Assembly: GCA_947259405.1 (NCBI GenBank) | Contig: CAMYLY010000004.1 | Coordinates: forward strand, 107,529 to 171,528 | Source: an uncultured Gemmatimonadales bacterium | GTDB taxonomy: Bacteria; Gemmatimonadota; Gemmatimonadetes; Gemmatimonadales; GWC2-71-9 | Length of the DNA stretch: 64,000 nucleotides | Direction: 5' to 3' | Shown here: in pieces, positions 1 to 64,000 of the stretch | How the letters are laid out: each line of letters begins with the position of its first letter | Position numbering within the stretch: position 1 is the stretch's first letter | The notes under the pieces: generated by a model | Databases searched by the model: none | What the model was told of the DNA's origin: nothing | The model's input: only the letters and a program-made list of their open reading frames with translations | Program-made: the position numbers and the translations under genes

Positions 1-286
1 CAGCGATGACGTCGAGGAGCCTGATAGTCTCGAAGGTCCGATGGAACACCTGGATGAGCCGCGTGACCTTTTCGCGCGTGTGTTCGTTGAGGTCGAGCCC
101 TGCGCTGAACGCATCGTGGCTGCCGCGGATCAGCAGCACCTTGAGATCCCGACGTTCACGAAGCTCCAGGAGCGCCGCGTTCAGCTGCTCCATCATGTCG
201 ATGCTGAGGACGTTGAGCGGTGGGCGATTCAGGGTCAACGTGGCGACCCCGCCCTCGTACGCGCGATCGACGTATTCGTACGACAC
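1..286 (-). CDS. Enoyl-CoA hydratase/isomerase family protein, N-terminal part (runs off window)
   Basis: Minus-strand translation VSYEYVDRAYEGGVATLTLNRPPLNVLSIDMMEQLNAALLELRERRDLKVLLIRGSHDAFSAGLDLNEH is crotonase-like; GTG start at 286. Confidence 0.8.
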   Translation of the reverse strand, partial: MSYEYVDRAYEGGVATLTLNRPPLNVLSIDMMEQLNAALLELRERRDLKVLLIRGSHDAFSAGLDLNEHTREKVTRLIQVFHRTFETIRLLDVIA

Positions 287-357
287 TGCGACTCCTTCAC
301 CAAGTGTAGGGGGGATGGCATCAACTCAGTTCGGGCCGTGGCGTGCCCGAGGGTACG

Positions 358-1158
358 TCAGTGGAGCGTGAGACCCCCGTCCACTAAGATAACCTGTCCA
401 GTGATGTGACGAGCGTCGTCAGAGCACAGGAACACAACCACGTTCGCCACGTCCTCCGGCTCCGCGATCCGCCCCAACACAGAGCCGTGCTCCGCATCGG
501 CGACGATCTCGGAGGGGAGCGTGCTCAGCAGCTCTGTCTTGACGAATCCCGGCGCCACCGCGTTCACGTTCACGTTGTAGGCGCCGAGATCTACGGCCGC
601 CGACTTGGTCAGACCCACCAACGCCGCCTTGCTGGCGGTATAGTTCGCGATCCCGAACCCTGGTTGATACGCCTGATGGGACGAAATGCTCACCACCTTG
701 CCGTATCGCTGGTTTCGCAGAAATGGTGCGATCGCCCGGATACAGTTGAAGGCACCGGTGAGGTTGGTCTGGAGCACCTCGTCCCACGCCAGGTCCGTCA
801 TGCGCCACAGCGCGCCGTCGTGAGCAATGCCGGCATTGTTGACCAAGTAGTGCAGGCCACCGAGCTGGGCATGCGCGTTGGCAACGAACGTGGTCACCGC
901 CTCTGAGTCCCGCACGTCGCAGTGCTCGCTGTACACCTCGACCCCGCATGCGCGAAGGGTCGTCTCGGTGAGCAGCGCTTGAGCCGAAATGTCCCGGTCG
1001 GGAAGCTCGATGTAGTTGAACGCGACGTTCACGCCACGTCGTGCAAAGCTGAGCGCAATCTCGCAGCCCAGCCCCGTCGCCGCCCCCGTGACCACAGCGG
1101 TGTGTCCACGCATCTCACGTCGTTTCACGCGTTGCGTCTGCTCGCGCTCGGCAATCAT
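358..1158 (-). CDS. SDR family oxidoreductase, FabG-like (3-oxoacyl-ACP reductase type)
   Basis: TGAATGLG cofactor motif, NNAGI, YTASKAAL active site, C-terminal GQVILVDGG. Confidence 0.9.
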   Translation of the reverse strand: MIAEREQTQRVKRREMRGHTAVVTGAATGLGCEIALSFARRGVNVAFNYIELPDRDISAQALLTETTLRACGVEVYSEHCDVRDSEAVTTFVANAHAQLGGLHYLVNNAGIAHDGALWRMTDLAWDEVLQTNLTGAFNCIRAIAPFLRNQRYGKVVSISSHQAYQPGFGIANYTASKAALVGLTKSAAVDLGAYNVNVNAVAPGFVKTELLSTLPSEIVADAEHGSVLGRIAEPEDVANVVVFLCSDDARHITGQVILVDGGLTLH

Positions 1159-1293
1159 TGCACCGGAATCGCCTGCAGACGCTCCGTAATCCGACGGATC
1201 CGAGCTGAATGGAATGGCCGGTCTCGCACGTTAAAGGCGGTAGAACGTACGCCCAGCAGCCCACCGTAGCAACTCGGAGCGTCGACCGTCCGG

Positions 1294-3075
1294 CTATCCC
1301 GCACCCGTCGGAATACGGGGCTCCGCCTCGGCCATAGCATGGCCGGCCACGGCCCGGCGTACCGCTGCGGTGGCTTCAAGAATGAGCCACAGTTCGAGCA
1401 CGAAGATGAACCCACCTACGACAAGCAGCGCCCCCTGATTGTCGGTCCAGTAGCGAATTAGGTTGATCACCATGGCCCAGGTCGTCATGACCAACAGGAA
1501 CGACATCGGGATAACGGTCACCCAAACCCGACGCTTCAGGTGCAATAGAAAGAGCGTGACGACCAGGAGACTCAGGGCGCCGGTGAGCTGATTGGTCGTG
1601 CCAAACAGGGGCCACAGCCTCATACCCCCGGCGCCTCGGTCGACCCCTAGCGCCAACAGCGCGCAGGCTGCTACCGCGATGAACGTCGCGAACCACCGGT
1701 TCTGCGCAATCGACACGTTGTACTCCGCACCTAGCTCGGAGATGATGTACCGCTGCAAGCGAACACCGGTATCCATGGTCGTCGCCGCGAAACTGATGAC
1801 GACGACCGCAGCGAAGATCACGGCGAATCCCTGCGGGAGCCCAACACCCTGAGCGAGCACGCCCACCCCGTTGACGAAGGCGGCCGTCGCACCGGCCGAC
1901 GCACTGGCCCACGTCCCGTAATGCTCGTGCCAACCATCCAACCCCGCATAGATCGCGAATCCGGCCGTGGTCGCGAGGATCGATGTTAGGGCGAGCGTCC
2001 CCTCACCAACCGCCCCACCGTACCCGACGTACCGCGCGTCCGTTTCCCGATCCAACTGTTTGGACGACGTCCCTGATGCCACGAGCCCATGGAAACCTGA
2101 GATCGCGCCGCACGCGATCGTGATGAACAACAGCGGAAACCAACTCGGTGCGTCCGCCGGCAGGTTCGTGTTCACTGCCGGAGCGATGACCTCCGGGTTC
2201 GTGAGGATGACACCCAAGAAGATGATGCCCAACGCCACGAAGAGTTGGTGGCTGTTGACATAATCACGTGGCTGTAGGAGGAGCCAAACGGGTAGCACAC
2301 TCGCAAAGAAGGCGTAGACGAAGAGCAGAATCACCCATCCCGCTCGCACCCCGTCAACGCGCGCTGCGTCGACGGCAGCGGCGGGGTCACCTGCCGATGC
2401 CGCCTGCTGCGCCGCCGTCGGGGCGAATCCGAAGAAATCCGGCAGAGACAAGGGCGCATACTGCCCGAGCCAAATCATGATGTAAAGCACAGCCAGGGCG
2501 CCCAACGAGGGCCACAGGAGCCCCGCCTTGGTTCGATAGATCAAGAATCCAACGGTCAGCGCGACGACCAGCGAGCCCCACACCGGAAGGACGGAGCCGG
2601 GGTTGGCCATGAACAAATTCGCAATGACCACCGCGAACACGGCATTCACCAGGAGCAGCAAGAAAAAGATGATCAACAGGAACAAAACGCGGGCGCGACT
2701 CCCTACGATCCGCTCGGTGAGCGTCCCAATCGAGTTGCCCTTGTGGCGTGTTGAGATCCACAGCGTGCCGAAGTCATGCACGGCTCCGGCAAACACCGTC
2801 CCGAGCACCACCCACAGAAACGCGGGCAGCCATCCCCAGATCACGGCGATGGCGGGACCCACAATTGGCGCAGCCCCAGCCACGGAAGTGAAATGGTGTC
2901 CGAAAAGCACGTGCCGATTGGTCGGGACGTAGTCGACGCCGTCCTCAAACTCGTGCGACGGTGTGACGTAGTCCGGGTCCAACCGGTAGATGAATGTGGC
3001 GATGTATCGTGAATAGAGGAGATACCCGCTCAAAAAGGCGGTCACTCCCACGGCGAGGAGCGCGATAGAACTCAC
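1294..3075 (-). CDS. cstA: Carbon starvation protein CstA family transporter
   Basis: 593 aa multi-TM; DGVDYVPTNRHVLFGHHFTSVAGAAPIVGPAIAVIWGWLPAFLWVVLG is CstA-like. Confidence 0.92.
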   Translation of the reverse strand: MSSIALLAVGVTAFLSGYLLYSRYIATFIYRLDPDYVTPSHEFEDGVDYVPTNRHVLFGHHFTSVAGAAPIVGPAIAVIWGWLPAFLWVVLGTVFAGAVHDFGTLWISTRHKGNSIGTLTERIVGSRARVLFLLIIFFLLLLVNAVFAVVIANLFMANPGSVLPVWGSLVVALTVGFLIYRTKAGLLWPSLGALAVLYIMIWLGQYAPLSLPDFFGFAPTAAQQAASAGDPAAAVDAARVDGVRAGWVILLFVYAFFASVLPVWLLLQPRDYVNSHQLFVALGIIFLGVILTNPEVIAPAVNTNLPADAPSWFPLLFITIACGAISGFHGLVASGTSSKQLDRETDARYVGYGGAVGEGTLALTSILATTAGFAIYAGLDGWHEHYGTWASASAGATAAFVNGVGVLAQGVGLPQGFAVIFAAVVVISFAATTMDTGVRLQRYIISELGAEYNVSIAQNRWFATFIAVAACALLALGVDRGAGGMRLWPLFGTTNQLTGALSLLVVTLFLLHLKRRVWVTVIPMSFLLVMTTWAMVINLIRYWTDNQGALLVVGGFIFVLELWLILEATAAVRRAVAGHAMAEAEPRIPTGAG

Positions 3076-3107
3076 GAAACCCGTCCTCAGATGGTGGACG
3101 CGATAAT

Positions 3108-4061
3108 CTATCCCTCGAACATGCTGCTGGGGATGGCGTCGAGCAGCACCTGTAATCCCGGCATTCCGTGCGGCTCGATATCGAGTCGCGGGATTTCGGC
3201 GATCGGGTGGCTGGAAAAACGCGACCGCACACGGTCGACGTACTGTTGTTCGCGGTCCAGGCGGGCTTGGTCGTTGCCCTGGAACCGCTGGTTCACGACG
3301 ACGGCCGCGACGGGGATCGCGTTCCGATTCAGAACGTCGATCGAACGTTCCGTCTCTGCAACGGGGAGTAACTCGGGGATGACGACGAAGACAAACCCCG
3401 TGCGCGCCGCGTCCGTGATCAACACACGCGCACGCTGGAAGCGCTGCTGTCGCTCCTGCAACGCCCCGAGGATGGGATCGTGCGCTTCAACGCTGCCTTG
3501 GCCGGAGCCGGCAACCCGTCGCCACATGCGGCCGAGGACGTTGACCTTCTTCCGGCGGTCGACGAGACCATCGATCCAGACATTCATGAGCTCTGGAAGC
3601 GACAGCAGTCGTAGCGTATGCCCCAACGGTGCGGTGTCAAAGACGATCCGCTCGTACGCGCTGCCCAACTCGTCGAGAAGGCGCGTAAACCGGTCGAACA
3701 AGGCAGATTCGTCGGCCCCTGGCGTCACCCGCGCGATATCGATCTGGCGTTCCACCTCGGCTGCCAGACGTGGCGGCGTTGCATCCGCTACACGGCGCTT
3801 CACTTCGGAGATGTAGCGATCGGCTTCTTCAGCGGGGTCAATCTCCACCGCCCAAAGATTGGGTCGCACCGCCGTCGCTTCGTTGCCGAGTGTGCAACCG
3901 AGCGCATCGGAGGTCGAATGGGCGGGGTCGGTCGACACGAGGAGCGTCCGTCTTTCACGGCTGGCTGACGCAAGGGCGAGACACGCCGCTAGCGTCGTCT
4001 TGCCGACACCTCCTTTGCCGCCAAGGAACAAGACTTCACGATCGAACGGCGGCGTCGGCAT
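3108..4061 (-). CDS. ArsA/GET3-family ATPase
   Basis: GGKGGVGKTTLAA deviant Walker A, STDPAHSTSDALG, DTAPLGHTLRLL. Confidence 0.88.
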   Translation of the reverse strand: MPTPPFDREVLFLGGKGGVGKTTLAACLALASASRERRTLLVSTDPAHSTSDALGCTLGNEATAVRPNLWAVEIDPAEEADRYISEVKRRVADATPPRLAAEVERQIDIARVTPGADESALFDRFTRLLDELGSAYERIVFDTAPLGHTLRLLSLPELMNVWIDGLVDRRKKVNVLGRMWRRVAGSGQGSVEAHDPILGALQERQQRFQRARVLITDAARTGFVFVVIPELLPVAETERSIDVLNRNAIPVAAVVVNQRFQGNDQARLDREQQYVDRVRSRFSSHPIAEIPRLDIEPHGMPGLQVLLDAIPSSMFEG

Positions 4062-4065
4062 GGGC

Positions 4066-4347
4066 TCAACAGCAGCGGAATCCGCCCTCCGGAGCCTGTT
4101 CCATCCCCATCCGGAGGTGCCACTGGTGAAACTCCTCCAGCAGATCCGGATACAGTTCTAGCGCATAGAACGCCGCTGGATTTGGTGTACCGAGCAGGTC
4201 CGAGAAACTCAGTAGCAGGAAGATGTCACGTTGTTCACGGTAGGCTCGGTACATCTGCGATCGATACGGGGCAAAGTACATCTCCTCGTAGATGTCGCGT
4301 GCAGCCCGCAATCGTCTTCGGAGAGCCGCTCTCCACGTGAAGGACAC
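4066..4347 (-). CDS. Small conserved protein ending in Cys-Cys-stop (cory-CC-star-like)
   Basis: 93 aa, GTG start overlapping upstream stop by 1 nt; contains YRAYREQRD and ends GGFRCC*; sits beside ArsA- and CstA-like genes. Confidence 0.7.
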   Translation of the reverse strand: MSFTWRAALRRRLRAARDIYEEMYFAPYRSQMYRAYREQRDIFLLLSFSDLLGTPNPAAFYALELYPDLLEEFHQWHLRMGMEQAPEGGFRCC

Positions 4348-5954
4348 TACGCGTTCCCCAACCCCATCCCCCAGCGGGCCAGGCTCGGTGGTAGCCCACC
4401 GTACGTCAGCACGGCATCGTGAAAGGCGCGGGGACCCTGATCCTTGCCGCCGTTCTTCGCATAGAATGCATCACGCAGTCGCAACAACTCTCGCCGACCC
4501 AGGGCATAGCTCGCCTGGTAGACTGGCTCGGCGCAGTATCGACGCACCTCGGCCAAGGCCAGTCGCCGATCAAAGCCAACACGATCGACCATGAGGTCCA
4601 CCGCCTCGGCGACGCTCATACTTCCTGTGTGAAGGCCGACGTCTATCACCACACGCAGCGCTCGCCACAGGAGCGCAATCTTCTGGAAGAATCGCTCATG
4701 CGGGTCCGCGAAGAACCCCTCCTCCGCCATCATCTCTTCACAATAGAGCGCCCATCCTTCGACCATGATCGGTGACCACAATACCGTACGGGCGCGACGC
4801 GGAAGACCGTTGGTCCGAACGAAATGCAGATGATGCCCTGGATATCCTTCGTGCAAGGCCGTCACCGGAAGATCGTATCGGCAATGGTCACGCAAGGCCC
4901 CATCGTGACCGCTTGGCCCACCTTCAGGAACCGTTACGTAAAACCAACCGGATTGATCCTCTGAGAATGGGCCAGGTGGCTGGTAGGCGGCAAAGGGGAT
5001 CAGAGGCTGAAGAAAGCGAGGGGTCTGAATGACGCGCAGCTCGGCATCGGGCACGTCCAGGAGCGTTCTCTCACCCACAAAGTCCCGCGCCCGCTGCATG
5101 TGCACGTCGTAGCTCGCCACGAGATCGTCGCCCATCGGATGGTTCTCTCGCAACGCGTCGGCGACGTGCATCCACGAACTGGTCTTGTCGATCTCGCGCG
5201 CGAGCGCCCTCAAATCCGCCTCTGTCGCCTCTACGAGTTTCCAGCCGAACCGCGTCAATTCCGTCGTGGTCTGCGAAACCGCAAGATCAAACTGAAGTCG
5301 GAAGTCGAAGGCGTCTTCACCGATGGCGAACGATTCAGCTGGACCATCTCGGAGATCCTCCAACCCCTGGGCAAATATTTCGAGCGCTCCACGCGCCTGC
5401 TCGGCCGCCTCTGCGACATCTTCTCTTGCATCCACGCAATACAATTCGACCTGATCGATCAGCTCCGACCCTGGCGCGAACACTTGTGCGGCGGTGTCGA
5501 GAAACACCTCAGGCGGTGCATCGATCGTGGCGAGGGCCTGGGCAACAAAATCAGGTACTTCCTCGAGACGCCGCTTGAGTGATTGGGCCGTATGTGCGGG
5601 CGCGCGATCCTGGAAGACCAGCAGGAGGTGGAGCGACTCCAGGAGGTGGTTGATCCAGTGACCCGGATTGCGCTCGTGCGGTCGCTCCTTTGTATACCGG
5701 TGCACGGTCACGCGGATCTTGTTCAGCAATGCCGTCCGATCGATTTCGTCATCTAAGGAGCAGACGTCGATGGCTTCGAGCGATCCGGCAATCGATTGCA
5801 GTGCCGCCACATATGCACTGACGCTTTCGCTGTCAAACAGGCCGAGTCGATGATCATACTCGGTCACACCCGCGCCCGTTGCCGCGGCCGGGTCCATGTT
5901 CCAGGCGAGGTCCAGGTACGAGTCAACCAGTTGGTCCAACGGCCCCGGCGTCAC
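4347..5954 (-). CDS. DUF885 family protein (putative metallopeptidase-like)
   Basis: 535 aa; TALHEGYPGHHLHF (HExxxGH-like) and EGWALYCEEMM motifs. Confidence 0.88.
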   Translation of the reverse strand: MTPGPLDQLVDSYLDLAWNMDPAAATGAGVTEYDHRLGLFDSESVSAYVAALQSIAGSLEAIDVCSLDDEIDRTALLNKIRVTVHRYTKERPHERNPGHWINHLLESLHLLLVFQDRAPAHTAQSLKRRLEEVPDFVAQALATIDAPPEVFLDTAAQVFAPGSELIDQVELYCVDAREDVAEAAEQARGALEIFAQGLEDLRDGPAESFAIGEDAFDFRLQFDLAVSQTTTELTRFGWKLVEATEADLRALAREIDKTSSWMHVADALRENHPMGDDLVASYDVHMQRARDFVGERTLLDVPDAELRVIQTPRFLQPLIPFAAYQPPGPFSEDQSGWFYVTVPEGGPSGHDGALRDHCRYDLPVTALHEGYPGHHLHFVRTNGLPRRARTVLWSPIMVEGWALYCEEMMAEEGFFADPHERFFQKIALLWRALRVVIDVGLHTGSMSVAEAVDLMVDRVGFDRRLALAEVRRYCAEPVYQASYALGRRELLRLRDAFYAKNGGKDQGPRAFHDAVLTYGGLPPSLARWGMGLGNA

Positions 5955-7231
5955 CTGCTCGAGCTCTCCTCACGAAGGTGATCGATCAGCTCCCGGCATT
6001 CGATCTCGCCCAACACACGATCCGCGGTCTTCGCCTTGTCGAACAGCACCGTGCAGAGCTGCTCGTCATCCGGATCGTAGCCGTGTTCTGCCAACCAGTA
6101 TTTCACGTTGGACATGCCGGAAACGGGTGAAATCTCGATCACTTGTCGAGCGCCAAATGTGTGCGCCGGCACGCTCGAATACACGCGGTCGGCCAACCAG
6201 TCGTCGCCTTTCTTTTTGGCTTTGATGATCGCCGCAGCATGGACTCCCGTCCCGGTCCGGAATGCGTCTCCACCTATGACTGGGTAGTTCTCGGGGAGGG
6301 GAACGCCAACCGTTTGCGCCGCCAACTCGCAGTAGGCGCGCAGGGCCGATACATCGTGCCGGTGGGCTCCTAGCAAATGGAGATTGACGATCAGGAGGTC
6401 CATCTCGGCATTGCCTACGCGCTCACCCACCCCCAGCGCGGTGGCATGGACCCGGTCAACGCCTGACTCAATCGCCGCGAGGCAGTTGGCGAGTCCTAGG
6501 CCACGGTCGCGGTGCCCATGCCAGTCAATCTTCACCGGCACACCCGACGGCTGGACGATCTCGTCCCGGACAAACCGAACCAGATTCCTCACGCCATCCG
6601 GCGTGGCGTGTCCCACCGTGTCGGCGAGGCATATTCGGCGCGCGCCCAATTGAATCGCCGCCCCGTACAGCGTCTTCAACGTGTCCGGTTGCGCTCGTGT
6701 CGTGTCCTCGGTCACGAACATGACGGGCAACCCCTCCTTGACGGCGAAGGACACGGCCTTCTCGATGGTCTGGAGCATCCGATCGAGCGTCCACCCCTCG
6801 GCGTATTGCCTGATGGGGGACGATCCGATGAATGTCGCGGCCTCGATCGCGACGCCAACTTCTTGTGAGATCCGCGCGATTGGTTCCACGTCGGCCACGA
6901 CCGTCCGCGCGGCACAGTTGGGTTCGATAGGGAGCTTCGCGTCGACGATCTCCTGCGCGAGTGCCCGCACCGATTCTTGAACCTGCTGACCGGCACCAGG
7001 CAGCCCGATGTCTGCCGCCCCTATTCCCAACTCGGCCATGAGGTGCAGGAACCGCTTTTTGACCTCGATCGTCGGGTCGATGGCCGACGGTGACTGCAAG
7101 CCATCACGGAGCGTCTCGTCGTTCAAGACCACGGTCGCGTGTTGCCACTCGAACCCGCTTGCCGTGTTCCAGTCGTGGATGAGGGACGCTTCGTCCACCG
7201 CCGTGCCTTTCACGCTGCCCGCCCCGTGCAT
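5951..7231 (-). CDS. 2-isopropylmalate synthase/homocitrate synthase (LeuA-like) family protein
   Basis: NDETLRDGLQSPS, HGHRDRGLGLANCLAAIESGVDRVHATALGVGERVGNAEMD; ORF open to 7291, likely ATG at 7231. Confidence 0.82.
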   Translation of the reverse strand: MHGAGSVKGTAVDEASLIHDWNTASGFEWQHATVVLNDETLRDGLQSPSAIDPTIEVKKRFLHLMAELGIGAADIGLPGAGQQVQESVRALAQEIVDAKLPIEPNCAARTVVADVEPIARISQEVGVAIEAATFIGSSPIRQYAEGWTLDRMLQTIEKAVSFAVKEGLPVMFVTEDTTRAQPDTLKTLYGAAIQLGARRICLADTVGHATPDGVRNLVRFVRDEIVQPSGVPVKIDWHGHRDRGLGLANCLAAIESGVDRVHATALGVGERVGNAEMDLLIVNLHLLGAHRHDVSALRAYCELAAQTVGVPLPENYPVIGGDAFRTGTGVHAAAIIKAKKKGDDWLADRVYSSVPAHTFGARQVIEISPVSGMSNVKYWLAEHGYDPDDEQLCTVLFDKAKTADRVLGEIECRELIDHLREESSSR

Positions 7232-7587
7232 CAATTGACTACTGCCGCCGAGAGGGCGTCTGTCGTGACTTCCCAATGTGACCCCGACCATACGACGGAT
7301 CCATCCACGAGAGCAATCGCTTGGGGTGATTCGTGTGGTACCCCCAATCGCCGAGCGGCCTCCATCGAAAGCGCCCGCTGGGCCAACACATCCACGAGGT
7401 AAACGGGCACATCGGGGTGCTGCGCGGCGAACGCGCGGACGTGGCGCAGGGCCTTCGCACTAGACCAACACGCCGGGCTGTGCTTGAACAGGACGCCGCG
7501 ACTGACTTCTAGCGCTTTCTCGAGGGCCTGTTCATCCACGACGGGTCGAACCGGCCGCTCGTCCTCAGGGGGCCGGAGCCACTTCAT
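7231..7587 (-). CDS. YtxJ-like bacilliredoxin/thioredoxin-fold protein
   Basis: FKHSPACWSSAKA motif and VYLVDVLAQRALSMEAARRLGVPHESPQAIAL; internal ATG at 7587 preferred over 7626. Confidence 0.75.
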   Translation of the reverse strand: MKWLRPPEDERPVRPVVDEQALEKALEVSRGVLFKHSPACWSSAKALRHVRAFAAQHPDVPVYLVDVLAQRALSMEAARRLGVPHESPQAIALVDGSVVWSGSHWEVTTDALSAAVVN

Positions 7588-8548
7588 CTGGTGCTGCCAC
7601 CATGTTTTCCAAGTCACGATCCTCAATATGCACGTTGTCGCCTACCATGCTATGCACGACCGTGGCGCGGCGAACGACCGCTCCACGACCGATAATCGCA
7701 TCGCGAACGGTACACCCCTCAACCGTCGCGCCTGACTCTACGACTACGTTGGGTCCCAGCGTGGACCGCACGACCGTCGCGCCAGCTTCGATACGGACCG
7801 GGTGCTGCACGGTTGAACCATCCAATGACGCTCCCACCTCGGCGCGCCCGGCCTCGAGAAGATGGCGGTTGGTTTCCAGCACGGTTTCCACCTTCCCGCA
7901 GTCGTACCACCCATCCACGCTGGCCGTCAACAGCTTCTTCCCATGATCGATCATGTATTGAAACGCATCCGTCAAAAACCACTCGCCCTTCAACTGTGGC
8001 CCGGCCAGTGTCTCGTCGATCCCGGCGTACAAGGTCTCCCAATCGCGGATGTAGTAGAGGCCGATGTTCGCCAGCTTCGACACCGGCTCCGACGGCTTCT
8101 CCACGATCCGCTGCATGTACCCGTCATCATCCGTGACGACGACGCCGAAACGCTGGTAGTCCTCGACTTCCTTCGCCCAGATGATCCCGTCCGCTTGCGT
8201 GCGCTCAGTCAGATGCAGGTCGGCATCGAACACCGTGTCCACGAACACGATGAGTACGGGGCCATCGACGTAGTCCTTGGCGAGATGCACCGCACCGGCA
8301 GTCCCGTCCTGCACTTTCTGCTCAACGAAACGCGATGGGACATCGTATTGCCGGGAAACGAATGACTCGATCTGATCCTTGAGATGCCCGGTTATGAAGA
8401 TGAGTTCCTCGACGTCCAATCCGTCGAGCTTATCCATCACGTAGTCGAGCACGGGCCGACCGGCCACTCGAATCAACGGTTTCGGGGTATGTCGCGTGAG
8501 TGGGAGGAGGCGCGTGCCCTTTCCCGCGACAGGAAGGATCACCTTCAT
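7565..8548 (-). CDS. Sugar-phosphate nucleotidyltransferase
   Basis: MKVILPVAGKGTRLLPLTRHTPKPL signature; C-terminal left-handed beta-helix-like repeats. Confidence 0.9.
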   Translation of the reverse strand: MKVILPVAGKGTRLLPLTRHTPKPLIRVAGRPVLDYVMDKLDGLDVEELIFITGHLKDQIESFVSRQYDVPSRFVEQKVQDGTAGAVHLAKDYVDGPVLIVFVDTVFDADLHLTERTQADGIIWAKEVEDYQRFGVVVTDDDGYMQRIVEKPSEPVSKLANIGLYYIRDWETLYAGIDETLAGPQLKGEWFLTDAFQYMIDHGKKLLTASVDGWYDCGKVETVLETNRHLLEAGRAEVGASLDGSTVQHPVRIEAGATVVRSTLGPNVVVESGATVEGCTVRDAIIGRGAVVRRATVVHSMVGDNVHIEDRDLENMVAAPDEVAPAP

Positions 8549-8549
8549 A

Positions 8550-8891
8550 TCACACTCTCCCGTATCGGTCTTTCAACCGTATCACGTCATCGAGTTCCGG
8601 TGTCGAGGCCTCGAGCAGGTCGCTCGGAGTGACCGCCTCCATCTGATGGACCGTGCCGGGCGTGACGTGGTAGCTCTCTCCCTCGTGCATGGGCCGCTCG
8701 ACCAGCTCGCCATCCTCCTGCACGCGAAAGATGATCTCGCCGCGCAGCACGTGAATCGTCTCGTCTTTCTTTTCGTGGTATTGCAGACTCAATACGTGGC
8801 CCGGCTCGATATGGAGAATCTTCCCCACGTAACGGTCGGTATGAGCCCAGATGAGCTCATAGCCCCACGGCTTGTCCACCTTGAATGGCAC
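8550..8891 (-). CDS. Cupin domain protein (mannose-6-phosphate isomerase-like)
   Basis: KPWGYELIWAHTDRYVGKILHIEPGHVLSLQYHEKKDETIHVLRGE; GTG start at 8891 inferred to avoid overlapping the upstream CDS. Confidence 0.8.
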   Translation of the reverse strand: MPFKVDKPWGYELIWAHTDRYVGKILHIEPGHVLSLQYHEKKDETIHVLRGEIIFRVQEDGELVERPMHEGESYHVTPGTVHQMEAVTPSDLLEASTPELDDVIRLKDRYGRV

Positions 8892-8911
8892 GTCCAAGAC
8901 TGGTACCTCGC

Positions 8912-9502
8912 TCAGATGAGATGAAGTTCGAGGGACGACGGCGCCGTCACGCACGCGCGCACGCAGACCCCACATCCGACACATCCTTCGATCTTGATCA
9001 CCGGTCGCCCCGCAACGTCCAACGATAGCGCCTCGTCGCCAATGGGACACGCGCGAGCGCACACACCACACTCCACACCCTGAAACGCGATGCACCGCTC
9101 TGGAATGAGCTCCAGAGACGCCATGCGTAGCCCCTGCCACAGCGTCTCCGGCACATTGAGCGCATCCGTTGGGCATACCGCCGCACACAGCATGTCGTCA
9201 CACACGGTGCAGGGCTGGATGACCGGGTCGATCATCGGAGTACCCACGGCAAATCCCGCACCAGGCGGTGCTTTGACGATCGCGTACGCTGGGCACACGT
9301 CGATACACTCAGAACACCGCGTGCAGGCCGCGAGAAAGGGAAGCTCATCCAACGCCCCCGGGGGACGGAAATAGAGCTTCGGCGCGACACGACGCTCGGT
9401 GCGCTTCGCGACCTCCCCGGCGACGCGACCCAGCGTCTCCTCGAGGAAGTGCCGCCGGTCACCCGCCTTTCCTGTTACAAACAGTCGATCTTCGGAAGCC
9501 AT
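8912..9502 (-). CDS. 4Fe-4S ferredoxin-type protein (NapF-like)
   Basis: Multiple CxxCxxxCP clusters: CTRCSECIDVCP, CTVCDDMLCAAVCP, CGVCARACP, CVGCGVCVRAC. Confidence 0.85.
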   Translation of the reverse strand: MASEDRLFVTGKAGDRRHFLEETLGRVAGEVAKRTERRVAPKLYFRPPGALDELPFLAACTRCSECIDVCPAYAIVKAPPGAGFAVGTPMIDPVIQPCTVCDDMLCAAVCPTDALNVPETLWQGLRMASLELIPERCIAFQGVECGVCARACPIGDEALSLDVAGRPVIKIEGCVGCGVCVRACVTAPSSLELHLI

Positions 9503-9592
9503 GGTGGCCGAAAGGTAGTCGACGGGTGGACGGCACGGCGACCTGCCACGAAACCTCGCGTAACTCCCTTGTGTTGCCTACCTTAGCGCGTC

Positions 9593-11413
9593 ATGAGTGA
9601 GCCGAGATCTGTGGAGGATCGCGTCGCCAAGCTCGAGACGGCGGTCGAGCGATTGGAGTCCGCCGTCAAGCGGTTGACCGATCGACTGGCCATGCTTCGC
9701 ACCGACAGCTCGGCGGGGAGCACCACGCGCGGCCGGCCTCCGCTGGCCAACCGGAGGGATCTGCCGGGAGACGTGTCTCCTACCGCCAGATCGCGCCCGA
9801 AACCCAAGACACGCTTCGCCTCTGTCAGCGCGAAGGCAACGGCGGGCCCCAGGCGCGACAGCATATGGTGGCTTTCCCGCATCGGTACCGTCCTGCTGTT
9901 GGTCGGGGTCGTCTACCTCTACAAGTACGCCGTCGACCAGGGTTGGCTCAGCCCGACCGTCCGCATCGGTTTCGGCCTGGTCCTCGGAACCGGGCTCGTT
10001 GTCCTTGGCATGCGCCTCCATGCATCGCTCAGATGGTACGCTCGGGCGCTTCTCGTCGGCGGCATCATCACGTTCTTCATCACGACCTACGCCGCATTCC
10101 ACTGGTACGATCTCGTTTCACAGACCACGGCAATCGGTTTCTTGGCCCTCGTCTCCGTGGCAGCGTTCGGTATTGCGATTCGGCTGGATGACGTGGCCGT
10201 GGGCGTGACTACCGTCATCGGCGCGCTGATCAATCCGATTCTCCTCTACGAATCACCGGCGTCGATCCCGGGGTTGACGGGGTACACGTCTGCGGCCGTC
10301 ACCGTGCTCGGCGGGGTCTTCCTCCTGAAGGGCTGGCGATCATTCCTCTGGACGGGGTTCTACCTGACGTGGGGAATCCTCCTCGTCGCAGCGCTGAACG
10401 CCATGAACGGGGAGCAGGCAGATCGTGTCTGGACTCAAGTTGCCATAGGCGTGTCGGTAGTCGTGTTCTGGTTCGCCCCACTCGTGCGAGAGCGACTGAT
10501 CATCCTGAACCCCACCAAATGGCGCCGGCCCCCGCAGTTGAGCGCATTGAAGGACGCGCCGTACGCCGAGCGACACGCCCACGTCATCAGCCTCTTCACG
10601 CCACTGGCAGCATTGCTGCTGACCGCGACGGCATGGGACCTCTCGCGGAGGGATGCGGGGCTCGTTGCACTCGCCGGGGTACTCATCGCCGCAGCGGCCG
10701 GCGCGATCGTCGACCGTTGGAAGACCGGCGACCGGCTGGCCTTCTCCCAGGGCGTCACGAGTGTGGCGCTCCTGACAATTGCCGTCGGACTCATCCTCGA
10801 AGGCAATGCACTCTTGCTCGCCTTTACGGTCGAGGCCGCGGCTCTCCATGCGATCGGCATGCGCATGGATGATGAAATACCGTTGCGCGCCGGGCAGGCG
10901 ATGTTGGCTGCCGTCGCATTCTGGGTATTTGGTCGGTTCTTCGTCCTCCCAACGGGTGACCCACCGATCCTCAACGCCGATGCCCTCGTCAACGCGCTCC
11001 CAATCGCCGTGACCGCCGCGCTGGCTCCAAGGCTGGCCAGCACCGAGGAGACCACCGGCTACCGCCTCGCCGCACATATCCTCTTGCTCGGGTGGTTGGC
11101 CCGCGAACTGTGGGGGCTACCCAACGGCGGAGGTATCGTGACGCTCGCGTGGGGTATCTACGGCATCGGCCTGCTGGTTCACGCGCTCACGCAGCGGCAG
11201 CTGGGGGTGCAACGCGTTGCCATGGCCACACTGCTGCTGGTGGTAGGCAAGCTGTTCCTCATCGACCTCGCCGAGCTTGCGCCCGTGTGGCGAATACTCC
11301 TGTTCATGGGATTCGGCGGACTCTTCCTCATGCTCAGCTACTACTTTAAGGACGCATGGGCGGTTGACCGCGCGGCCAACGACGAGCGCACCACGCGCGA
11401 AGGCGACACGTAG
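9593..11413 (+). CDS. DUF2339-like multi-TM membrane protein
   Basis: N-terminal coiled coil (VEDRVAKLETAVERLESAVKRL) followed by about 15-20 hydrophobic segments, 606 aa. Confidence 0.78.
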   Translation: MSEPRSVEDRVAKLETAVERLESAVKRLTDRLAMLRTDSSAGSTTRGRPPLANRRDLPGDVSPTARSRPKPKTRFASVSAKATAGPRRDSIWWLSRIGTVLLLVGVVYLYKYAVDQGWLSPTVRIGFGLVLGTGLVVLGMRLHASLRWYARALLVGGIITFFITTYAAFHWYDLVSQTTAIGFLALVSVAAFGIAIRLDDVAVGVTTVIGALINPILLYESPASIPGLTGYTSAAVTVLGGVFLLKGWRSFLWTGFYLTWGILLVAALNAMNGEQADRVWTQVAIGVSVVVFWFAPLVRERLIILNPTKWRRPPQLSALKDAPYAERHAHVISLFTPLAALLLTATAWDLSRRDAGLVALAGVLIAAAAGAIVDRWKTGDRLAFSQGVTSVALLTIAVGLILEGNALLLAFTVEAAALHAIGMRMDDEIPLRAGQAMLAAVAFWVFGRFFVLPTGDPPILNADALVNALPIAVTAALAPRLASTEETTGYRLAAHILLLGWLARELWGLPNGGGIVTLAWGIYGIGLLVHALTQRQLGVQRVAMATLLLVVGKLFLIDLAELAPVWRILLFMGFGGLFLMLSYYFKDAWAVDRAANDERTTREGDT

Positions 11414-11518
11414 GATAATTAGAGACACGTTAGAAGCCTCTAAGCTTTCGCTTTTGGACTTCAATCACCACCACAACTTCATGACCTTGCTCCGTACACA
11501 TTTTTGCGGAGGAAGCTC

Positions 11519-12481
11519 ATGTTGTTCAAACCATACACCGCCGTCTTCCTAGCGGCCGCACTGGGAGCGTGCAGCGACGAAGGGCCCGGCATGGCATCGA
11601 TCAATGCCACCTTCCAAAACCTCTCCGTGCTCGACGCGGCAACCGAGGGCAGCTATGAAGGATGGGTCATCGACGCTGACGGCGTGGCGCACTCGACCGG
11701 AAAGTTCGTGCTGGATGGATCGGGCATGCACACGTTCGCGAGCCCCATCGATGAACCGACGATGTTCGTCCTCACCGTCGAGCCACCCGGCGACAACGAC
11801 GCCGTGCCGTCAGATCAGAAACTGATCGGTGGCCCCATCACGAACGGCACAGCGTCGTTGACGTCGCTGGGTTTCGTGAGCGTTGATGCGTCAGCGGATT
11901 TCTCCACCAGTCCGGGTACGCACGTGCTCCTCACGCCAACGACCGGGACGGCGACTGACGACGACGGCGGCATCTGGCTGATCGACCCGGGCACCGGTAC
12001 CGCGACCGTGTCCCTTCCTGCCCTGAATGCCGGATGGGTGTACGAAGGTTGGGTGGTGTACGGACCCGGCACGCCGATGCAAACGGCTATCTCCTACGGC
12101 AAATACGAACCGCAGTCCGACGGCACGCTCAGCGCACGGGACAGCGATGCTGCCGGTCCGCTTTCCGGCGCCCCAGGTGACCTCGCGGCTGGCCCCCCCG
12201 TGCCCGGCGGTGATTTCGTCATGGCGAACGGAGAGACCGTGCCCGGAGGTATCGCGTTGCCATTCGACTTCAACGGTGACGACGTGATCACGGGCGACAG
12301 TGAATGGATGCACGTCGTTTCGATCGAACCATCGTTTGACGAGGGTGAGGCGTCGCTCAACGCCGTGCCGTTCCAACTCAAGCCGTTCGGGAATCCGTTC
12401 GGAGACGGTGGGCCTACGGACATGCGGACGATCGGGGCCCTGGACCCGCTTCCCACCGGTACTGCCACGATCACCAACTGA
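11519..12481 (+). CDS. Putative lipoprotein with duplicated anti-sigma-like beta domain
   Basis: ATG at 11519 after GCGGAGGAAG; lipobox-like LAAALGAC; two YEGWV... repeats. Confidence 0.65.
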   Translation: MLFKPYTAVFLAAALGACSDEGPGMASINATFQNLSVLDAATEGSYEGWVIDADGVAHSTGKFVLDGSGMHTFASPIDEPTMFVLTVEPPGDNDAVPSDQKLIGGPITNGTASLTSLGFVSVDASADFSTSPGTHVLLTPTTGTATDDDGGIWLIDPGTGTATVSLPALNAGWVYEGWVVYGPGTPMQTAISYGKYEPQSDGTLSARDSDAAGPLSGAPGDLAAGPPVPGGDFVMANGETVPGGIALPFDFNGDDVITGDSEWMHVVSIEPSFDEGEASLNAVPFQLKPFGNPFGDGGPTDMRTIGALDPLPTGTATITN

Positions 12482-12490
12482 CAATCCAAA

Positions 12491-12524
12491 GGGCGAGTCC
12501 CGCACTGCATTGCGGGACTCGCCC
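12491..12524. terminator. Perfect inverted repeat between convergent genes (candidate bidirectional terminator)
   Basis: GGGCGAGTCCCGCA-CTGCAT-TGCGGGACTCGCCC, 14-bp perfect stem; weak T-tract only on minus strand. Confidence 0.7.
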
Positions 12525-12540
12525 GCGGGGAACGCCTTGG

Positions 12541-13425
12541 TTACACGATCTCCACGCCCGCGCTCCGTTCGATCATTTTCACAAACTCCACGTGATCGGC
12601 TTCCTCCCCGAGAGCCTCCCGAGCAGCGCTGAACGCCCGCTTGGCGGTGCCGATGGCGTCAGACGGCACCCCGTTGTCTTCGAGGATCTTGACCGCGATC
12701 CCCACGTCTTTGTCGAGCAGCGCAAGTCGGAACGTGCGCGGCCACGCCCGTGTGGTCACGCGCTTCGGGAACAAGTTCTCCGTCACGTTTGAGCGGCCGC
12801 TCGATGCGTTGATGACCTCGAGCGCCTTCTTGCCCGAGACACCAAGCTTCACGAGAGCAGCTAATCCCTCCCCAGCCGCCTGGATGTTGATCGCCAGCAG
12901 TCCCTGATTGACGGCCTTCACCGCATGACCCGCCCCAACCGGACCTACGTACTCTGCCTTCTTCGCGAAGCACTGGACCACGTCGATTGCGCGAGCCGCA
13001 TCCTCCTCCGTACCACCGATCATGACCGTCAGCTCACCCCGTTCAGCGCCACCAACGCCACCGCTCACCGGGGCATCGGCAAATCCCACACCACGGGCAC
13101 GCAGGAAGTCGGCAACTTGGGTCGAACCCGCCGGGTCACCGGACGTGCAGTCGATCAACAGCTGGCCTTCGCGCCACGCCTTGTCTGCCTGTTTCACCAC
13201 GTCCAGGACTTCGACGGACGTCGGTAGACAGGTGATGACGACATCGCTCGCCGCTACGACCGCCCCTGGCCCACCCACCGCAGCGGCAGCATGCGCTTTG
13301 GCGAACGCGTCCGCCTTGGCCTGCGTGCGATTCCACACCGTGCACGCATAGGTCTTGGCGACGTGGACGGCCATCGGCCACCCGATGTCACCAAGTCCGA
13401 TGAACCCCACCCGTTTCGCCATCAT
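12541..13425 (-). CDS. NAD(P)-dependent 3-hydroxyisobutyrate dehydrogenase-like oxidoreductase
   Basis: MMAKRVGFIGLGDIGWPMAVHVAK, DAPVSGGVGGAERGELTVMIGG, GAGHAVKAVNQ. Confidence 0.9.
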   Translation of the reverse strand: MMAKRVGFIGLGDIGWPMAVHVAKTYACTVWNRTQAKADAFAKAHAAAAVGGPGAVVAASDVVITCLPTSVEVLDVVKQADKAWREGQLLIDCTSGDPAGSTQVADFLRARGVGFADAPVSGGVGGAERGELTVMIGGTEEDAARAIDVVQCFAKKAEYVGPVGAGHAVKAVNQGLLAINIQAAGEGLAALVKLGVSGKKALEVINASSGRSNVTENLFPKRVTTRAWPRTFRLALLDKDVGIAVKILEDNGVPSDAIGTAKRAFSAAREALGEEADHVEFVKMIERSAGVEIV

Positions 13426-13435
13426 AGGTCTCCTA

Positions 13436-13470
13436 GAAAACAACGAGCCCCGGACCAGGTCCGGAGCTCG
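13436..13470 (-). terminator. Rho-independent terminator after atpH
   Basis: CGAGC-C-CCGGAC / GTCCGG-A-GCTCG stem followed on minus strand by GTTGTTTTCT. Confidence 0.7.
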
Positions 13471-13504
13471 ATGATGTTACATGTTCCCGCTGGCGGCAAG
13501 CGCG

Positions 13505-14044
13505 TCAGGCACCGACCATCTGCCTGCGCAGTGCTTTGAGCTTGCGCCGCAGCGATCCATCCATGATGCGGTCGCCCACCCGCAGAATCACACCGCCGAG
13601 GATCTCCTCGTTGGTGTGGAAATGCGGGATGACCTCTTTCCCAATCAACGCAGACAGCCGATGGCGGATGACGCCGATCAAAGCTGCATCCGGCTCGCGG
13701 GCCACCGTCACGCCCACATGCACGCGGTTGAACTTCGCGTCCACGAGCGCCGAATACTGCTGCGCAATCAGCGGGAACAGCCCTTGACGCCCACGTCGTA
13801 CTACCGCGTGGAGAAACCGCGTGAACTCCGCCGGCGCGAGTCCTCCAAACACCTTCTCGAGGATCGCCAGCTTCGTCTCGCGCGGCACCCGTGGAGACTC
13901 GAGCACCACGCGCACCTGCGGTTCGGAGTCCATGACCGCCCCCAACCCGCTCATGAGTTGGGCGTAGCGCTCCGTGTGATCGGAGCGCTCACCCAACTCG
14001 AACAGCGCGTCCGCGTAATTCTTGGCGACCGTGGGTGCTCTCAC
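13505..14044 (-). CDS. atpH: ATP synthase F1 delta subunit
   Basis: ANNYADALFEL-type N-terminus (AKNYADALFELGERSDHTERY) and DRIMDGSLRRKLKALRRQM C-terminus. Confidence 0.92.
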   Translation of the reverse strand: MRAPTVAKNYADALFELGERSDHTERYAQLMSGLGAVMDSEPQVRVVLESPRVPRETKLAILEKVFGGLAPAEFTRFLHAVVRRGRQGLFPLIAQQYSALVDAKFNRVHVGVTVAREPDAALIGVIRHRLSALIGKEVIPHFHTNEEILGGVILRVGDRIMDGSLRRKLKALRRQMVGA

Positions 14045-14595
14045 GCGCGGTCGCTCTCCAAGGTCTCGAGATAGCCTTCCACGATCTTGCGATCCTGGTC
14101 GCTGTCGAGCCGCTCTTGTATCAGCTTCGCCGCAGCCGCCAGGGACAGATCGACCGCTTCCTTCCGCAGTTCGGTCACCGCTCGATCGCGTTCGGCCGCG
14201 ATTTCTCGCTTCGCGCGATCCAGAAGGTCCTTCTGATCGTCACGCGTTTTGTCGAGCAGCTGCTCCCGTTCCTTCTGGGCGAGGGTCTTGGCTTCACTCA
14301 AGAGCGCCTGCGCCTCCACCTTGGAGCCTTCCAGCAGCTTGCGATGTTCGGCGAGGGCTGCCTGAGCCTCCGCGTTTGCCTTCTCCGCCTCTTGAAGCTG
14401 CTTCCCGATCTTCTTCTCACGCTCCTCCGTGAGCCGCACGATCGGCGGGAACGCATACTTCCGCAGCAACCAGAAGAGCGAGAGGAACACCACCCAAGTC
14501 CAAATGATGAGACCCGGGTTCACCTGGAACGTGGCCGGCAGCCCACCTTCGGCCGTCTCGGCGTGCTCCTGCAAGACGGCAAATAGCGTCAGCAC
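14041..14595 (-). CDS. atpF: ATP synthase Fo subunit b
   Basis: Single TM N-terminus then long charged helix; between atpE and atpH, 4-bp overlap with atpH. Confidence 0.92.
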   Translation of the reverse strand: MLTLFAVLQEHAETAEGGLPATFQVNPGLIIWTWVVFLSLFWLLRKYAFPPIVRLTEEREKKIGKQLQEAEKANAEAQAALAEHRKLLEGSKVEAQALLSEAKTLAQKEREQLLDKTRDDQKDLLDRAKREIAAERDRAVTELRKEAVDLSLAAAAKLIQERLDSDQDRKIVEGYLETLESDRA

Positions 14596-14596
14596 C

Positions 14597-14851
14597 TTAG
14601 CCTACGATCTTCGCGACCAGCGCCATGATCACCGCAATGATGGTCGCTCCCTCCATGAGGAAGGCCACGAGCAACGCCGTGCCGCGGATATCGTTCGCCG
14701 CTTCGGGCTGCCGGGCAATCGCCGTGGCGGCTTCACCACCAATGCGACCGAGACCCAATCCCGCACCAACCAGGGCGAGTCCGATACCGATCCCGACGCC
14801 GAGCGTCTCACCGCCCACGCCCTGCAACATGTTGAGCATGTTTATCAGCAT
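14597..14851 (-). CDS. atpE: ATP synthase Fo subunit c
   Basis: 84 aa, two TM helices, GLALVGAGLGLGRIGGEAATAIARQPEAANDIRGTALLVAFLMEGATI. Confidence 0.95.
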   Translation of the reverse strand: MLINMLNMLQGVGGETLGVGIGIGLALVGAGLGLGRIGGEAATAIARQPEAANDIRGTALLVAFLMEGATIIAVIMALVAKIVG

Positions 14852-15058
14852 GCCACCAATCCTTTATAGCTCGTGGAGGATTGCGTTTCACTCTGCGCTT
14901 CCGCCTCCGGCGCGTTTCCTCCGTAACGGCGCCTTCCGCGGTACCCGCCAACGGTCTCTCGACCAGCGGACTTCCCCAACCATTCGGTTGGGTACGTGAG
15001 GAACAGTCGCTAAGCGCATCGCCACTGTCCCAGCTTTCGTCCTCCCGTACTTCGTCCT

Positions 15059-15946
15059 CTAATGCTCGTGCTGCATCACCCCAATCAACACGGCCGTGAT
15101 CAGCGTGAACACGTACGCCTGCACGAATGCGACGATCAGTTCCAGGAGCATGATCGCCAAAACCAGTGCCGCCGAGCCAACCCCGATGGCCCAGCTGAAC
15201 ACCCCCAGATTCCCGAACAGGAAGATCATGCCGAACAGGGCCAGGATCACGAAGTGTCCCGCCGTCATATTGCCGAACAAACGAACGGCAAGCGCAAACG
15301 GTTTGACCAGCTTCCCGAGAAACTCGATCGGCCCGAGCGCCACCGACAGGACGGCGGCGCCTCCACCCTCAATCCCGGGCACGGTCGGGAAGATCGTGCG
15401 CATGTAGCCGCGGAAACCGAGCTTGAGCATCCCGCTCACTTCGATGATGACGAGCGAGAGAATCGCGAGGGCCGCCGTGACGGCGAGGTTCCCCGTGGGA
15501 GACGCCCCCCACGGTACCAAGCCGAGCAGATTGCAGTACAGAATGAAGAAGAACACGGACATGATGTAGGGCGCGAACTTGGCGCCATCGAGTCCGATGT
15601 TGTCGATCGCAATGTCTTTCCTCACCCACAGGGCTATGCCCTCGATGGCGTTGGCCAGTCCGCGCGGCGCACGCTCACCGGCCCGCTGCCGCTCCAGCGC
15701 GCGTCCGGCCAGGTACATCGTGAGGAACACGAGGACGGCCGCCAGCACCATGAACACGACGTGTTTGGTGGGCGTCAGGTTGATCAGCATTGGCCCCACG
15801 TGGAATTCCAGGAGGTGGGGGTCCCAATGCGCCGTGAACAACGGCTCGAAATCGAGCTCGTAGGCGTCGGCCGTGTGGTGGAGCAACAGCTCCCCAATGT
15901 CGACGCCGTGTTCTTCCGCGGCCTGGGGTGCAGGCTCTTGGATCAT
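15059..15946 (-). CDS. atpB: ATP synthase Fo subunit a
   Basis: KPFALAVRLFGNMTAGHFVI and LELIVAFVQAYVFTLITAVLIG; ATG at 15946 gives ATGA overlap with upstream gene. Confidence 0.93.
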   Translation of the reverse strand: MIQEPAPQAAEEHGVDIGELLLHHTADAYELDFEPLFTAHWDPHLLEFHVGPMLINLTPTKHVVFMVLAAVLVFLTMYLAGRALERQRAGERAPRGLANAIEGIALWVRKDIAIDNIGLDGAKFAPYIMSVFFFILYCNLLGLVPWGASPTGNLAVTAALAILSLVIIEVSGMLKLGFRGYMRTIFPTVPGIEGGGAAVLSVALGPIEFLGKLVKPFALAVRLFGNMTAGHFVILALFGMIFLFGNLGVFSWAIGVGSAALVLAIMLLELIVAFVQAYVFTLITAVLIGVMQHEH

Positions 15947-16284
15947 CGAATCAATCTCATTTCCGTCAGCATCAAGGGCAGCAGCACTCCAACGTATCCA
16001 ATGGCCGTGGGAATCGCCGGGAAGCGATCTCCCTGGAGTGTCACGGCCACCGCGAACAGCACGACCCCGATCAGGCGGAGCCCCATCCCCATCGACCAGC
16101 GCCACATCAGCGTCCCGAAGGACTGCCTGAGCCCCGATTTCAGCAGGGCGACCGCCGCCACGTGAATCCCGGCGGCCAGGAGCCCAAACACCGCTGTCGG
16201 CATGATGGCTGAAGACCCCCAAAACACCCAAACGACCCCGGTGATCAGGGCCGTGAGCGCGATGCCGATCAGTGCGTCCCTCAC
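15943..16284 (-). CDS. Small membrane protein, ATP synthase subunit I-like
   Basis: 113 aa from GTG at 16284, about 4 TM segments, 4-nt overlaps on both sides in the atp operon. Confidence 0.6.
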   Translation of the reverse strand: MRDALIGIALTALITGVVWVFWGSSAIMPTAVFGLLAAGIHVAAVALLKSGLRQSFGTLMWRWSMGMGLRLIGVVLFAVAVTLQGDRFPAIPTAIGYVGVLLPLMLTEMRLIR

Positions 16285-16526
16285 CGTTCCTCCGTGGTCG
16301 ACCGGTCCTCGGTATCGTGCTCCAGCCGCCGGTAGATGCTCACCGTGGCCAGCGTCGCACCGATCAGGGCGCCTATCACCATGAACAGCGGCAACGTGCC
16401 TAGCCAGCGGTCGATCAGCCAGCCGATACCCATGGAGAACAGGACCGCCGCCGCAAACAGGCACCCCAATCCGGAGTACCGATGCACCTCGACGAGGTAC
16501 CCACGGGGGTCGTTCCCGGGGCTCAT
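16281..16526 (-). CDS. AtpZ/AtpI family protein
   Basis: GLGCLFAAAVLFSMGIGWLIDRWLGTLPLFMVIGALIGATLATVSIYR; ATG at 16526; first gene of atp operon. Confidence 0.75.
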   Translation of the reverse strand: MSPGNDPRGYLVEVHRYSGLGCLFAAAVLFSMGIGWLIDRWLGTLPLFMVIGALIGATLATVSIYRRLEHDTEDRSTTEER

Positions 16527-16706
16527 GGCGGACGTAAGATCACCGCTTGTGAAAAATTTCGCAAGCAAAATACTCAGGTTTCAAGAGGGTTCCGAGGGGT
16601 CCTGAAACCGGGCGGCGGTAGCTGTCGTTCGGGTTTTCGCGTAGCATTCCTGGGCCGGGTGGCCAGTGGGGCGGCCCGTGCTGGGAGTGACTCGGGAGAT
16701 TACACA

Positions 16707-17726
16707 GTGACGGCTGATCCGATACAGGTAGGGGGAGACCGGGATCTGGAGCTACTCGAGCGCCTGGCCTCCGCGAAGGAGAGACTCCTCACCGAGGTCC
16801 GCAACCGCATCGTGGGCCAACAGGACGTGCTCGAGGGGGTGCTGACGGCCGTCCTCTCCGGCGGTCATGCCTTATTGGTCGGCGTCCCCGGACTGGGCAA
16901 GACCCTGATGATCTCGACCATTGCCGACGCACTGCATCTCCGGTTTTCGCGGATTCAGTTCACGCCCGACCTCATGCCGAGCGACATCACCGGCACCGAG
17001 ATCATCGAGGAAGACCACACCACCGGCAAACGCCGATTCAAGTTCGTCCACGGACCCATCTTCGCGAACATCATCCTGGCCGACGAGGTCAACCGGACGC
17101 CCCCCAAGACGCAGGCGGCGCTGCTCCAGGCCATGCAGGAACACGAGGTGACGGCGGCGGGGGAGACCTACAAACTGCCCGGACCCTTCTTCGTGCTGGC
17201 CACGCAGAATCCCATCGAGCAAGAGGGCACCTACCCGTTGCCCGAGGCACAACTCGACCGTTTCATGCTCGAGCTGGCCGTGCGGTACCCGACCCGGGAC
17301 GAGGAGGAACAGATCGTCGAGGAGACCACGGGCGACGCCGATCGCTCGGTTGCGGCCGTGCTCGAGGCCGGCGACCTGCTCGATATGCAGCGCCTCGTCC
17401 GTCGTGTTCCGGTATCGAAGAGCATCGTGCGGGCCGCGGTGACACTGGCGCGCATGACGCGACCCGCGGATGAGTTGGCTCCGGCTTTCATCACCGAGTA
17501 CGTCGCATGGGGTGCGGGACCACGGGCGTCACAGTTCCTCGTCTTGGGTGCCAAAGCGCGGGCTGCCATGGACGGCCGACCCATGGCGGATCTGGACGAT
17601 GTGCGCGACGTGGCTCCCTCCGTTCTGCGGCACCGCGTCGTCGCCAACTTCGCCGCCGAGGCCGCGCGCCGAAAGGCGGACGACATCTGTGCTGAGTTGA
17701 TCGAATCCAAGCAGTGGTCCGAATAG
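16707..17726 (+). CDS. MoxR-family AAA+ ATPase
   Basis: GVPGLGKTLMISTIAD, FVHGPIFANIILADEVNRTPPKTQAALLQAMQE, FVLATQNPIEQEGTYPLPEAQLDRF; GTG start at 16707. Confidence 0.9.
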   Translation: MTADPIQVGGDRDLELLERLASAKERLLTEVRNRIVGQQDVLEGVLTAVLSGGHALLVGVPGLGKTLMISTIADALHLRFSRIQFTPDLMPSDITGTEIIEEDHTTGKRRFKFVHGPIFANIILADEVNRTPPKTQAALLQAMQEHEVTAAGETYKLPGPFFVLATQNPIEQEGTYPLPEAQLDRFMLELAVRYPTRDEEEQIVEETTGDADRSVAAVLEAGDLLDMQRLVRRVPVSKSIVRAAVTLARMTRPADELAPAFITEYVAWGAGPRASQFLVLGAKARAAMDGRPMADLDDVRDVAPSVLRHRVVANFAAEAARRKADDICAELIESKQWSE

Positions 17727-17783
17727 CCCGACCTCATTAGCATCCAACGACGCCACACCACTCCCCCTTCGAGGACGTTGGGC

Positions 17784-19856
17784 ATGAGCGGGACCACATC
17801 GGCTTGGCAGTTCACCGTCACGCGTTCCCCTCGACGGCTCTTCCTCATCAGTTTTTCCATTCTGTTTCTCGAGCTGGCGGCCATCCGCTGGCTCAACGCA
17901 TCCGTGTCGGTCCTCACCTACTTCTCCAACTTGATCCTGATTTCGTGTTTCTTCGGACTCGGGTTGGGCTGTCTGCTGGCGGAGAAGCGCGCGGATCTCA
18001 TCCGCTATGCGATGCCGGCACTCCTGCTGATGATCGTCTTGGTCGTCCTGCTCGAGGAGTTCTTTGGCATCAGTATCAGCTACACGGAAGACGTCATCCT
18101 CTCGGCGAACCTCGAATACTACGAGCGCGGTGCGCTGCACATATCGGCTGCCGCGCTTGGTGGGTTCTTCGTGAACGTCGCGTTCTTCGTATTCCTCGGA
18201 CAGGAACTTGGCAAGCAATTGAACGCGGTGAAGCAGCCACTCCTGGCCTATGGGTACGACATCGCCGGAAGTCTTGTGGGTGTACTCGCGTATGGCGCGC
18301 TTGCCTGGCTCAACTCACCGCCGCACACGTGGTATGGCATCGGGGGCGTATTGCTGCTGCTCTTCGTCCGGGAGAGCAAGCCCTGGTTGATCGGGAGCGC
18401 GGTCGTGTTGGTCGTCTCACTCGTGGTCATGCGTACGACGTACCCGGCGACTGTATGGTCGCCCTATTACAAGGTGGAGGTGGGGCGGTACGCCGGCCCT
18501 GTCGGCAACACACTCGGATACAGCATCATGGTCAACAACGTCCGGATCCAGGATGCGCTGGACTTCGGACCTCGTCTGCGGGATTCGCGCTTCGCGCCCT
18601 GGGTCTTCTACTACGAATTGCCGTATCACGTCGTTCAGCCCAGGAAGGCGCTCTTCTTGGGAGCGGGGGCCGGCAATGAGGCGGCCATGGCACGATCCCA
18701 GGGCGTGGAGGATGTCACCGCCGTCGAGATCGATCCTGTCATCGCGAGTTTCGGATACGAGCTGCATCCCAACAGCCCCTACAGCGACGATCGTGTGACG
18801 ATCGTGGTGGACGATGCGCGCACGTTCGTCTCCAATACGGACGAGCAGTACGATCTCATCGTCATGTCGGCGCTCGATTCGCATCGACAGGTGCCCGGAA
18901 TGTCGAGCCTACGTCTCGAGAGTTTCGTGTACACACTGGAGTCGTATCAGGCCATTCGCGAGTTGATGGCGCCGGACGGCATCTTCGTGCTCAACCTGGG
19001 TTCCACGCGGCCATGGATGGGCGAGCGCACGTATTGGACGCTCACCGAGGCCTTTGGCGAAGAGCCCGTCGTCATGCAATCGTTGTACAGTCCGTTCAAC
19101 TCGATGGCGTACGTCTACGCGCCGGCCGAGCGACTGACGGCGGATTTGTTACCGAACGCTGAGCCCGTGGAGCTCCTTCCCGGCCCCGAGCGTCCGGATA
19201 ACCTACGGTTATCTACCGACAACTGGCCGCATCTCTATCTCGAGAGCAATCGCATCCCGCGCATCTACATCTTCGTGCTCGGCGCGATGACGCTGATCAG
19301 TTTTCTCCTGGTGGTCGGCGTGGAACCGCATGCGCGGCGGCCCAACCTGCATTTCTTCTTCCTGGGCGCGGGGTTCATGCTGCTCGAGACGCGGAGTGTC
19401 ACGCAGATGGCGCTCTTGTTCGGATCGACGTGGAACGTGAACACGATCGTCTTCGGATCGATTCTTCTCACGATCTTCATCGCCAACTACTTGGTCCTCA
19501 AAGACAAGAAACCGTCGCGCGCCTTGTCCTACGGCTTGTTGTTCGCGACGCTCGTGGCGGGGTTCCTGTTTCCGTTCAAGATTCTGTTGCCGTTGCCGTC
19601 CGTATTGCGACTTCTCGCCGCGGGGCTCGTGATCGGTCTCCCCATCATCTGGGCGTCGTTCATTTTCTCGATCTCGTTCAGGGACGAGCAGTACGTGAGC
19701 AAGGCGTTCAGCTCGAATCTGTTGGGGATCGTGGTGGGAGGGAGCTTCGAGTACTTGAGTAACATCTGGGGTCTCAACGTGCTGTATCTCGTGGCGCTGG
19801 TTCTGTATGTCGCGTCGGCACCGGTGGCGCCGCGGTTGCGGCAAGCGGCTGTCTAG
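17784..19856 (+). CDS. Integral membrane spermidine synthase-like (fused TM/methyltransferase) protein
   Basis: TM segments flank a Rossmann core: ALFLGAGAGNEAAMARSQGVEDVTAVEIDPVI, VDDARTFVSNTDEQYDLIVMSALDSH. Confidence 0.8.
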   Translation: MSGTTSAWQFTVTRSPRRLFLISFSILFLELAAIRWLNASVSVLTYFSNLILISCFFGLGLGCLLAEKRADLIRYAMPALLLMIVLVVLLEEFFGISISYTEDVILSANLEYYERGALHISAAALGGFFVNVAFFVFLGQELGKQLNAVKQPLLAYGYDIAGSLVGVLAYGALAWLNSPPHTWYGIGGVLLLLFVRESKPWLIGSAVVLVVSLVVMRTTYPATVWSPYYKVEVGRYAGPVGNTLGYSIMVNNVRIQDALDFGPRLRDSRFAPWVFYYELPYHVVQPRKALFLGAGAGNEAAMARSQGVEDVTAVEIDPVIASFGYELHPNSPYSDDRVTIVVDDARTFVSNTDEQYDLIVMSALDSHRQVPGMSSLRLESFVYTLESYQAIRELMAPDGIFVLNLGSTRPWMGERTYWTLTEAFGEEPVVMQSLYSPFNSMAYVYAPAERLTADLLPNAEPVELLPGPERPDNLRLSTDNWPHLYLESNRIPRIYIFVLGAMTLISFLLVVGVEPHARRPNLHFFFLGAGFMLLETRSVTQMALLFGSTWNVNTIVFGSILLTIFIANYLVLKDKKPSRALSYGLLFATLVAGFLFPFKILLPLPSVLRLLAAGLVIGLPIIWASFIFSISFRDEQYVSKAFSSNLLGIVVGGSFEYLSNIWGLNVLYLVALVLYVASAPVAPRLRQAAV

Positions 19857-20031
19857 AGCCGAGCTGCGCCCAAGCGCCGGCGAGGATGGTTCGGCCCCGG
19901 CGCGCATGTTGAAGTTGCCGGCTCAGGTTCTCCCTCCAAGGTCGTCTTTCCAGGGCTAAACCAAAATTTGACAACGTGTTGAACAAGCGTTGATTCTCAG
20001 GGCCTAGTTTGACTTCCAGTTGCAGCGAATC

Positions 20032-23000
20032 ATGGCCCAGCCGATCGTCACGCTATTCGGACACCCAGGGGTCCACGACGGCGGTGGTTCCGAGATCCGA
20101 TTTAGAACTCGGAAGCACTTGGCGCTGTTTGTGTATCTGGTTCTGGACGGGCGAGCCCGGGGTGTGGACCGCGATCACCTCGCTGACCTGCTGTGGCCCA
20201 AAGTGGACGCCCAACGGGGGAGGCATTCGCTCGCGCAAGCCCTGTCGGCGATTCGAGAGCGTTTTGGGTCGCGCGCATTGACACGTGGTCGCGGGCCCAT
20301 TCGCCTGCTCTGCCCGGTGACGACCGATTTGGACACACCGCTCGGTAGTGCACCTCCATCGGGAGGGATCCAATCCCCACTCGAGGGTCTCGACCTCGCT
20401 GCGGGGCCGGCGTTTGCGCATTGGGTCGACGCCGCCCGGGCACGGCTAAGGAGTCGCGCCCGGGACAGTCTTGAATCGGCGATGGCTGCCGCGGCCGACA
20501 GGGGACAGATCGATCGCGTCCGCGAGCATGCCGCTCGGTTGTATGGGGTGGACCCCCTCAATTCGACTGCGGCAAACGCTCTAGCGGATCAGCTGCTCGA
20601 AGACGGTGATCATACCGGCGCGATCAGACTGCTGCAGCGACACCTCGCGCGCTGCCAACGTGAAGTCGGTGTATCGCCGGAACCAGTCGAACAGCGTATT
20701 CGACGGATCCACGCGGGCCTCAATGGGCCAAGGGAGTCAGCTAGCCCAGCGTTTCCTGAGATCCCAGAGTTCTTCGTCGGGCGTACGCGCGAGATCGCGG
20801 CGCTCGAGCGTCACTGGGCGACCGCACAGGGGGGCGCTCCAATCAGCGTCGCCATCTACGGTAACCCTGGTATCGGCAAATCGACGTTACTCAATCGTTT
20901 CTGCCGCAGTGTCCGCGACCGAGCGTGGCCGGCATTCATGATCTCATGTCCCGAGATTGGCGAGCAGATTCCGTTCGCAGCTACCTCGGAGTTGATCCAC
21001 GCGCTGATGCGGGATCCCGGAGTAAGTGGCGCGGAGCCCATGTGGTTAGCGGAGGCGAGTCGAGTGACGCCGGGCCTGCGGTCTCAGTATCCAGGGATTC
21101 CGGAGGCGCCAAACGTCCCCGCCGAGGCCGTGCGGCTTCGAGTTGCCGAGGCTCTGGCGCAGATGATCCAGGCCGTTGCTGAGTCGGGTCCCGTGCTCAT
21201 CGCGATCGACGATCTGCATCAGATGGATCCGACCAGTCGTGACGTCTTGCATCTCCTTCTCCGGCGACGCGATACAGCACCTACCATGCTCCTCTCCAGC
21301 GCTCGCAGCGCGGAACCTCGCGGTCTCTCAATGGGAGACGAGGATCCTCTCGCACGGATTCAATGGGCGGAGCGAATCTCTCTGCCACCTCTTTCGGACG
21401 CCGAAACGTGCGACCTGATCAGCCGCTTGGCGGAAACGGGGCGCCTGGACACTGACGTGCGCGACGAGATCGTGCGCCTAGCCGAGGGCAATCCGTATTT
21501 AGCCGAGATGCTGCTGTCAGACTGGAACCGAGATCGCGAGCATTCACTGGTTGCCGCCGAGATGCGCGGCGACGCTACCTCGGCCCGTTGGCACCCACCA
21601 GACACGATGCGTCGGGCCTTCACACGGCAGTTTCGCGGTCTGAGTCCCCAAGCCGAGCACGTCGTCCACCTGCTCGCCGTCGTGGGACGCGGATTAGACG
21701 AGGAAAGCATCCGTAGCATACTGCGCATGGATACCGCTGCTGTTGAGCAAGCGACACTCGAGCTTGTGAGCAGGGGGTTGGTTCGCTTTTCAAACGGTCT
21801 CTTTTCGTTCAAAAACGAGATGCACCGCAGATACGTCTACTCAACGATGCCCCACGAAATGGCACCCTACCTACACCATCAAGTGGGTCGGGTCTTCGCA
21901 TCAGGAAGGTTCCCGGATTTCAAGCTTCAACTCGAGGCCTCTCATCACTATCACAGAGCAGGTAGTCACGATCGCGCTGTGGAGATCGCAGTCCAGGGAG
22001 CGAGGGTAGCCATCGTCCGCGGTGCGCCTAGGGAGGCGGAAAGGGCACTGGCTAGCGTTGTGGAGTCGTGCGCGACGCGGGATCATCCCATCGCAATTGT
22101 CGAACTCGCCGCCGCTAAGGCCGCTCAAGGCGATTTCCGAAGCGCCCTCGATGAGCTGGACAGCGTGCAAGTCCAGATACTTCCAAAGCAAGAGCAAGCG
22201 AAAGCTCGACTGCTGCGCGCGGACATTCTACACCACAGTCGCCTCGCAGATGATGAAGTTATCGCTCATTCAGTGACAGCAGCCGCATCCGAAATCCATG
22301 CCATCGGCACGAATGAGCAGAAGCTGCAGTCAATCCAGTTGTGGGCTGAAGTAGCAGCAGACCGGGGCGATTACGACGCCCTCAGGATCGCTCGGGACAT
22401 GGCCGCGAGAATCGGCGCCTTGGATGAGGGTGGTCACACGCGCGCGCTTGCAAGCCTTACTGATGCGTACTGCCTCTTGATGATGGGTGAGCCTTCACGT
22501 GCAACAATGGGCTTCCGCAGTATTCTGTCAGAATTCGCGAACTTATCACTCGAACTTGAACTGCGAAGAGCGTGGAACGGCCTTGGCGTTGCCTTGACCG
22601 CAACCGCAGATTTTCACGAGGCCTCAAGGGCCTTCAAAGAAGCCGCAAAGATCGCCAAGCGTATCGGCGATGTCGAGGCACAATGTAATGCCTGGTCAAA
22701 CCTAGGGGCTCTGTCTGAAGACTATGGCCAGATTAACGACTCCATAGCTGCGTACGAGAACGCCCTGGCGTTAATGAAAAAGGGCATCAGTCCTCGTCGA
22801 TCAGCGGAAGTCTGTATCAACTGTGCGGGTCTTGCCCTCGCAGTCGGAGACCGATCCTCAGCCGAAAGCTGCATCCGTTTTGCCAGGGAGCATGCTAACT
22901 TGTCGCAACTTTGGAGGCTGTCCGTTGATGTCTTTCTGCTCGAAGCAGACTATTATCTTTGTCAGAACGAGAGCGAACTAGCATGGAGTTGTTTTGAAGA

Positions 23001-23421
23001 CGCTGAAGACATACGGAATGGGCGTTCGTATCCACTGGGAAATACCGGGCGTTACGAAAGGCTCAAACGGCATCATATCTGGCACACGTTCGGCGCTCCT
23101 CAAGCGATTGACTATGTCAAGGAGAACCCACTACAGCAAAGGTGTTGGCAAATAGCTGACCAGCTAGAAGTAAAGCTGTTCGAAGGATGGCTGTTCAATT
23201 CCGATGAGGCAAAGGCTCGAGCTGAGAAAGCGCTCAACAACGTAGTGCAGCTTCGGTTGTTCGGAGTGGTCCTGGGACTCGTCCAGCTCAACGTCTGGCC
23301 AACCTTCTTTGAAGGTCGCCGTCGTGGCGAAACTAGCGCGCAGCTAGTCGCTCGTCGCTTTCCGAACGCTCCAACATTAACGGTACCGTCGTCACCCGTC
23401 TTTGCTCGATTAGACGCCTAA
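20032..23421 (+). CDS. Large BTAD/SARP-like transcriptional regulator with AAA ATPase and TPR-like C-terminus
   Basis: N-terminal winged-helix/BTAD-like region (HLALFVYLVLDGRARGVDRDHLADLLWP...RHSLAQALSAIR), P-loop YGNPGIGKSTLLNRF, LIAIDDLHQMDPTSRDVLHLLL, TPR-like tail. Confidence 0.8.
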   Translation: MAQPIVTLFGHPGVHDGGGSEIRFRTRKHLALFVYLVLDGRARGVDRDHLADLLWPKVDAQRGRHSLAQALSAIRERFGSRALTRGRGPIRLLCPVTTDLDTPLGSAPPSGGIQSPLEGLDLAAGPAFAHWVDAARARLRSRARDSLESAMAAAADRGQIDRVREHAARLYGVDPLNSTAANALADQLLEDGDHTGAIRLLQRHLARCQREVGVSPEPVEQRIRRIHAGLNGPRESASPAFPEIPEFFVGRTREIAALERHWATAQGGAPISVAIYGNPGIGKSTLLNRFCRSVRDRAWPAFMISCPEIGEQIPFAATSELIHALMRDPGVSGAEPMWLAEASRVTPGLRSQYPGIPEAPNVPAEAVRLRVAEALAQMIQAVAESGPVLIAIDDLHQMDPTSRDVLHLLLRRRDTAPTMLLSSARSAEPRGLSMGDEDPLARIQWAERISLPPLSDAETCDLISRLAETGRLDTDVRDEIVRLAEGNPYLAEMLLSDWNRDREHSLVAAEMRGDATSARWHPPDTMRRAFTRQFRGLSPQAEHVVHLLAVVGRGLDEESIRSILRMDTAAVEQATLELVSRGLVRFSNGLFSFKNEMHRRYVYSTMPHEMAPYLHHQVGRVFASGRFPDFKLQLEASHHYHRAGSHDRAVEIAVQGARVAIVRGAPREAERALASVVESCATRDHPIAIVELAAAKAAQGDFRSALDELDSVQVQILPKQEQAKARLLRADILHHSRLADDEVIAHSVTAAASEIHAIGTNEQKLQSIQLWAEVAADRGDYDALRIARDMAARIGALDEGGHTRALASLTDAYCLLMMGEPSRATMGFRSILSEFANLSLELELRRAWNGLGVALTATADFHEASRAFKEAAKIAKRIGDVEAQCNAWSNLGALSEDYGQINDSIAAYENALALMKKGISPRRSAEVCINCAGLALAVGDRSSAESCIRFAREHANLSQLWRLSVDVFLLEADYYLCQNESELAWSCFEDAEDIRNGRSYPLGNTGRYERLKRHHIWHTFGAPQAIDYVKENPLQQRCWQIADQLEVKLFEGWLFNSDEAKARAEKALNNVVQLRLFGVVLGLVQLNVWPTFFEGRRRGETSAQLVARRFPNAPTLTVPSSPVFARLDA

Positions 23422-24688
23422 CTGAAGCGCTCCTTAGGAACGTCGAAACGAGGCGTGGATCAAATTGCTTGCCAGACAAAAGCTGCAACTCACTTGTGAC
23501 ATCATCATAACCGAGAGCGTCGCGGTAAGGCCGGTCAGTAGTCATGGCGTCCGCCGTGTCAGCGATCATTATGATACGAGCCCCAAGGGGAATGTCATCA
23601 CCGACTAGGGAGTCCGGGTAGCCGTTGCCATCGTAGTTCTCGTGATGATGCCTAACGTAGCGTTCAACGGGCCCGCGCAGGTTTGAAATGGTACGGATCA
23701 GCTCGGCGCTCCGATCCACATGAGTCCGCATGAGCTGGCGCTCAGCATCTGTGAGCTTGCCTTCCTTACGAAGGATGGGCGCAAACTCCTCGTATATCTT
23801 GCCTACATCATGCAGGAGGGCCGCTGTTGCAATTTGGTCAATCTCGCGGAAGCCGAGGCCGATTTCACGGGCGAGGGTGCGCGCAAATTCCGCGACTCGC
23901 TGAGAATGCCCACTCGTGTAGGGATCACGAGCTTCAATGGACTTCACCATCAGCTCCAGTAATTCTCGGTTCGTCTCCTGAAGTTGGACGTTGATGAGAA
24001 TTGTGTGACGAAGGAACAAAATCGGCACCACCACGATAGCGATCCCCCATACCTCCAAGCGGATGTACAGCCAAGCGATTCCCAATCCAAGCGCTGAGGC
24101 CACCAGGTGATACGCCACTAAACTGCCAGTGTTCTTGATCCATACATCGGCGAAGCGGCGACCTTCACTTAGCGAGATTACTCCGCTAACTGCTGCAGAA
24201 TTGACGGCAAAGAACCCTAACACAAGCGCGACGAAGGGTAACAGCGCATCGTTTAGTGACTCGGGAGGCACGGGGCCCCCGAAAAACAGATAGAGCTGGG
24301 CGCCCGCGAGGATCGCCAGCACATGCTGCGCCACATTGAATGTGGTCTTCTCCAAACCCTTTCTGAGCGTTAGTTGTGCACCCAAGAGACTGACGCCCGT
24401 AACAAACGCTCCGAGAATTGGCCCGAAGACCAAGGCCGCGCCCATGTACACGATGAACGAGATCGTACCGTGTCCAACACCAACGCTCAGTCGGTGCTCG
24501 GAAACCTGAAGCCCATAGCCGATGAGGCTGAAGGCGACCAAACCAGCGATGGACGGAGCGATATTCGCCAGTTGGTACCGCTCGACGTAGGCTGAAGCAA
24601 ATACTGCAGCCACCGCCATAACGGCGATCACCGTTATGTAGTGACGAACCAGAGTCTCTCTCCGACGATCAAGAAATGCAGGATGCAT
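23333..24688 (-). CDS. Membrane-anchored HD-GYP domain protein (putative c-di-GMP phosphodiesterase)
   Basis: Hydrophobic N-terminus; HSQRVAEFARTLA, LLHDVGKI, HHENYDGNGYPDSLVG, ARIIMIADTADAMTTDRPYR. Confidence 0.92.
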   Translation of the reverse strand: MHPAFLDRRRETLVRHYITVIAVMAVAAVFASAYVERYQLANIAPSIAGLVAFSLIGYGLQVSEHRLSVGVGHGTISFIVYMGAALVFGPILGAFVTGVSLLGAQLTLRKGLEKTTFNVAQHVLAILAGAQLYLFFGGPVPPESLNDALLPFVALVLGFFAVNSAAVSGVISLSEGRRFADVWIKNTGSLVAYHLVASALGLGIAWLYIRLEVWGIAIVVVPILFLRHTILINVQLQETNRELLELMVKSIEARDPYTSGHSQRVAEFARTLAREIGLGFREIDQIATAALLHDVGKIYEEFAPILRKEGKLTDAERQLMRTHVDRSAELIRTISNLRGPVERYVRHHHENYDGNGYPDSLVGDDIPLGARIIMIADTADAMTTDRPYRDALGYDDVTSELQLLSGKQFDPRLVSTFLRSASVRRLIEQRRVTTVPLMLERSESDERLAAR

Positions 24689-24713
24689 GTGAGGGGTGAG
24701 CCCCCAAAACTAC

Positions 24714-24791
24714 TTAGCCCCAGACTTGTCCGCTTGCTAAAAAGAATCGCGCCAGCGCGGTGAACAACCCGGCAAGCCAGCCAAACTCCAT
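24714..24791 (-). CDS. 25-aa small hydrophobic peptide upstream of HD-GYP gene (not in ORF track)
   Basis: MEFGWLAGLFTALARFFLASGQVWG*; preceded on minus strand by GAGGAGGTGAGGCTCT then ATG. Confidence 0.5.
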   Translation of the reverse strand: MEFGWLAGLFTALARFFLASGQVWG

Positions 24792-24792
24792 A

Positions 24793-24865
24793 GAGCCTCA
24801 CCTCCTCTCGGGCAGCGTCCGCTGCGTGGGAAGTGGCATACCCCGCTATGGTACGCCCGAGGCTC
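24793..24865 (-). promoter_or_regulatory. Candidate structured leader RNA upstream of the small ORF and HD-GYP gene
   Basis: P1 CTCGGGC(24807-24813)/GCCCGAG(24855-24861); P2 GCATACC(24836-24842)/GGTACGC(24850-24856); P3 GCAGC(24812-24816)/GCTGC(24821-24825); alternative GAGCCTC(24793-24799)/GAGGCTC(24859-24865). Confidence 0.4.
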
Positions 24866-24980
24866 CGCTCATCCTGAAGTCCGATCTGCTCAGCTCTGTT
24901 ACGCGTGGCGCCGTGGCTAATCAGCTCCGGGGGCCCCCTACCTCCTTTCTATTCGCACTCAGGTCTTGAGACCCGAGGGC

Positions 24981-25005
24981 AAAAAGCCCCGCCGGTTGGC
25001 GGGGC
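24981..25005 (-). terminator. Rho-independent terminator after the 25033-25767 gene
   Basis: On minus strand GCCCCGCC-AACC-GGCGGGGC-TTTTT. Confidence 0.9.
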
Positions 25006-25032
25006 GACATCGTTTCTCTCCAGCCGCCCCTG

Positions 25033-25767
25033 CTAGGTCCGACTTCCCAGCCACCGGTTGGTGGCATCCAAGACCGCAAGGACAGACGCCTGCTCCAAGT
25101 CCTCCGTCACGACGGCCGAGCCGCACAGCAAACGCGTGTTTCGGCCCGCAACGGTTCGCACGCCGCACACGACGACCTGCGCATCAAATTCCTCTATGAC
25201 CTTCAAGCCTTCCATCTCGATCGTGTTCACGGGCAACAACCGGTCGAGGAGCGCGACCGCCGCGCGCGCCGCACCTTGCATGCGCGAGCGCTTGGTATCG
25301 GCAACTTCTTCCTCTCCCGTGCCTTCCGTTCCCCGAACCGACAGCGTGACATGCATATTCACGCGTAACGATCCGACCGGCTCCACATCGATCCCCTGAA
25401 AGAGGATCTGCCGCTTGTTCGCCAAGCTCGCGACCGCCTCCTCCTCGAGGGCTTCGATGGGTTGCACATCCGCCGTCTGCGCAACACTGATCTTGCGGTG
25501 ATCCACCTTGAGACCCAGCTGAGCCAGGAGCGCACTCTCGATGTTGCGCACCATCTGCTTGGGCGACGTGCCCGGCTGGGCGAGAATGTGCACCGCCTTC
25601 ACCTCACCGATCGGTGACACCTCGACTCTCGCCGAGAGCACGCCCTGCAGACTGGACAAGAGGTTTTCGGCGCGCCGGACGCCCCAGGGATCAGGATGCT
25701 TTTCTTCCTGATGCTCTTCTTCCGGCTGGTTTCCTGCCGCCTGCACCTGTGGATCGCTCACGTTCAT
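25033..25767 (-). CDS. Conserved-looking protein of unknown function
   Basis: 244 aa, charged N-terminus, RRAENLLSSLQGVLSARVEVSPIGEVKAVHILAQPGTSPKQMVRNIESALLAQLGLKVDHRKISVAQ; ends just before a terminator. Confidence 0.75.
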   Translation of the reverse strand: MNVSDPQVQAAGNQPEEEHQEEKHPDPWGVRRAENLLSSLQGVLSARVEVSPIGEVKAVHILAQPGTSPKQMVRNIESALLAQLGLKVDHRKISVAQTADVQPIEALEEEAVASLANKRQILFQGIDVEPVGSLRVNMHVTLSVRGTEGTGEEEVADTKRSRMQGAARAAVALLDRLLPVNTIEMEGLKVIEEFDAQVVVCGVRTVAGRNTRLLCGSAVVTEDLEQASVLAVLDATNRWLGSRT

Positions 25768-25770
25768 CCG

Positions 25771-27504
25771 TTATTCCTTCACCGTGACATCGTCACCCAC
25801 CGTGACATCGTCTCCGTCCGCCGTTGCCATCGCCACGTAGTTGCCACCCCTCCCCTTCGCCAGGTACACCGCGCGATCCGCGCGATCCAACGCCTCATCC
25901 GGGTCGACATCCTCCTGCGGCGAAAACGCCGCGGCGCCAATCGATACCGTAACCGCGTCCTCCGCGTAGCCGAGCGAGCGTCCAACACGCGCGACCCGCT
26001 GCCGCACCAGTTCCCCCACGTGCCGCACCCCGCTGATGTCCGTCCCAACGAGAATCAACACGAACTCGTCACCACCATACCGGGCCGCCACGTCCGTCTT
26101 ACGCACAACGCCCTGTATCTCCCGCCCAACGGCCCGCAGCACCGTATTTCCCGCCTGGTGCCCGTGAATGTCGTTCACCAACTTGAAGCGATCCAGGTCC
26201 AGAAACAGGACCGCAAACGGTTCGCCGTTACGTTGACTGCGCCAAATCTCCTGCGCCAGCCGATCCTTGAGCACCCGGAACGTGGACAATCCCGTGAGCT
26301 CGTCCGTCGCCGCCTGCCGCGCCGCTTCCACCGCGCGACGTTCTTGGTGCGGCGGACACTGCCGGAGCGTCGCTCGCCCCTTGAGGTACGCTCGCGCAAA
26401 ATCCACGCACTTCGCGTACCCGCACGCTGCGCAGTCCCAATGCGCTCCACTCGGCGCCCTCCCAATGCGATCGATCACCGATGCGATCTCGAGCGGCATC
26501 GCCGTGACCACAATCTCCGCCGGTGTAAACGAGGCGGACACGGTCACCCGCACATTCGGGTTCACCACCGGGACTTCGCTCCGCCGAGGCTCGGCCTGCC
26601 GGGCAATCTCCCGGCGCTTGAACAACTCCTCGCGCGGGCCCAACAACGGGTGATCCAGACACCCCTCGCAGGGCAGCAGATCCACGAAACCCAGGTCGAC
26701 CTTATCCACGGTCACCGCTCGCGAAAGCACACCCAGCGAACCCAAACCACGAATCTTCCGGAACCGCCGACTTGCCTGCGGCTCGTCCTTCAACACCTGC
26801 AACGGCAGGCCACCCGAGGTGCTCAGGTGGCGCTGGCGTACCTCAGGAATGCGATCGAAGTACCGCTCCTGCGTCCCAATCGACACGCCACGCCGCTTGA
26901 ACAACGTCTGCAACTCGTCGAAGGTGATCACGGCGTCCACGACGCCATTGCCTTCGGTCACACACACGCCGGCATACACCAGCGGAACATCGCCCTGCTC
27001 ACCCCGGATATAGGCCGCCTCGGCTGCCAGCGGTGTCGTTACCGGTGCCAGATACGGCACCAACTCCGGGTACTCGTGTCGAATCCGCTCGATCACGATA
27101 GGGCACGTCGACCGAATCAACGTTCCCCACGAGGGGTCCGCCCACAGGCTACAGTACTCGGCCGCCACCAGTTCATCGCCCACGACACCACGGTGGACCG
27201 TCTTGAACCCGGCCGCATAACAGGCGTTGACAAGTTGTTCCGGGGCGTAGGGGTGGAAGTACACCTCCGCTTCGACGCCCAGCACGAGCGCCGCTTCGCC
27301 CCCACCCGCCAACCCCTCCGCACGCTCCAAATCCCCAATCGCGTCGATGGCCTCGTGCGGACATGCCGGAACGCAAGCCCCAGCTCGGATACACGTTTCA
27401 TCAACGATCCGGACCACCTCGCCATCAATCGCAATGGCCTGAGATGGACAGACCCGAACACACGCCAAGCAACCAACGCACTTGTCGTTGATTTCGAAGC
27501 GCAT
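25771..27504 (-). CDS. Fusion: 2x[4Fe-4S] ferredoxin, degenerate [FeFe]-hydrogenase-like domain, Fe-S domain, GGDEF diguanylate cyclase
   Basis: CVGCLACVRVCP, CIRAGACVPACP; RSTCPIVIERIRHEYPELVPYLAPVTTPL; CAACGYAKCVDFARAYLKGRATLRQCPP; YGGDEFVLIL. Confidence 0.85.
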   Translation of the reverse strand: MRFEINDKCVGCLACVRVCPSQAIAIDGEVVRIVDETCIRAGACVPACPHEAIDAIGDLERAEGLAGGGEAALVLGVEAEVYFHPYAPEQLVNACYAAGFKTVHRGVVGDELVAAEYCSLWADPSWGTLIRSTCPIVIERIRHEYPELVPYLAPVTTPLAAEAAYIRGEQGDVPLVYAGVCVTEGNGVVDAVITFDELQTLFKRRGVSIGTQERYFDRIPEVRQRHLSTSGGLPLQVLKDEPQASRRFRKIRGLGSLGVLSRAVTVDKVDLGFVDLLPCEGCLDHPLLGPREELFKRREIARQAEPRRSEVPVVNPNVRVTVSASFTPAEIVVTAMPLEIASVIDRIGRAPSGAHWDCAACGYAKCVDFARAYLKGRATLRQCPPHQERRAVEAARQAATDELTGLSTFRVLKDRLAQEIWRSQRNGEPFAVLFLDLDRFKLVNDIHGHQAGNTVLRAVGREIQGVVRKTDVAARYGGDEFVLILVGTDISGVRHVGELVRQRVARVGRSLGYAEDAVTVSIGAAAFSPQEDVDPDEALDRADRAVYLAKGRGGNYVAMATADGDDVTVGDDVTVKE

Positions 27505-27562
27505 GAATCAGCGCCTCGGCCCGGTCGGACGTCCGGCTGTCCGTCCGGGTTTCAGGACCGCT

Positions 27563-27591
27563 ACAATGCTAATCAAACGCCTTGTTGTCAA
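27563..27591 (-). promoter_or_regulatory. Candidate sigma70-type promoter for the 25771-27504 gene
   Basis: Minus strand TTGACA-N17-CATTGT about 60 bp upstream of the start codon. Confidence 0.35.
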
Positions 27592-27800
27592 TCGGTTGGG
27601 TCATCGCGTCTCAACATCTTTCTCGCACCCCTATCGTTGCGTTGCCGCAACGGTGCGCACGGAGGTGCCGCGCCGTTGTCCGCACACATCAGCGCGGTGC
27701 CCACCCGACGGAAACAGGGCCGTTTTCCCTACATCAAGCGGCCATATCCGACGGGGAGTCCCAGGAATCGCAAGAAGCATGCGGTACCCGAGGACAATGC

Positions 27801-29339
27801 TCAGATTAGGCCGAATTCCTTGATTTTCCGGTAGAGGGTCCGCTCCCCAATCCCCAGCTTTTCCGCCGCCCGGCGCCGGTTTCCCTCGGTTTCCGCCAGA
27901 GCGGCCTCGATGGCCGCCCGCTCGACCTCCTGCATCTTCATACCGGGCCGGTAGATGACCACCTGCTCCTCGTCCTCGACTGGCTCTTCGGGCAGGCGAC
28001 TCAGCTCGATGACGTCGGCCACGCCGTCGGGCCGGGCCCGCCCCCGGCCAACCTCCACGACCTCGACACGGTCGCCCGGCTGGTCCATCCGCCGGCGTAG
28101 CTCGTCCAGCTGGAGTTTCATTTCGACCAGGCTCTGGAAGATGAAGGCCAGTTCCCGGCCCTGAACCTCGCTTGTCTGCGCGACCGGAAGGCGAGCCGGG
28201 AGGAACCGGGTCCCGCCCTCGCGCACGTCCGCTGGGATGTCCGTGGCTTCGATCTCTCGGCCCGGTGCCAAGACAACCATCGACTCGACGAGATTCCGCA
28301 GCTCGCGGACGTTGCCGGGCCAATGCGCGTTCACGAGGAGCTCCAGGGCTTCGGGGGTGATGCCGCGGAACGACCGGCCGTGCTGCTCGGCAAGCTCGCG
28401 GATGAACCGTGTCACGAGTGTCGGAATATCCGCCTTGCGCTCGCGAAGCGGGGGCAGATAGATGCGGAGCACGTTGAGGCGAAAGAACAGGTCATCCCGG
28501 AACTCGCCGGCCGCGACGGTCTCCTTGAGCGGGCGATTGGTTGCCGCAATGACCCGCACGTCCACCCGGATGGGTGCCGTTCCACCCACACGGAAGAACG
28601 AGCGATTCTCCAAGACGCGTAACAGCTTGACCTGAAGCGAGGGAGGCATCTCCCCGACTTCGTCGAGGAACAGCGTCCCAGCATTTGCCAACTCGAACCG
28701 CCCGAGCCGGCGCTCTGCCGCTCCAGTGAACGCCCCCTTCTCGTGTCCAAACAACTCGGATTCGAGCAGCGTCTCTGGCAGCGCCCCGGCATTCACCGCA
28801 ATGAACGGGCGACCGTGCCGCGGGGACAAGTCGTGGATGGCGTGCGCCACAAGTTCCTTGCCGGTCCCCGATTCGCCCTCGATGAGCACCGTGCTGGAAA
28901 CCGGGGCCATCTGTTCGATCTGGACGAGCACCTGCTGGATCGCCGCGCTTTCGCCGGTGATCCCCGTCCGTTCCTGCAGCCGACGGCGCGCGATGAGTCG
29001 GCCGGCCAATGCGACGATGTCGTCGGGGACTACTGGCTTCACCGCAAATGCCGTGACGTTGAGCTCACGGGCGAGCTGCTTGGGATCGGGATCTGCTTCT
29101 TCGAGCACGGCGAGCGTCGAGACCGCATGCTCGCGCGCAAGTTCCACGAGTGCTCCCGCTTGCCGCTCGTGCAGCGCTCCCGTCAGCACAACGATATCCG
29201 GCACAGCGCGTTTGAAGAGGGTGCGGTGCTCATCGATCGAAGACACCAGCGTGGTCGCGTACCCGGCGGTCTCGAAAGCAGCGTTGGTGGGTACCGCCAC
29301 TTCGAGGTCGTCCATGGTGATCAACGCGCGGTCTGGCAT
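27801..29339 (-). CDS. Sigma-54-dependent Fis-family regulator with receiver-like N-terminus
   Basis: [46 protein letters not shown]-terminal HTH NRRRAAEKLGIGERTLYRKI. Confidence 0.92.
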   Translation of the reverse strand: MPDRALITMDDLEVAVPTNAAFETAGYATTLVSSIDEHRTLFKRAVPDIVVLTGALHERQAGALVELAREHAVSTLAVLEEADPDPKQLARELNVTAFAVKPVVPDDIVALAGRLIARRRLQERTGITGESAAIQQVLVQIEQMAPVSSTVLIEGESGTGKELVAHAIHDLSPRHGRPFIAVNAGALPETLLESELFGHEKGAFTGAAERRLGRFELANAGTLFLDEVGEMPPSLQVKLLRVLENRSFFRVGGTAPIRVDVRVIAATNRPLKETVAAGEFRDDLFFRLNVLRIYLPPLRERKADIPTLVTRFIRELAEQHGRSFRGITPEALELLVNAHWPGNVRELRNLVESMVVLAPGREIEATDIPADVREGGTRFLPARLPVAQTSEVQGRELAFIFQSLVEMKLQLDELRRRMDQPGDRVEVVEVGRGRARPDGVADVIELSRLPEEPVEDEEQVVIYRPGMKMQEVERAAIEAALAETEGNRRRAAEKLGIGERTLYRKIKEFGLI

Positions 29340-29824
29340 CAGTGATCCGTCGGGTGGTCAGTGATGATCTCGACGGCGTGCTCCAGGATAGGCTCGAGCG
29401 TCCCGAGCCCATCCTTCACGCCGCTGGGACTTCCAGGGAGATTGACGATCAGGGCGGCACCTCGCGTCCCAGCGATTCCGCGAGAGAGATCCGCACGAGG
29501 CGTATGCGGTCGACTGGCCGCTCGGATGACCTCCGCAATCCCAGGTGCCTCCCGCTCGATGACAGCGCGCGTCGCCTCCGGCGTCACGTCGCGCGGAGCC
29601 AATCCCGTGCCCCCTGTCGTGAGAATCACGTCAGCTACCTCGTTGTCCGCCCACTCCATGAGGATCCGCGCAATGCGGTCTGTTTCGTCCGGCACGACTT
29701 CGCGACCGGCCACCTCGTGACCCCGTTCCTCGACCCATGCTGCGATCGTCTGTCCGGACGTGTCCTCCCTGCGACTGGAGGCGCAGGCGTCCGAAATCGT
29801 GAGTATCGCGACCCGAACTGTCAC
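29339..29824 (-). CDS. MoaB/Mog-family molybdenum cofactor biosynthesis protein
   Basis: VRVAILTISDACASSRREDTSGQ, DVILTTGGTGLAPRDVTPEAT, VNLPGSPSGVKDGL. Confidence 0.9.
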   Translation of the reverse strand: MTVRVAILTISDACASSRREDTSGQTIAAWVEERGHEVAGREVVPDETDRIARILMEWADNEVADVILTTGGTGLAPRDVTPEATRAVIEREAPGIAEVIRAASRPHTPRADLSRGIAGTRGAALIVNLPGSPSGVKDGLGTLEPILEHAVEIITDHPTDH

Positions 29825-30933
29825 TGACGCTTGACACTACCCTCCGTGTAGAACGGCAACTTCACGACCTCGCCGTCCATCCGACGCCCGCGCGCCTCGA
29901 TCTCAATGGCGGTGCCCGGGTCAACGGAATGCGTCGGGAGATACGTCGTGCCGATCCCCAGCTGGAGGGACGGGCTGAACCCGCCGCTTCGCACTGTGTC
30001 GACCTTGTGGCCGTTGAGCAGCACGTCATACCCAGGCCGTGGGATGGCACCGCGCGCTCCACACCGGAAGCCGACGAGGCGACGACCCGGGCCTTTCTCT
30101 TTGATGGCTTCGAGTGCGCGTCTTCCCACGAACGGGGCACCTTTCTTCAATTTGACGATCCACCCCAAACGGGCTTCATACGGGTTCGTGGTCTCGTCGA
30201 TGTCGTTCCCGTAGAGCGCATAGCCGGCCTCGAGACGCAACGAGTCCCGCGCCCCCAGTCCACACGGCGTCCCGCGTCCCTGCCCAACCAACGCATGCCA
30301 TACCGGAGCTGCATCCGCCGAACGGAAATACAACTCGAAGCCATCTTCCCCCGTATAGCCGGTCCGGGCTACAAAGCACTGCACGCCGGCGATCGTGCCG
30401 GTATCGAAGGCGTAGTACTTGATCGCCGAGAGATCGAGTGGAGTAAGAGCCTGTAACAGTTCTTCTGACCGCGGTCCTTGGACGGCCAGGAGTGCCACGT
30501 CGTCGGAGATGTTCTTCACGCGGGCATTGATGTTGCTCTTCGACGCCACGACGTGTTCCCAGTCCTTGGCGAGGTTCGACGCGTTGACCACCATCATGAT
30601 CTTGTCATCGAACCGGTAGACCAAACAGTCGTCGATGAACGTACCTTCCTCGTTCAGCAAAGCCGTGTACTGCGCCTGGCCATCCCCGATAGCTCCAACG
30701 TCGTTGCACGTCAATCGATTCACCCAGGCGTTGCGATCAGGTCCCGTGAACTCGAATTCTCCCATGTGTGACACGTCGAACACGCCGATGTCTTTACGGA
30801 CCGCGTTGTGTTCCTGCGTGATACCGGTGGGGTACTGCACGGGCATCTCGTAACCGGCAAATGGCACCATCTTCGCGCCGAGCGCCCGGTGCATGTCGTA
30901 GAACGGTGTACGACGCAGTTTCTCTCCCGCCAT
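29821..30933 (-). CDS. gcvT: Glycine cleavage system T protein (aminomethyltransferase)
   Basis: LRRTPFYDMHRALGAKMVPFAGYEMPVQY, FDVSHMGEFEFTGPD, ARTGYTGEDGFELYF; ATG at 30933. Confidence 0.95.
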   Translation of the reverse strand: MAGEKLRRTPFYDMHRALGAKMVPFAGYEMPVQYPTGITQEHNAVRKDIGVFDVSHMGEFEFTGPDRNAWVNRLTCNDVGAIGDGQAQYTALLNEEGTFIDDCLVYRFDDKIMMVVNASNLAKDWEHVVASKSNINARVKNISDDVALLAVQGPRSEELLQALTPLDLSAIKYYAFDTGTIAGVQCFVARTGYTGEDGFELYFRSADAAPVWHALVGQGRGTPCGLGARDSLRLEAGYALYGNDIDETTNPYEARLGWIVKLKKGAPFVGRRALEAIKEKGPGRRLVGFRCGARGAIPRPGYDVLLNGHKVDTVRSGGFSPSLQLGIGTTYLPTHSVDPGTAIEIEARGRRMDGEVVKLPFYTEGSVKRQ

Positions 30934-30935
30934 GA

Positions 30936-31844
30936 TCAACCCCTTCCTCCCATCAGCTCCACGAGCAGCGCCTTCTGCGCATGCAAACGATTTTCTGCTT
31001 GGTCGAACACGCGTGATTGCGGCCCCTCGATGACTTCCTCGGTTACTTCCTCGCCCCGGTGCGCGGGCAAACAGTGCAGAAAGATCGCGTCGTCCGCGGC
31101 TAGCGACATGAGTTCCGCGTCGACCGTGTACCCCTTGAAGGCCAACTCCCGCGCATCCACCTCGGCCTCCTGTCCCATCGAGGCCCACACGTCGGTGTTC
31201 ACCACATGTGCACCGCGCACCGCCTCTTCGAGATCTTCCGTGATGGTTACCGCTGTCGCACGTGTGGCCCGCTCGAAGATCTCCCGGTTCGGTTCGTATC
31301 CTTCCGGACAGGCCAGCCGCAACTCAAACCCCAGCAGCGCTGCCGCATTGAGCCATGAGTTGGCCATGTTGTTACCATCCCCAACCCAAGCAACCACGCG
31401 ACCCTCGAGCGTCCCGAAGTTCTCCTGCACCGTCATCAGATCACTCAGCACCTGGCAGGGATGGAGCATATCGGTAAGACCGTTGATGACCGGAATCGAG
31501 GCGAACGTCGCGAGCTGGCGCACGTCCTCATGATCGAACGTCCGGATCATGATCCCGTGTACGTACCGGGACAGGACTCGCGCCGTGTCTTTGATCGGCT
31601 CGCCCCGCCCAAGCTGGATGTCCCTCGACGAGAGGAACACCGCGTGGCCGCCAAGCTGGTGCATACCTACTTCGAACGACACGCGCGTGCGCGTGCTGCT
31701 CTTGGTGAAAATCATTCCAAGCGTCTGCCCCTCGAGGGGAGCACCCGGATAATCGTCCGCCTTGAGCCGGGTGGCGATGTCCAAGACCCGCTCGACCCCG
31801 GTTGTCGAAAGGTCGCCAACTTCGAGGTAATCTCTCTTCTTCAT
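30936..31844 (-). CDS. argF: Ornithine carbamoyltransferase
   Basis: FTKSSTRTRVSFEVGMHQLGG, MLHPCQVLSDLMT, FLHCLPAHRGEEVTEEV. Confidence 0.93.
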   Translation of the reverse strand: MKKRDYLEVGDLSTTGVERVLDIATRLKADDYPGAPLEGQTLGMIFTKSSTRTRVSFEVGMHQLGGHAVFLSSRDIQLGRGEPIKDTARVLSRYVHGIMIRTFDHEDVRQLATFASIPVINGLTDMLHPCQVLSDLMTVQENFGTLEGRVVAWVGDGNNMANSWLNAAALLGFELRLACPEGYEPNREIFERATRATAVTITEDLEEAVRGAHVVNTDVWASMGQEAEVDARELAFKGYTVDAELMSLAADDAIFLHCLPAHRGEEVTEEVIEGPQSRVFDQAENRLHAQKALLVELMGGRG

Positions 31845-31985
31845 CTTGATGCGACCGCGTCCCTTGTAGGTCAAAATGACAGTTGCGGCCACTGATTTTA
31901 TCAGGGGAGTAACTCTCTGTAAAGCTGGGGGTTAGCTGACGCGGCGTTGCGAGTCAGACAGCCGGTATGGCACGTGGTTTCGAGG

Positions 31986-33521
31986 CTACAAGATGTACTT
32001 CCGTAGGTCCTCATCTTCCACGATGCGCATCAGCCGATCTCGAACGGTCGCCGCATCGAACGTGATTTCCTTGTCCGCAAGCTCGGGGAGCTCGAACAGG
32101 ACGTCTTCGAGCAAGGTCGTCATGACGGTGTGCAGCCTGCGGGCGCCGATGTTCTCCGTGCGTTGGTTCATGAGCATCGCGATGCGGGCGATTTCGCTCA
32201 CGCCATCTTCGGTAAACGACAAGGTTGCCTCTTCCGCCTGGCAGAGGGCCTGATACTGTCGAATCAATGCGTTCTCTGGCTCCGTCATGATGCGGATGAA
32301 ATCATCTTGTTCGAGTGATTTCAACGCGACGCGAATAGGGAATCGACCCTGCAGTTCCGGAATCAAGTCCGCCGGTTTGGCGACGTGGAAGGCGCCTGCA
32401 GCAATGAAGAGAACATGGTCCGTCCGCACGTACCCGTGCCGCGTCTGTACGGTGGATCCCTCGACAATAGGCAGCATGTCGCGCTGCACGCCCCCACGGG
32501 ACACATCGGGTCCTGCCTGACCGCGTTCACCAGCCACCTTGTCCAGCTCGTCGATGAAGATGATGCCGTGGTTCTCTACACGGTCGAGCGCATCGCTGAC
32601 AACGTCCTCCATATCGACGAGTTTCCGGAGTTCCTCATCAACGAGAATGCGCCGAGCTTCGCTGACCTTGAGCTGGCGCTGCTTAGTGCGCTTGGGGAGC
32701 ATGTCTTGTAGCATCTCGCCCAGGTTGATGTCGGGTCCCTCCATTCCTGGCTGAAACGGCATGACTTCGAAGACCGGCAGCATCTGCGCCGACACTTCGA
32801 TTTCGACCTCGCGGTCCTCGAGCTTCTCATCCTTGAGCAACTTCCGGAGTTTTTCTCGTGTTCGTTGATGCCGTTCCTGGACGCTCTGCTCGTCTTCCTC
32901 CGCAGACACGTCCTCCTTCACCTCGCCAGTGGGCGAAACGACAAAGAGGCCGTGCCCGGATTCCGTATTCGGAGCAGTGGTTGAGGGCGGCTGATCGGGC
33001 TGCGGGGTCGGTCGCGGTACCCGAGGCCGCTTTTCCGGGGGTGGCAGCAGGAGATCCAGCAGCCGTTCTTCAGCTCGCGTCTCCGCGGTCGGCAACATCT
33101 CGTCTTCCCGTTCGCTCCTCACCATGTTGATGGCCGCGTCTACCAGATCCCGAACCATCGACTCGACATCGCGACCCACGTACCCAACTTCCGTGAACTT
33201 GGACGCTTCCACCTTCACGAACGGCGCCCCTGCCAATCGCGCCAGTCTCCTGGCGATCTCAGTCTTCCCCACGCCCGTCGGGCCAATCATGATGATGTTG
33301 TTCGGGAGAATCTCGTCGCGAATCTCCTCCGGCGCTCGCGCCCGGCGCCACCGGTTCCGAATCGCAATGGCGACTGACTTCTTCGCATCCGCTTGCCCGA
33401 CGATGTATCGATCCAGTTCGGCCACAATCTGCCGTGGAGGGAGTTCCTCCAGCCACGGTATGGGATCGGGACCCTGGTCCGTTGTTTCGAGTCTGTCAGA
33501 GATTCGGGTTGGATCTGCCAT
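31986..33521 (-). CDS. hslU: ATP-dependent protease ATPase subunit HslU
   Basis: LDRYIVGQADAKKSVAIAIRNRWRR, IMIGPTGVGKTEIARRLA, FIDELDKVAGE; C-terminus EDLRKYIL. Confidence 0.95.
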   Translation of the reverse strand: MADPTRISDRLETTDQGPDPIPWLEELPPRQIVAELDRYIVGQADAKKSVAIAIRNRWRRARAPEEIRDEILPNNIIMIGPTGVGKTEIARRLARLAGAPFVKVEASKFTEVGYVGRDVESMVRDLVDAAINMVRSEREDEMLPTAETRAEERLLDLLLPPPEKRPRVPRPTPQPDQPPSTTAPNTESGHGLFVVSPTGEVKEDVSAEEDEQSVQERHQRTREKLRKLLKDEKLEDREVEIEVSAQMLPVFEVMPFQPGMEGPDINLGEMLQDMLPKRTKQRQLKVSEARRILVDEELRKLVDMEDVVSDALDRVENHGIIFIDELDKVAGERGQAGPDVSRGGVQRDMLPIVEGSTVQTRHGYVRTDHVLFIAAGAFHVAKPADLIPELQGRFPIRVALKSLEQDDFIRIMTEPENALIRQYQALCQAEEATLSFTEDGVSEIARIAMLMNQRTENIGARRLHTVMTTLLEDVLFELPELADKEITFDAATVRDRLMRIVEDEDLRKYIL

Positions 33522-33532
33522 TGGCGCGCCGG

Positions 33533-34075
33533 CTATTGCTTCCCGAGTTCGATGACCGTGAGGTTCTCGTTGGTATACACGCAAATGGCCGCTGCGATCT
33601 CCAGGGCCTTGCGTACGATGTCCCGCGCGGGCAGAGGCTGATCGATCATGGCCCTCGCCGCCGCCAGGGCGTAGTTCCCCCCGCTTCCAATAGCGAGTAT
33701 CCCGTCGTCGGGCTCGATCAACTCGCCACTCCCACTAATCACATATCCATTCTCGGCGTTCGCCACGATAAGCAGCGCCTCCAGACGGCGCAGCACCCGG
33801 TCACTCCGCCAGTCTTTTGCCAGTTCGACCGCCGCGCGTGACAGATTCCCCGGGAAGCGTTCCATCTTTTCATCGAACTTCTCGAACAAAGTGAACGCGT
33901 CGGCCGCAGCTCCCGCAAACCCGGCAACCACCTTGCCGTCGGCAAGCGTGCGCACCTTGTTGGCACGAGACTTCATCACAGTCTCCCCGACGGTCACCTG
34001 GCCGTCTCCACCAATCGCCACCTCGCCGTCCTTTCGCACGCACAAGATGGTCGTGGCCCGGATAGGCGTATTCAT
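33533..34075 (-). CDS. hslV: ATP-dependent protease peptidase subunit HslV
   Basis: [37 protein letters not shown]. Confidence 0.95.
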
Positions 34076-34122
34076 GCAAGCTCCAAGTACCTGGTCATCG
34101 CCAGTCTTAACGCCCCATCAAG

Positions 34123-35067
34123 TTACGCACGGGGGTGCGACTTGTTGTAGACCTTCTTCAAACGTTCTACGCTCGTGTGGGTGTATACCTGTGTAGTGCT
34201 CAACGACGAGTGTCCGAGCAACTCCTGCACGGAACGTAGGTCGGCGCCCGCATCGAGCAGGTGTGTCGCGAAACTATGTCGCAGCGTGTGCACCTTGAGG
34301 CCGACACTGGCGTCGAGCAACTGCAGGATCTTCTTCACGATCGCTTGAATCCCGCGAGGTGACAACCGATTCCCACGCCGCGACAGAAACACGGCTTTTT
34401 GCTCACGCCGAGGCGGCTGGCGCTTCGCGATTAGGCTGTCACGCGCGTCGTAATAGCGCCGGACCGCGGCTGATGCATGCGATCCGAGTGGGACGATCCG
34501 CTCCTTCTTCCCTTTCCCGCGGATCTTGACCTGCTCCGAGACAACATCCACGTCGCCGGTATTCAGCCCGGCGAGTTCGGAGAGTCTCATTCCTGTCGAA
34601 TAGAAGACCTCCAGGATCGCCAGGTCACGGATGGCATTGAACCCCCCATCCGCTGCCTCCGCTTGAGCGAACTCGAACATCAGATCGACTTGCGCCCGGT
34701 CCAAGACTGCCGGCAGCCGCTTGTCGAGCTTTGGAACCCTCAGGCTCTTCGTCGGATCCGCCGAAAGCCCATACCGCGACCCAAGGAACCGGTAGAACGA
34801 ACGTATGGCGGACACTGCCCTCGCAACGCTCCGCTTCCCCAAACCGCGCCGATGCATATCTCCCATAAACGAGCGCGTTGCCAACCGGTCGATGGTCGAC
34901 CAATCCCACGCGTCGGATCTGCCAAAATACCCGTCGCAGAAGCTGATGAACGCCTGAAGGTCTCGGCGATACGCCTGCACTGTGTTTGGGGAGTCGTTCC
35001 GCTCATCGGACAGGAACTTCAGGAAATCATCGACCTCATCCCGCGAACGAATCACCGCGTCGGTCAT
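34123..35067 (-). CDS. xerC: Tyrosine recombinase XerC/XerD
   Basis: Catalytic R..HxLRHSFATHLL...LGHSSLSTTQVYTH. Confidence 0.9.
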   Translation of the reverse strand: MTDAVIRSRDEVDDFLKFLSDERNDSPNTVQAYRRDLQAFISFCDGYFGRSDAWDWSTIDRLATRSFMGDMHRRGLGKRSVARAVSAIRSFYRFLGSRYGLSADPTKSLRVPKLDKRLPAVLDRAQVDLMFEFAQAEAADGGFNAIRDLAILEVFYSTGMRLSELAGLNTGDVDVVSEQVKIRGKGKKERIVPLGSHASAAVRRYYDARDSLIAKRQPPRREQKAVFLSRRGNRLSPRGIQAIVKKILQLLDASVGLKVHTLRHSFATHLLDAGADLRSVQELLGHSSLSTTQVYTHTSVERLKKVYNKSHPRA

Positions 35068-36377
35068 GCGGCGATTGCCAGAGTGGACGTCGCGAAGGCT
35101 CTCATGGCGTCGACCGCGCGCTCACCGAGTGCCCGTTTGCGATCTCGCCTGTTCCTCACCCGCTGGGCAAGAGGCGGGAGCAGTCCGAAGTTGGCATTCA
35201 TCGGTTGGAAATGGCGCGCATCGGTTTCGTGAACGTACCGGAGCAGCCCACCAAGCATAGTCTCGGCCGGAGGGATCACTGGTTCATCCCCTTCAAGCAT
35301 CCGGGCCATGTTGATCCCGGTCAACAACCCGGTGGCGAGCGATTCCGTATATCCCTCGACACCCACCAGTTGTCCGGCAAACAAGAGTTGTGGATCGTCC
35401 TTGGCCGACAGATGAGCCGTCAATGCCAGGGGCGAATTCAAGTATGTGTTTCGGTGAATACTCCCGTACCGAAGAAACTCGGCATTCTCCAACCCCGGGA
35501 TCATCCTGAAGACATGCTTCTGCTCAGGAATGCGCAGGCGCGTTTGGAACCCTACCAGGTTCCACATCTGGCCAGCGCGATCCTCCTGGCGCAGTTGCAC
35601 GACCGCGTGGGGAATCCGACCTGTTCGCGGATCCTGCAAGCCTACCGGCTTGAGCGGACCGAACCGGAGTGTATCGCGTCCACGTTTGGCCATTTCCTCG
35701 ACTGGAAGACAGCCTTCGAAATAGGGCAACTGGTCAAACTCGTGACCGATGTGCTGATCAGCTTGGGTCAGCGCGTCCACAAACGACTCGTATTGTGCCC
35801 CCGACATCGGTGCGTTGAGGAAGTCGTCACCCTCCCCCTTCCCGTACCGCGACGCGCGATACTGTCTACTCTCATCAATGGAATCAGCCGCGACGATCGG
35901 CGCGATCGCGTCGTAGAATGCCAGGGATTCGAGACCGAGCCGGCTCCGGATCGTCGCGGCGAGCGAGTCGGACGTCAGCGGACCGGTCGCGATGATCCCC
36001 GGCGTCGGCAGCTCGGTCACCTCGACACGGTGAGCGGTGATGTTCGGGTGTGCCTGCACACGACGTGTCACGCCCTCGCTGAACACGGCCCGATCTACGG
36101 TCAGTGCCGCACCACCGGGGACGCGTGACTCATGTGCCACATCCATGAGCAGGCTGCCAAGAACACGGAGCTCCGCCTTCAAGACTCCGTGTGCATTGGA
36201 GAGTTCGAGCGACTTGAACGTGTTACTGCAGACGATCTCGGCGAGACGATCGGTCTGGTGGGCTGGCGTGCTCACCGAAGGGCGCATTTCGAACAGATCG
36301 ACGGCCACACCACGTGCGGCCAAGGCCCATGCGGCCTCACATCCGGCTAGGCCGCCTCCGACAACCGTGGTTCTCAC
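35064..36377 (-). CDS. trmFO: Methylenetetrahydrofolate-tRNA-(uracil-5-)-methyltransferase TrmFO
   Basis: VVGGGLAGCEAAWALAARGVAVDLFEMRP; ASRYGKGEGDDFLNAPM; GTG at 36377 gives GTGA overlap with topA. Confidence 0.93.
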   Translation of the reverse strand: MRTTVVGGGLAGCEAAWALAARGVAVDLFEMRPSVSTPAHQTDRLAEIVCSNTFKSLELSNAHGVLKAELRVLGSLLMDVAHESRVPGGAALTVDRAVFSEGVTRRVQAHPNITAHRVEVTELPTPGIIATGPLTSDSLAATIRSRLGLESLAFYDAIAPIVAADSIDESRQYRASRYGKGEGDDFLNAPMSGAQYESFVDALTQADQHIGHEFDQLPYFEGCLPVEEMAKRGRDTLRFGPLKPVGLQDPRTGRIPHAVVQLRQEDRAGQMWNLVGFQTRLRIPEQKHVFRMIPGLENAEFLRYGSIHRNTYLNSPLALTAHLSAKDDPQLLFAGQLVGVEGYTESLATGLLTGINMARMLEGDEPVIPPAETMLGGLLRYVHETDARHFQPMNANFGLLPPLAQRVRNRRDRKRALGERAVDAMRAFATSTLAIAA

Positions 36378-38746
36378 ACCCCGGGCGCTACTCCCGCCTC
36401 CTCGAGGGTGAATTCGTGGCTGCATTTCACGCAACGGCGATACTCACCACGGCTCTTCGTCGAGCGCTGCTCCGCACCAACGTATTGACATTCGGGACAC
36501 TGGTCGGGGACCGGCCGATACCAGGTGGAAAAATCACAATCGGGGTAGTTCGAGCACCCGAAGAACGTCCGACCGCGACGTGTGCGTCGCTCAGCGAGAT
36601 CACCACTGCATTGCGGACACTGGACCCCTAGCGGAATGGGGCGTGTATGTTTGCACTCTGGGTACCGGGTGCACGCGAGGAATTCTCCGTATCGGCCCGT
36701 CTTGATCACCATGTCCGCGCCACATTCTTGGCATTTCTCATCAGTAGGTCGATCCGGCGCCTTGTCACGCTTCAACGGCTTTGTGTGGCGGCATTCGGGA
36801 TAGTTCGTGCACGCGATGAATGGCCCAAACCGTCCACTCTTGACGGTGAGCTTGCCGCCACACTCGGGACAGGGCTCCTTCTCGATTTCACCGACGTCGA
36901 ATGCCTCCCGAATCATGTCCGCGGGATCGACCGATTCCAGGGCCTTCGCAAACGGTGCGTAGAAATCGTTCAACACCTGCTGCCACCCGAGCTCGCCCTC
37001 TTCGACCTTATCGAGTTCCGACTCCATACCCGACGTAAACTCGACATTGAAAATGTCAGGAAACCGAGAAACCATGACACGTGAGACCGTCTGGCCAAGA
37101 TCCGTGGGATGGAAGCGCCGGTTCTCCATTCGGGCGTAATCACGGTCTCGCAGGGTCGAAACGATCGCCGAGTACGTGCTGGGCCTGCCGATGCCAAGTT
37201 TTTCCAACTCACGCACCAGGCTCGCCTCCGAGAAACGCGGCGGGGGTTCCGTAAAGTGTTGGTTCGGGGTGATGCCGTGCACTTGGGCCTCCTCACCCTT
37301 CTCCATACGCGGAATCGGCGACAGATCCTCGAACGTCTGTTCGTCCCCTTCCTCTTTCGCTTCCGCGTACAACACGTGGAACCCGTCGAAAACCACGACC
37401 GATCCGGTAGCACGGAACAGGTATTTGCCAAGGTCGAAGTCGATAGTCGTTGTATCGTAGACCGCAGACGTCATCTGCGATGCGACGAACCGCTGCCAAA
37501 TCAAGCGATACAGCTTGGCCTGGTCAGGCGAGAGATACCTTTTGATGTCCGCTGGCTTGTGCCACACGTCAGTCGGGCGGATGGCCTCATGAGCATCCTG
37601 CGCACGCGCGGCCCGCCTGCTCTTGTACGCGTTCGGCTTGGCGGGTAAGTACTTCGAATCGTAGTTCTCGGTAATGAATTCGCGCACCGCCTCGATCGCC
37701 ACTGGCGCCACGCGCGGCGAGTCGGTTCGCATATACGTGATCAGACCGACAGCACCTTCCGAACCCAACTCGATGCCTTCGTACAGCTGCTGGGCAATCC
37801 GCATCGTGCGGCTGGCAGAGAACCCCAACCGCTTCGCCGCTTCCTGCTGCATCGTACTGGTGATGAACGGCGGCGGCGGATGCTTCCGCCGCTGCTTTCG
37901 CGTGACACTGGACACCACGAAAGGCTTGCCACGCACCGCGTCGACTATCTCAGTGGCAGACGCGACATCGGGAAGATCGGGTTTCTTGCCTCCGACCTTG
38001 TGGAGTTTTGCAGAGAACTTCTTGCTCTGGGCCTCGAGGTCCGCTTCGATACTCCAGTACTCGCGTGGCTTGAAATCGCTGATTTCCTGCTCGCGTTCGA
38101 CGATCATGCGAAGCGCCACCGTCTGCACGCGCCCAGCCGACAACCCCGTCTTGACTGATTTCCATAGGAGGGGGCTTGCTTTGTAGCCAACCAGACGGTC
38201 GAGGATACGTCGCGCCTGTTGTGCCTCGACCTTCTGATCGTCGATGGAAACGGGATTGGCAATCGCCTCCCGCACCGCGTCCTTCGTGACCTCGTGAAAG
38301 AGAACACGTTGGATCTTCGAGCCGTCGCCGATTTGATCCGCGACGTGCCAGGCAATCGCCTCGCCTTCCCGATCGGGGTCGGTCGCTAGGTAAATGGCCG
38401 TCGAGGTGCGGGCGGCCTTCTTGATGTCCGCGAGCTGTTTTCCCTTGCCACGGATCGTGACGTATTTGGGCGTGAACCCGTTGTCGACATCGACGCCGAG
38501 TTCACGCTGAGGAAGATCCCGAACGTGACCAACCGTCGCCTTGACCGCGTACCCGGCAGGCAGATACTTGGAAATCGTTCGTGCTTTGGCTGGCGATTCA
38601 ACGACAACCAGGGATCTGGCCTTCCGGGCACTTGTGCGCTTCTTGGACGTCGATCTTGCGCGCGCCGATCCCGCTGGCACGCTCTTCTTCGCCGCCTTCT
38701 TGGTACTCTTCTTTCGCTTCGTCTTCTTAGTCGTTGCCATGCTCAC
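36374..38746 (-). CDS. topA: DNA topoisomerase I
   Basis: SLVVVESPAKARTISKYLP, TDPDREGEAIAWHVA, YMRTDSPRV, zinc-finger repeats CPECGGKLTVKSGRFGPFIACTNYPEC. Confidence 0.96.
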   Translation of the reverse strand: MSMATTKKTKRKKSTKKAAKKSVPAGSARARSTSKKRTSARKARSLVVVESPAKARTISKYLPAGYAVKATVGHVRDLPQRELGVDVDNGFTPKYVTIRGKGKQLADIKKAARTSTAIYLATDPDREGEAIAWHVADQIGDGSKIQRVLFHEVTKDAVREAIANPVSIDDQKVEAQQARRILDRLVGYKASPLLWKSVKTGLSAGRVQTVALRMIVEREQEISDFKPREYWSIEADLEAQSKKFSAKLHKVGGKKPDLPDVASATEIVDAVRGKPFVVSSVTRKQRRKHPPPPFITSTMQQEAAKRLGFSASRTMRIAQQLYEGIELGSEGAVGLITYMRTDSPRVAPVAIEAVREFITENYDSKYLPAKPNAYKSRRAARAQDAHEAIRPTDVWHKPADIKRYLSPDQAKLYRLIWQRFVASQMTSAVYDTTTIDFDLGKYLFRATGSVVVFDGFHVLYAEAKEEGDEQTFEDLSPIPRMEKGEEAQVHGITPNQHFTEPPPRFSEASLVRELEKLGIGRPSTYSAIVSTLRDRDYARMENRRFHPTDLGQTVSRVMVSRFPDIFNVEFTSGMESELDKVEEGELGWQQVLNDFYAPFAKALESVDPADMIREAFDVGEIEKEPCPECGGKLTVKSGRFGPFIACTNYPECRHTKPLKRDKAPDRPTDEKCQECGADMVIKTGRYGEFLACTRYPECKHTRPIPLGVQCPQCSGDLAERRTRRGRTFFGCSNYPDCDFSTWYRPVPDQCPECQYVGAEQRSTKSRGEYRRCVKCSHEFTLEEAGVAPGV

Positions 38747-38838
38747 ATTCGCGTGGTCGATGGAGGTTCATCTGTTCTTAACCCCCATCATTCAACGCTG
38801 CCTCAAATCGTAATGGCCCGTCTGCGCCGAAGGCCCTG

Positions 38839-38874
38839 ATGGCCTAGGTAGCAATGTCGCGCCACCTAGGCCAT
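38839..38874. repeat. 11-bp perfect inverted repeat upstream of topA
   Basis: ATGGCCTAGGT-14 nt-ACCTAGGCCAT between aroK and topA; no T-tract. Confidence 0.7.
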
Positions 38875-38951
38875 GCACCGTAACACCTTGTTTCACAATC
38901 ATTTACAACGCAGTCCCGCGGGCCGGCATCGGCGGCCCGGGGGGCGCATAG

Positions 38952-39467
38952 TTACCATCCAGCCGATTTTCGCGCAAGCGCGACGAGTTCATCGACGACC
39001 TCGGCGAGGGTCAGGCCATCCGTCTCGACTATGGCGTCCGCTTCCATGTAGTGCTGCTCCCGAGCTCTGAGTTGGTTTGTGAGATCTGCCTCTGGCATGG
39101 GTCCAAGGAGCGGACGATCAGTTTCCGACGCCAAGCGGCTGCTGGCGATCGACGGGCTCGTTTTGAGGTATATGATGAATACGTTTTCCGGCACGGAGGC
39201 GAGATTCCCGGGCTGCGCTGCCCACCCGCCCCCAGGCACGATCACGGTAGGTGCCCCTCCCAAGACACGGGTGACAGTGGCGCGCTCGACCGCCCGAAAG
39301 GCTGGTTCGCCGTCCTCCTCGAACATGCCGGCGATCGTCTTGCCGCTGCCGGATTCGATCAGGCCATCAATGTCGACACATTTGTTGCCGAGTCGGCGCG
39401 CAACGAGTTTTCCTGCGCTTGATTTCCCCGATCCCGAAAGGCCAACCAGAACGACGTGACGTTTCAC
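38952..39467 (-). CDS. aroK: Shikimate kinase
   Basis: VVLVGLSGSGKSSAGKLVARRLGNKCVDIDGLIE; 4-nt overlap with aroC. Confidence 0.9.
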   Translation of the reverse strand: MKRHVVLVGLSGSGKSSAGKLVARRLGNKCVDIDGLIESGSGKTIAGMFEEDGEPAFRAVERATVTRVLGGAPTVIVPGGGWAAQPGNLASVPENVFIIYLKTSPSIASSRLASETDRPLLGPMPEADLTNQLRAREQHYMEADAIVETDGLTLAEVVDELVALARKSAGW

Positions 39468-40672
39468 TCACCACTCTCGGCATTGTTCCAGCGCTCACGG
39501 AGCCGCGACAGATACGACCCGTAGCTCCCGAGAAGATCAACAACGGAGTCCCCACCGAACTTCTCGACGAATGCGTCGGCCAACACCAACGCGACCATTG
39601 CCTCAGCGATCACTCCCATGGCAGGCACGGCGGTCACATCTGACCGCTCGGACTGCGCCTTGGCCTCCTCACCTGTTTCGAGATTGATCGTCTCGAGTGG
39701 TCGACGGAGCGTCGAGATCGGCTTCATAGCCAGGCGTGCGATCAGCGGTTCCCCCGTCGTCATCCCACCTTCCAATCCGCCGGCGTTGTTCGTCCGCCTC
39801 AGGAACCCTCCGCTCGCACTTCGGCCTCCGCGAGTGATTTCATCGTGGACCTGAGATCCCCGTCGCCTGGCAGTCTCAAAGCCCATTCCGATCTCCACCC
39901 CCTTGATGGCAGGTATCGACATCAACGCGCCCGCCAGGCGCGCGTCGAGCTTGCGCCGCCATGAGACGTGGCTACCGATACCGAGGACCACGCCACGCGC
40001 CACCACCTCCGCCACACCACCGAGTGTATCGCGCGCCTGGTGGGCGGTATCGATTGCCGCCACCATTTGGTTTGACGCGTCCTGGTCGAGACAACGGACA
40101 GGCGACGCGTCGGCCGAAGCGTTCAGCGGCGAAGGAAGAACGAGGTAATCGGGAGCCTCGACACCGCCAATGGCGACCACGTGGCTTCCGATCTCCACGC
40201 CGAACTCCAACAGCAAGCACTTACACACGGCGCCGCACGCGACGCGGGCCGCGGTCTCGCGCGCGCTGGCGCGTTCGAGAATGTCGCGCGCGTCGCGACG
40301 ATCGTATTTCAGCGAACCGACCAGATCCGCATGTCCAGGCCGGGGCCGCACGACCTTGCGGCGACGATCGCCCGCCCCTTCGCGATCCGGTTCGGGGGCC
40401 ATGATCTCCGCCCAGTTCTTCCAGTCTTTGTTCCAGATGAGCATCGCGATGGGCGAGCCAAGCGTCTCGCCTGCACGGACCCCGGAAAGGAACTCCACCG
40501 CATCGGATTCGATCTTCATGCGCGCACCGCGGCCGTGACCGGCCATGCGCCGTTTGAGCTCCGCATTGATGTCGTCCGCGATGAGGCGGAGTCCCGCTGG
40601 CAGACCTTCGAGAATAGCGACGAGGCCCTTCCCGTGGGATTCACCGGCAGTTGTGAAGCGGATGGGCGTCAT
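39464..40672 (-). CDS. aroC: Chorismate synthase
   Basis: IRFTTAGESHGKGLVAILEGLPAG, RPGHADLVGSLKYD, RRTNNAGGLEGGMTTGEP. Confidence 0.96.
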   Translation of the reverse strand: MTPIRFTTAGESHGKGLVAILEGLPAGLRLIADDINAELKRRMAGHGRGARMKIESDAVEFLSGVRAGETLGSPIAMLIWNKDWKNWAEIMAPEPDREGAGDRRRKVVRPRPGHADLVGSLKYDRRDARDILERASARETAARVACGAVCKCLLLEFGVEIGSHVVAIGGVEAPDYLVLPSPLNASADASPVRCLDQDASNQMVAAIDTAHQARDTLGGVAEVVARGVVLGIGSHVSWRRKLDARLAGALMSIPAIKGVEIGMGFETARRRGSQVHDEITRGGRSASGGFLRRTNNAGGLEGGMTTGEPLIARLAMKPISTLRRPLETINLETGEEAKAQSERSDVTAVPAMGVIAEAMVALVLADAFVEKFGGDSVVDLLGSYGSYLSRLRERWNNAESGE

Positions 40673-40760
40673 CCTGGTCTACCTTCGCAATGTGACCGTT
40701 GGGATCTGGGCAATGAAGGTAAGCCTGGGGGCTGCCGGCGCCCAGCGCTGTAGACTGCCT

Positions 40761-40794
40761 AAAACGACCGAGCCCGGCGCGCGGCCGGGCTCGG
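40761..40794 (-). terminator. Rho-independent terminator after pilQ
   Basis: CCGAGCCCGG-CGCGCGG-CCGGGCTCGG; minus strand continues GTCGTTTTAGG. Confidence 0.75.
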
Positions 40795-40851
40795 AGTCTA
40801 ACTCGTATTCATCGGCGCCGACATGACGGCACCATGGCGTTCATGGCGACC

Positions 40852-42648
40852 TCAGTTGCCGCCGAACTCGGGGTTATCCATGATGCGCGGCGTGACCAAG
40901 ATCAACAAATCCGATCGTGACTCACGGCGTGAATTCACCGAGAACAAGGCACCCACGATCGGCAGGTCCATCAGATACGGGATTCCGCTCTTGGAGACGT
41001 TCACCTGTGTCTGCGTCAAGCCACCAATCACCGCGGTCTGGCCATCATTAACGAGGATCTGGCTCTGGGCCCGCTGTCGATTGAACCTGAACCCGAGATC
41101 GGTGCTGACTTCTTCGGCCGAGGAGTTCTCGGCCGTAATCTCCAACAGGACCTTACGGTTGGCCGTGACATGTGGCGTCACTTGAAGGCTGATGCCGGAG
41201 GGGATCAGGTCGATCGAAGCCGCTGCCGCCGTCTGCGCACCCGGGTCGAGTCGCCGCACCGGCGTTTCTTCACCTACCAAGATCTCGGCGGGGGTGTTGT
41301 CCGCGGTCGAGATCAGGGGTTCGGCCTGCTCATCGGCCAAGGAGACTTCCTTTAGAATGCGAAGGAAGGTCGTGAGGTTGAACCGGTCGATTGCGGTCGT
41401 GAACAGCACTTCGAGGGCCGGATTCGCAACTGCCCGACCCGCGTTCGCCACCGCGGCGAGGGCGTCACCGCCAAGCCCCACCACACTTGGGACTTCCTCC
41501 GGATTGTACGGTCGGAAGACGTCGAAGATCCCGTCACCGTTTATGTCAACACCCGCGGCGGGGTCTGGCCGCGCCACTGCCGTATTGAAGAACGTTCCAC
41601 GCGTATCGTCACCGAAGTCGTATTCGATGCCAATCTGCTCCAGATCGCTTCGCGAAACGTTGATGATCCGCGCTTGGATGGAAACCTGGGGAGTCTCGAC
41701 ATCCAACGAGCCGATGAGCGTGCGAAGCGCTTGCATCCGGTTCGCGGTCGCAGTCACGATGAGGCTATTCGTGGCCGCATCGGCGACCATCTGCTCACCG
41801 GCCACGGTCGAATCACCTTGGAGGCTGATCCCCGAAAGCGTCGCAGCGAGGTCGACAGATTTGGCGAAGTTGATCGGAATGATCTCCGTCGTCATCGGTG
41901 CCGTTCGCTCGGCTTCCGTGAGATTGTCGCGCGTGTCGACTCGGATGATCCCAGAGGCTTCCTCGACTGCCGCGAGTCCTTGCGCGTCCAAGATCGCCTT
42001 GAAGGCCACATCCCAGGGCTGGTTGCGGATTTCCGCGGTAACACTTCCCGAAACATCAGAGCCGAGCACGATCGTGCGCCCGGTCAACTCGGAGAAGCCC
42101 ACCATCACCTCGGCCACTGAGGCTGCATCATACGACGCCGTTACCATCGCCTGCTGCGACTGCTGCGGCAGCTCGAGCGACTGCGTCACCGGAGCTGACG
42201 GCTCCGGCAGTGCCGAGGCGGCCGCTGCATAGCTCGACGTGCTGGACGACCATGCGGCAAAGTTCCGATCAGCACCGAACGAGATGCGAATAGCGTCGTC
42301 GACGTACTCGAGTTCATAGTCTTTGAGCGACTCCATCTCCAGAACGATGCGAACGACGTCCGGTCGGAACTGCGAGTAGCGGACGTTCATGATCCCGCCG
42401 CGGTTGGAGCCGTCGTAGCGAAGATCCGGCGCTCGGAGTCTGGCCCCCTGGACATCGATGACGAGACGCGCGGGGTTAGCCAACGTGAAATCCTGTACGT
42501 TGACGCTTCCACGAACGTCGATGATGACTAGGGCCCGTCCGGCACTGGGCAGGACGCTGACCGCGGTCACTTCACCCGGCCCTGATGCAAGGGCCGGTGA
42601 AACCATGAGCGCGAGCCCAGTGAGTGCGAGCATCACTGACCGCTTCAT
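40852..42648 (-). CDS. pilQ: Type IV pilus secretin PilQ
   Basis: AMIN-like N-terminus and secretin core (VQVNVSKSGIPYLMDLPIVGALFSVNSRRESRSDLLILVTPRIM). Confidence 0.93.
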   Translation of the reverse strand: MKRSVMLALTGLALMVSPALASGPGEVTAVSVLPSAGRALVIIDVRGSVNVQDFTLANPARLVIDVQGARLRAPDLRYDGSNRGGIMNVRYSQFRPDVVRIVLEMESLKDYELEYVDDAIRISFGADRNFAAWSSSTSSYAAAASALPEPSAPVTQSLELPQQSQQAMVTASYDAASVAEVMVGFSELTGRTIVLGSDVSGSVTAEIRNQPWDVAFKAILDAQGLAAVEEASGIIRVDTRDNLTEAERTAPMTTEIIPINFAKSVDLAATLSGISLQGDSTVAGEQMVADAATNSLIVTATANRMQALRTLIGSLDVETPQVSIQARIINVSRSDLEQIGIEYDFGDDTRGTFFNTAVARPDPAAGVDINGDGIFDVFRPYNPEEVPSVVGLGGDALAAVANAGRAVANPALEVLFTTAIDRFNLTTFLRILKEVSLADEQAEPLISTADNTPAEILVGEETPVRRLDPGAQTAAAASIDLIPSGISLQVTPHVTANRKVLLEITAENSSAEEVSTDLGFRFNRQRAQSQILVNDGQTAVIGGLTQTQVNVSKSGIPYLMDLPIVGALFSVNSRRESRSDLLILVTPRIMDNPEFGGN

Positions 42649-43157
42649 TGTGAACCCTCCTGGTTTCGGCGCAGCCGCAGGGTGTCCTGAAGCTCACGGC
42701 CGAATTCTTCGTACGCTAAGACGACTTCGCGCGCGCGAATGCTCGACACACGCAGCCGTCCTAGCTGATCACCGACACGCACGGCGTATCGCTGGCTCTC
42801 GGTAGTGTCGCGAATGACCGCGACCGAATTCATTGGAAACTGGTTGTCGTAGTTGATCGAGGTGACACGCAGATCCTCGAGCAACGGGCGAACGTCGCCA
42901 GAACGCAGCAGCGACTCAAACGGATCGCGGCCGGCACCCTGATAGGAGAACACTTCCCGCGAAAGCACCGTGGCTAAACCTGGGTCAACGGCTTGGGCCG
43001 TGGTCTCCGGTCCGGGGTCCGTCGTGGTGGCCGCCGGTTGGCCTGGATCGACTCCGCCGGGGGCGCCCGCCGGTGGCAGATCTTCTCCACCACAGGCTCC
43101 AAGTGCCAGCCCCGCGCTCAGGATCGCTACCCATGCGACTCGGTTATTGGATCGCAC
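42645..43157 (-). CDS. pilP: PilP-like pilus assembly lipoprotein
   Basis: Position in pilMN O P Q order; lipobox LGACGGE; RDPFESLLR-type motif; 14-nt overlap with pilO. Confidence 0.75.
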   Translation of the reverse strand: MRSNNRVAWVAILSAGLALGACGGEDLPPAGAPGGVDPGQPAATTTDPGPETTAQAVDPGLATVLSREVFSYQGAGRDPFESLLRSGDVRPLLEDLRVTSINYDNQFPMNSVAVIRDTTESQRYAVRVGDQLGRLRVSSIRAREVVLAYEEFGRELQDTLRLRRNQEGSQ

Positions 43158-43746
43158 CTTGGCCCTCCACTCCGGACTTCACGAACGTCCGGACTTGGAA
43201 ATTCGCCTGCAACAACGCGCCGGAGGTGTCCCCGAACTGGAGTTGTTCGGCATTGGTCGCCTCAGTGATGCTCACCTCAGTCGGTACCATGATCCTTGGC
43301 AACGACGCGACATCTGTCAGAAACTCCGCGATCGCATCGTAGTAGCCCGTGACTGATACCTGATACTGGTACGCGGTGAACATGCCACCAGCTTCCTGGG
43401 GCTGACGTTGGAACGTCGCCAAATCGACGCCACGCACGCGTGCGCGCGAGGCGATGTCATCCAACAGGTCAGGGACCTCGTTTTCCGAGGGCACTAACCG
43501 TCGCATGAGCACCAAACTCGTCTCGTAGTTCGCCACCTCCCCGCGCAGGGCCTCGACTGTTCCTTGCCGCAGGGCACGCTTGGCCGCATTGACCTGTGTG
43601 GTCAACGTGTCGACCTCAACCGTAAGATCAGCCACCTGCGTGACCTTGGGTCCACGCCAATAGATCCAGAATCCCACGCTGCCGGCGACGGCGGCGAAGA
43701 TTAGGACACCGAGGAGCTGTTGTCGCTCTTTCTGGGAGAAGGCCAT
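43144..43746 (-). CDS. pilO: Type IV pilus assembly protein PilO
   Basis: Single TM, coiled coil, LVPSENEVPDLLDDIASRARVRGVDLATFQ; gene order. Confidence 0.88.
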   Translation of the reverse strand: MAFSQKERQQLLGVLIFAAVAGSVGFWIYWRGPKVTQVADLTVEVDTLTTQVNAAKRALRQGTVEALRGEVANYETSLVLMRRLVPSENEVPDLLDDIASRARVRGVDLATFQRQPQEAGGMFTAYQYQVSVTGYYDAIAEFLTDVASLPRIMVPTEVSITEATNAEQLQFGDTSGALLQANFQVRTFVKSGVEGQGAIQ

Positions 43747-43757
43747 GTTCTCCCTCC

Positions 43758-44429
43758 CTATTGGGACGATTCCGTGACCGGAACCGTGAGAATGAATGCC
43801 GAGTCTGCCTGTTGGAACGTGACAGTAATCTCGAACGAAGTCATGTTACGCCCGTCTTCAGTCACACGTTGTGCCGGACCATCCTCCACAACCGATACCC
43901 AGGGCGAACTCGCGAGCTGCCTAAGAAACCGTGTATATGCGGCAATCTCGGACGTCCGGCCATCAACTCGGAACCGCACTGGAGGCGGTGGACCGGAATC
44001 CCCAATCGCAGTGGGAGCGGATACGTTCTCGACCGCCACCAGCCACGTGTAATCCGGCAACGATCTCGTGACTTCCTGGAGAATGTGTGGCCAGATGTAT
44101 CGATCCTGATCGATTTCCCGAATCGCATCGAGTTCCGCCACGAGCGAATCTCGGAGTTCCAAAGCTCGCCGTTGCTGGTCCAGCAGATCGTTGTAGCGCT
44201 GCGCTTCGGCCCTGACCGACTCCGCCTGGGCCTCTAACCCCGAGACCTGACCGTTCATCGACACGAAGATGAACCCCATGAAGAGAGCGGCGAGCGCCCA
44301 CGCACCAACCGCACCAGCCAGGAGCGGGTCTTTGACCGCTCCAACCAACTCCGAGAAGTCGGGCATCTTGATACCGCCGCCGCCCGTCTTCTTCTTCGAT
44401 CCACTGAGAAGGTTTATCTCGATCCGCAT
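43758..44429 (-). CDS. pilN: Type IV pilus assembly protein PilN
   Basis: MRIEINLLSGSKKK start, single TM, gene order. Confidence 0.88.
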   Translation of the reverse strand: MRIEINLLSGSKKKTGGGGIKMPDFSELVGAVKDPLLAGAVGAWALAALFMGFIFVSMNGQVSGLEAQAESVRAEAQRYNDLLDQQRRALELRDSLVAELDAIREIDQDRYIWPHILQEVTRSLPDYTWLVAVENVSAPTAIGDSGPPPPVRFRVDGRTSEIAAYTRFLRQLASSPWVSVVEDGPAQRVTEDGRNMTSFEITVTFQQADSAFILTVPVTESSQ

Positions 44430-44447
44430 GATCGCACCTTCCGTCCG

Positions 44448-45494
44448 TCAGTTTTTGCGTAAAGCCAGCCCGGTGGCCAGCATCAACAGCGGTCCGACCT
44501 CATCTGCATTCAGAGTGTCGAACACGCCAGCCTTGGTTTCCAGTCGCTGCAGAGGGCTCGCGACCTGCACCGGCACATTCACGCGCTGGCTGATGACATC
44601 CGTAAGCCCCGGAATCCTCGCCCCTCCGCCACAGCAGAACACGTGCTGAATCGCGGCGCCAGCGCGACTCGCGGTCTGCAGGAACGCCCCCGCCCGCTCG
44701 AGCCCCACCGCGATCTCATCACCTCGGTTCTGCACAGACGGCTGCAGGTCGGGCGTCATTTCGTATCCCTGCAGCAGCTGGTCGGCGTCCTCCACTGAGA
44801 GTCCGCGCTCCCGCTGGAGGTCCTCGCGAAACATCCGTGTGCCGACGCTCAGGTCACGATTCAACAGCGGGATCCCACGATCAAGGATGTTCACGTTGGT
44901 GACCTCGTGCCCCACGTTCAGAAGGGCTACCACGCCGTCCATCGCCTGCGGGTAGTTCAGTTCGAACGCGTTGTGCAGCGCGAAAGAATCAACGTCGATC
45001 GTTCCGGCCTCGAGGCCCGCCTGAGCTAAGAGGCCCATCTTGTCTTCCACCAGATCGCGCTTGGCAGCGACCAACAACACATCCATCTGCAGGCCCTCGC
45101 CATTGGGATCGAGAATCTGGAAATCAAGTTCCACGCCCTCGATGTCAAACGGGACGTGCTGCTGCGCTTCCCACCGCACGACCTCCATCGCGTCGGATTC
45201 TTTCATCCGATCCACCTGGATCTTCTTGATGATGACGTCGCGGCCGCCAACCGCTACCACCACCTTCTTCGTCTTGATTCCGGCGGTCCTCAGCAAACCG
45301 CGAATAGCGTCAGAAACTACACCGGGATCCATGATCTCGCCCTCAACGATGGCGTCCGCCAAAACCGGCGTGATCGCCACCCGGGAGAGCACGGGATCAC
45401 CCTTGCTGTGATCCATTTCGACGAGCTTGATCAGGCCGCTGCCCACATCCAGTGCGACCGTCGATTTGGATCCTCCGAGCCCGAAAAGTGCCAT
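44448..45494 (-). CDS. pilM: Type IV pilus assembly ATPase PilM
   Basis: STVALDVGSGLIKLVEM, DRMKESDAMEVVRWEAQQHVPFDIEGVELDFQIL. Confidence 0.94.
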   Translation of the reverse strand: MALFGLGGSKSTVALDVGSGLIKLVEMDHSKGDPVLSRVAITPVLADAIVEGEIMDPGVVSDAIRGLLRTAGIKTKKVVVAVGGRDVIIKKIQVDRMKESDAMEVVRWEAQQHVPFDIEGVELDFQILDPNGEGLQMDVLLVAAKRDLVEDKMGLLAQAGLEAGTIDVDSFALHNAFELNYPQAMDGVVALLNVGHEVTNVNILDRGIPLLNRDLSVGTRMFREDLQRERGLSVEDADQLLQGYEMTPDLQPSVQNRGDEIAVGLERAGAFLQTASRAGAAIQHVFCCGGGARIPGLTDVISQRVNVPVQVASPLQRLETKAGVFDTLNADEVGPLLMLATGLALRKN

Positions 45495-45538
45495 ATCTAC
45501 CGACCGTTCAAGGACATAAGAGGGGTGCGCGGCAGACT

Positions 45539-45567
45539 ACAGTACGGCCGACCCCGATTTTTGTCAA
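45539..45567 (-). promoter_or_regulatory. Candidate sigma70-type promoter of pilMNOPQ
   Basis: Minus strand TTGACA-N17-TACTGT, about 45 bp before the pilM start. Confidence 0.5.
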
Positions 45568-45927
45568 GCTCTAACCTACTTTAACCAACCATGAACAAGT
45601 CCTGACAGCACCGTGACTTACGTCACCAACCTCCGATTCATCATGGCTCCGGGGCTTCTGGGCCGTTGAGGCGTCGCCACACCCACAACTAAACTGCCGC
45701 GTTCCCCGCAATGTCGCAAACATGCCCTCTCCGAATGTCATCCCATGCCATCCAGCACCAACGGCATTCCAGGCCAGCCGGCACACCCGCCGTCCGTGGC
45801 GCGCGGCGGCCGAACGGGGCAGGTAGGCTACAGCGCGCAAATGCTTATAAAATAGAGACTTACACCACCGGTCGCCTCTGTGGCACCAATTGAGCGGGTG
45901 GGAGGCAATCGAGGATTCGAGGTGGAA

Positions 45928-47076
45928 TCAGGGCAACAACACCCAGGAGCGGAGTTTGAGCGGGCGGGCGACAGCGGTCGGCTCGGTGGCTCTGAGGACC
46001 GCACAGCTCGAATACTGGAGACGGCTTGACCCTGCTAGCCGCTGGTGCTCGGGAAAGGGATTCGCGGCCGAGACCCAACCCCAGATCGTGGTCGGCTGTG
46101 TTGCGGTCCCCCTCACAGTGACGGCATTCCGCACGAGGATCGGGCCGGCCCAGACGAAGCCGCCCTGCACATCCAGATTCCCGTTCACAATGAGAATTCC
46201 CTGTCCCCGTCCCTGGCTCACCACCGAGCTACCGTCGAGGTAGATCACGGGGAAGTAGTCCGCGCATTCTGGCACTGCACTGGATGGCTCGCCCCAGTTC
46301 GTCGCCAGCCCCTCGTCGCAGACCCCCCCAGCGGCGTAGGGCCCTATCGCATTCGTGAAGTCCTGTCCCCGGAGACTGTGCGACGCGTAACTTCGCAAGT
46401 CGGCAAAGGCGTGCGCGCCAAAGGTCATGAGCCCCGTATCGGTGAGTGCCGTGTCCTCCAAGATGGTCGGCATGCCCTCGATCACCCCCCCTGCGAGGCT
46501 CGTGATCAGCAGTGAATCGCCGTTTTGAACGCCCGCGACCGTGTCGGAGAGCGTTGGGCAGCCGCTCCAGCCCACGGGATTTGCATCGATTCCAGAAATG
46601 ACGGCACCGCTATCGACCGTCAGCTCGCCGTGCGTCCGGAGCGCAGCGTCCACCAAGATCTCGACTGGGGCAAGGCGCGCCAGTACGCCGACGTGCTGTC
46701 GTGCAACGCTGTCCCGGCTGAATCCCTCCGTGTCAATGAAGTAGATCGTGCGTGTGATCCGTCTGAGTGAACCACGGTACCACCCCACGGAATCCGGCAT
46801 CCAGCTGGAGAACCGCACCGAGGATCCTATTGCCATGCTCGTGTATGCTCTCGCATCCCAACTGGACAACTGGACGGCAACACCTGACTCCGCGGCGTGC
46901 AACGCGTGCACATAATCGAACGCGCCACGCCCAAGGCGCTGCTCATGCATAGCCGTGACGAATGCGCCGCCCACAAGAGCGGACAGCACAGCCAGCGCGA
47001 TGATGACCACTGCCAGTGCCGCACCACGTTCAGAGGGGTTGCCACAGCAGACGGGCGTCGAGCGCAAGCCGAACAC
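45928..47076 (-). CDS. PilX-like minor pilus component
   Basis: RGAALAVVIIALAVLSALVGGAFVTAMHEQRLGR N-terminus, HAAESGV; adjacent to PilW/PilV-like prepilins. Confidence 0.7.
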   Translation of the reverse strand: MFGLRSTPVCCGNPSERGAALAVVIIALAVLSALVGGAFVTAMHEQRLGRGAFDYVHALHAAESGVAVQLSSWDARAYTSMAIGSSVRFSSWMPDSVGWYRGSLRRITRTIYFIDTEGFSRDSVARQHVGVLARLAPVEILVDAALRTHGELTVDSGAVISGIDANPVGWSGCPTLSDTVAGVQNGDSLLITSLAGGVIEGMPTILEDTALTDTGLMTFGAHAFADLRSYASHSLRGQDFTNAIGPYAAGGVCDEGLATNWGEPSSAVPECADYFPVIYLDGSSVVSQGRGQGILIVNGNLDVQGGFVWAGPILVRNAVTVRGTATQPTTIWGWVSAANPFPEHQRLAGSSRLQYSSCAVLRATEPTAVARPLKLRSWVLLP

Positions 47077-47079
47077 GCT

Positions 47080-47955
47080 CTAGTGACGCGGGTTGTTCCG
47101 CAACACGACGTCGGTCTTGAGTAACTGCGTTGCATAACCCAGGCCTGAAGCCCGCAAGACGCGGCGGTCGCTGCGACTCGCAACCGTAATCGAGACGCGG
47201 TCAACGAGTCGCGGCACCGCCGTACGGAGTCCTGCGGCATTATAGTACTCCAGCAGGAACCCCGTCGAACCGTCCAGCGGCCCTACGATGGGTTGTACAA
47301 CGCTCACGGTCCCGAAGTGCGAGGCTCGCTGCGCGCCAAGCCACCAATCACCGCGCTCATCCCGATATGATTTGAGCTTCCAAATTTGCGTTCCGCGGAC
47401 AGGCGCTCCCCGCGTCACACCCTGCAGTGTTACCCCGTCCACCAATACCGTGTAACTCGGAGCTCCGCCGGGGCACGCAGAGGCCACGCTCGTCCTTAGA
47501 ACGTTGGCTCGTAGCCAAGAGTCGTCCGAATTCGTAGACGGATCAGCCTCCGCGTAGATGAACAGCGAGTCTACAGATGGTGTCAGGGCCCAGCCGAAAC
47601 GGGGAAACCTCAGACTGTCAGTTGCGAAAAGAGTGATCGTATTGGCAACCGTATCGGGCGCCTGGCACAAGAAGAAGAGACTCCGAGGCGCTCTATAGAC
47701 GATGGAATCCGGGGCTATTGCGAGGATATCCCCGCCCGTGACGTCGCCGGCGCTCAGCTGCAACAGTTCAGCACGCACGACGTTGAGCCCGATCCGGCTC
47801 GTGTTGTTCATATTGACGGCTGTTACCTGACGATCATGGACTAGCCTGTGTCGTGTGAGCAGTGCCACTACGATGCCAGAAACGACCCCGAGCAACACCA
47901 GAACGACGAGGATTTCGGCTATGGTAAAGCCCGGCCTGTTCGGTCCTATCCGCAT
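47080..47955 (-). CDS. Prepilin-type protein, PilW-like
   Basis: GFTIAEILVVLVLLGVVSGIVVALL prepilin cleavage/TM motif. Confidence 0.85.
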   Translation of the reverse strand: MRIGPNRPGFTIAEILVVLVLLGVVSGIVVALLTRHRLVHDRQVTAVNMNNTSRIGLNVVRAELLQLSAGDVTGGDILAIAPDSIVYRAPRSLFFLCQAPDTVANTITLFATDSLRFPRFGWALTPSVDSLFIYAEADPSTNSDDSWLRANVLRTSVASACPGGAPSYTVLVDGVTLQGVTRGAPVRGTQIWKLKSYRDERGDWWLGAQRASHFGTVSVVQPIVGPLDGSTGFLLEYYNAAGLRTAVPRLVDRVSITVASRSDRRVLRASGLGYATQLLKTDVVLRNNPRH

Positions 47956-48290
47956 GGGACGATCACAAGGAACGTGTCCGACCTCAAGCGATTCGTTCCT
48001 TGAGGGGATTGGACGACGATACGTTGCAGGTCAGTGGAGCTTCGGGATGTCACGTGCCACGACGTCGTGAATTGACCGGTCACAGCGGACCCGGACCGAG
48101 GGACGCACCCCGCAGTGGCCCGGACAAGCTCACTGTGGCTCCACGCAAGTTCCGCCGCCGTCTGCCAACGAAACGACTGCACGATCATGCGCTCGACCAG
48201 CACACTCGTGGACACCGTCGCGAGTATCCCGATCGCCAGCACAACGATGGCAACTACCACTTCGACCAGCGTGAAGCCGGATCCACTCAT
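47946..48290 (-). CDS. Prepilin-type protein, PilV-like
   Basis: GFTLVEVVVAIVVLAIGILATVSTS; overlaps next gene. Confidence 0.85.
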   Translation of the reverse strand: MSGSGFTLVEVVVAIVVLAIGILATVSTSVLVERMIVQSFRWQTAAELAWSHSELVRATAGCVPRSGSAVTGQFTTSWHVTSRSSTDLQRIVVQSPQGTNRLRSDTFLVIVPCG

Positions 48291-48411
48291 CCTGTCTTAC
48301 CTATCATCTGCAACGCGCCGCGACTCGGAGAGATGGTGACTCTGGGAATGTGACAGTCGTGGACCGTCGGCGTGCCATCGATTTGTTGGCAACGTGGTGC
48401 GAGAAAACGCG

Positions 48412-49749
48412 CTACAGACCGTGTTCTTTGAGCTTGTAGAAGAGGGTTCTCACACTCACGCCGAGAATCGATGCCGCTTGCTTGCGGTTGCCCCCGGCGG
48501 CGGCTAGTGCGTCTTCCAACGCAGTTCGCTCGGCCTCGGAAACAGCTTCTTCGAGCGATTGGGTGCTTTGCTGGGTCAGCTGTCCGGCCCGGGTGCCGCG
48601 CAATCCGTCGATCTGCTCCGGTCCGACAACGCCATCCGCCGAAACGACGGCCGCACGCTCGAGCACGTTCTCGAGTTCACGGACATTACCTGGCCACGGA
48701 TAGGATAGCAGGAGTTGGCGCGCTCCATTCGTCAGCGTCACGCCCCTTCCCGTTTTCGCGGTCAGTCGTTCCGTCAATTCACCGATGAGTCGATCGATGT
48801 CTTCCGGTCTGTCGCGAAGCGGAGGGATAGCCACACGGATGACGTTGAGCCTGAAGAATAGATCTTCCCGAAACCGTCCTTCCTCCACGTCCTCATCCAG
48901 GTCCCGCGCGGTGGCGGCGATGATGCGGACATTGACCTTCTTTGCCTTCGTGTCGCCCACCCGTCGGATCTCACCTTCTTGGAGAGCACGAAGTAGCTTG
49001 ACCTGGAGGGGAAGTGGGAGTTCGCCAATTTCATCCAGGAGGAGGGAACTACCATCCGCCTCCTCGAACAGGCCGGTCTTGTCGGCTGTTGCGCCCGTAA
49101 ACGCCCCCCTCACATGACCAAACAACTCAGACTCCAGCAGCTGCTCCGGTATAGCACCGCAATTGACGGCGAAGAACGGTTTTTCGCGTCGTGGGCTCAT
49201 CCGGTGCAGGGCGCGTGCAATGACCTCCTTCCCGACACCGCTCTCTCCCGTCACGAGAACGGTCGAAGTATGAGGAGCGACCCGCGCAACCAGATCGAGG
49301 ATATTCCGCATGGCAGGCGAGTCAGCTACCACGTCCGATTCCGTTCGACGCGCCAGCTCTGCCTCGAGCGAGGCCACACGGGAGCGCAGCCGCTCGCGCT
49401 CCTCAGCCTTGCGAAGGGTGAGCAATACTTCGTCGGCTCGGAACGGCTTCGAGAGGTAGTCGTAGGCACCTTCCTTCATAGCTTCGATCGCCGCGTTCTC
49501 CCCGCCATGCGCACTCATCATGATGAGCAATGCCTCGCCACCGCGTTCGCGATACTGCCGCAGGAAGTCGATCCCTGTGAGACCCGGCATGCGGACATCG
49601 CAGAGAATCAGATCGAACTGGTCGTCCAAAGCCTGTGCGAGAGCCTCTTGGGGATCCCCCTCCGCACGAACGTCATATCCTTCCTCGGCCAATAACAAAC
49701 TGAGAGACTTCCGAAGCCCCGGTTCGTCGTCGACGATCAGCAGCCTCAC
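48412..49749 (-). CDS. Sigma-54-dependent response regulator
   Basis: [67 protein letters not shown] at 49749. Confidence 0.94.
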
Positions 49750-50858
49750 AGCGCCTCCGGCAAGAACACCTTGAAACTGGCACCACCCTCGCGGGCGTCG
49801 TCGACCCACACGAGTCCGCCCATCTCATACACGGTACGCTGGACAATGGCGAGACCGAGGCCGGTGCCCTTCCCTGGTTCCTTGGTCGTAAAGAAGGGAT
49901 CAAAGATCCGCTCTCGATCTTCCGGCGGCACGCCGGGACCCGAGTCCGACACCCATGCCACGAGGCCCGGCGTTCCGGCAGGAATCTCCGGTCGCTTGGG
50001 CCGCGCTCCAGGAGCGCGCCGCTGCACCACTAGCGATTCACGGTCACCTTCGCGCAAGACGCGAGAGGAGTCAGCGAGGTACGTGTGCTGAGCTACCCCC
50101 ACGGTAATCGTCCCACCAGGCGCGGCGTCGACCGCATTGAGAATGAGATTCACAAACACGTGTTCCAACGTGTGCGACTGGCCCAATACTGGGGGGAGAC
50201 CGTCGGAGAGCCGTAGGTGGAGATCGACCTTGCGTAGCGTCCCCTGCGCTCCAAGCAGTTCCATGACATTCTCGAGGATTGCAGCGAGATCGACAAAAGC
50301 GGCTTCCTCCCTCTTCGGACGCGCGTAGGCCAGCAGACCCTTGATGATACGGTCGATGCGCTCCGTTTCCCGTTCAATGTCGCCTAAGACTTCGCTGTTC
50401 ACTCCGCGCATCCGCATGAGTTCGACGTACGTGTTGATCGCGGTCACGGGGTTCCCCACCTCGTGAGCGATACCCGCAGCGAGCCGACCAACACTCGCCA
50501 ACTTCTCGGAGCGGATTACTTCATTCTGTGCGCCGAGCAGATAATCGGTCATTTCATTCAAGCGCTCCGCGAGGAAGTCGAATTCGAGCGTGCCGGCGTT
50601 TCCGGCACGAGCCTCGAGATTGCCATCCACCACCGCATCCGCCGCGGCCGCGAGCTGTTCCATCGGCTTCAATACCAGTTTTGTCACGAGGTGACGACTG
50701 AAGAGAAACAACACACCGATGTCCGCAAGCACGAGCGCGGCAAGGCCGACCGCCGCGAGCCTTGGCTGGAACGCCTGGGCTGGAGTTCGGGTTCGGTCAC
50801 CCGATGCTCCATCACTCACGAGCGTACCGGAAGATCGATCAACGTTGTCCCCGCGCAA
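49746..50858 (-). CDS. Sensor histidine kinase with HAMP-like domain
   Basis: LASVGRLAAGIAHEVGNPVTAINTYVELM, VNLILNAVDAAPGG, DPFFTTKEPGKGTGLGLAIVQRTV. Confidence 0.92.
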   Translation of the reverse strand: MRGDNVDRSSGTLVSDGASGDRTRTPAQAFQPRLAAVGLAALVLADIGVLFLFSRHLVTKLVLKPMEQLAAAADAVVDGNLEARAGNAGTLEFDFLAERLNEMTDYLLGAQNEVIRSEKLASVGRLAAGIAHEVGNPVTAINTYVELMRMRGVNSEVLGDIERETERIDRIIKGLLAYARPKREEAAFVDLAAILENVMELLGAQGTLRKVDLHLRLSDGLPPVLGQSHTLEHVFVNLILNAVDAAPGGTITVGVAQHTYLADSSRVLREGDRESLVVQRRAPGARPKRPEIPAGTPGLVAWVSDSGPGVPPEDRERIFDPFFTTKEPGKGTGLGLAIVQRTVYEMGGLVWVDDAREGGASFKVFLPEAL

Positions 50859-50861
50859 ACG

Positions 50862-50891
50862 AAAAGGGCGACGGAAAGTGGTCCGTCGCCC
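50862..50891 (-). terminator. Rho-independent terminator after the first PilA-like gene
   Basis: GGGCGACGGA-AAGTGG-TCCGTCGCCC with minus-strand TTTTC. Confidence 0.8.
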
Positions 50892-50914
50892 AAGTTAAGC
50901 GAACGATCGATGGA

Positions 50915-51295
50915 CTACTGTGAGCAGGTCGGAACACCTTCTACGACCGCCGGCGCAACCGACGTCGATCCGACGAACAGCGAGCAAGTTTTCGTCGTCA
51001 CAGTGTGGCCAACAATGGCGCTCCAACCAGTCCCCGTGAGCGTGATCGTCGGACCCGTCACGCCTGCCGAAGCCACGAACCCCCCGGGTGGGGACGTCGT
51101 GTACGCGTTGTTCTCGAACAAATAGGCCTCCTCGCTTGCAGCCAGGTTTCGCAGATCCGATTTCATGCTCGCGAGATAAGCCTTGTCTTTGGTGGTCGCG
51201 AACTTCGGGATCGCAATCGTGGCCAACAGGCCAATGATGACGACCACGATGAGTAGCTCGATGAGCGTGAACCCGAGAGGGCCTCCGGTTTTCAT
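50915..51295 (-). CDS. pilA: Type IV pilin (PilA-like), paralog 1
   Basis: GFTLIELLIVVVIIGLLATIAIPKFATTKDKAYLASMKSDLRNLA; C-terminal Cys pair; ATG at 51295. Confidence 0.92.
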   Translation of the reverse strand: MKTGGPLGFTLIELLIVVVIIGLLATIAIPKFATTKDKAYLASMKSDLRNLAASEEAYLFENNAYTTSPPGGFVASAGVTGPTITLTGTGWSAIVGHTVTTKTCSLFVGSTSVAPAVVEGVPTCSQ

Positions 51296-51358
51296 TTCCT
51301 GTCCCCTCCAAGAGCCAGACCCATGCCCCGCCAATTCCCACCCTGCCCAAACAATGTA

Positions 51359-51373
51359 GCAAATGTCGGACCC
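51359..51373 (-). promoter_or_regulatory. Weak sigma-54-like promoter upstream of pilin paralog 1
   Basis: Minus strand GGGTCCGACATTTGC (consensus TGGCACG-N4-TTGC). Confidence 0.4.
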
Positions 51374-51440
51374 CCCGAACAATCCCTTAACTTGCTTACA
51401 TATCAATCACTTAGAAAACGGCTCGTGACTCCCGGAACGC

Positions 51441-51467
51441 AAAACGGCGGGCAAAACGCCCGCCGTT
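51441..51467 (-). terminator. Rho-independent terminator after pilin paralog 2
   Basis: AACGGCGGGC-AAAAC-GCCCGCCGTT with minus-strand TTTT. Confidence 0.8.
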
Positions 51468-51492
51468 CGCATTCTTCCAGCCACTCGCTAGG

Positions 51493-51867
51493 TCAGGTGG
51501 AGCACTTAGGCTCGCCTTCTTTGTTGGCTGGAGCCTGTGCCGTGCTGCCGATGTAGATGGCGCAGGTCTTCGTGGTCAAGTTGTGGCCCACGATGCCGGT
51601 CCAGCCGTCAGCCGTCGTGGCGATCGTCGGACCGAGCACACCTGTCGACGTGTTGTACGTAACACCCAGGTTCGTGGTGTACGCAATGTTGTCCGAGAAG
51701 TACGCTTCCTCAGCCGTGGCCAGGTTGCGTAGATCGGACTTCATCGCCGCGAGATACGCTTTCTCCTTCGTGGTCGCGAACTTCGGGATCGCGATCGCGG
51801 CCAAAATGCCGATAATGACGACGACGATCAGAAGTTCGATCAGGGTGAAACCCTTGCGGTTCAACAT
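51493..51867 (-). CDS. pilA: Type IV pilin (PilA-like), paralog 2
   Basis: MLNRKGFTLIELLIVVVIIGILAAIAIPKFATTKEKAYLAAMKSDLRNLATAEEAYF. Confidence 0.95.
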   Translation of the reverse strand: MLNRKGFTLIELLIVVVIIGILAAIAIPKFATTKEKAYLAAMKSDLRNLATAEEAYFSDNIAYTTNLGVTYNTSTGVLGPTIATTADGWTGIVGHNLTTKTCAIYIGSTAQAPANKEGEPKCST

Positions 51868-51922
51868 GCGCTGACTCCTCCAATGTGAGTACTCGAGACT
51901 TCAACTCCTGCGACAAAAGTAG

Positions 51923-51937
51923 GCAATCTCGGTGCCA
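51923..51937 (-). promoter_or_regulatory. Sigma-54-type promoter upstream of pilin paralog 2
   Basis: Minus strand TGGCACCGAGATTGC, near-consensus -24/-12 with correct spacing. Confidence 0.75.
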
Positions 51938-52063
51938 GTCTGCTACGACGCATCTAAGTCATTACAAATCAAGCAATTACACACATTCCTGACACCAAAA
52001 ATCGGCCGCAGACAGACTGCGAGTCTCTCATTATGCGAAACTCTTGGGCTTCCGCACGGCCGG

Positions 52064-53905
52064 TCATCGCGCACCACGATTGGCTCGGCATACCCGCGAG
52101 GATTCGATCATTCCGTCGAGCTGGGTAGCCAGGTCCTGCATGATCCACTCCGTCATCGGGATCATCGGCTCGAGGAATCTACATTCGGCCGGGGTCGCGA
52201 CCAGATCTGGTAGGACGGCGACGGCGGAGTCCAGGACCGCGCGCGCGCGTACGAGATCGCGGCCAAGCCAATCCCGCCGAGCTCGGGCGAGATACCGCTG
52301 CCACTCCGGCGCCGCGGTTTGGTCCATCACGTAGCTCAACGTCTCTGCCGTTCGCCCCGACGTCGGCGTGAGATGCATGAACTCGGTCGCCATGCTTCGC
52401 GCGGAGTCCGACATACCGGATTCGAGCAACGCCACCACGAGCGTCTCTTGGACCAGGACCCACGTGGGATGAATCTCGAATGCCTCCTCTGCCTTTCTCA
52501 CGGCGAGTACGGGTCGACCTTCCGAAACCGCGAGCCTCGACGCGTACATATGGATGGACGGGTCCGCTGGATACAGTTCCGCGGCAAGGAGCATCTCGCT
52601 CAGTGCCCTTGTCGTATCACCTGTAAAGGACAGGTATTCCGACAGGAGAAACCGGTTTCGATAGTTCTCCGGATGCGCGGCTCGCTCTTCGAGAATCGGG
52701 TTGAGCGCGTCCCGCCAGAACGGAATGCGATCGACAGAGATCAATGCGTATGCTGCCAGGACACCGGACAGCACCCCAACACCCAGCCGCGCGCGCCGCC
52801 TTGCCAGAGCAGCCGAGAATAACATCCCGCCCACGACCGCTGGCACCGTGATCCCGAGATAGAGACCACGCTCCGAGAGAATGACGCCGGATGGGAAGAA
52901 CAGATTCGACACCGGGGCATAGCTCATGACCGTGAGGAACACAGCAAATGCGACGGCCGGTGCACGCCTCACCGTCATGAAGCCGATCGCGACGAATGCC
53001 GTGGTCGACGCTAACCCCAGCATGGCACCCCAGCTCCATGCCCGCCGGACGGGCACGACCATCGGTGAATAGTCGGATGAGAGGTCGATCGGCACCGTGA
53101 GTAAACGGAGCAGGTCCAAATAGGCAGGGAACATCGTCGCGAGCCGATGGCCGGTTGAGGTGCCAAACCAGGCGCCGTGAGCACCGGAACCCACGTAGGC
53201 CCCCGCTATGCTATTCCACACGTGGAACCACACGAGCGTGACGGCGGCAATGCTCAGGTAGAACGCGCCATAGAGCCGCCGATCTCGTTGCGGCTCGAGA
53301 GCCTGGTCAAGGATGATCAAAGGCAACGCTATGATCGCCGATTCTTTCGCATGCAGTGCGAGCGCCACGATGATCACCGAGACCGCGAGCCAGACGCGTT
53401 TATCGACGCTGGACCGAGCTGCACGGTACCGTCGGGCGGCGAGCACGGCCCCAAACAGCCCGATCGTGACGAGCAATTCGGCTCTGCCGACCACGTTCGC
53501 AACGGCTTCGACATGAACGGGATGAATCGCGAACAACAGCCCCGCAACGAGACAAGCGCTCGGTCGCATCCAAGCTGCGAGCACGAGCACCAACAACCCA
53601 GTCACAACGCCGTGGAGCAGCACGTTGGTGAGGTGAAACCACCAGGGGGCCCCTCCGGATAAGGACCAATCGACCGCGTACGTGAGGATCGCTAGAGGTC
53701 GATAGAGACCAGCGTCCCGAAACGGCGGCTGCCAGTAGGTGTCGAACCACGCCCGCAGCGCAGCCCCTACCGAGTGGACGTTGCGGTTCACCTCGACCAC
53801 GAGCGTATCGTCCCCAGCCCAACCGTTTGCCAGCGATGGCAGGAAGACGACGACGGCCACCATGGCCGCGACCGGCGCGGCTCGCCCGGCAGTCAGCGGT
53901 CGCAC
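52064..53905 (-). CDS. Multi-TM glycosyltransferase-like protein with TPR-like C-terminus
   Basis: Multi-TM with FAIHPVHVEAVANVVGRAELLVTIG and HAKESAIIALPLIILDQAL typical of TMTC-like proteins; GTG at 53905. Confidence 0.75.
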   Translation of the reverse strand: MRPLTAGRAAPVAAMVAVVVFLPSLANGWAGDDTLVVEVNRNVHSVGAALRAWFDTYWQPPFRDAGLYRPLAILTYAVDWSLSGGAPWWFHLTNVLLHGVVTGLLVLVLAAWMRPSACLVAGLLFAIHPVHVEAVANVVGRAELLVTIGLFGAVLAARRYRAARSSVDKRVWLAVSVIIVALALHAKESAIIALPLIILDQALEPQRDRRLYGAFYLSIAAVTLVWFHVWNSIAGAYVGSGAHGAWFGTSTGHRLATMFPAYLDLLRLLTVPIDLSSDYSPMVVPVRRAWSWGAMLGLASTTAFVAIGFMTVRRAPAVAFAVFLTVMSYAPVSNLFFPSGVILSERGLYLGITVPAVVGGMLFSAALARRRARLGVGVLSGVLAAYALISVDRIPFWRDALNPILEERAAHPENYRNRFLLSEYLSFTGDTTRALSEMLLAAELYPADPSIHMYASRLAVSEGRPVLAVRKAEEAFEIHPTWVLVQETLVVALLESGMSDSARSMATEFMHLTPTSGRTAETLSYVMDQTAAPEWQRYLARARRDWLGRDLVRARAVLDSAVAVLPDLVATPAECRFLEPMIPMTEWIMQDLATQLDGMIESSRVCRANRGAR

Positions 53906-55419
53906 GCGAACTCCATGAGTCGCGGGCCTTCGGCGACCGCCATCAAAGTCCGCACGCGTATGTCCGCGACGGACTCCAACTCCGCGAACAGAGGCACAAT
54001 CTCCTGATCCGGTGCCGATGCGGCGACGTGGGTCACTCCTTGGCGACACCAATAGGCCACTGTCGTATCAGTGGACCATCTCACGGCATCCCGACCGACA
54101 AGATGGAAGAGGTAAACCGGTACGGTCGTGTGGCCGGAGTACAAGTGCACGAGCGCTTCACCATCGCTCGCGATCACGGCCTCCGGAGGCAGGGCTTGCG
54201 AGATGCTCGCCGCGAGCAGTCCGAATCGATCGCTCGGAACGCTGGCGGTCAGTGCAAACCCTCTGGTTCGCACCGATTGAACCTCCCTGGGTAGATACCC
54301 CAGCGCGATCACACCCAGCATGCTGGCCACGATCCATCGTAGCGCTCTACCTTGTTTCCAGGCGAAAACGAAGCCCGTCGCGCCAAGCAACGCGAGGTAC
54401 GGGAGGACGATCCACACAAACCGATCAGGAGCGTAGGGCCACAGCGTGACGATCGCCAAGTAGAGGACCATCGTCGCCACGATCGCCGGCGAACGGTTCC
54501 ACGATCGCCAGGCCCCAACGGCAAGCGTGGCAGCAAGGGCAGTAACCACAATTGCGGTGGCGATGAGAGGAGCGTTCGGTAAAAGCAAGCGGCGCAGCGG
54601 ATCGAACGCTCGAAGATCGAGGCCGCCAAGGACCCCAACTAGACCGGCTTGGCCGACGAACTGTCCGTACGTCCCGTAGTTCGACATGAGCAATGGATCG
54701 ATGGCACCCGCATTGCTCGCCACCCACATCATCCACGGCACCATCATGAACCCAGCGGTAACGCCGGCTACCATTGCACCTCTCCGGTGACCTCGCCACC
54801 AGAGGGCAAACACCACCCCACCGATCGCGGCAACTCCGATGGATCGGGTGAGGGTAGCGAATCCCAGCAAGACGCCTATGACGAAAGCACGGGACGCCCT
54901 ATCAGTCGACCCGAAATCGGCAAGAAGCAAGGCTCCCGCCACAAGCGCGATGAACACAGGTTCCGAAAAACGCACGCCGATGAGTGTGAGTAGCGGGAAC
55001 GCCGTGAATGCGAAGGCGAGTGCGATCCCCCCGATCCATCCCGGGATTGCGAGTTTGCGACTGTGGTGCGCGATCAGGGCTGCGGCGAAGCCCAGCGCGG
55101 CAGCATCCAGTAGCTCGAACAGCACCACGTTGCTCGGAAACGATGGCCAAAGGCGCCAGAGCAGGGAGAGAAGGAAGGGATAGACAGGTGGGTAGTGAAC
55201 GGCTGCCGGGCCGTCCGGCAAGTGCATCGAGCGGTATCCGTGTCCGTCCGCGAGGCTCTTGGCGAGCTGGACGTAGATCCCGTCATCGAAAAAGACACCG
55301 ACCATCGCTTGGGTCTGCGACCAAAGTGCGACGGCAAACACGGCGAGCCCCAGCACAGCTGGCCATCGCAGCCGCACTTCCGCGATGATTTCACTCGACA
55401 ACCTGGCACGTGGCATCAT
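53893..55419 (-). CDS. Membrane glycosyltransferase (GT39/ArnT-like)
   Basis: FFDDGIYVQLAKSLADGHGYR and about 10 TM helices; ATG at 55419 gives ATGA overlap. Confidence 0.75.
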   Translation of the reverse strand: MMPRARLSSEIIAEVRLRWPAVLGLAVFAVALWSQTQAMVGVFFDDGIYVQLAKSLADGHGYRSMHLPDGPAAVHYPPVYPFLLSLLWRLWPSFPSNVVLFELLDAAALGFAAALIAHHSRKLAIPGWIGGIALAFAFTAFPLLTLIGVRFSEPVFIALVAGALLLADFGSTDRASRAFVIGVLLGFATLTRSIGVAAIGGVVFALWWRGHRRGAMVAGVTAGFMMVPWMMWVASNAGAIDPLLMSNYGTYGQFVGQAGLVGVLGGLDLRAFDPLRRLLLPNAPLIATAIVVTALAATLAVGAWRSWNRSPAIVATMVLYLAIVTLWPYAPDRFVWIVLPYLALLGATGFVFAWKQGRALRWIVASMLGVIALGYLPREVQSVRTRGFALTASVPSDRFGLLAASISQALPPEAVIASDGEALVHLYSGHTTVPVYLFHLVGRDAVRWSTDTTVAYWCRQGVTHVAASAPDQEIVPLFAELESVADIRVRTLMAVAEGPRLMEFACDR

Positions 55420-57383
55420 TCGATACGGTCGACCCGGCTGATTGTCGGCAAACCGGTGGGTGAATCGGCGGGCGGCTGGTAGCGCCAGAGCTGCCACCCC
55501 TGGTACCGGTCGAACAACGCCTGATTGCGCTCCCACATGTCGCGGGCGAAGACGACGCCAGTGCGCAACGTTGGATCGTTCCATGCCAACGCGGGCTCGA
55601 CGATCGTGAATCCCATCAGGTCACGTTGTAGTTCTTGCGCGCAACGCGGGTCATCCGTGTTACCGCTGCGAAGCCGCACGGTCGGGTCCGGCCAACCTGG
55701 GACGGGCGGAACGGCCACCGAAGTCGCCGCTAGATCCTCTTCGAGCCGAACCATGAGCGATGATGCTGTGAGGTTTCCGGCCAGTGCCTCCCGACGGAGT
55801 GCGTCCAGATCACACGTATCGAGCTTACGGTATGCGCGTTCGGCCAACCCTGGCTTGATTCCCAGGGACCAAAGATCGGCCAGCACCCGGTTGCCCCAAC
55901 TCGTGCGAACCAATACGAGGGCGCTGTCACCGCTGGCTATCGAAAGAACGTCTTGGGGACGTTGCTTAAGGATCGGCAGGGACTGCGCGTACAGCTGAAG
56001 ACGTTGTGGGAACACGCCGGCGATACCCCAGACGACCACTATCGCCGCTCCCACTACCAGTGCTGCATCCCAGCGGATCCAGACCGCGGACCGTCGTCTA
56101 CACCACCGATGCAACACCGCCCATCCGTGAGCCAACGCGATGATGAGAAACGGTGCCGCGATGTAGTAGAATCGCGGTCCTCGAAAGAACCCAGAGTGCC
56201 AATACAACGCGTATACGGCCGGCGCAGCGACGATTCCAACCGCGAGCGTGAGGTCTCGGATGGTGCGGTGGCGACGCACCAGCGCCCAGATACCAAGGGG
56301 CAACAGAGCCGGAATCGGCCATTCGAAGGCATACACGTGCAGGCGACGCACGGCAGCGATCAGGTTCGCGACCGCTACGGCAGGCGTGTAGGCCCTGCCC
56401 CAAGGGTCGACGTGAAAGCCCAAGGAATGCTCACGATCGTAGAGCGCGGTATACCCCAGCGTAAAAGGATCTCCTAGTGTCGCGGCATTGTACGCTGCAA
56501 GAAGGGCAACGATCGGAGTCGCTCCGAGTGCCGCCCACACTACTGGAGTCCAACGCCGCTGATGCACCACCCACACCGCCACTGGGACCGTTGCCACCAC
56601 CGCATCCAACGGTCGAATCATCGCGACGGTTGCCACTGTCGCGCCTGCCGCGATCCACCGCCACATGGCAGCGTCGCGCACTCCTAGCACCGCGGCCCAT
56701 GCGCAGAGCGCAAACGCGACGGCACTCGCGTGATTCATATAGCTGCTCGAGGTAAAGAGTACCCACGCCGACAGTGTCCAAAGAACCGAGGCAGCCATTC
56801 CTGTGGTCACGCCATAAAAGCGTCGTCCGACGACGAATACGAGCAGCGTGGACGCCGCACCAAGGACGGGATTGACCAGCCAAGGGGCTCCAGCCTCGAG
56901 ACCAATCGCGAGGAGCGCGATGTGCCCGGGAGGGTATTGCGAAGTCCAGCCGGACTCCGCTACCCATGTCTGCATCATCAGGAACGCCGCTGCCGGTTCT
57001 GGGGGCGAAGCGACGACCGACCCTGACGCCAAAATACGCGCATGAAACAACTGCGCCATTTCGTCGATCAGATGCGGATTCGCTGCGAAGACCGTCACGT
57101 GAATCCAGATGGAGGCGAGGGCGAACGAGACTGCGGCACCGACGACAATTAGTCCGGCAAGCTGGTTCAGGCTTGGCGCGCGCCAGGCAACATCGCGAGT
57201 GAGTCTCCCGCCAAGCAGGCCTCCTACCGCAACGACGGTGAACCCGAGCACCCATGCCCGCATATGGTCGGCCCACGGGGGACCAGGGTCGGATCCCCCA
57301 AACATTTCTGGCGAAACCAAGGGGACTATGAGGAGACCGACTCCAATCGCTAGCCACAGGGCCCGCGTGACCAACGATCTCAT
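55416..57383 (-). CDS. Membrane glycosyltransferase-like protein (GT39-like)
   Basis: Multi-TM, FAANPHLIDEMAQLFHARILASGSVVASPPEP; start uncertain (ATG 57383 or 57479). Confidence 0.7.
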   Translation of the reverse strand: MRSLVTRALWLAIGVGLLIVPLVSPEMFGGSDPGPPWADHMRAWVLGFTVVAVGGLLGGRLTRDVAWRAPSLNQLAGLIVVGAAVSFALASIWIHVTVFAANPHLIDEMAQLFHARILASGSVVASPPEPAAAFLMMQTWVAESGWTSQYPPGHIALLAIGLEAGAPWLVNPVLGAASTLLVFVVGRRFYGVTTGMAASVLWTLSAWVLFTSSSYMNHASAVAFALCAWAAVLGVRDAAMWRWIAAGATVATVAMIRPLDAVVATVPVAVWVVHQRRWTPVVWAALGATPIVALLAAYNAATLGDPFTLGYTALYDREHSLGFHVDPWGRAYTPAVAVANLIAAVRRLHVYAFEWPIPALLPLGIWALVRRHRTIRDLTLAVGIVAAPAVYALYWHSGFFRGPRFYYIAAPFLIIALAHGWAVLHRWCRRRSAVWIRWDAALVVGAAIVVVWGIAGVFPQRLQLYAQSLPILKQRPQDVLSIASGDSALVLVRTSWGNRVLADLWSLGIKPGLAERAYRKLDTCDLDALRREALAGNLTASSLMVRLEEDLAATSVAVPPVPGWPDPTVRLRSGNTDDPRCAQELQRDLMGFTIVEPALAWNDPTLRTGVVFARDMWERNQALFDRYQGWQLWRYQPPADSPTGLPTISRVDRIE

Positions 57384-57426
57384 GCCGGGCCGAGCCGGCA
57401 GTGTATCCAACAGAACGGGAGCGCGA

Positions 57427-58209
57427 TCAGTGGCGAGCGATCTTCGTGTGTCTGGTGAAGATGTTGAAGCGAATGACATGCCACAGTGCGGCGGCACCGT
57501 CCTTCCAATTGATCTTCTTCCCCTCCGCGTACGTGCGCCCACTGTAGCTGATCGGCACTTCCCACATGCGCGCCCCTGCCCGCGCCAAACGCGCGGTGAG
57601 TTCGACCTCGATCCCGAACCGGTTCGACACGAGCGGAAGCGACTGCAGCAAATCAGCGCGCACCATCTTGTAGCACGTTTCCATGTCGGTCAGATTGAGG
57701 TCGGTAAGCATGTTCGACAGCAGCGTGAGTAGCCGATTACCGACCATGTGCCAGAAATAGAGCACCCGCCGCGGTCCTGCTTGGAAGCGTGAGCCGAACA
57801 CCGCGTCTGCTTTGTTTTGCAGGATTGGATCCAAGAGCAGGTGATACTCACGCGGATCGTACTCAAGGTCAGCGTCCTGAATGACAATGACGTGACCGGT
57901 GGCCGCAGCAATACCGGTCCGCACCGCCGCTCCCTTCCCTCGGTTCTGTGGCTGGTGTATGACCGTGTCGACCAACCCGTCACGTTTCATGCGATCGAGA
58001 ATCTCTCCCGTCTTGTCGAGGGACGCATCGTTCACGGTCACGATCTCCACGCGCAGCGGCACCTCGCGGATCCGCCGGATGGCTGCCTCGACAGTCTCCT
58101 CTTCGTTGTACGCCGGAACAACGGCCGTGACCACCAGGTCATTCCAATCGGCCGGCAGCGCCTCACCGACGTACGCCGGTTTAGGGTTCTTCAGCATCGT
58201 AGCGAGCAA
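57427..58209 (-). CDS. Family 2 glycosyltransferase (dolichyl-phosphate mannose synthase-like)
   Basis: [70 protein letters not shown]. Confidence 0.92.
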
Positions 58210-59554
58210 GCTTCCGGTAGAGTGTCGAGGGATCGATCCCGAGCACTTCCGCCGCTCGACTCTTGTTCCCTCCCTCCGCTTTGAGAACCCACATGATGTA
58301 GGCGCGCTCGATGGCGTCGAGCGTCGGATTCATATGCTCCTGCGCCGCCACGATAGGCACACTCTTCGGTGCCTTCACTCGCTCCGGTATGGTATCCAGA
58401 TTAATTGTGGTCCCATGCGATAGCGTGATCGCGTGCTCCAACGCGTTCTCGAGTTCTCGCACGTTCCCCGGCCAATCATGAACCATGACCGCGTCCAACG
58501 ACTCGGCCGAGAGCTGCTTAACCGGCTCATCCCGTTCCCTGCCAATGCGCTCGAGAAACGCATCCACGAGCAATGGGATGTCATCTTGTCGCTCGCGAAG
58601 CGGTGGCAGGCCGACGGAAATGACGTTCAGGCGGTAGTACAGGTCGGATCGAAAGCGGCCCTGCTTGATCTCGTCGTCCAAGTTCCGATTGGTCGCCGCC
58701 AACACCCGCACATCGACTGCCACGGGTTCAGTGCCGCCAACCGGGAGCACTTCACGTTCCTGGAGAACACGGAGCAGCTTGACTTGCGTTGCTGGAGACA
58801 TCTCCGCGATCTCGTCCAGGAAGAACGTCCCACCGTTCGCGGCAGTGAACATTCCGGCTTTGTCTTTCACTGCTCCCGTGAACGAACCCTTTACGTGGCC
58901 AAACAACTCCGACTCGAGAAGGCTCTCGGGCAATGCACCACAGTTGATCGAGAAGAAGGGCGCGTCGCTCCGGTCTGAGAGTTCATGAATGTAACGGGCG
59001 ATCACTTCCTTCCCGGTCCCACTCTCTCCCACGATCAGCACCGTCGACTCGGTCGGGCCCACCTGTTCCACGAGCCGCAAAACATCAGTGAAAATCTTCG
59101 AGGCGCCGATTGGCTTGACGGCCTTCGAGCGGTCGCGGCGTCGGATTTCCTTCTTCAGGCTGGCGTTTTCCGAGCGGAGGAGCCGGTATTCCGACGCGCG
59201 GCGACACACCGACACGAGATCCTCATTAGCGAACGGCTTCTGAATGTAGTGGTAGGCACCTTGATTTACGGCTTGAATCGCCGTCTGCAGCGAGGCCTGC
59301 GCGGTCATGAGTATCACCGGAACAGTCGAGTCTCTCGCCATTGCTGCCTCGAGAATCTCGATGCCGTTGATCGCGGGCATGCGTACGTCTGTCAGTACGA
59401 TATCAAAGTCCGATGTTTCTACCGCGCCGAGACCAGCTTTCCCTCCCTGAGCCGTCTCGACATCAAAACCAGAGTTCTTCAACAGGATGCGAAGCGAGTC
59501 GAGAATCCCCGACTCGTCGTCGATCACCAGAATCCGGTTGTTCGTATCGCTCAT
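58181..59554 (-). CDS. pilR: Sigma-54-dependent response regulator, PilR-like
   Basis: [49 protein letters not shown]-terminal Fis-type HTH; beside PilS-like kinase and pilC/T. Confidence 0.88.
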
Positions 59555-61209
59555 GCAGCAGCCTCTCCCGTTTTGCTGATGGGAATGAAGATGCGGAAAT
59601 CCGATCCGGCGCCCGGGGTCGAGTGCACCAGGACCACGCCGCGGTGGGCTTCGACGGCGCGCTGCACGACGGCAAGGCCAAGCCCTGATCCACCATTGCG
59701 GCCCGAGACGAACGGATCGAAAAGCTTCTCGCGCAAGCCCTCAGGAATGCCCGGTCCGTTGTCGAAGACCCGTAACAGGACCGCTCGCTCCCCTTGCAGC
59801 GATGGGGGGACCTCGCCAAGCTTGGCGTCGCGCACCTCGACCCCAACGTGGACGTCACCATCGGCAGCTTGTACCGCGTTGAGTACCAGATTGACGACGA
59901 CGCGATGGAGGAGGTCCTCGTCCCCCTCCACAGAAGCCTCAAACGGTTTGACCTCGATACGTGTGCCCTGGGCACAATCCGGATGTTGACGTACGATCTC
60001 GACGGCGGCGGCCACGACCCGGGCAAGATCAACTGGGCGGGCATCCGAAACCTGGACGCGCGAGAAATCCAAAAACTCGTTCAACAGCCTGCTCAATCGA
60101 TCGCTTTCCCGGATCACCAGTTGCGCCAGGAACTGGTCGTCATCGCCCGCCCGTGACGAAGGGGACAGTTGTTCCACGGCCGAGCGGATCGACGCAAGCG
60201 GGTTCTTGATTTCGTGTGCCAACGACGCCGACAGCTCCGCAACGGCCTGCAAGCGTTCCGTCCGTAGGTGCATCTCCTCGAGTCGTTTCTGATCGGAGAT
60301 ATCGGTGAAGATCGCCGTGACGGATGCCGGTATGTCCCCGCCAACATCGATGCAGGTGGCAGTCACGCCAATCGGAAAGGTACGGTAACCCAAGCTCACC
60401 GACCCTTCCGCGCGATAGGCACTCAAGCGATTCGCGCGCGTTGTGTCGATAGCCTGGACCAATTCCGGAGCCGACTTGCCGATAAGTGTGGAAAGATCGC
60501 GGGTGACGATGTCGGCGGCATCGATACCGAGGAGTCTGTATGCGGCAGGGTTCGCATACAGAACCCGTCCCTCGTGGTCAGTCGAAATTACCCCGCTCCG
60601 GATATTGCGAAGCACATCGGACGCTTCGAGTTGCAGCCGACGTACCTCCTGCTGCAGCTCCTCACGCTCCTCGCCGACCACGCGGACGCGACTGGCAATC
60701 AAGCCAGTCGCGACGAATACCGCGACGAACACCCCGATCTGCAACCATACGACGACCTCCAGTTGAACCGGCTGCCAAGCGAGGACGATGTCCGCCAGAT
60801 ACAGCAGACTGGCGAGACTGGTGATCAACAGACTCGACGCGAATGGCATCAGCACGGCGCTCACGGCGATGACGAGGATGTAGAGCGCCGGAAACTGCGA
60901 CTCCGGGCCGTCGGTCACATGCACGAGAGCCGTGACCAACGCCAGATCGAAGACGGCCTGGCCATACAGGAAGGTCAGCGTCGAAGCGCCACGCCAAACG
61001 TATGTGTACCAGAGGGACGCGCCGCTGACGATGACGCTCGCCAGAGCGGCAATCGCGAGAATGAGGATGGTCTGGGGCGCGATAGCCGAGATGGTGAGTG
61101 CCGCGACGGCAAATACCACGATGGCGACCACCACCCGCCCGACATACACCCATTGGAGGATTCGGGTGGCGGATAAAAAGCCCGTGCCTGCCCGCTCCGT
61201 CCTGCGCAT
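59551..61209 (-). CDS. pilS: Membrane sensor histidine kinase, PilS-like
   Basis: Six-TM-like N-terminus, PAS region, LSASLAHEIKNPLASIRSAVEQL, GRNGGSGLGLAVVQRAVE. Confidence 0.85.
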   Translation of the reverse strand: MRRTERAGTGFLSATRILQWVYVGRVVVAIVVFAVAALTISAIAPQTILILAIAALASVIVSGASLWYTYVWRGASTLTFLYGQAVFDLALVTALVHVTDGPESQFPALYILVIAVSAVLMPFASSLLITSLASLLYLADIVLAWQPVQLEVVVWLQIGVFVAVFVATGLIASRVRVVGEEREELQQEVRRLQLEASDVLRNIRSGVISTDHEGRVLYANPAAYRLLGIDAADIVTRDLSTLIGKSAPELVQAIDTTRANRLSAYRAEGSVSLGYRTFPIGVTATCIDVGGDIPASVTAIFTDISDQKRLEEMHLRTERLQAVAELSASLAHEIKNPLASIRSAVEQLSPSSRAGDDDQFLAQLVIRESDRLSRLLNEFLDFSRVQVSDARPVDLARVVAAAVEIVRQHPDCAQGTRIEVKPFEASVEGDEDLLHRVVVNLVLNAVQAADGDVHVGVEVRDAKLGEVPPSLQGERAVLLRVFDNGPGIPEGLREKLFDPFVSGRNGGSGLGLAVVQRAVEAHRGVVLVHSTPGAGSDFRIFIPISKTGEAAA

Positions 61210-61298
61210 GGGCACTAGTATTCCGATGACCGTCGCAAAATGCAATACCTACTGTGTCCTCCTGGCGTTTGGGGATCGTCGAATGCGTGGCCGCACGA

Positions 61299-61326
61299 CA
61301 AAAGAGGGGGCCACTTGGGCCCCCTC
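61299..61326 (-). terminator. Rho-independent terminator after pilC
   Basis: AGAGGGGGCC-ACTTG-GGCCCCCTCT with minus-strand TTTT. Confidence 0.85.
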
Positions 61327-61356
61327 TGCGGTGCTTTGCGTTGTTGCGCCCGGCCG

Positions 61357-62547
61357 TCAGCCAACCGCGTTGATCATGTCGAAGATTGGGAGATACATGG
61401 CGACGATCATCCCACCAACGATGACACCAAGGACGACGATCATCACCGGTTCCATGAGCGAGAGCAGCGCGCTGACCGCAGCATCCACCTCATCGTCATA
61501 GAAGTCGGCGATCTTGGACAGCATCTCATCCAGGCCGCCCGTCGCTTCGCCCACGGCGATCATGGACGTTACCATCGGTGGAAACACTTCAGACTGCTCG
61601 AGCGGGCCGGCGATCGTGTCACCTCCCGCGATCGAACCCCGGGATTCCATGACGGCGTCGTGAATCACGCGATTGCCCGCGGTGCGTGCGGTGATCTCGA
61701 GCCCGTCGAGGATCGACACGCCGGACGCCAGCAAGGTACCCAGCGTTCTCGTGAATCGGGAAACCGCGGACTTCAGCAGCAGATCCCCCAACACCGGCAC
61801 TCTAAGCAGCAGTTTGTCGAGAACGAGTTTTCCGCCGTCGGTCGCATAGTACCGTTGGATCCCGATGATGACGAGTGCGACACCACCTCCAAGGGCCCAC
61901 CACCACCCCTGCAGGAGTCGGCTCATACCGATCACGACTCGCGTTGGGAGCGGCAGCTCCAGGCCAACCGACGCGAACATGCTTTGGAATGTCGGGATCA
62001 CGAAGATGAGAAGCACCACGATCGCAATGGCCGCCACCGAGAAGATCACGGCCGGGTAGATCATCGCCCCTTTGACCTTCCGCACGATGGCATCGTTCTT
62101 CTCGAGGAACACGGCAAGACGCAAGAGGATCGTGTCGAGAATACCACCGGCCTCACCGGCCGCGACCATGTTGACGTACAAGGCTGAGAATGCGTTCTCG
62201 TGTTTGCCCAACGCATCGGCAAGCGTATTACCACTTTCGACATCGTAGACCACCTGCTTCGTCACGGCAGCGAGCCCTTTGTTCTCGGTTTGCTTCGCAA
62301 GAATATCGAGCGCCTGAACGAGCGGTAGGCCCGAATTGATCATCGTTGCGAACTGCCGCGTGAAAATGACGATGTCGCGCGTCGGGATGCGTGTCTTGCG
62401 CACCCTCTTTTGTTTTTCCCGGACACGAATGACGACCATCCGATTCTGTCGCAAGTGCTTGACGACATCCTCCCGAGTCGGGAGATCGATCGACCCCGAC
62501 GTCTCATCGCCAGTGGCCGTGCGTGCGGTATACTCAAATGTCGGCAT
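61357..62547 (-). CDS. pilC: Type IV pilus inner membrane protein PilC (type II secretion F family)
   Basis: MPTFEYTARTATGDETSGSI, FTRQFATMINSGLPLVQALDIL, MIAVGEATGGLDEMLSKIADFY. Confidence 0.95.
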   Translation of the reverse strand: MPTFEYTARTATGDETSGSIDLPTREDVVKHLRQNRMVVIRVREKQKRVRKTRIPTRDIVIFTRQFATMINSGLPLVQALDILAKQTENKGLAAVTKQVVYDVESGNTLADALGKHENAFSALYVNMVAAGEAGGILDTILLRLAVFLEKNDAIVRKVKGAMIYPAVIFSVAAIAIVVLLIFVIPTFQSMFASVGLELPLPTRVVIGMSRLLQGWWWALGGGVALVIIGIQRYYATDGGKLVLDKLLLRVPVLGDLLLKSAVSRFTRTLGTLLASGVSILDGLEITARTAGNRVIHDAVMESRGSIAGGDTIAGPLEQSEVFPPMVTSMIAVGEATGGLDEMLSKIADFYDDEVDAAVSALLSLMEPVMIVVLGVIVGGMIVAMYLPIFDMINAVG

Positions 62548-62585
62548 TCCGTAACTCCTCTTGGTTACTGATCGCCTGCGATCAC

Positions 62586-63698
62586 CTACACCGCTCCGGG
62601 AACCGGCTCCCCAACCATGCGCAGGAATTCATTCTGATCTGCCGCCACGCGGAGGCACTCGTCGAGCGCTACCTCGCGCGCCATATACAGTTGATAAAGG
62701 GAATCCAGCATGGTTTGCATGCCGTGCTTCTTCCCAGCCTGCATCGACGAGTATATCTGATGGACCTTGTCGTCACGGATCAGCGCCCGAATAGCGGGAG
62801 TGCAGATCATGATCTCCGCAGCCATACATCGCCCCTTGCCGGTGGCTTTCTGCAACAACGTCTGCGTTACCACTCCCTCCAGCACGAATGCAAGCTGCGC
62901 GCGCACCTGTGATTGCTGGTGTGATGGGAAGACGTCGATGACTCTGTTGATGGTCTCGGCAGCGGAGTTGGTATGCAGGGTGGCGAAGGCAAGGTGACCC
63001 GTCTCGGCAATGGTGAGCGCTGCCGAGATTGTCTCGAGATCGCGCATCTCGCCGACGAGTACGATGTCGGGATCCTGGCGCAGCGCATACTTCAGCGCAT
63101 TGGAGAACGACTGCGTATCAGTTCCTACCTCACGCTGGTTCACGATACAGCCCTGATGCCGATGGATGAACTCGATCGGGTCTTCTATCGTGATGATGTG
63201 GCCTTTGCGTTCCTTGTTGATCTTGTCGATCATCGCCGCGAGCGTGGTGGACTTTCCGGAACCGGTTGGGCCGGTTACGAGGACTAGGCCTCGCGGGCGT
63301 TCCGCCATCGACTTGAGCGCCGCCGGCAAGCCGAGTTCGTCGAACGTCTTGATCGAGAATGGGATTTGCCGGATCACCATCGAGACACAGCCCCGTTGCT
63401 TGAAGCAATTTCCACGAAACCTGGCCAGGTTCTGAATGCCGAAGGAGAAATCAAGTTCGTCCTCCGTTTCAAAACGCTTCTTCTGATTCTCTGTCAACAC
63501 CGAGTACGCAATCTGCAGCGTCTCTTTCGGTGTCAATTGATGTTCCGTCTTCGAATTGGTGATGTCACCGTCGATCCGAAGCTTCGGGCGCTCACCAGCG
63601 GTGATATGCAGATCCGACGCGTCGCGTTCAATCATCTCCTCGAGTAATTCACGGAGATTGGGAGGACCGCCTGTGCTCTGCTCGGCAGGTGCTGTCAT
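62586..63698 (-). CDS. pilT: Twitching motility/retraction ATPase PilT
   Basis: ASDLHITAGERPKLRIDG, VTGPTGSGKSTTLAAMIDKIN, LVGEMRDLETISAALTIAETGHLAFATLHTNSAAETINRVIDVFP. Confidence 0.96.
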   Translation of the reverse strand: MTAPAEQSTGGPPNLRELLEEMIERDASDLHITAGERPKLRIDGDITNSKTEHQLTPKETLQIAYSVLTENQKKRFETEDELDFSFGIQNLARFRGNCFKQRGCVSMVIRQIPFSIKTFDELGLPAALKSMAERPRGLVLVTGPTGSGKSTTLAAMIDKINKERKGHIITIEDPIEFIHRHQGCIVNQREVGTDTQSFSNALKYALRQDPDIVLVGEMRDLETISAALTIAETGHLAFATLHTNSAAETINRVIDVFPSHQQSQVRAQLAFVLEGVVTQTLLQKATGKGRCMAAEIMICTPAIRALIRDDKVHQIYSSMQAGKKHGMQTMLDSLYQLYMAREVALDECLRVAADQNEFLRMVGEPVPGAV

Positions 63699-63700
63699 CG

Positions 63701-64000
63701 CTAATCCGCAGTCTCTTTCGCAACTTCTTCGAGTGTCGTGACTCCCCGCTCGACTTTCTTCATTCCATCCATGCGGAGAGTGAGCATACCTTCCTTGACC
63801 GCCTGTTCCTTGATCTCGTCAGACGAAGCACCCCTCAGGATACACCGACGCAACTCCCCTGTCAGCGCCATGACTTCGTACAAGCCCTGACGGCCTTTGT
63901 AGCCGGTGTCACCACAGGTGCTGCATCCTTCGCCCTTGTAGAAGGTTAGCCCCTTGACGTCTTTGGCCGTCATTCCCAGCGCGCCGAGTTCCTCGTCCGA
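63701..64000 (-). CDS. pilB: Pilus extension ATPase PilB, C-terminal part (runs off window)
   Basis: SDEELGALGMTAKDVKGLTFYKGEGCSTCGDTGYKGRQGLYEVMALTGELRRCILRGAS; directly upstream of pilT. Confidence 0.9.
   Translation of the reverse strand, partial: SDEELGALGMTAKDVKGLTFYKGEGCSTCGDTGYKGRQGLYEVMALTGELRRCILRGASSDEIKEQAVKEGMLTLRMDGMKKVERGVTTLEEVAKETAD

Follow-up and report, generated by a model that had tools for sequence, protein, structure and literature searches.

What does a 25-residue open reading frame (ORF) with a strong ribosome-binding site do directly ahead of a gene for a membrane HD-GYP protein? The pair lies in a 64,000-nt stretch of DNA (the window) that is part of a 61%-complete MAG, G000, and a first-pass annotation had offered three roles for the peptide: a leader, a membrane micro-protein partner of the enzyme, or a secreted signal sensed by it. 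The small ORF and its Shine-Dalgarno sequence (SD) are present on the minus strand exactly where they were annotated, the region upstream of the start reading GAGGAGGTGAGGCTCT, and the sequence confirms the 25 bp described between the ORF stop and the HD-GYP ATG at position 24688.

24714 to 24791, minus strand: small ORF of 25 aa, MEFGWLAGLFTALARFFLASGQVWG, stop codon TAA (evidence: ATG to TAA, homologues, dN/dS).
23333 to 24688, minus strand: HD-GYP protein of 451 aa, with the HD-GYP domain at residues 246 to 413.

Relatives were found by HD-GYP similarity, a four-row alignment taking the place of an N-domain alignment that was too divergent for patterns. Nearly all, Gemmatimonas among them, are named Gemmatimonadetes or Gemmatimonadota in their records, which places the window in that phylum. 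Wherever the upstream sequence is long enough, the HD-GYP gene is, with hardly an exception, directly preceded by a short hydrophobic ORF that has a strong SD, and in all loci read it follows the peptide immediately. The recurring order is a structured RNA, a very strong SD, a hydrophobic peptide of 14 to 39 aa ending in W or W-x, and the HD-GYP gene; three families of the window's order share it, as do further orders of the class (Gemmatimonadota), and in other families of the class the ORF was present in 18/18 loci with readable upstream DNA, plus L174 and L175. An SD-led ORF occurs at 152 distinct homologous loci, and 147 of these ORFs are complete (14 to 39 aa, mode 23). Tryptophan is penultimate in 107 of the 147 complete peptides, last in 28, third from last in 1 and absent from 11. 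At position -6, D, G or E predominate, as do A, G or S at position -7. The tail as a whole runs from a small residue through an acidic or polar one and two to three variable positions to W, which an optional last residue may follow.

Conservation of the frame in relatives with the HD-GYP gene extends across the class, and the substitution rates (proposed in the annotation as Ka/Ks) agree with coding: dN/dS is 0.17 to 0.40 in six independent clades, with codon position 3 the most variable and position 2 the least. SD-led short ORFs do arise by chance, but the frame conserved across loci and the dN/dS values already refute that explanation, whose probability we put close to nil. Judged by frame and substitution pattern, the small ORF is a conserved coding gene, far beyond chance. 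In the clade of L006 and its relatives, dN/dS of the last seven codons is 0.81 versus 0.11 for the remaining ORF, a rise that not all of the other clades show. In some clades I, L or V takes the place of W; this points to selection for hydrophobicity at this residue and not for UGG at the RNA level.

The first-pass annotation noticed the small ORF upstream of the HD-GYP gene but missed the conserved structured RNA around it, whose parts, all on the minus strand, are as follows.

24698 to 24947, minus strand: conserved structured RNA enclosing the small ORF (conservation, covariation, fold z = -3.14).
24918 to 24936, minus strand: closing helix P1, 5' strand, GGGCCCCCGGAGCTGATTA.
24886 to 24896, minus strand: GAGCTGAGCAG, the window's counterpart of the conserved motif region AGCGGAG..AGCGG, which lies upstream of the junction.
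24859 to 24865, minus strand: junction helix, 5' strand GAGCCTC, pairing with the GAGGCTC that adjoins the start codon.
24835 to 24858, minus strand: hairpin with the conserved AUAGCGG/A loop, GGGCGTACC-ATAGCGG-GGTATGCC.
24829 to 24834, minus strand: anti-SD strand ACTTCC, pairing with the small ORF SD.
24800 to 24807, minus strand: SD of the small ORF, GAGGAGGT, paired in the conserved fold.
24793 to 24799, minus strand: junction helix, 3' strand GAGGCTC.
24698 to 24716, minus strand: closing helix P1, 3' strand, TAAGTAGTTTTGGGGGCTC, from the small ORF stop codon towards the HD-GYP start.
24986 to 25005, minus strand: terminator-like hairpin and T-run, separating the element from the upstream gene.

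The RNA comes in two related types, A and B, and the window carries the A-type. The A-type has a three-way junction in which GAGCGUC pairs with GACGCUC adjoining the start codon, ACUUCCC pairs with the SD GGGAGGU, and a hairpin bears an AUAGCGA/G loop; the window's junction helix, GAGCCUC/GAGGCUC, is a compensatory change relative to the GAGCGTC/GACGCTC of its relatives. In the B-type, a helix of GCG-GA-GCC..ACC with GG..GGU-GA-CGC likewise covers the SD. Paired cells make up 95.5% of the A-type and 94.1% of the B-type alignments, with 51 and 39 double-change cells (14.2 and 13.9 in shuffles), and pair counts in both types exceed shuffled and slid controls. P1 is a long-range pairing of the element's 5' end with the stretch that separates the ORF stop from the HD-GYP start; L071 (AAACCCCCGACUCCGGC/GCCGGAGUCGGGGGUUU) and L174 (GGCCUCCCAG/CUGGGAGGCC) are examples. 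Scored as an ungapped helix over 158 loci, P1 reached 33.6 when each locus was paired with its own arms, against 24.0 in the cross-locus control (arms of different loci) and 21.2 in the shuffled one; own arms exceeded the 95th percentile of shuffled arms in 80% of loci and arms of different loci in 18%. An RNAduplex comparison of the arms was noisy because of the long loops. RNAalifold recovered P1 unprompted in clade alignments, and the window RNA folded alone gives the P1 structure (-119.6 kcal/mol, z -3.14). On this comparative evidence, the RNA is conserved and covarying in both the SD-burying helix and P1. The pairing of a GGGGG tract with CCCC just before the HD-GYP ATG, suggested in the annotation, is possible but is not the favored fold; in the minimum-energy fold and the comparative evidence, the partner of the tract is the 5' end of the element, some 230 nt upstream.

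An Rfam search of the region gave no match to the element at E up to 5, its single hit, to a snoRNA, falling within the HD-GYP gene and being due to chance, and literature searches on Gemmatimonadetes, RNA motifs and HD-GYP, with related searches, returned no description of the element. No Rfam family corresponds to the structured RNA, which is a new class. Covariance models find it usually once per genome within the class. A search for copies away from HD-GYP genes gave one convincing orphan, most other second matches lying at contig ends: L168 (G052:C11:73683-73757), about 13 kb from the main locus, is a partial copy that has the hairpin, the SD and an ORF, MMDFLSSAWNAVAKIAAALSGGIEWQ; after the ORF come a terminator-like hairpin and no HD-GYP gene. 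Type I toxin mRNAs encode short hydrophobic peptides behind a sequestered SD, with 5'-3' pairing. The element resembles them in all three traits, and the L168 copy has a terminator and no HD-GYP gene, as if the peptide were a hydrophobic toxin and the proximity of HD-GYP incidental. The usually single copy, the fixed synteny with one gene across the class and the co-variation with the sensor domain described below speak against a type I toxin-like mRNA, which we consider very improbable.

How the enzyme is translated follows from its start. The small ORF SD is near-perfect (median -16.8 kcal/mol), whereas the HD-GYP start, typically the first in-frame ATG or GTG and 26 to 40 nt past the ORF stop, has an SD energy of -5.8 versus a background of -4.4 kcal/mol and is covered by the conserved helix. 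Because HD-GYP starts have no SD above background, translational coupling of the two genes is likely; the suggestion of such coupling in the annotation is well supported by the SD energies and the helix over the start. We propose that the small ORF SD is buried in the RNA fold and that ribosomes finishing the ORF open P1, whereupon HD-GYP would be translated. This course of events is quite probable, and with it the RNA would gate peptide and receptor together. A short coding ORF in a structured leader able to occlude the downstream start is also the arrangement of leader-peptide attenuators. Were the peptide purely a leader, it would have no function apart from its translation: the RNA and a translating or stalled ribosome would control HD-GYP expression, with the terminal Trp sensed or causing arrest. 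The sequestered SD, the course of P1 from the stop codon towards the HD-GYP start, the lack of an HD-GYP SD and the W found almost without exception at one of the last two codons all suit that explanation.

The candidate partner of the peptide is the N-terminal part of the HD-GYP protein.

23954 to 24688, minus strand: region coding for residues 1 to 245, the N-terminal membrane sensor domain, which has a predicted ECF S-component-like fold.

The output domain matches PF13487 (HD_5 profile; E 4e-33) and solved phosphodiesterases, and the window's protein carries the motifs HDVGK and HHHENYDGNGYP; by strict pattern, HD[IV]GK is present in 129/131 homologues and HHHE..DG.GYP in 94/131. Profile and motifs identify an HD-GYP phosphodiesterase predicted to cleave c-di-GMP (or 3'3'-cGAMP). 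The N-terminal 245 residues belong to no Pfam or NCBIfam family. Their AlphaFold2 model (pLDDT 93.1, pTM 0.89) was compared with the PDB by Foldseek, and the first nine matches were all ECF S-components (probability 0.98 to 1.00, E 0.015 to 0.22), with a best match of E 0.015 at probability 1.00 and no E-value passing 0.001. The N-terminus is therefore predicted to adopt an ECF S-component fold. It would resemble RibU, ThiT, FolT and BioY in fold, but it is fused to HD-GYP and shares 10 to 19% sequence identity with S-components. To our knowledge, neither an S-component-type peptide receptor nor a peptide-sensing HD-GYP protein has been described. Of 395 sampled genomes of the phylum, 191 carry the domain, and those among the rows listed all belong to the same class. 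Variation within the domain peaks around helix 1 and at residues 89 to 104 and 129 to 150, stretches that would include predicted outer helix ends if the HD domain is cytosolic. A scan of IMG/VR for HD-GYP relatives confirmed none. A role in anti-phage defense was rejected, as the profile search matched only Cas3-type profiles, via the shared HD fold.

A third gene, next to the element on its other side, served as a reference in comparing the histories of tail and receptor.

25033 to 25767, minus strand: upstream conserved gene of 244 aa, ending ..VLDATNRWLGSRT, syntenic at most loci.

Its product has no Pfam match, and in the L006 clade it is swapped for a different gene. In a partial Mantel analysis of five distances, with HD domain, upstream gene, RNA and peptide N-part as controls, the sensor domain alone predicted tail distance (r 0.201, permutation maximum 0.105), which was not explained by HD domain, upstream gene or RNA. 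Among close pairs, the peptide N-part (0.33) equals the receptor (0.32) in its correlation with the tail. Linkage contributes, since the peptide and receptor genes are neighbors and can be inherited together; the RNA and the peptide N-part lie nearer the tail than most of the receptor, yet fail to explain the pattern overall. Where HD distance is below 0.1, mean sensor distance rises from 0.13 for identical tails to 0.39 for five differences. Loci L090 and L088, whose tails differ, are 0.02 apart in the upstream gene and 0.05 in the HD domain, with a sensor distance of 0.32; the identical-tail pairs L144/L135, L230/L225 and L192/L177 have sensor distances of 0.03, 0.13 and 0.14, and in some identical-tail pairs it reaches 0.37 to 0.40. 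Within a cluster of 16 loci, the sensor tree separates KTWG from KL/KIWG tails, and the upstream-gene tree pairs L177 with L178, L194 with L208 and L179 with L183. Approximately unbiased (AU) tests on groups picked after the trees had been seen showed that sensor-domain data reject these sister pairs (p-AU 1e-5, 2e-5 and 0.010) and that upstream-gene data reject both tail groups, while one three-row group was not rejected (p 0.09). Mapping of a tail trait gives 2 changes for the sensor tree, 3 for the HD tree and 6 for the upstream tree.

For a pure leader, these data are hard to accommodate: the variable residues adjoin W and follow the receptor domain rather than the RNA, I, L or V can substitute for W, and lengths of 14 to 39 aa with diverse hydrophobic parts are unlike a specific arrest motif. 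The regulatory RNAs tnaC, trp leader and ilvB uORF share with this locus a short coding ORF, a structured leader and an occluded downstream start; here, however, no regulatory codon run is present, the closing helix encloses the whole ORF, and the variable tail follows the sensor domain of the downstream protein. We therefore regard a pure leader as unlikely. Of the three roles first offered, co-variation favors a peptide recognized by the sensor, while sequence does not separate secretion from action inside the producing cell or in its membrane.

We propose that small ORF, structured RNA and HD-GYP gene form one signaling module, in which the hydrophobic part of the peptide would act as leader or anchor and the tail would be recognized by the S-component-like domain of the adjacent HD-GYP protein, altering its phosphodiesterase output. 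Recognition of this kind has, in our estimate, somewhat better than an even chance; the fuller statement, of a cis-encoded peptide recognized by the HD-GYP sensor and gated by the RNA, we hold with only slight preference. Alternatively, the peptide might stay in the producer's membrane and bind the sensor as a cis subunit or tethered ligand, as its hydrophobic N-part, co-translation with the receptor and co-variation with the sensor domain would allow. Some peptides are only 14 to 16 aa long, below classical signal peptide size and too short to span the membrane as a normal helix, so a micro-protein with a single transmembrane helix is judged less likely; the conflict of tail and receptor alleles with the upstream-gene tree also fits intercellular specificity better. 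A micro-protein partner is in our view rather unlikely. The tail might instead be released and serve as a pheromone from cell to cell, so that alleles of tail and receptor would define pherotypes, which we entertain as a reasonable possibility short of an even chance. More tentative still is the complete scheme of an RNA-gated, W-tailed pheromone sensed from outside by an S-component-like receptor, with c-di-GMP hydrolysis as output and pherotypes exchanged between lineages. The neighborhood of the window's locus showed neither a dedicated exporter or protease nor a modifier of the ComQ kind.

Several features of the surroundings may be recorded here. Two genes upstream of HD-GYP (25771 to 27504, minus strand), 4Fe-4S and Fe-hydrogenase-like domains are fused to GGDEF, apparently a redox-linked diguanylate cyclase. 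At its other end, the HD-GYP gene overlaps tail to tail by 89 bp (23333 to 23421) with a plus-strand ORF for a BTAD/AAA/TPR regulator (1133 aa, 20020 to 23421). In the L006 clade, the element and the first ~17 ORF codons are ~93% identical, falling to 40% just after the tail codons, and synteny is absent downstream of the HD-GYP gene. Many assembly contigs stop at or just past the element (L162, L163, L166, L171, L172, and contigs C30 and C37 of G003), those of L162 and L163 immediately before the peptide tail, which suggests that strain variation starts there.

Among known systems, ComX-ComP of Bacillus pairs a very variable pre-peptide bearing a Trp near its C terminus with a receptor, ComP, whose N-terminal membrane domain varies far more than the cytoplasmic one, in pherotype-like alleles (PMC4008528). 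The present locus likewise has a variable peptide with a Trp in its C-terminal region and an adjacent candidate membrane receptor with a variable N-domain. It differs from ComQXPA in peptide length (14 to 39 aa versus 52 to 73 for ComX), in having no ComQ prenyltransferase among the annotated neighbors of the window's locus, in a receptor predicted to carry an S-component-like domain on HD-GYP where ComP is a histidine kinase, and in an ORF embedded in structured RNA. The best reading by analogy is a ComX-ComP-like peptide-receptor logic that would have a c-di-GMP output. The streptococcal ComRS and SHP-Rgg systems also place a tiny hydrophobic precursor with a C-terminal Trp motif beside the receptor gene, and the active form of ComS is its last 7 to 8 residues, with a WW motif (PMC5131902). 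In those systems the peptide is imported and meets a cytosolic TPR transcription factor, whereas the receptor here would be a membrane HD-GYP enzyme. As ComQ is absent from the neighborhood of the window's locus, and as kinase and Rgg receptor are both missing, the peptide system belongs to neither family. GEMM-I/II c-di-GMP riboswitches are also structured RNAs ahead of c-di-GMP enzyme genes, but the element here has no Rfam match and holds a conserved ORF.

The tail evolves together with the sensor part of the enzyme, as if the peptide were the sensor's private signal. Gemmatimonadota are abundant in soil and water and almost uncultured, and in the literature searched we found no description of a cell-cell signal in this phylum. 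Even if the peptide is merely a leader, the RNA with its double lock would be a new regulatory RNA class. If our proposal is true, it would be the first peptide pheromone system for Gemmatimonadota, a circuit found throughout the class that leads from peptide to c-di-GMP by way of a new type of receptor, together with an RNA class absent from Rfam. Its naturally matched alleles of peptide and receptor would allow direct tests of specificity.
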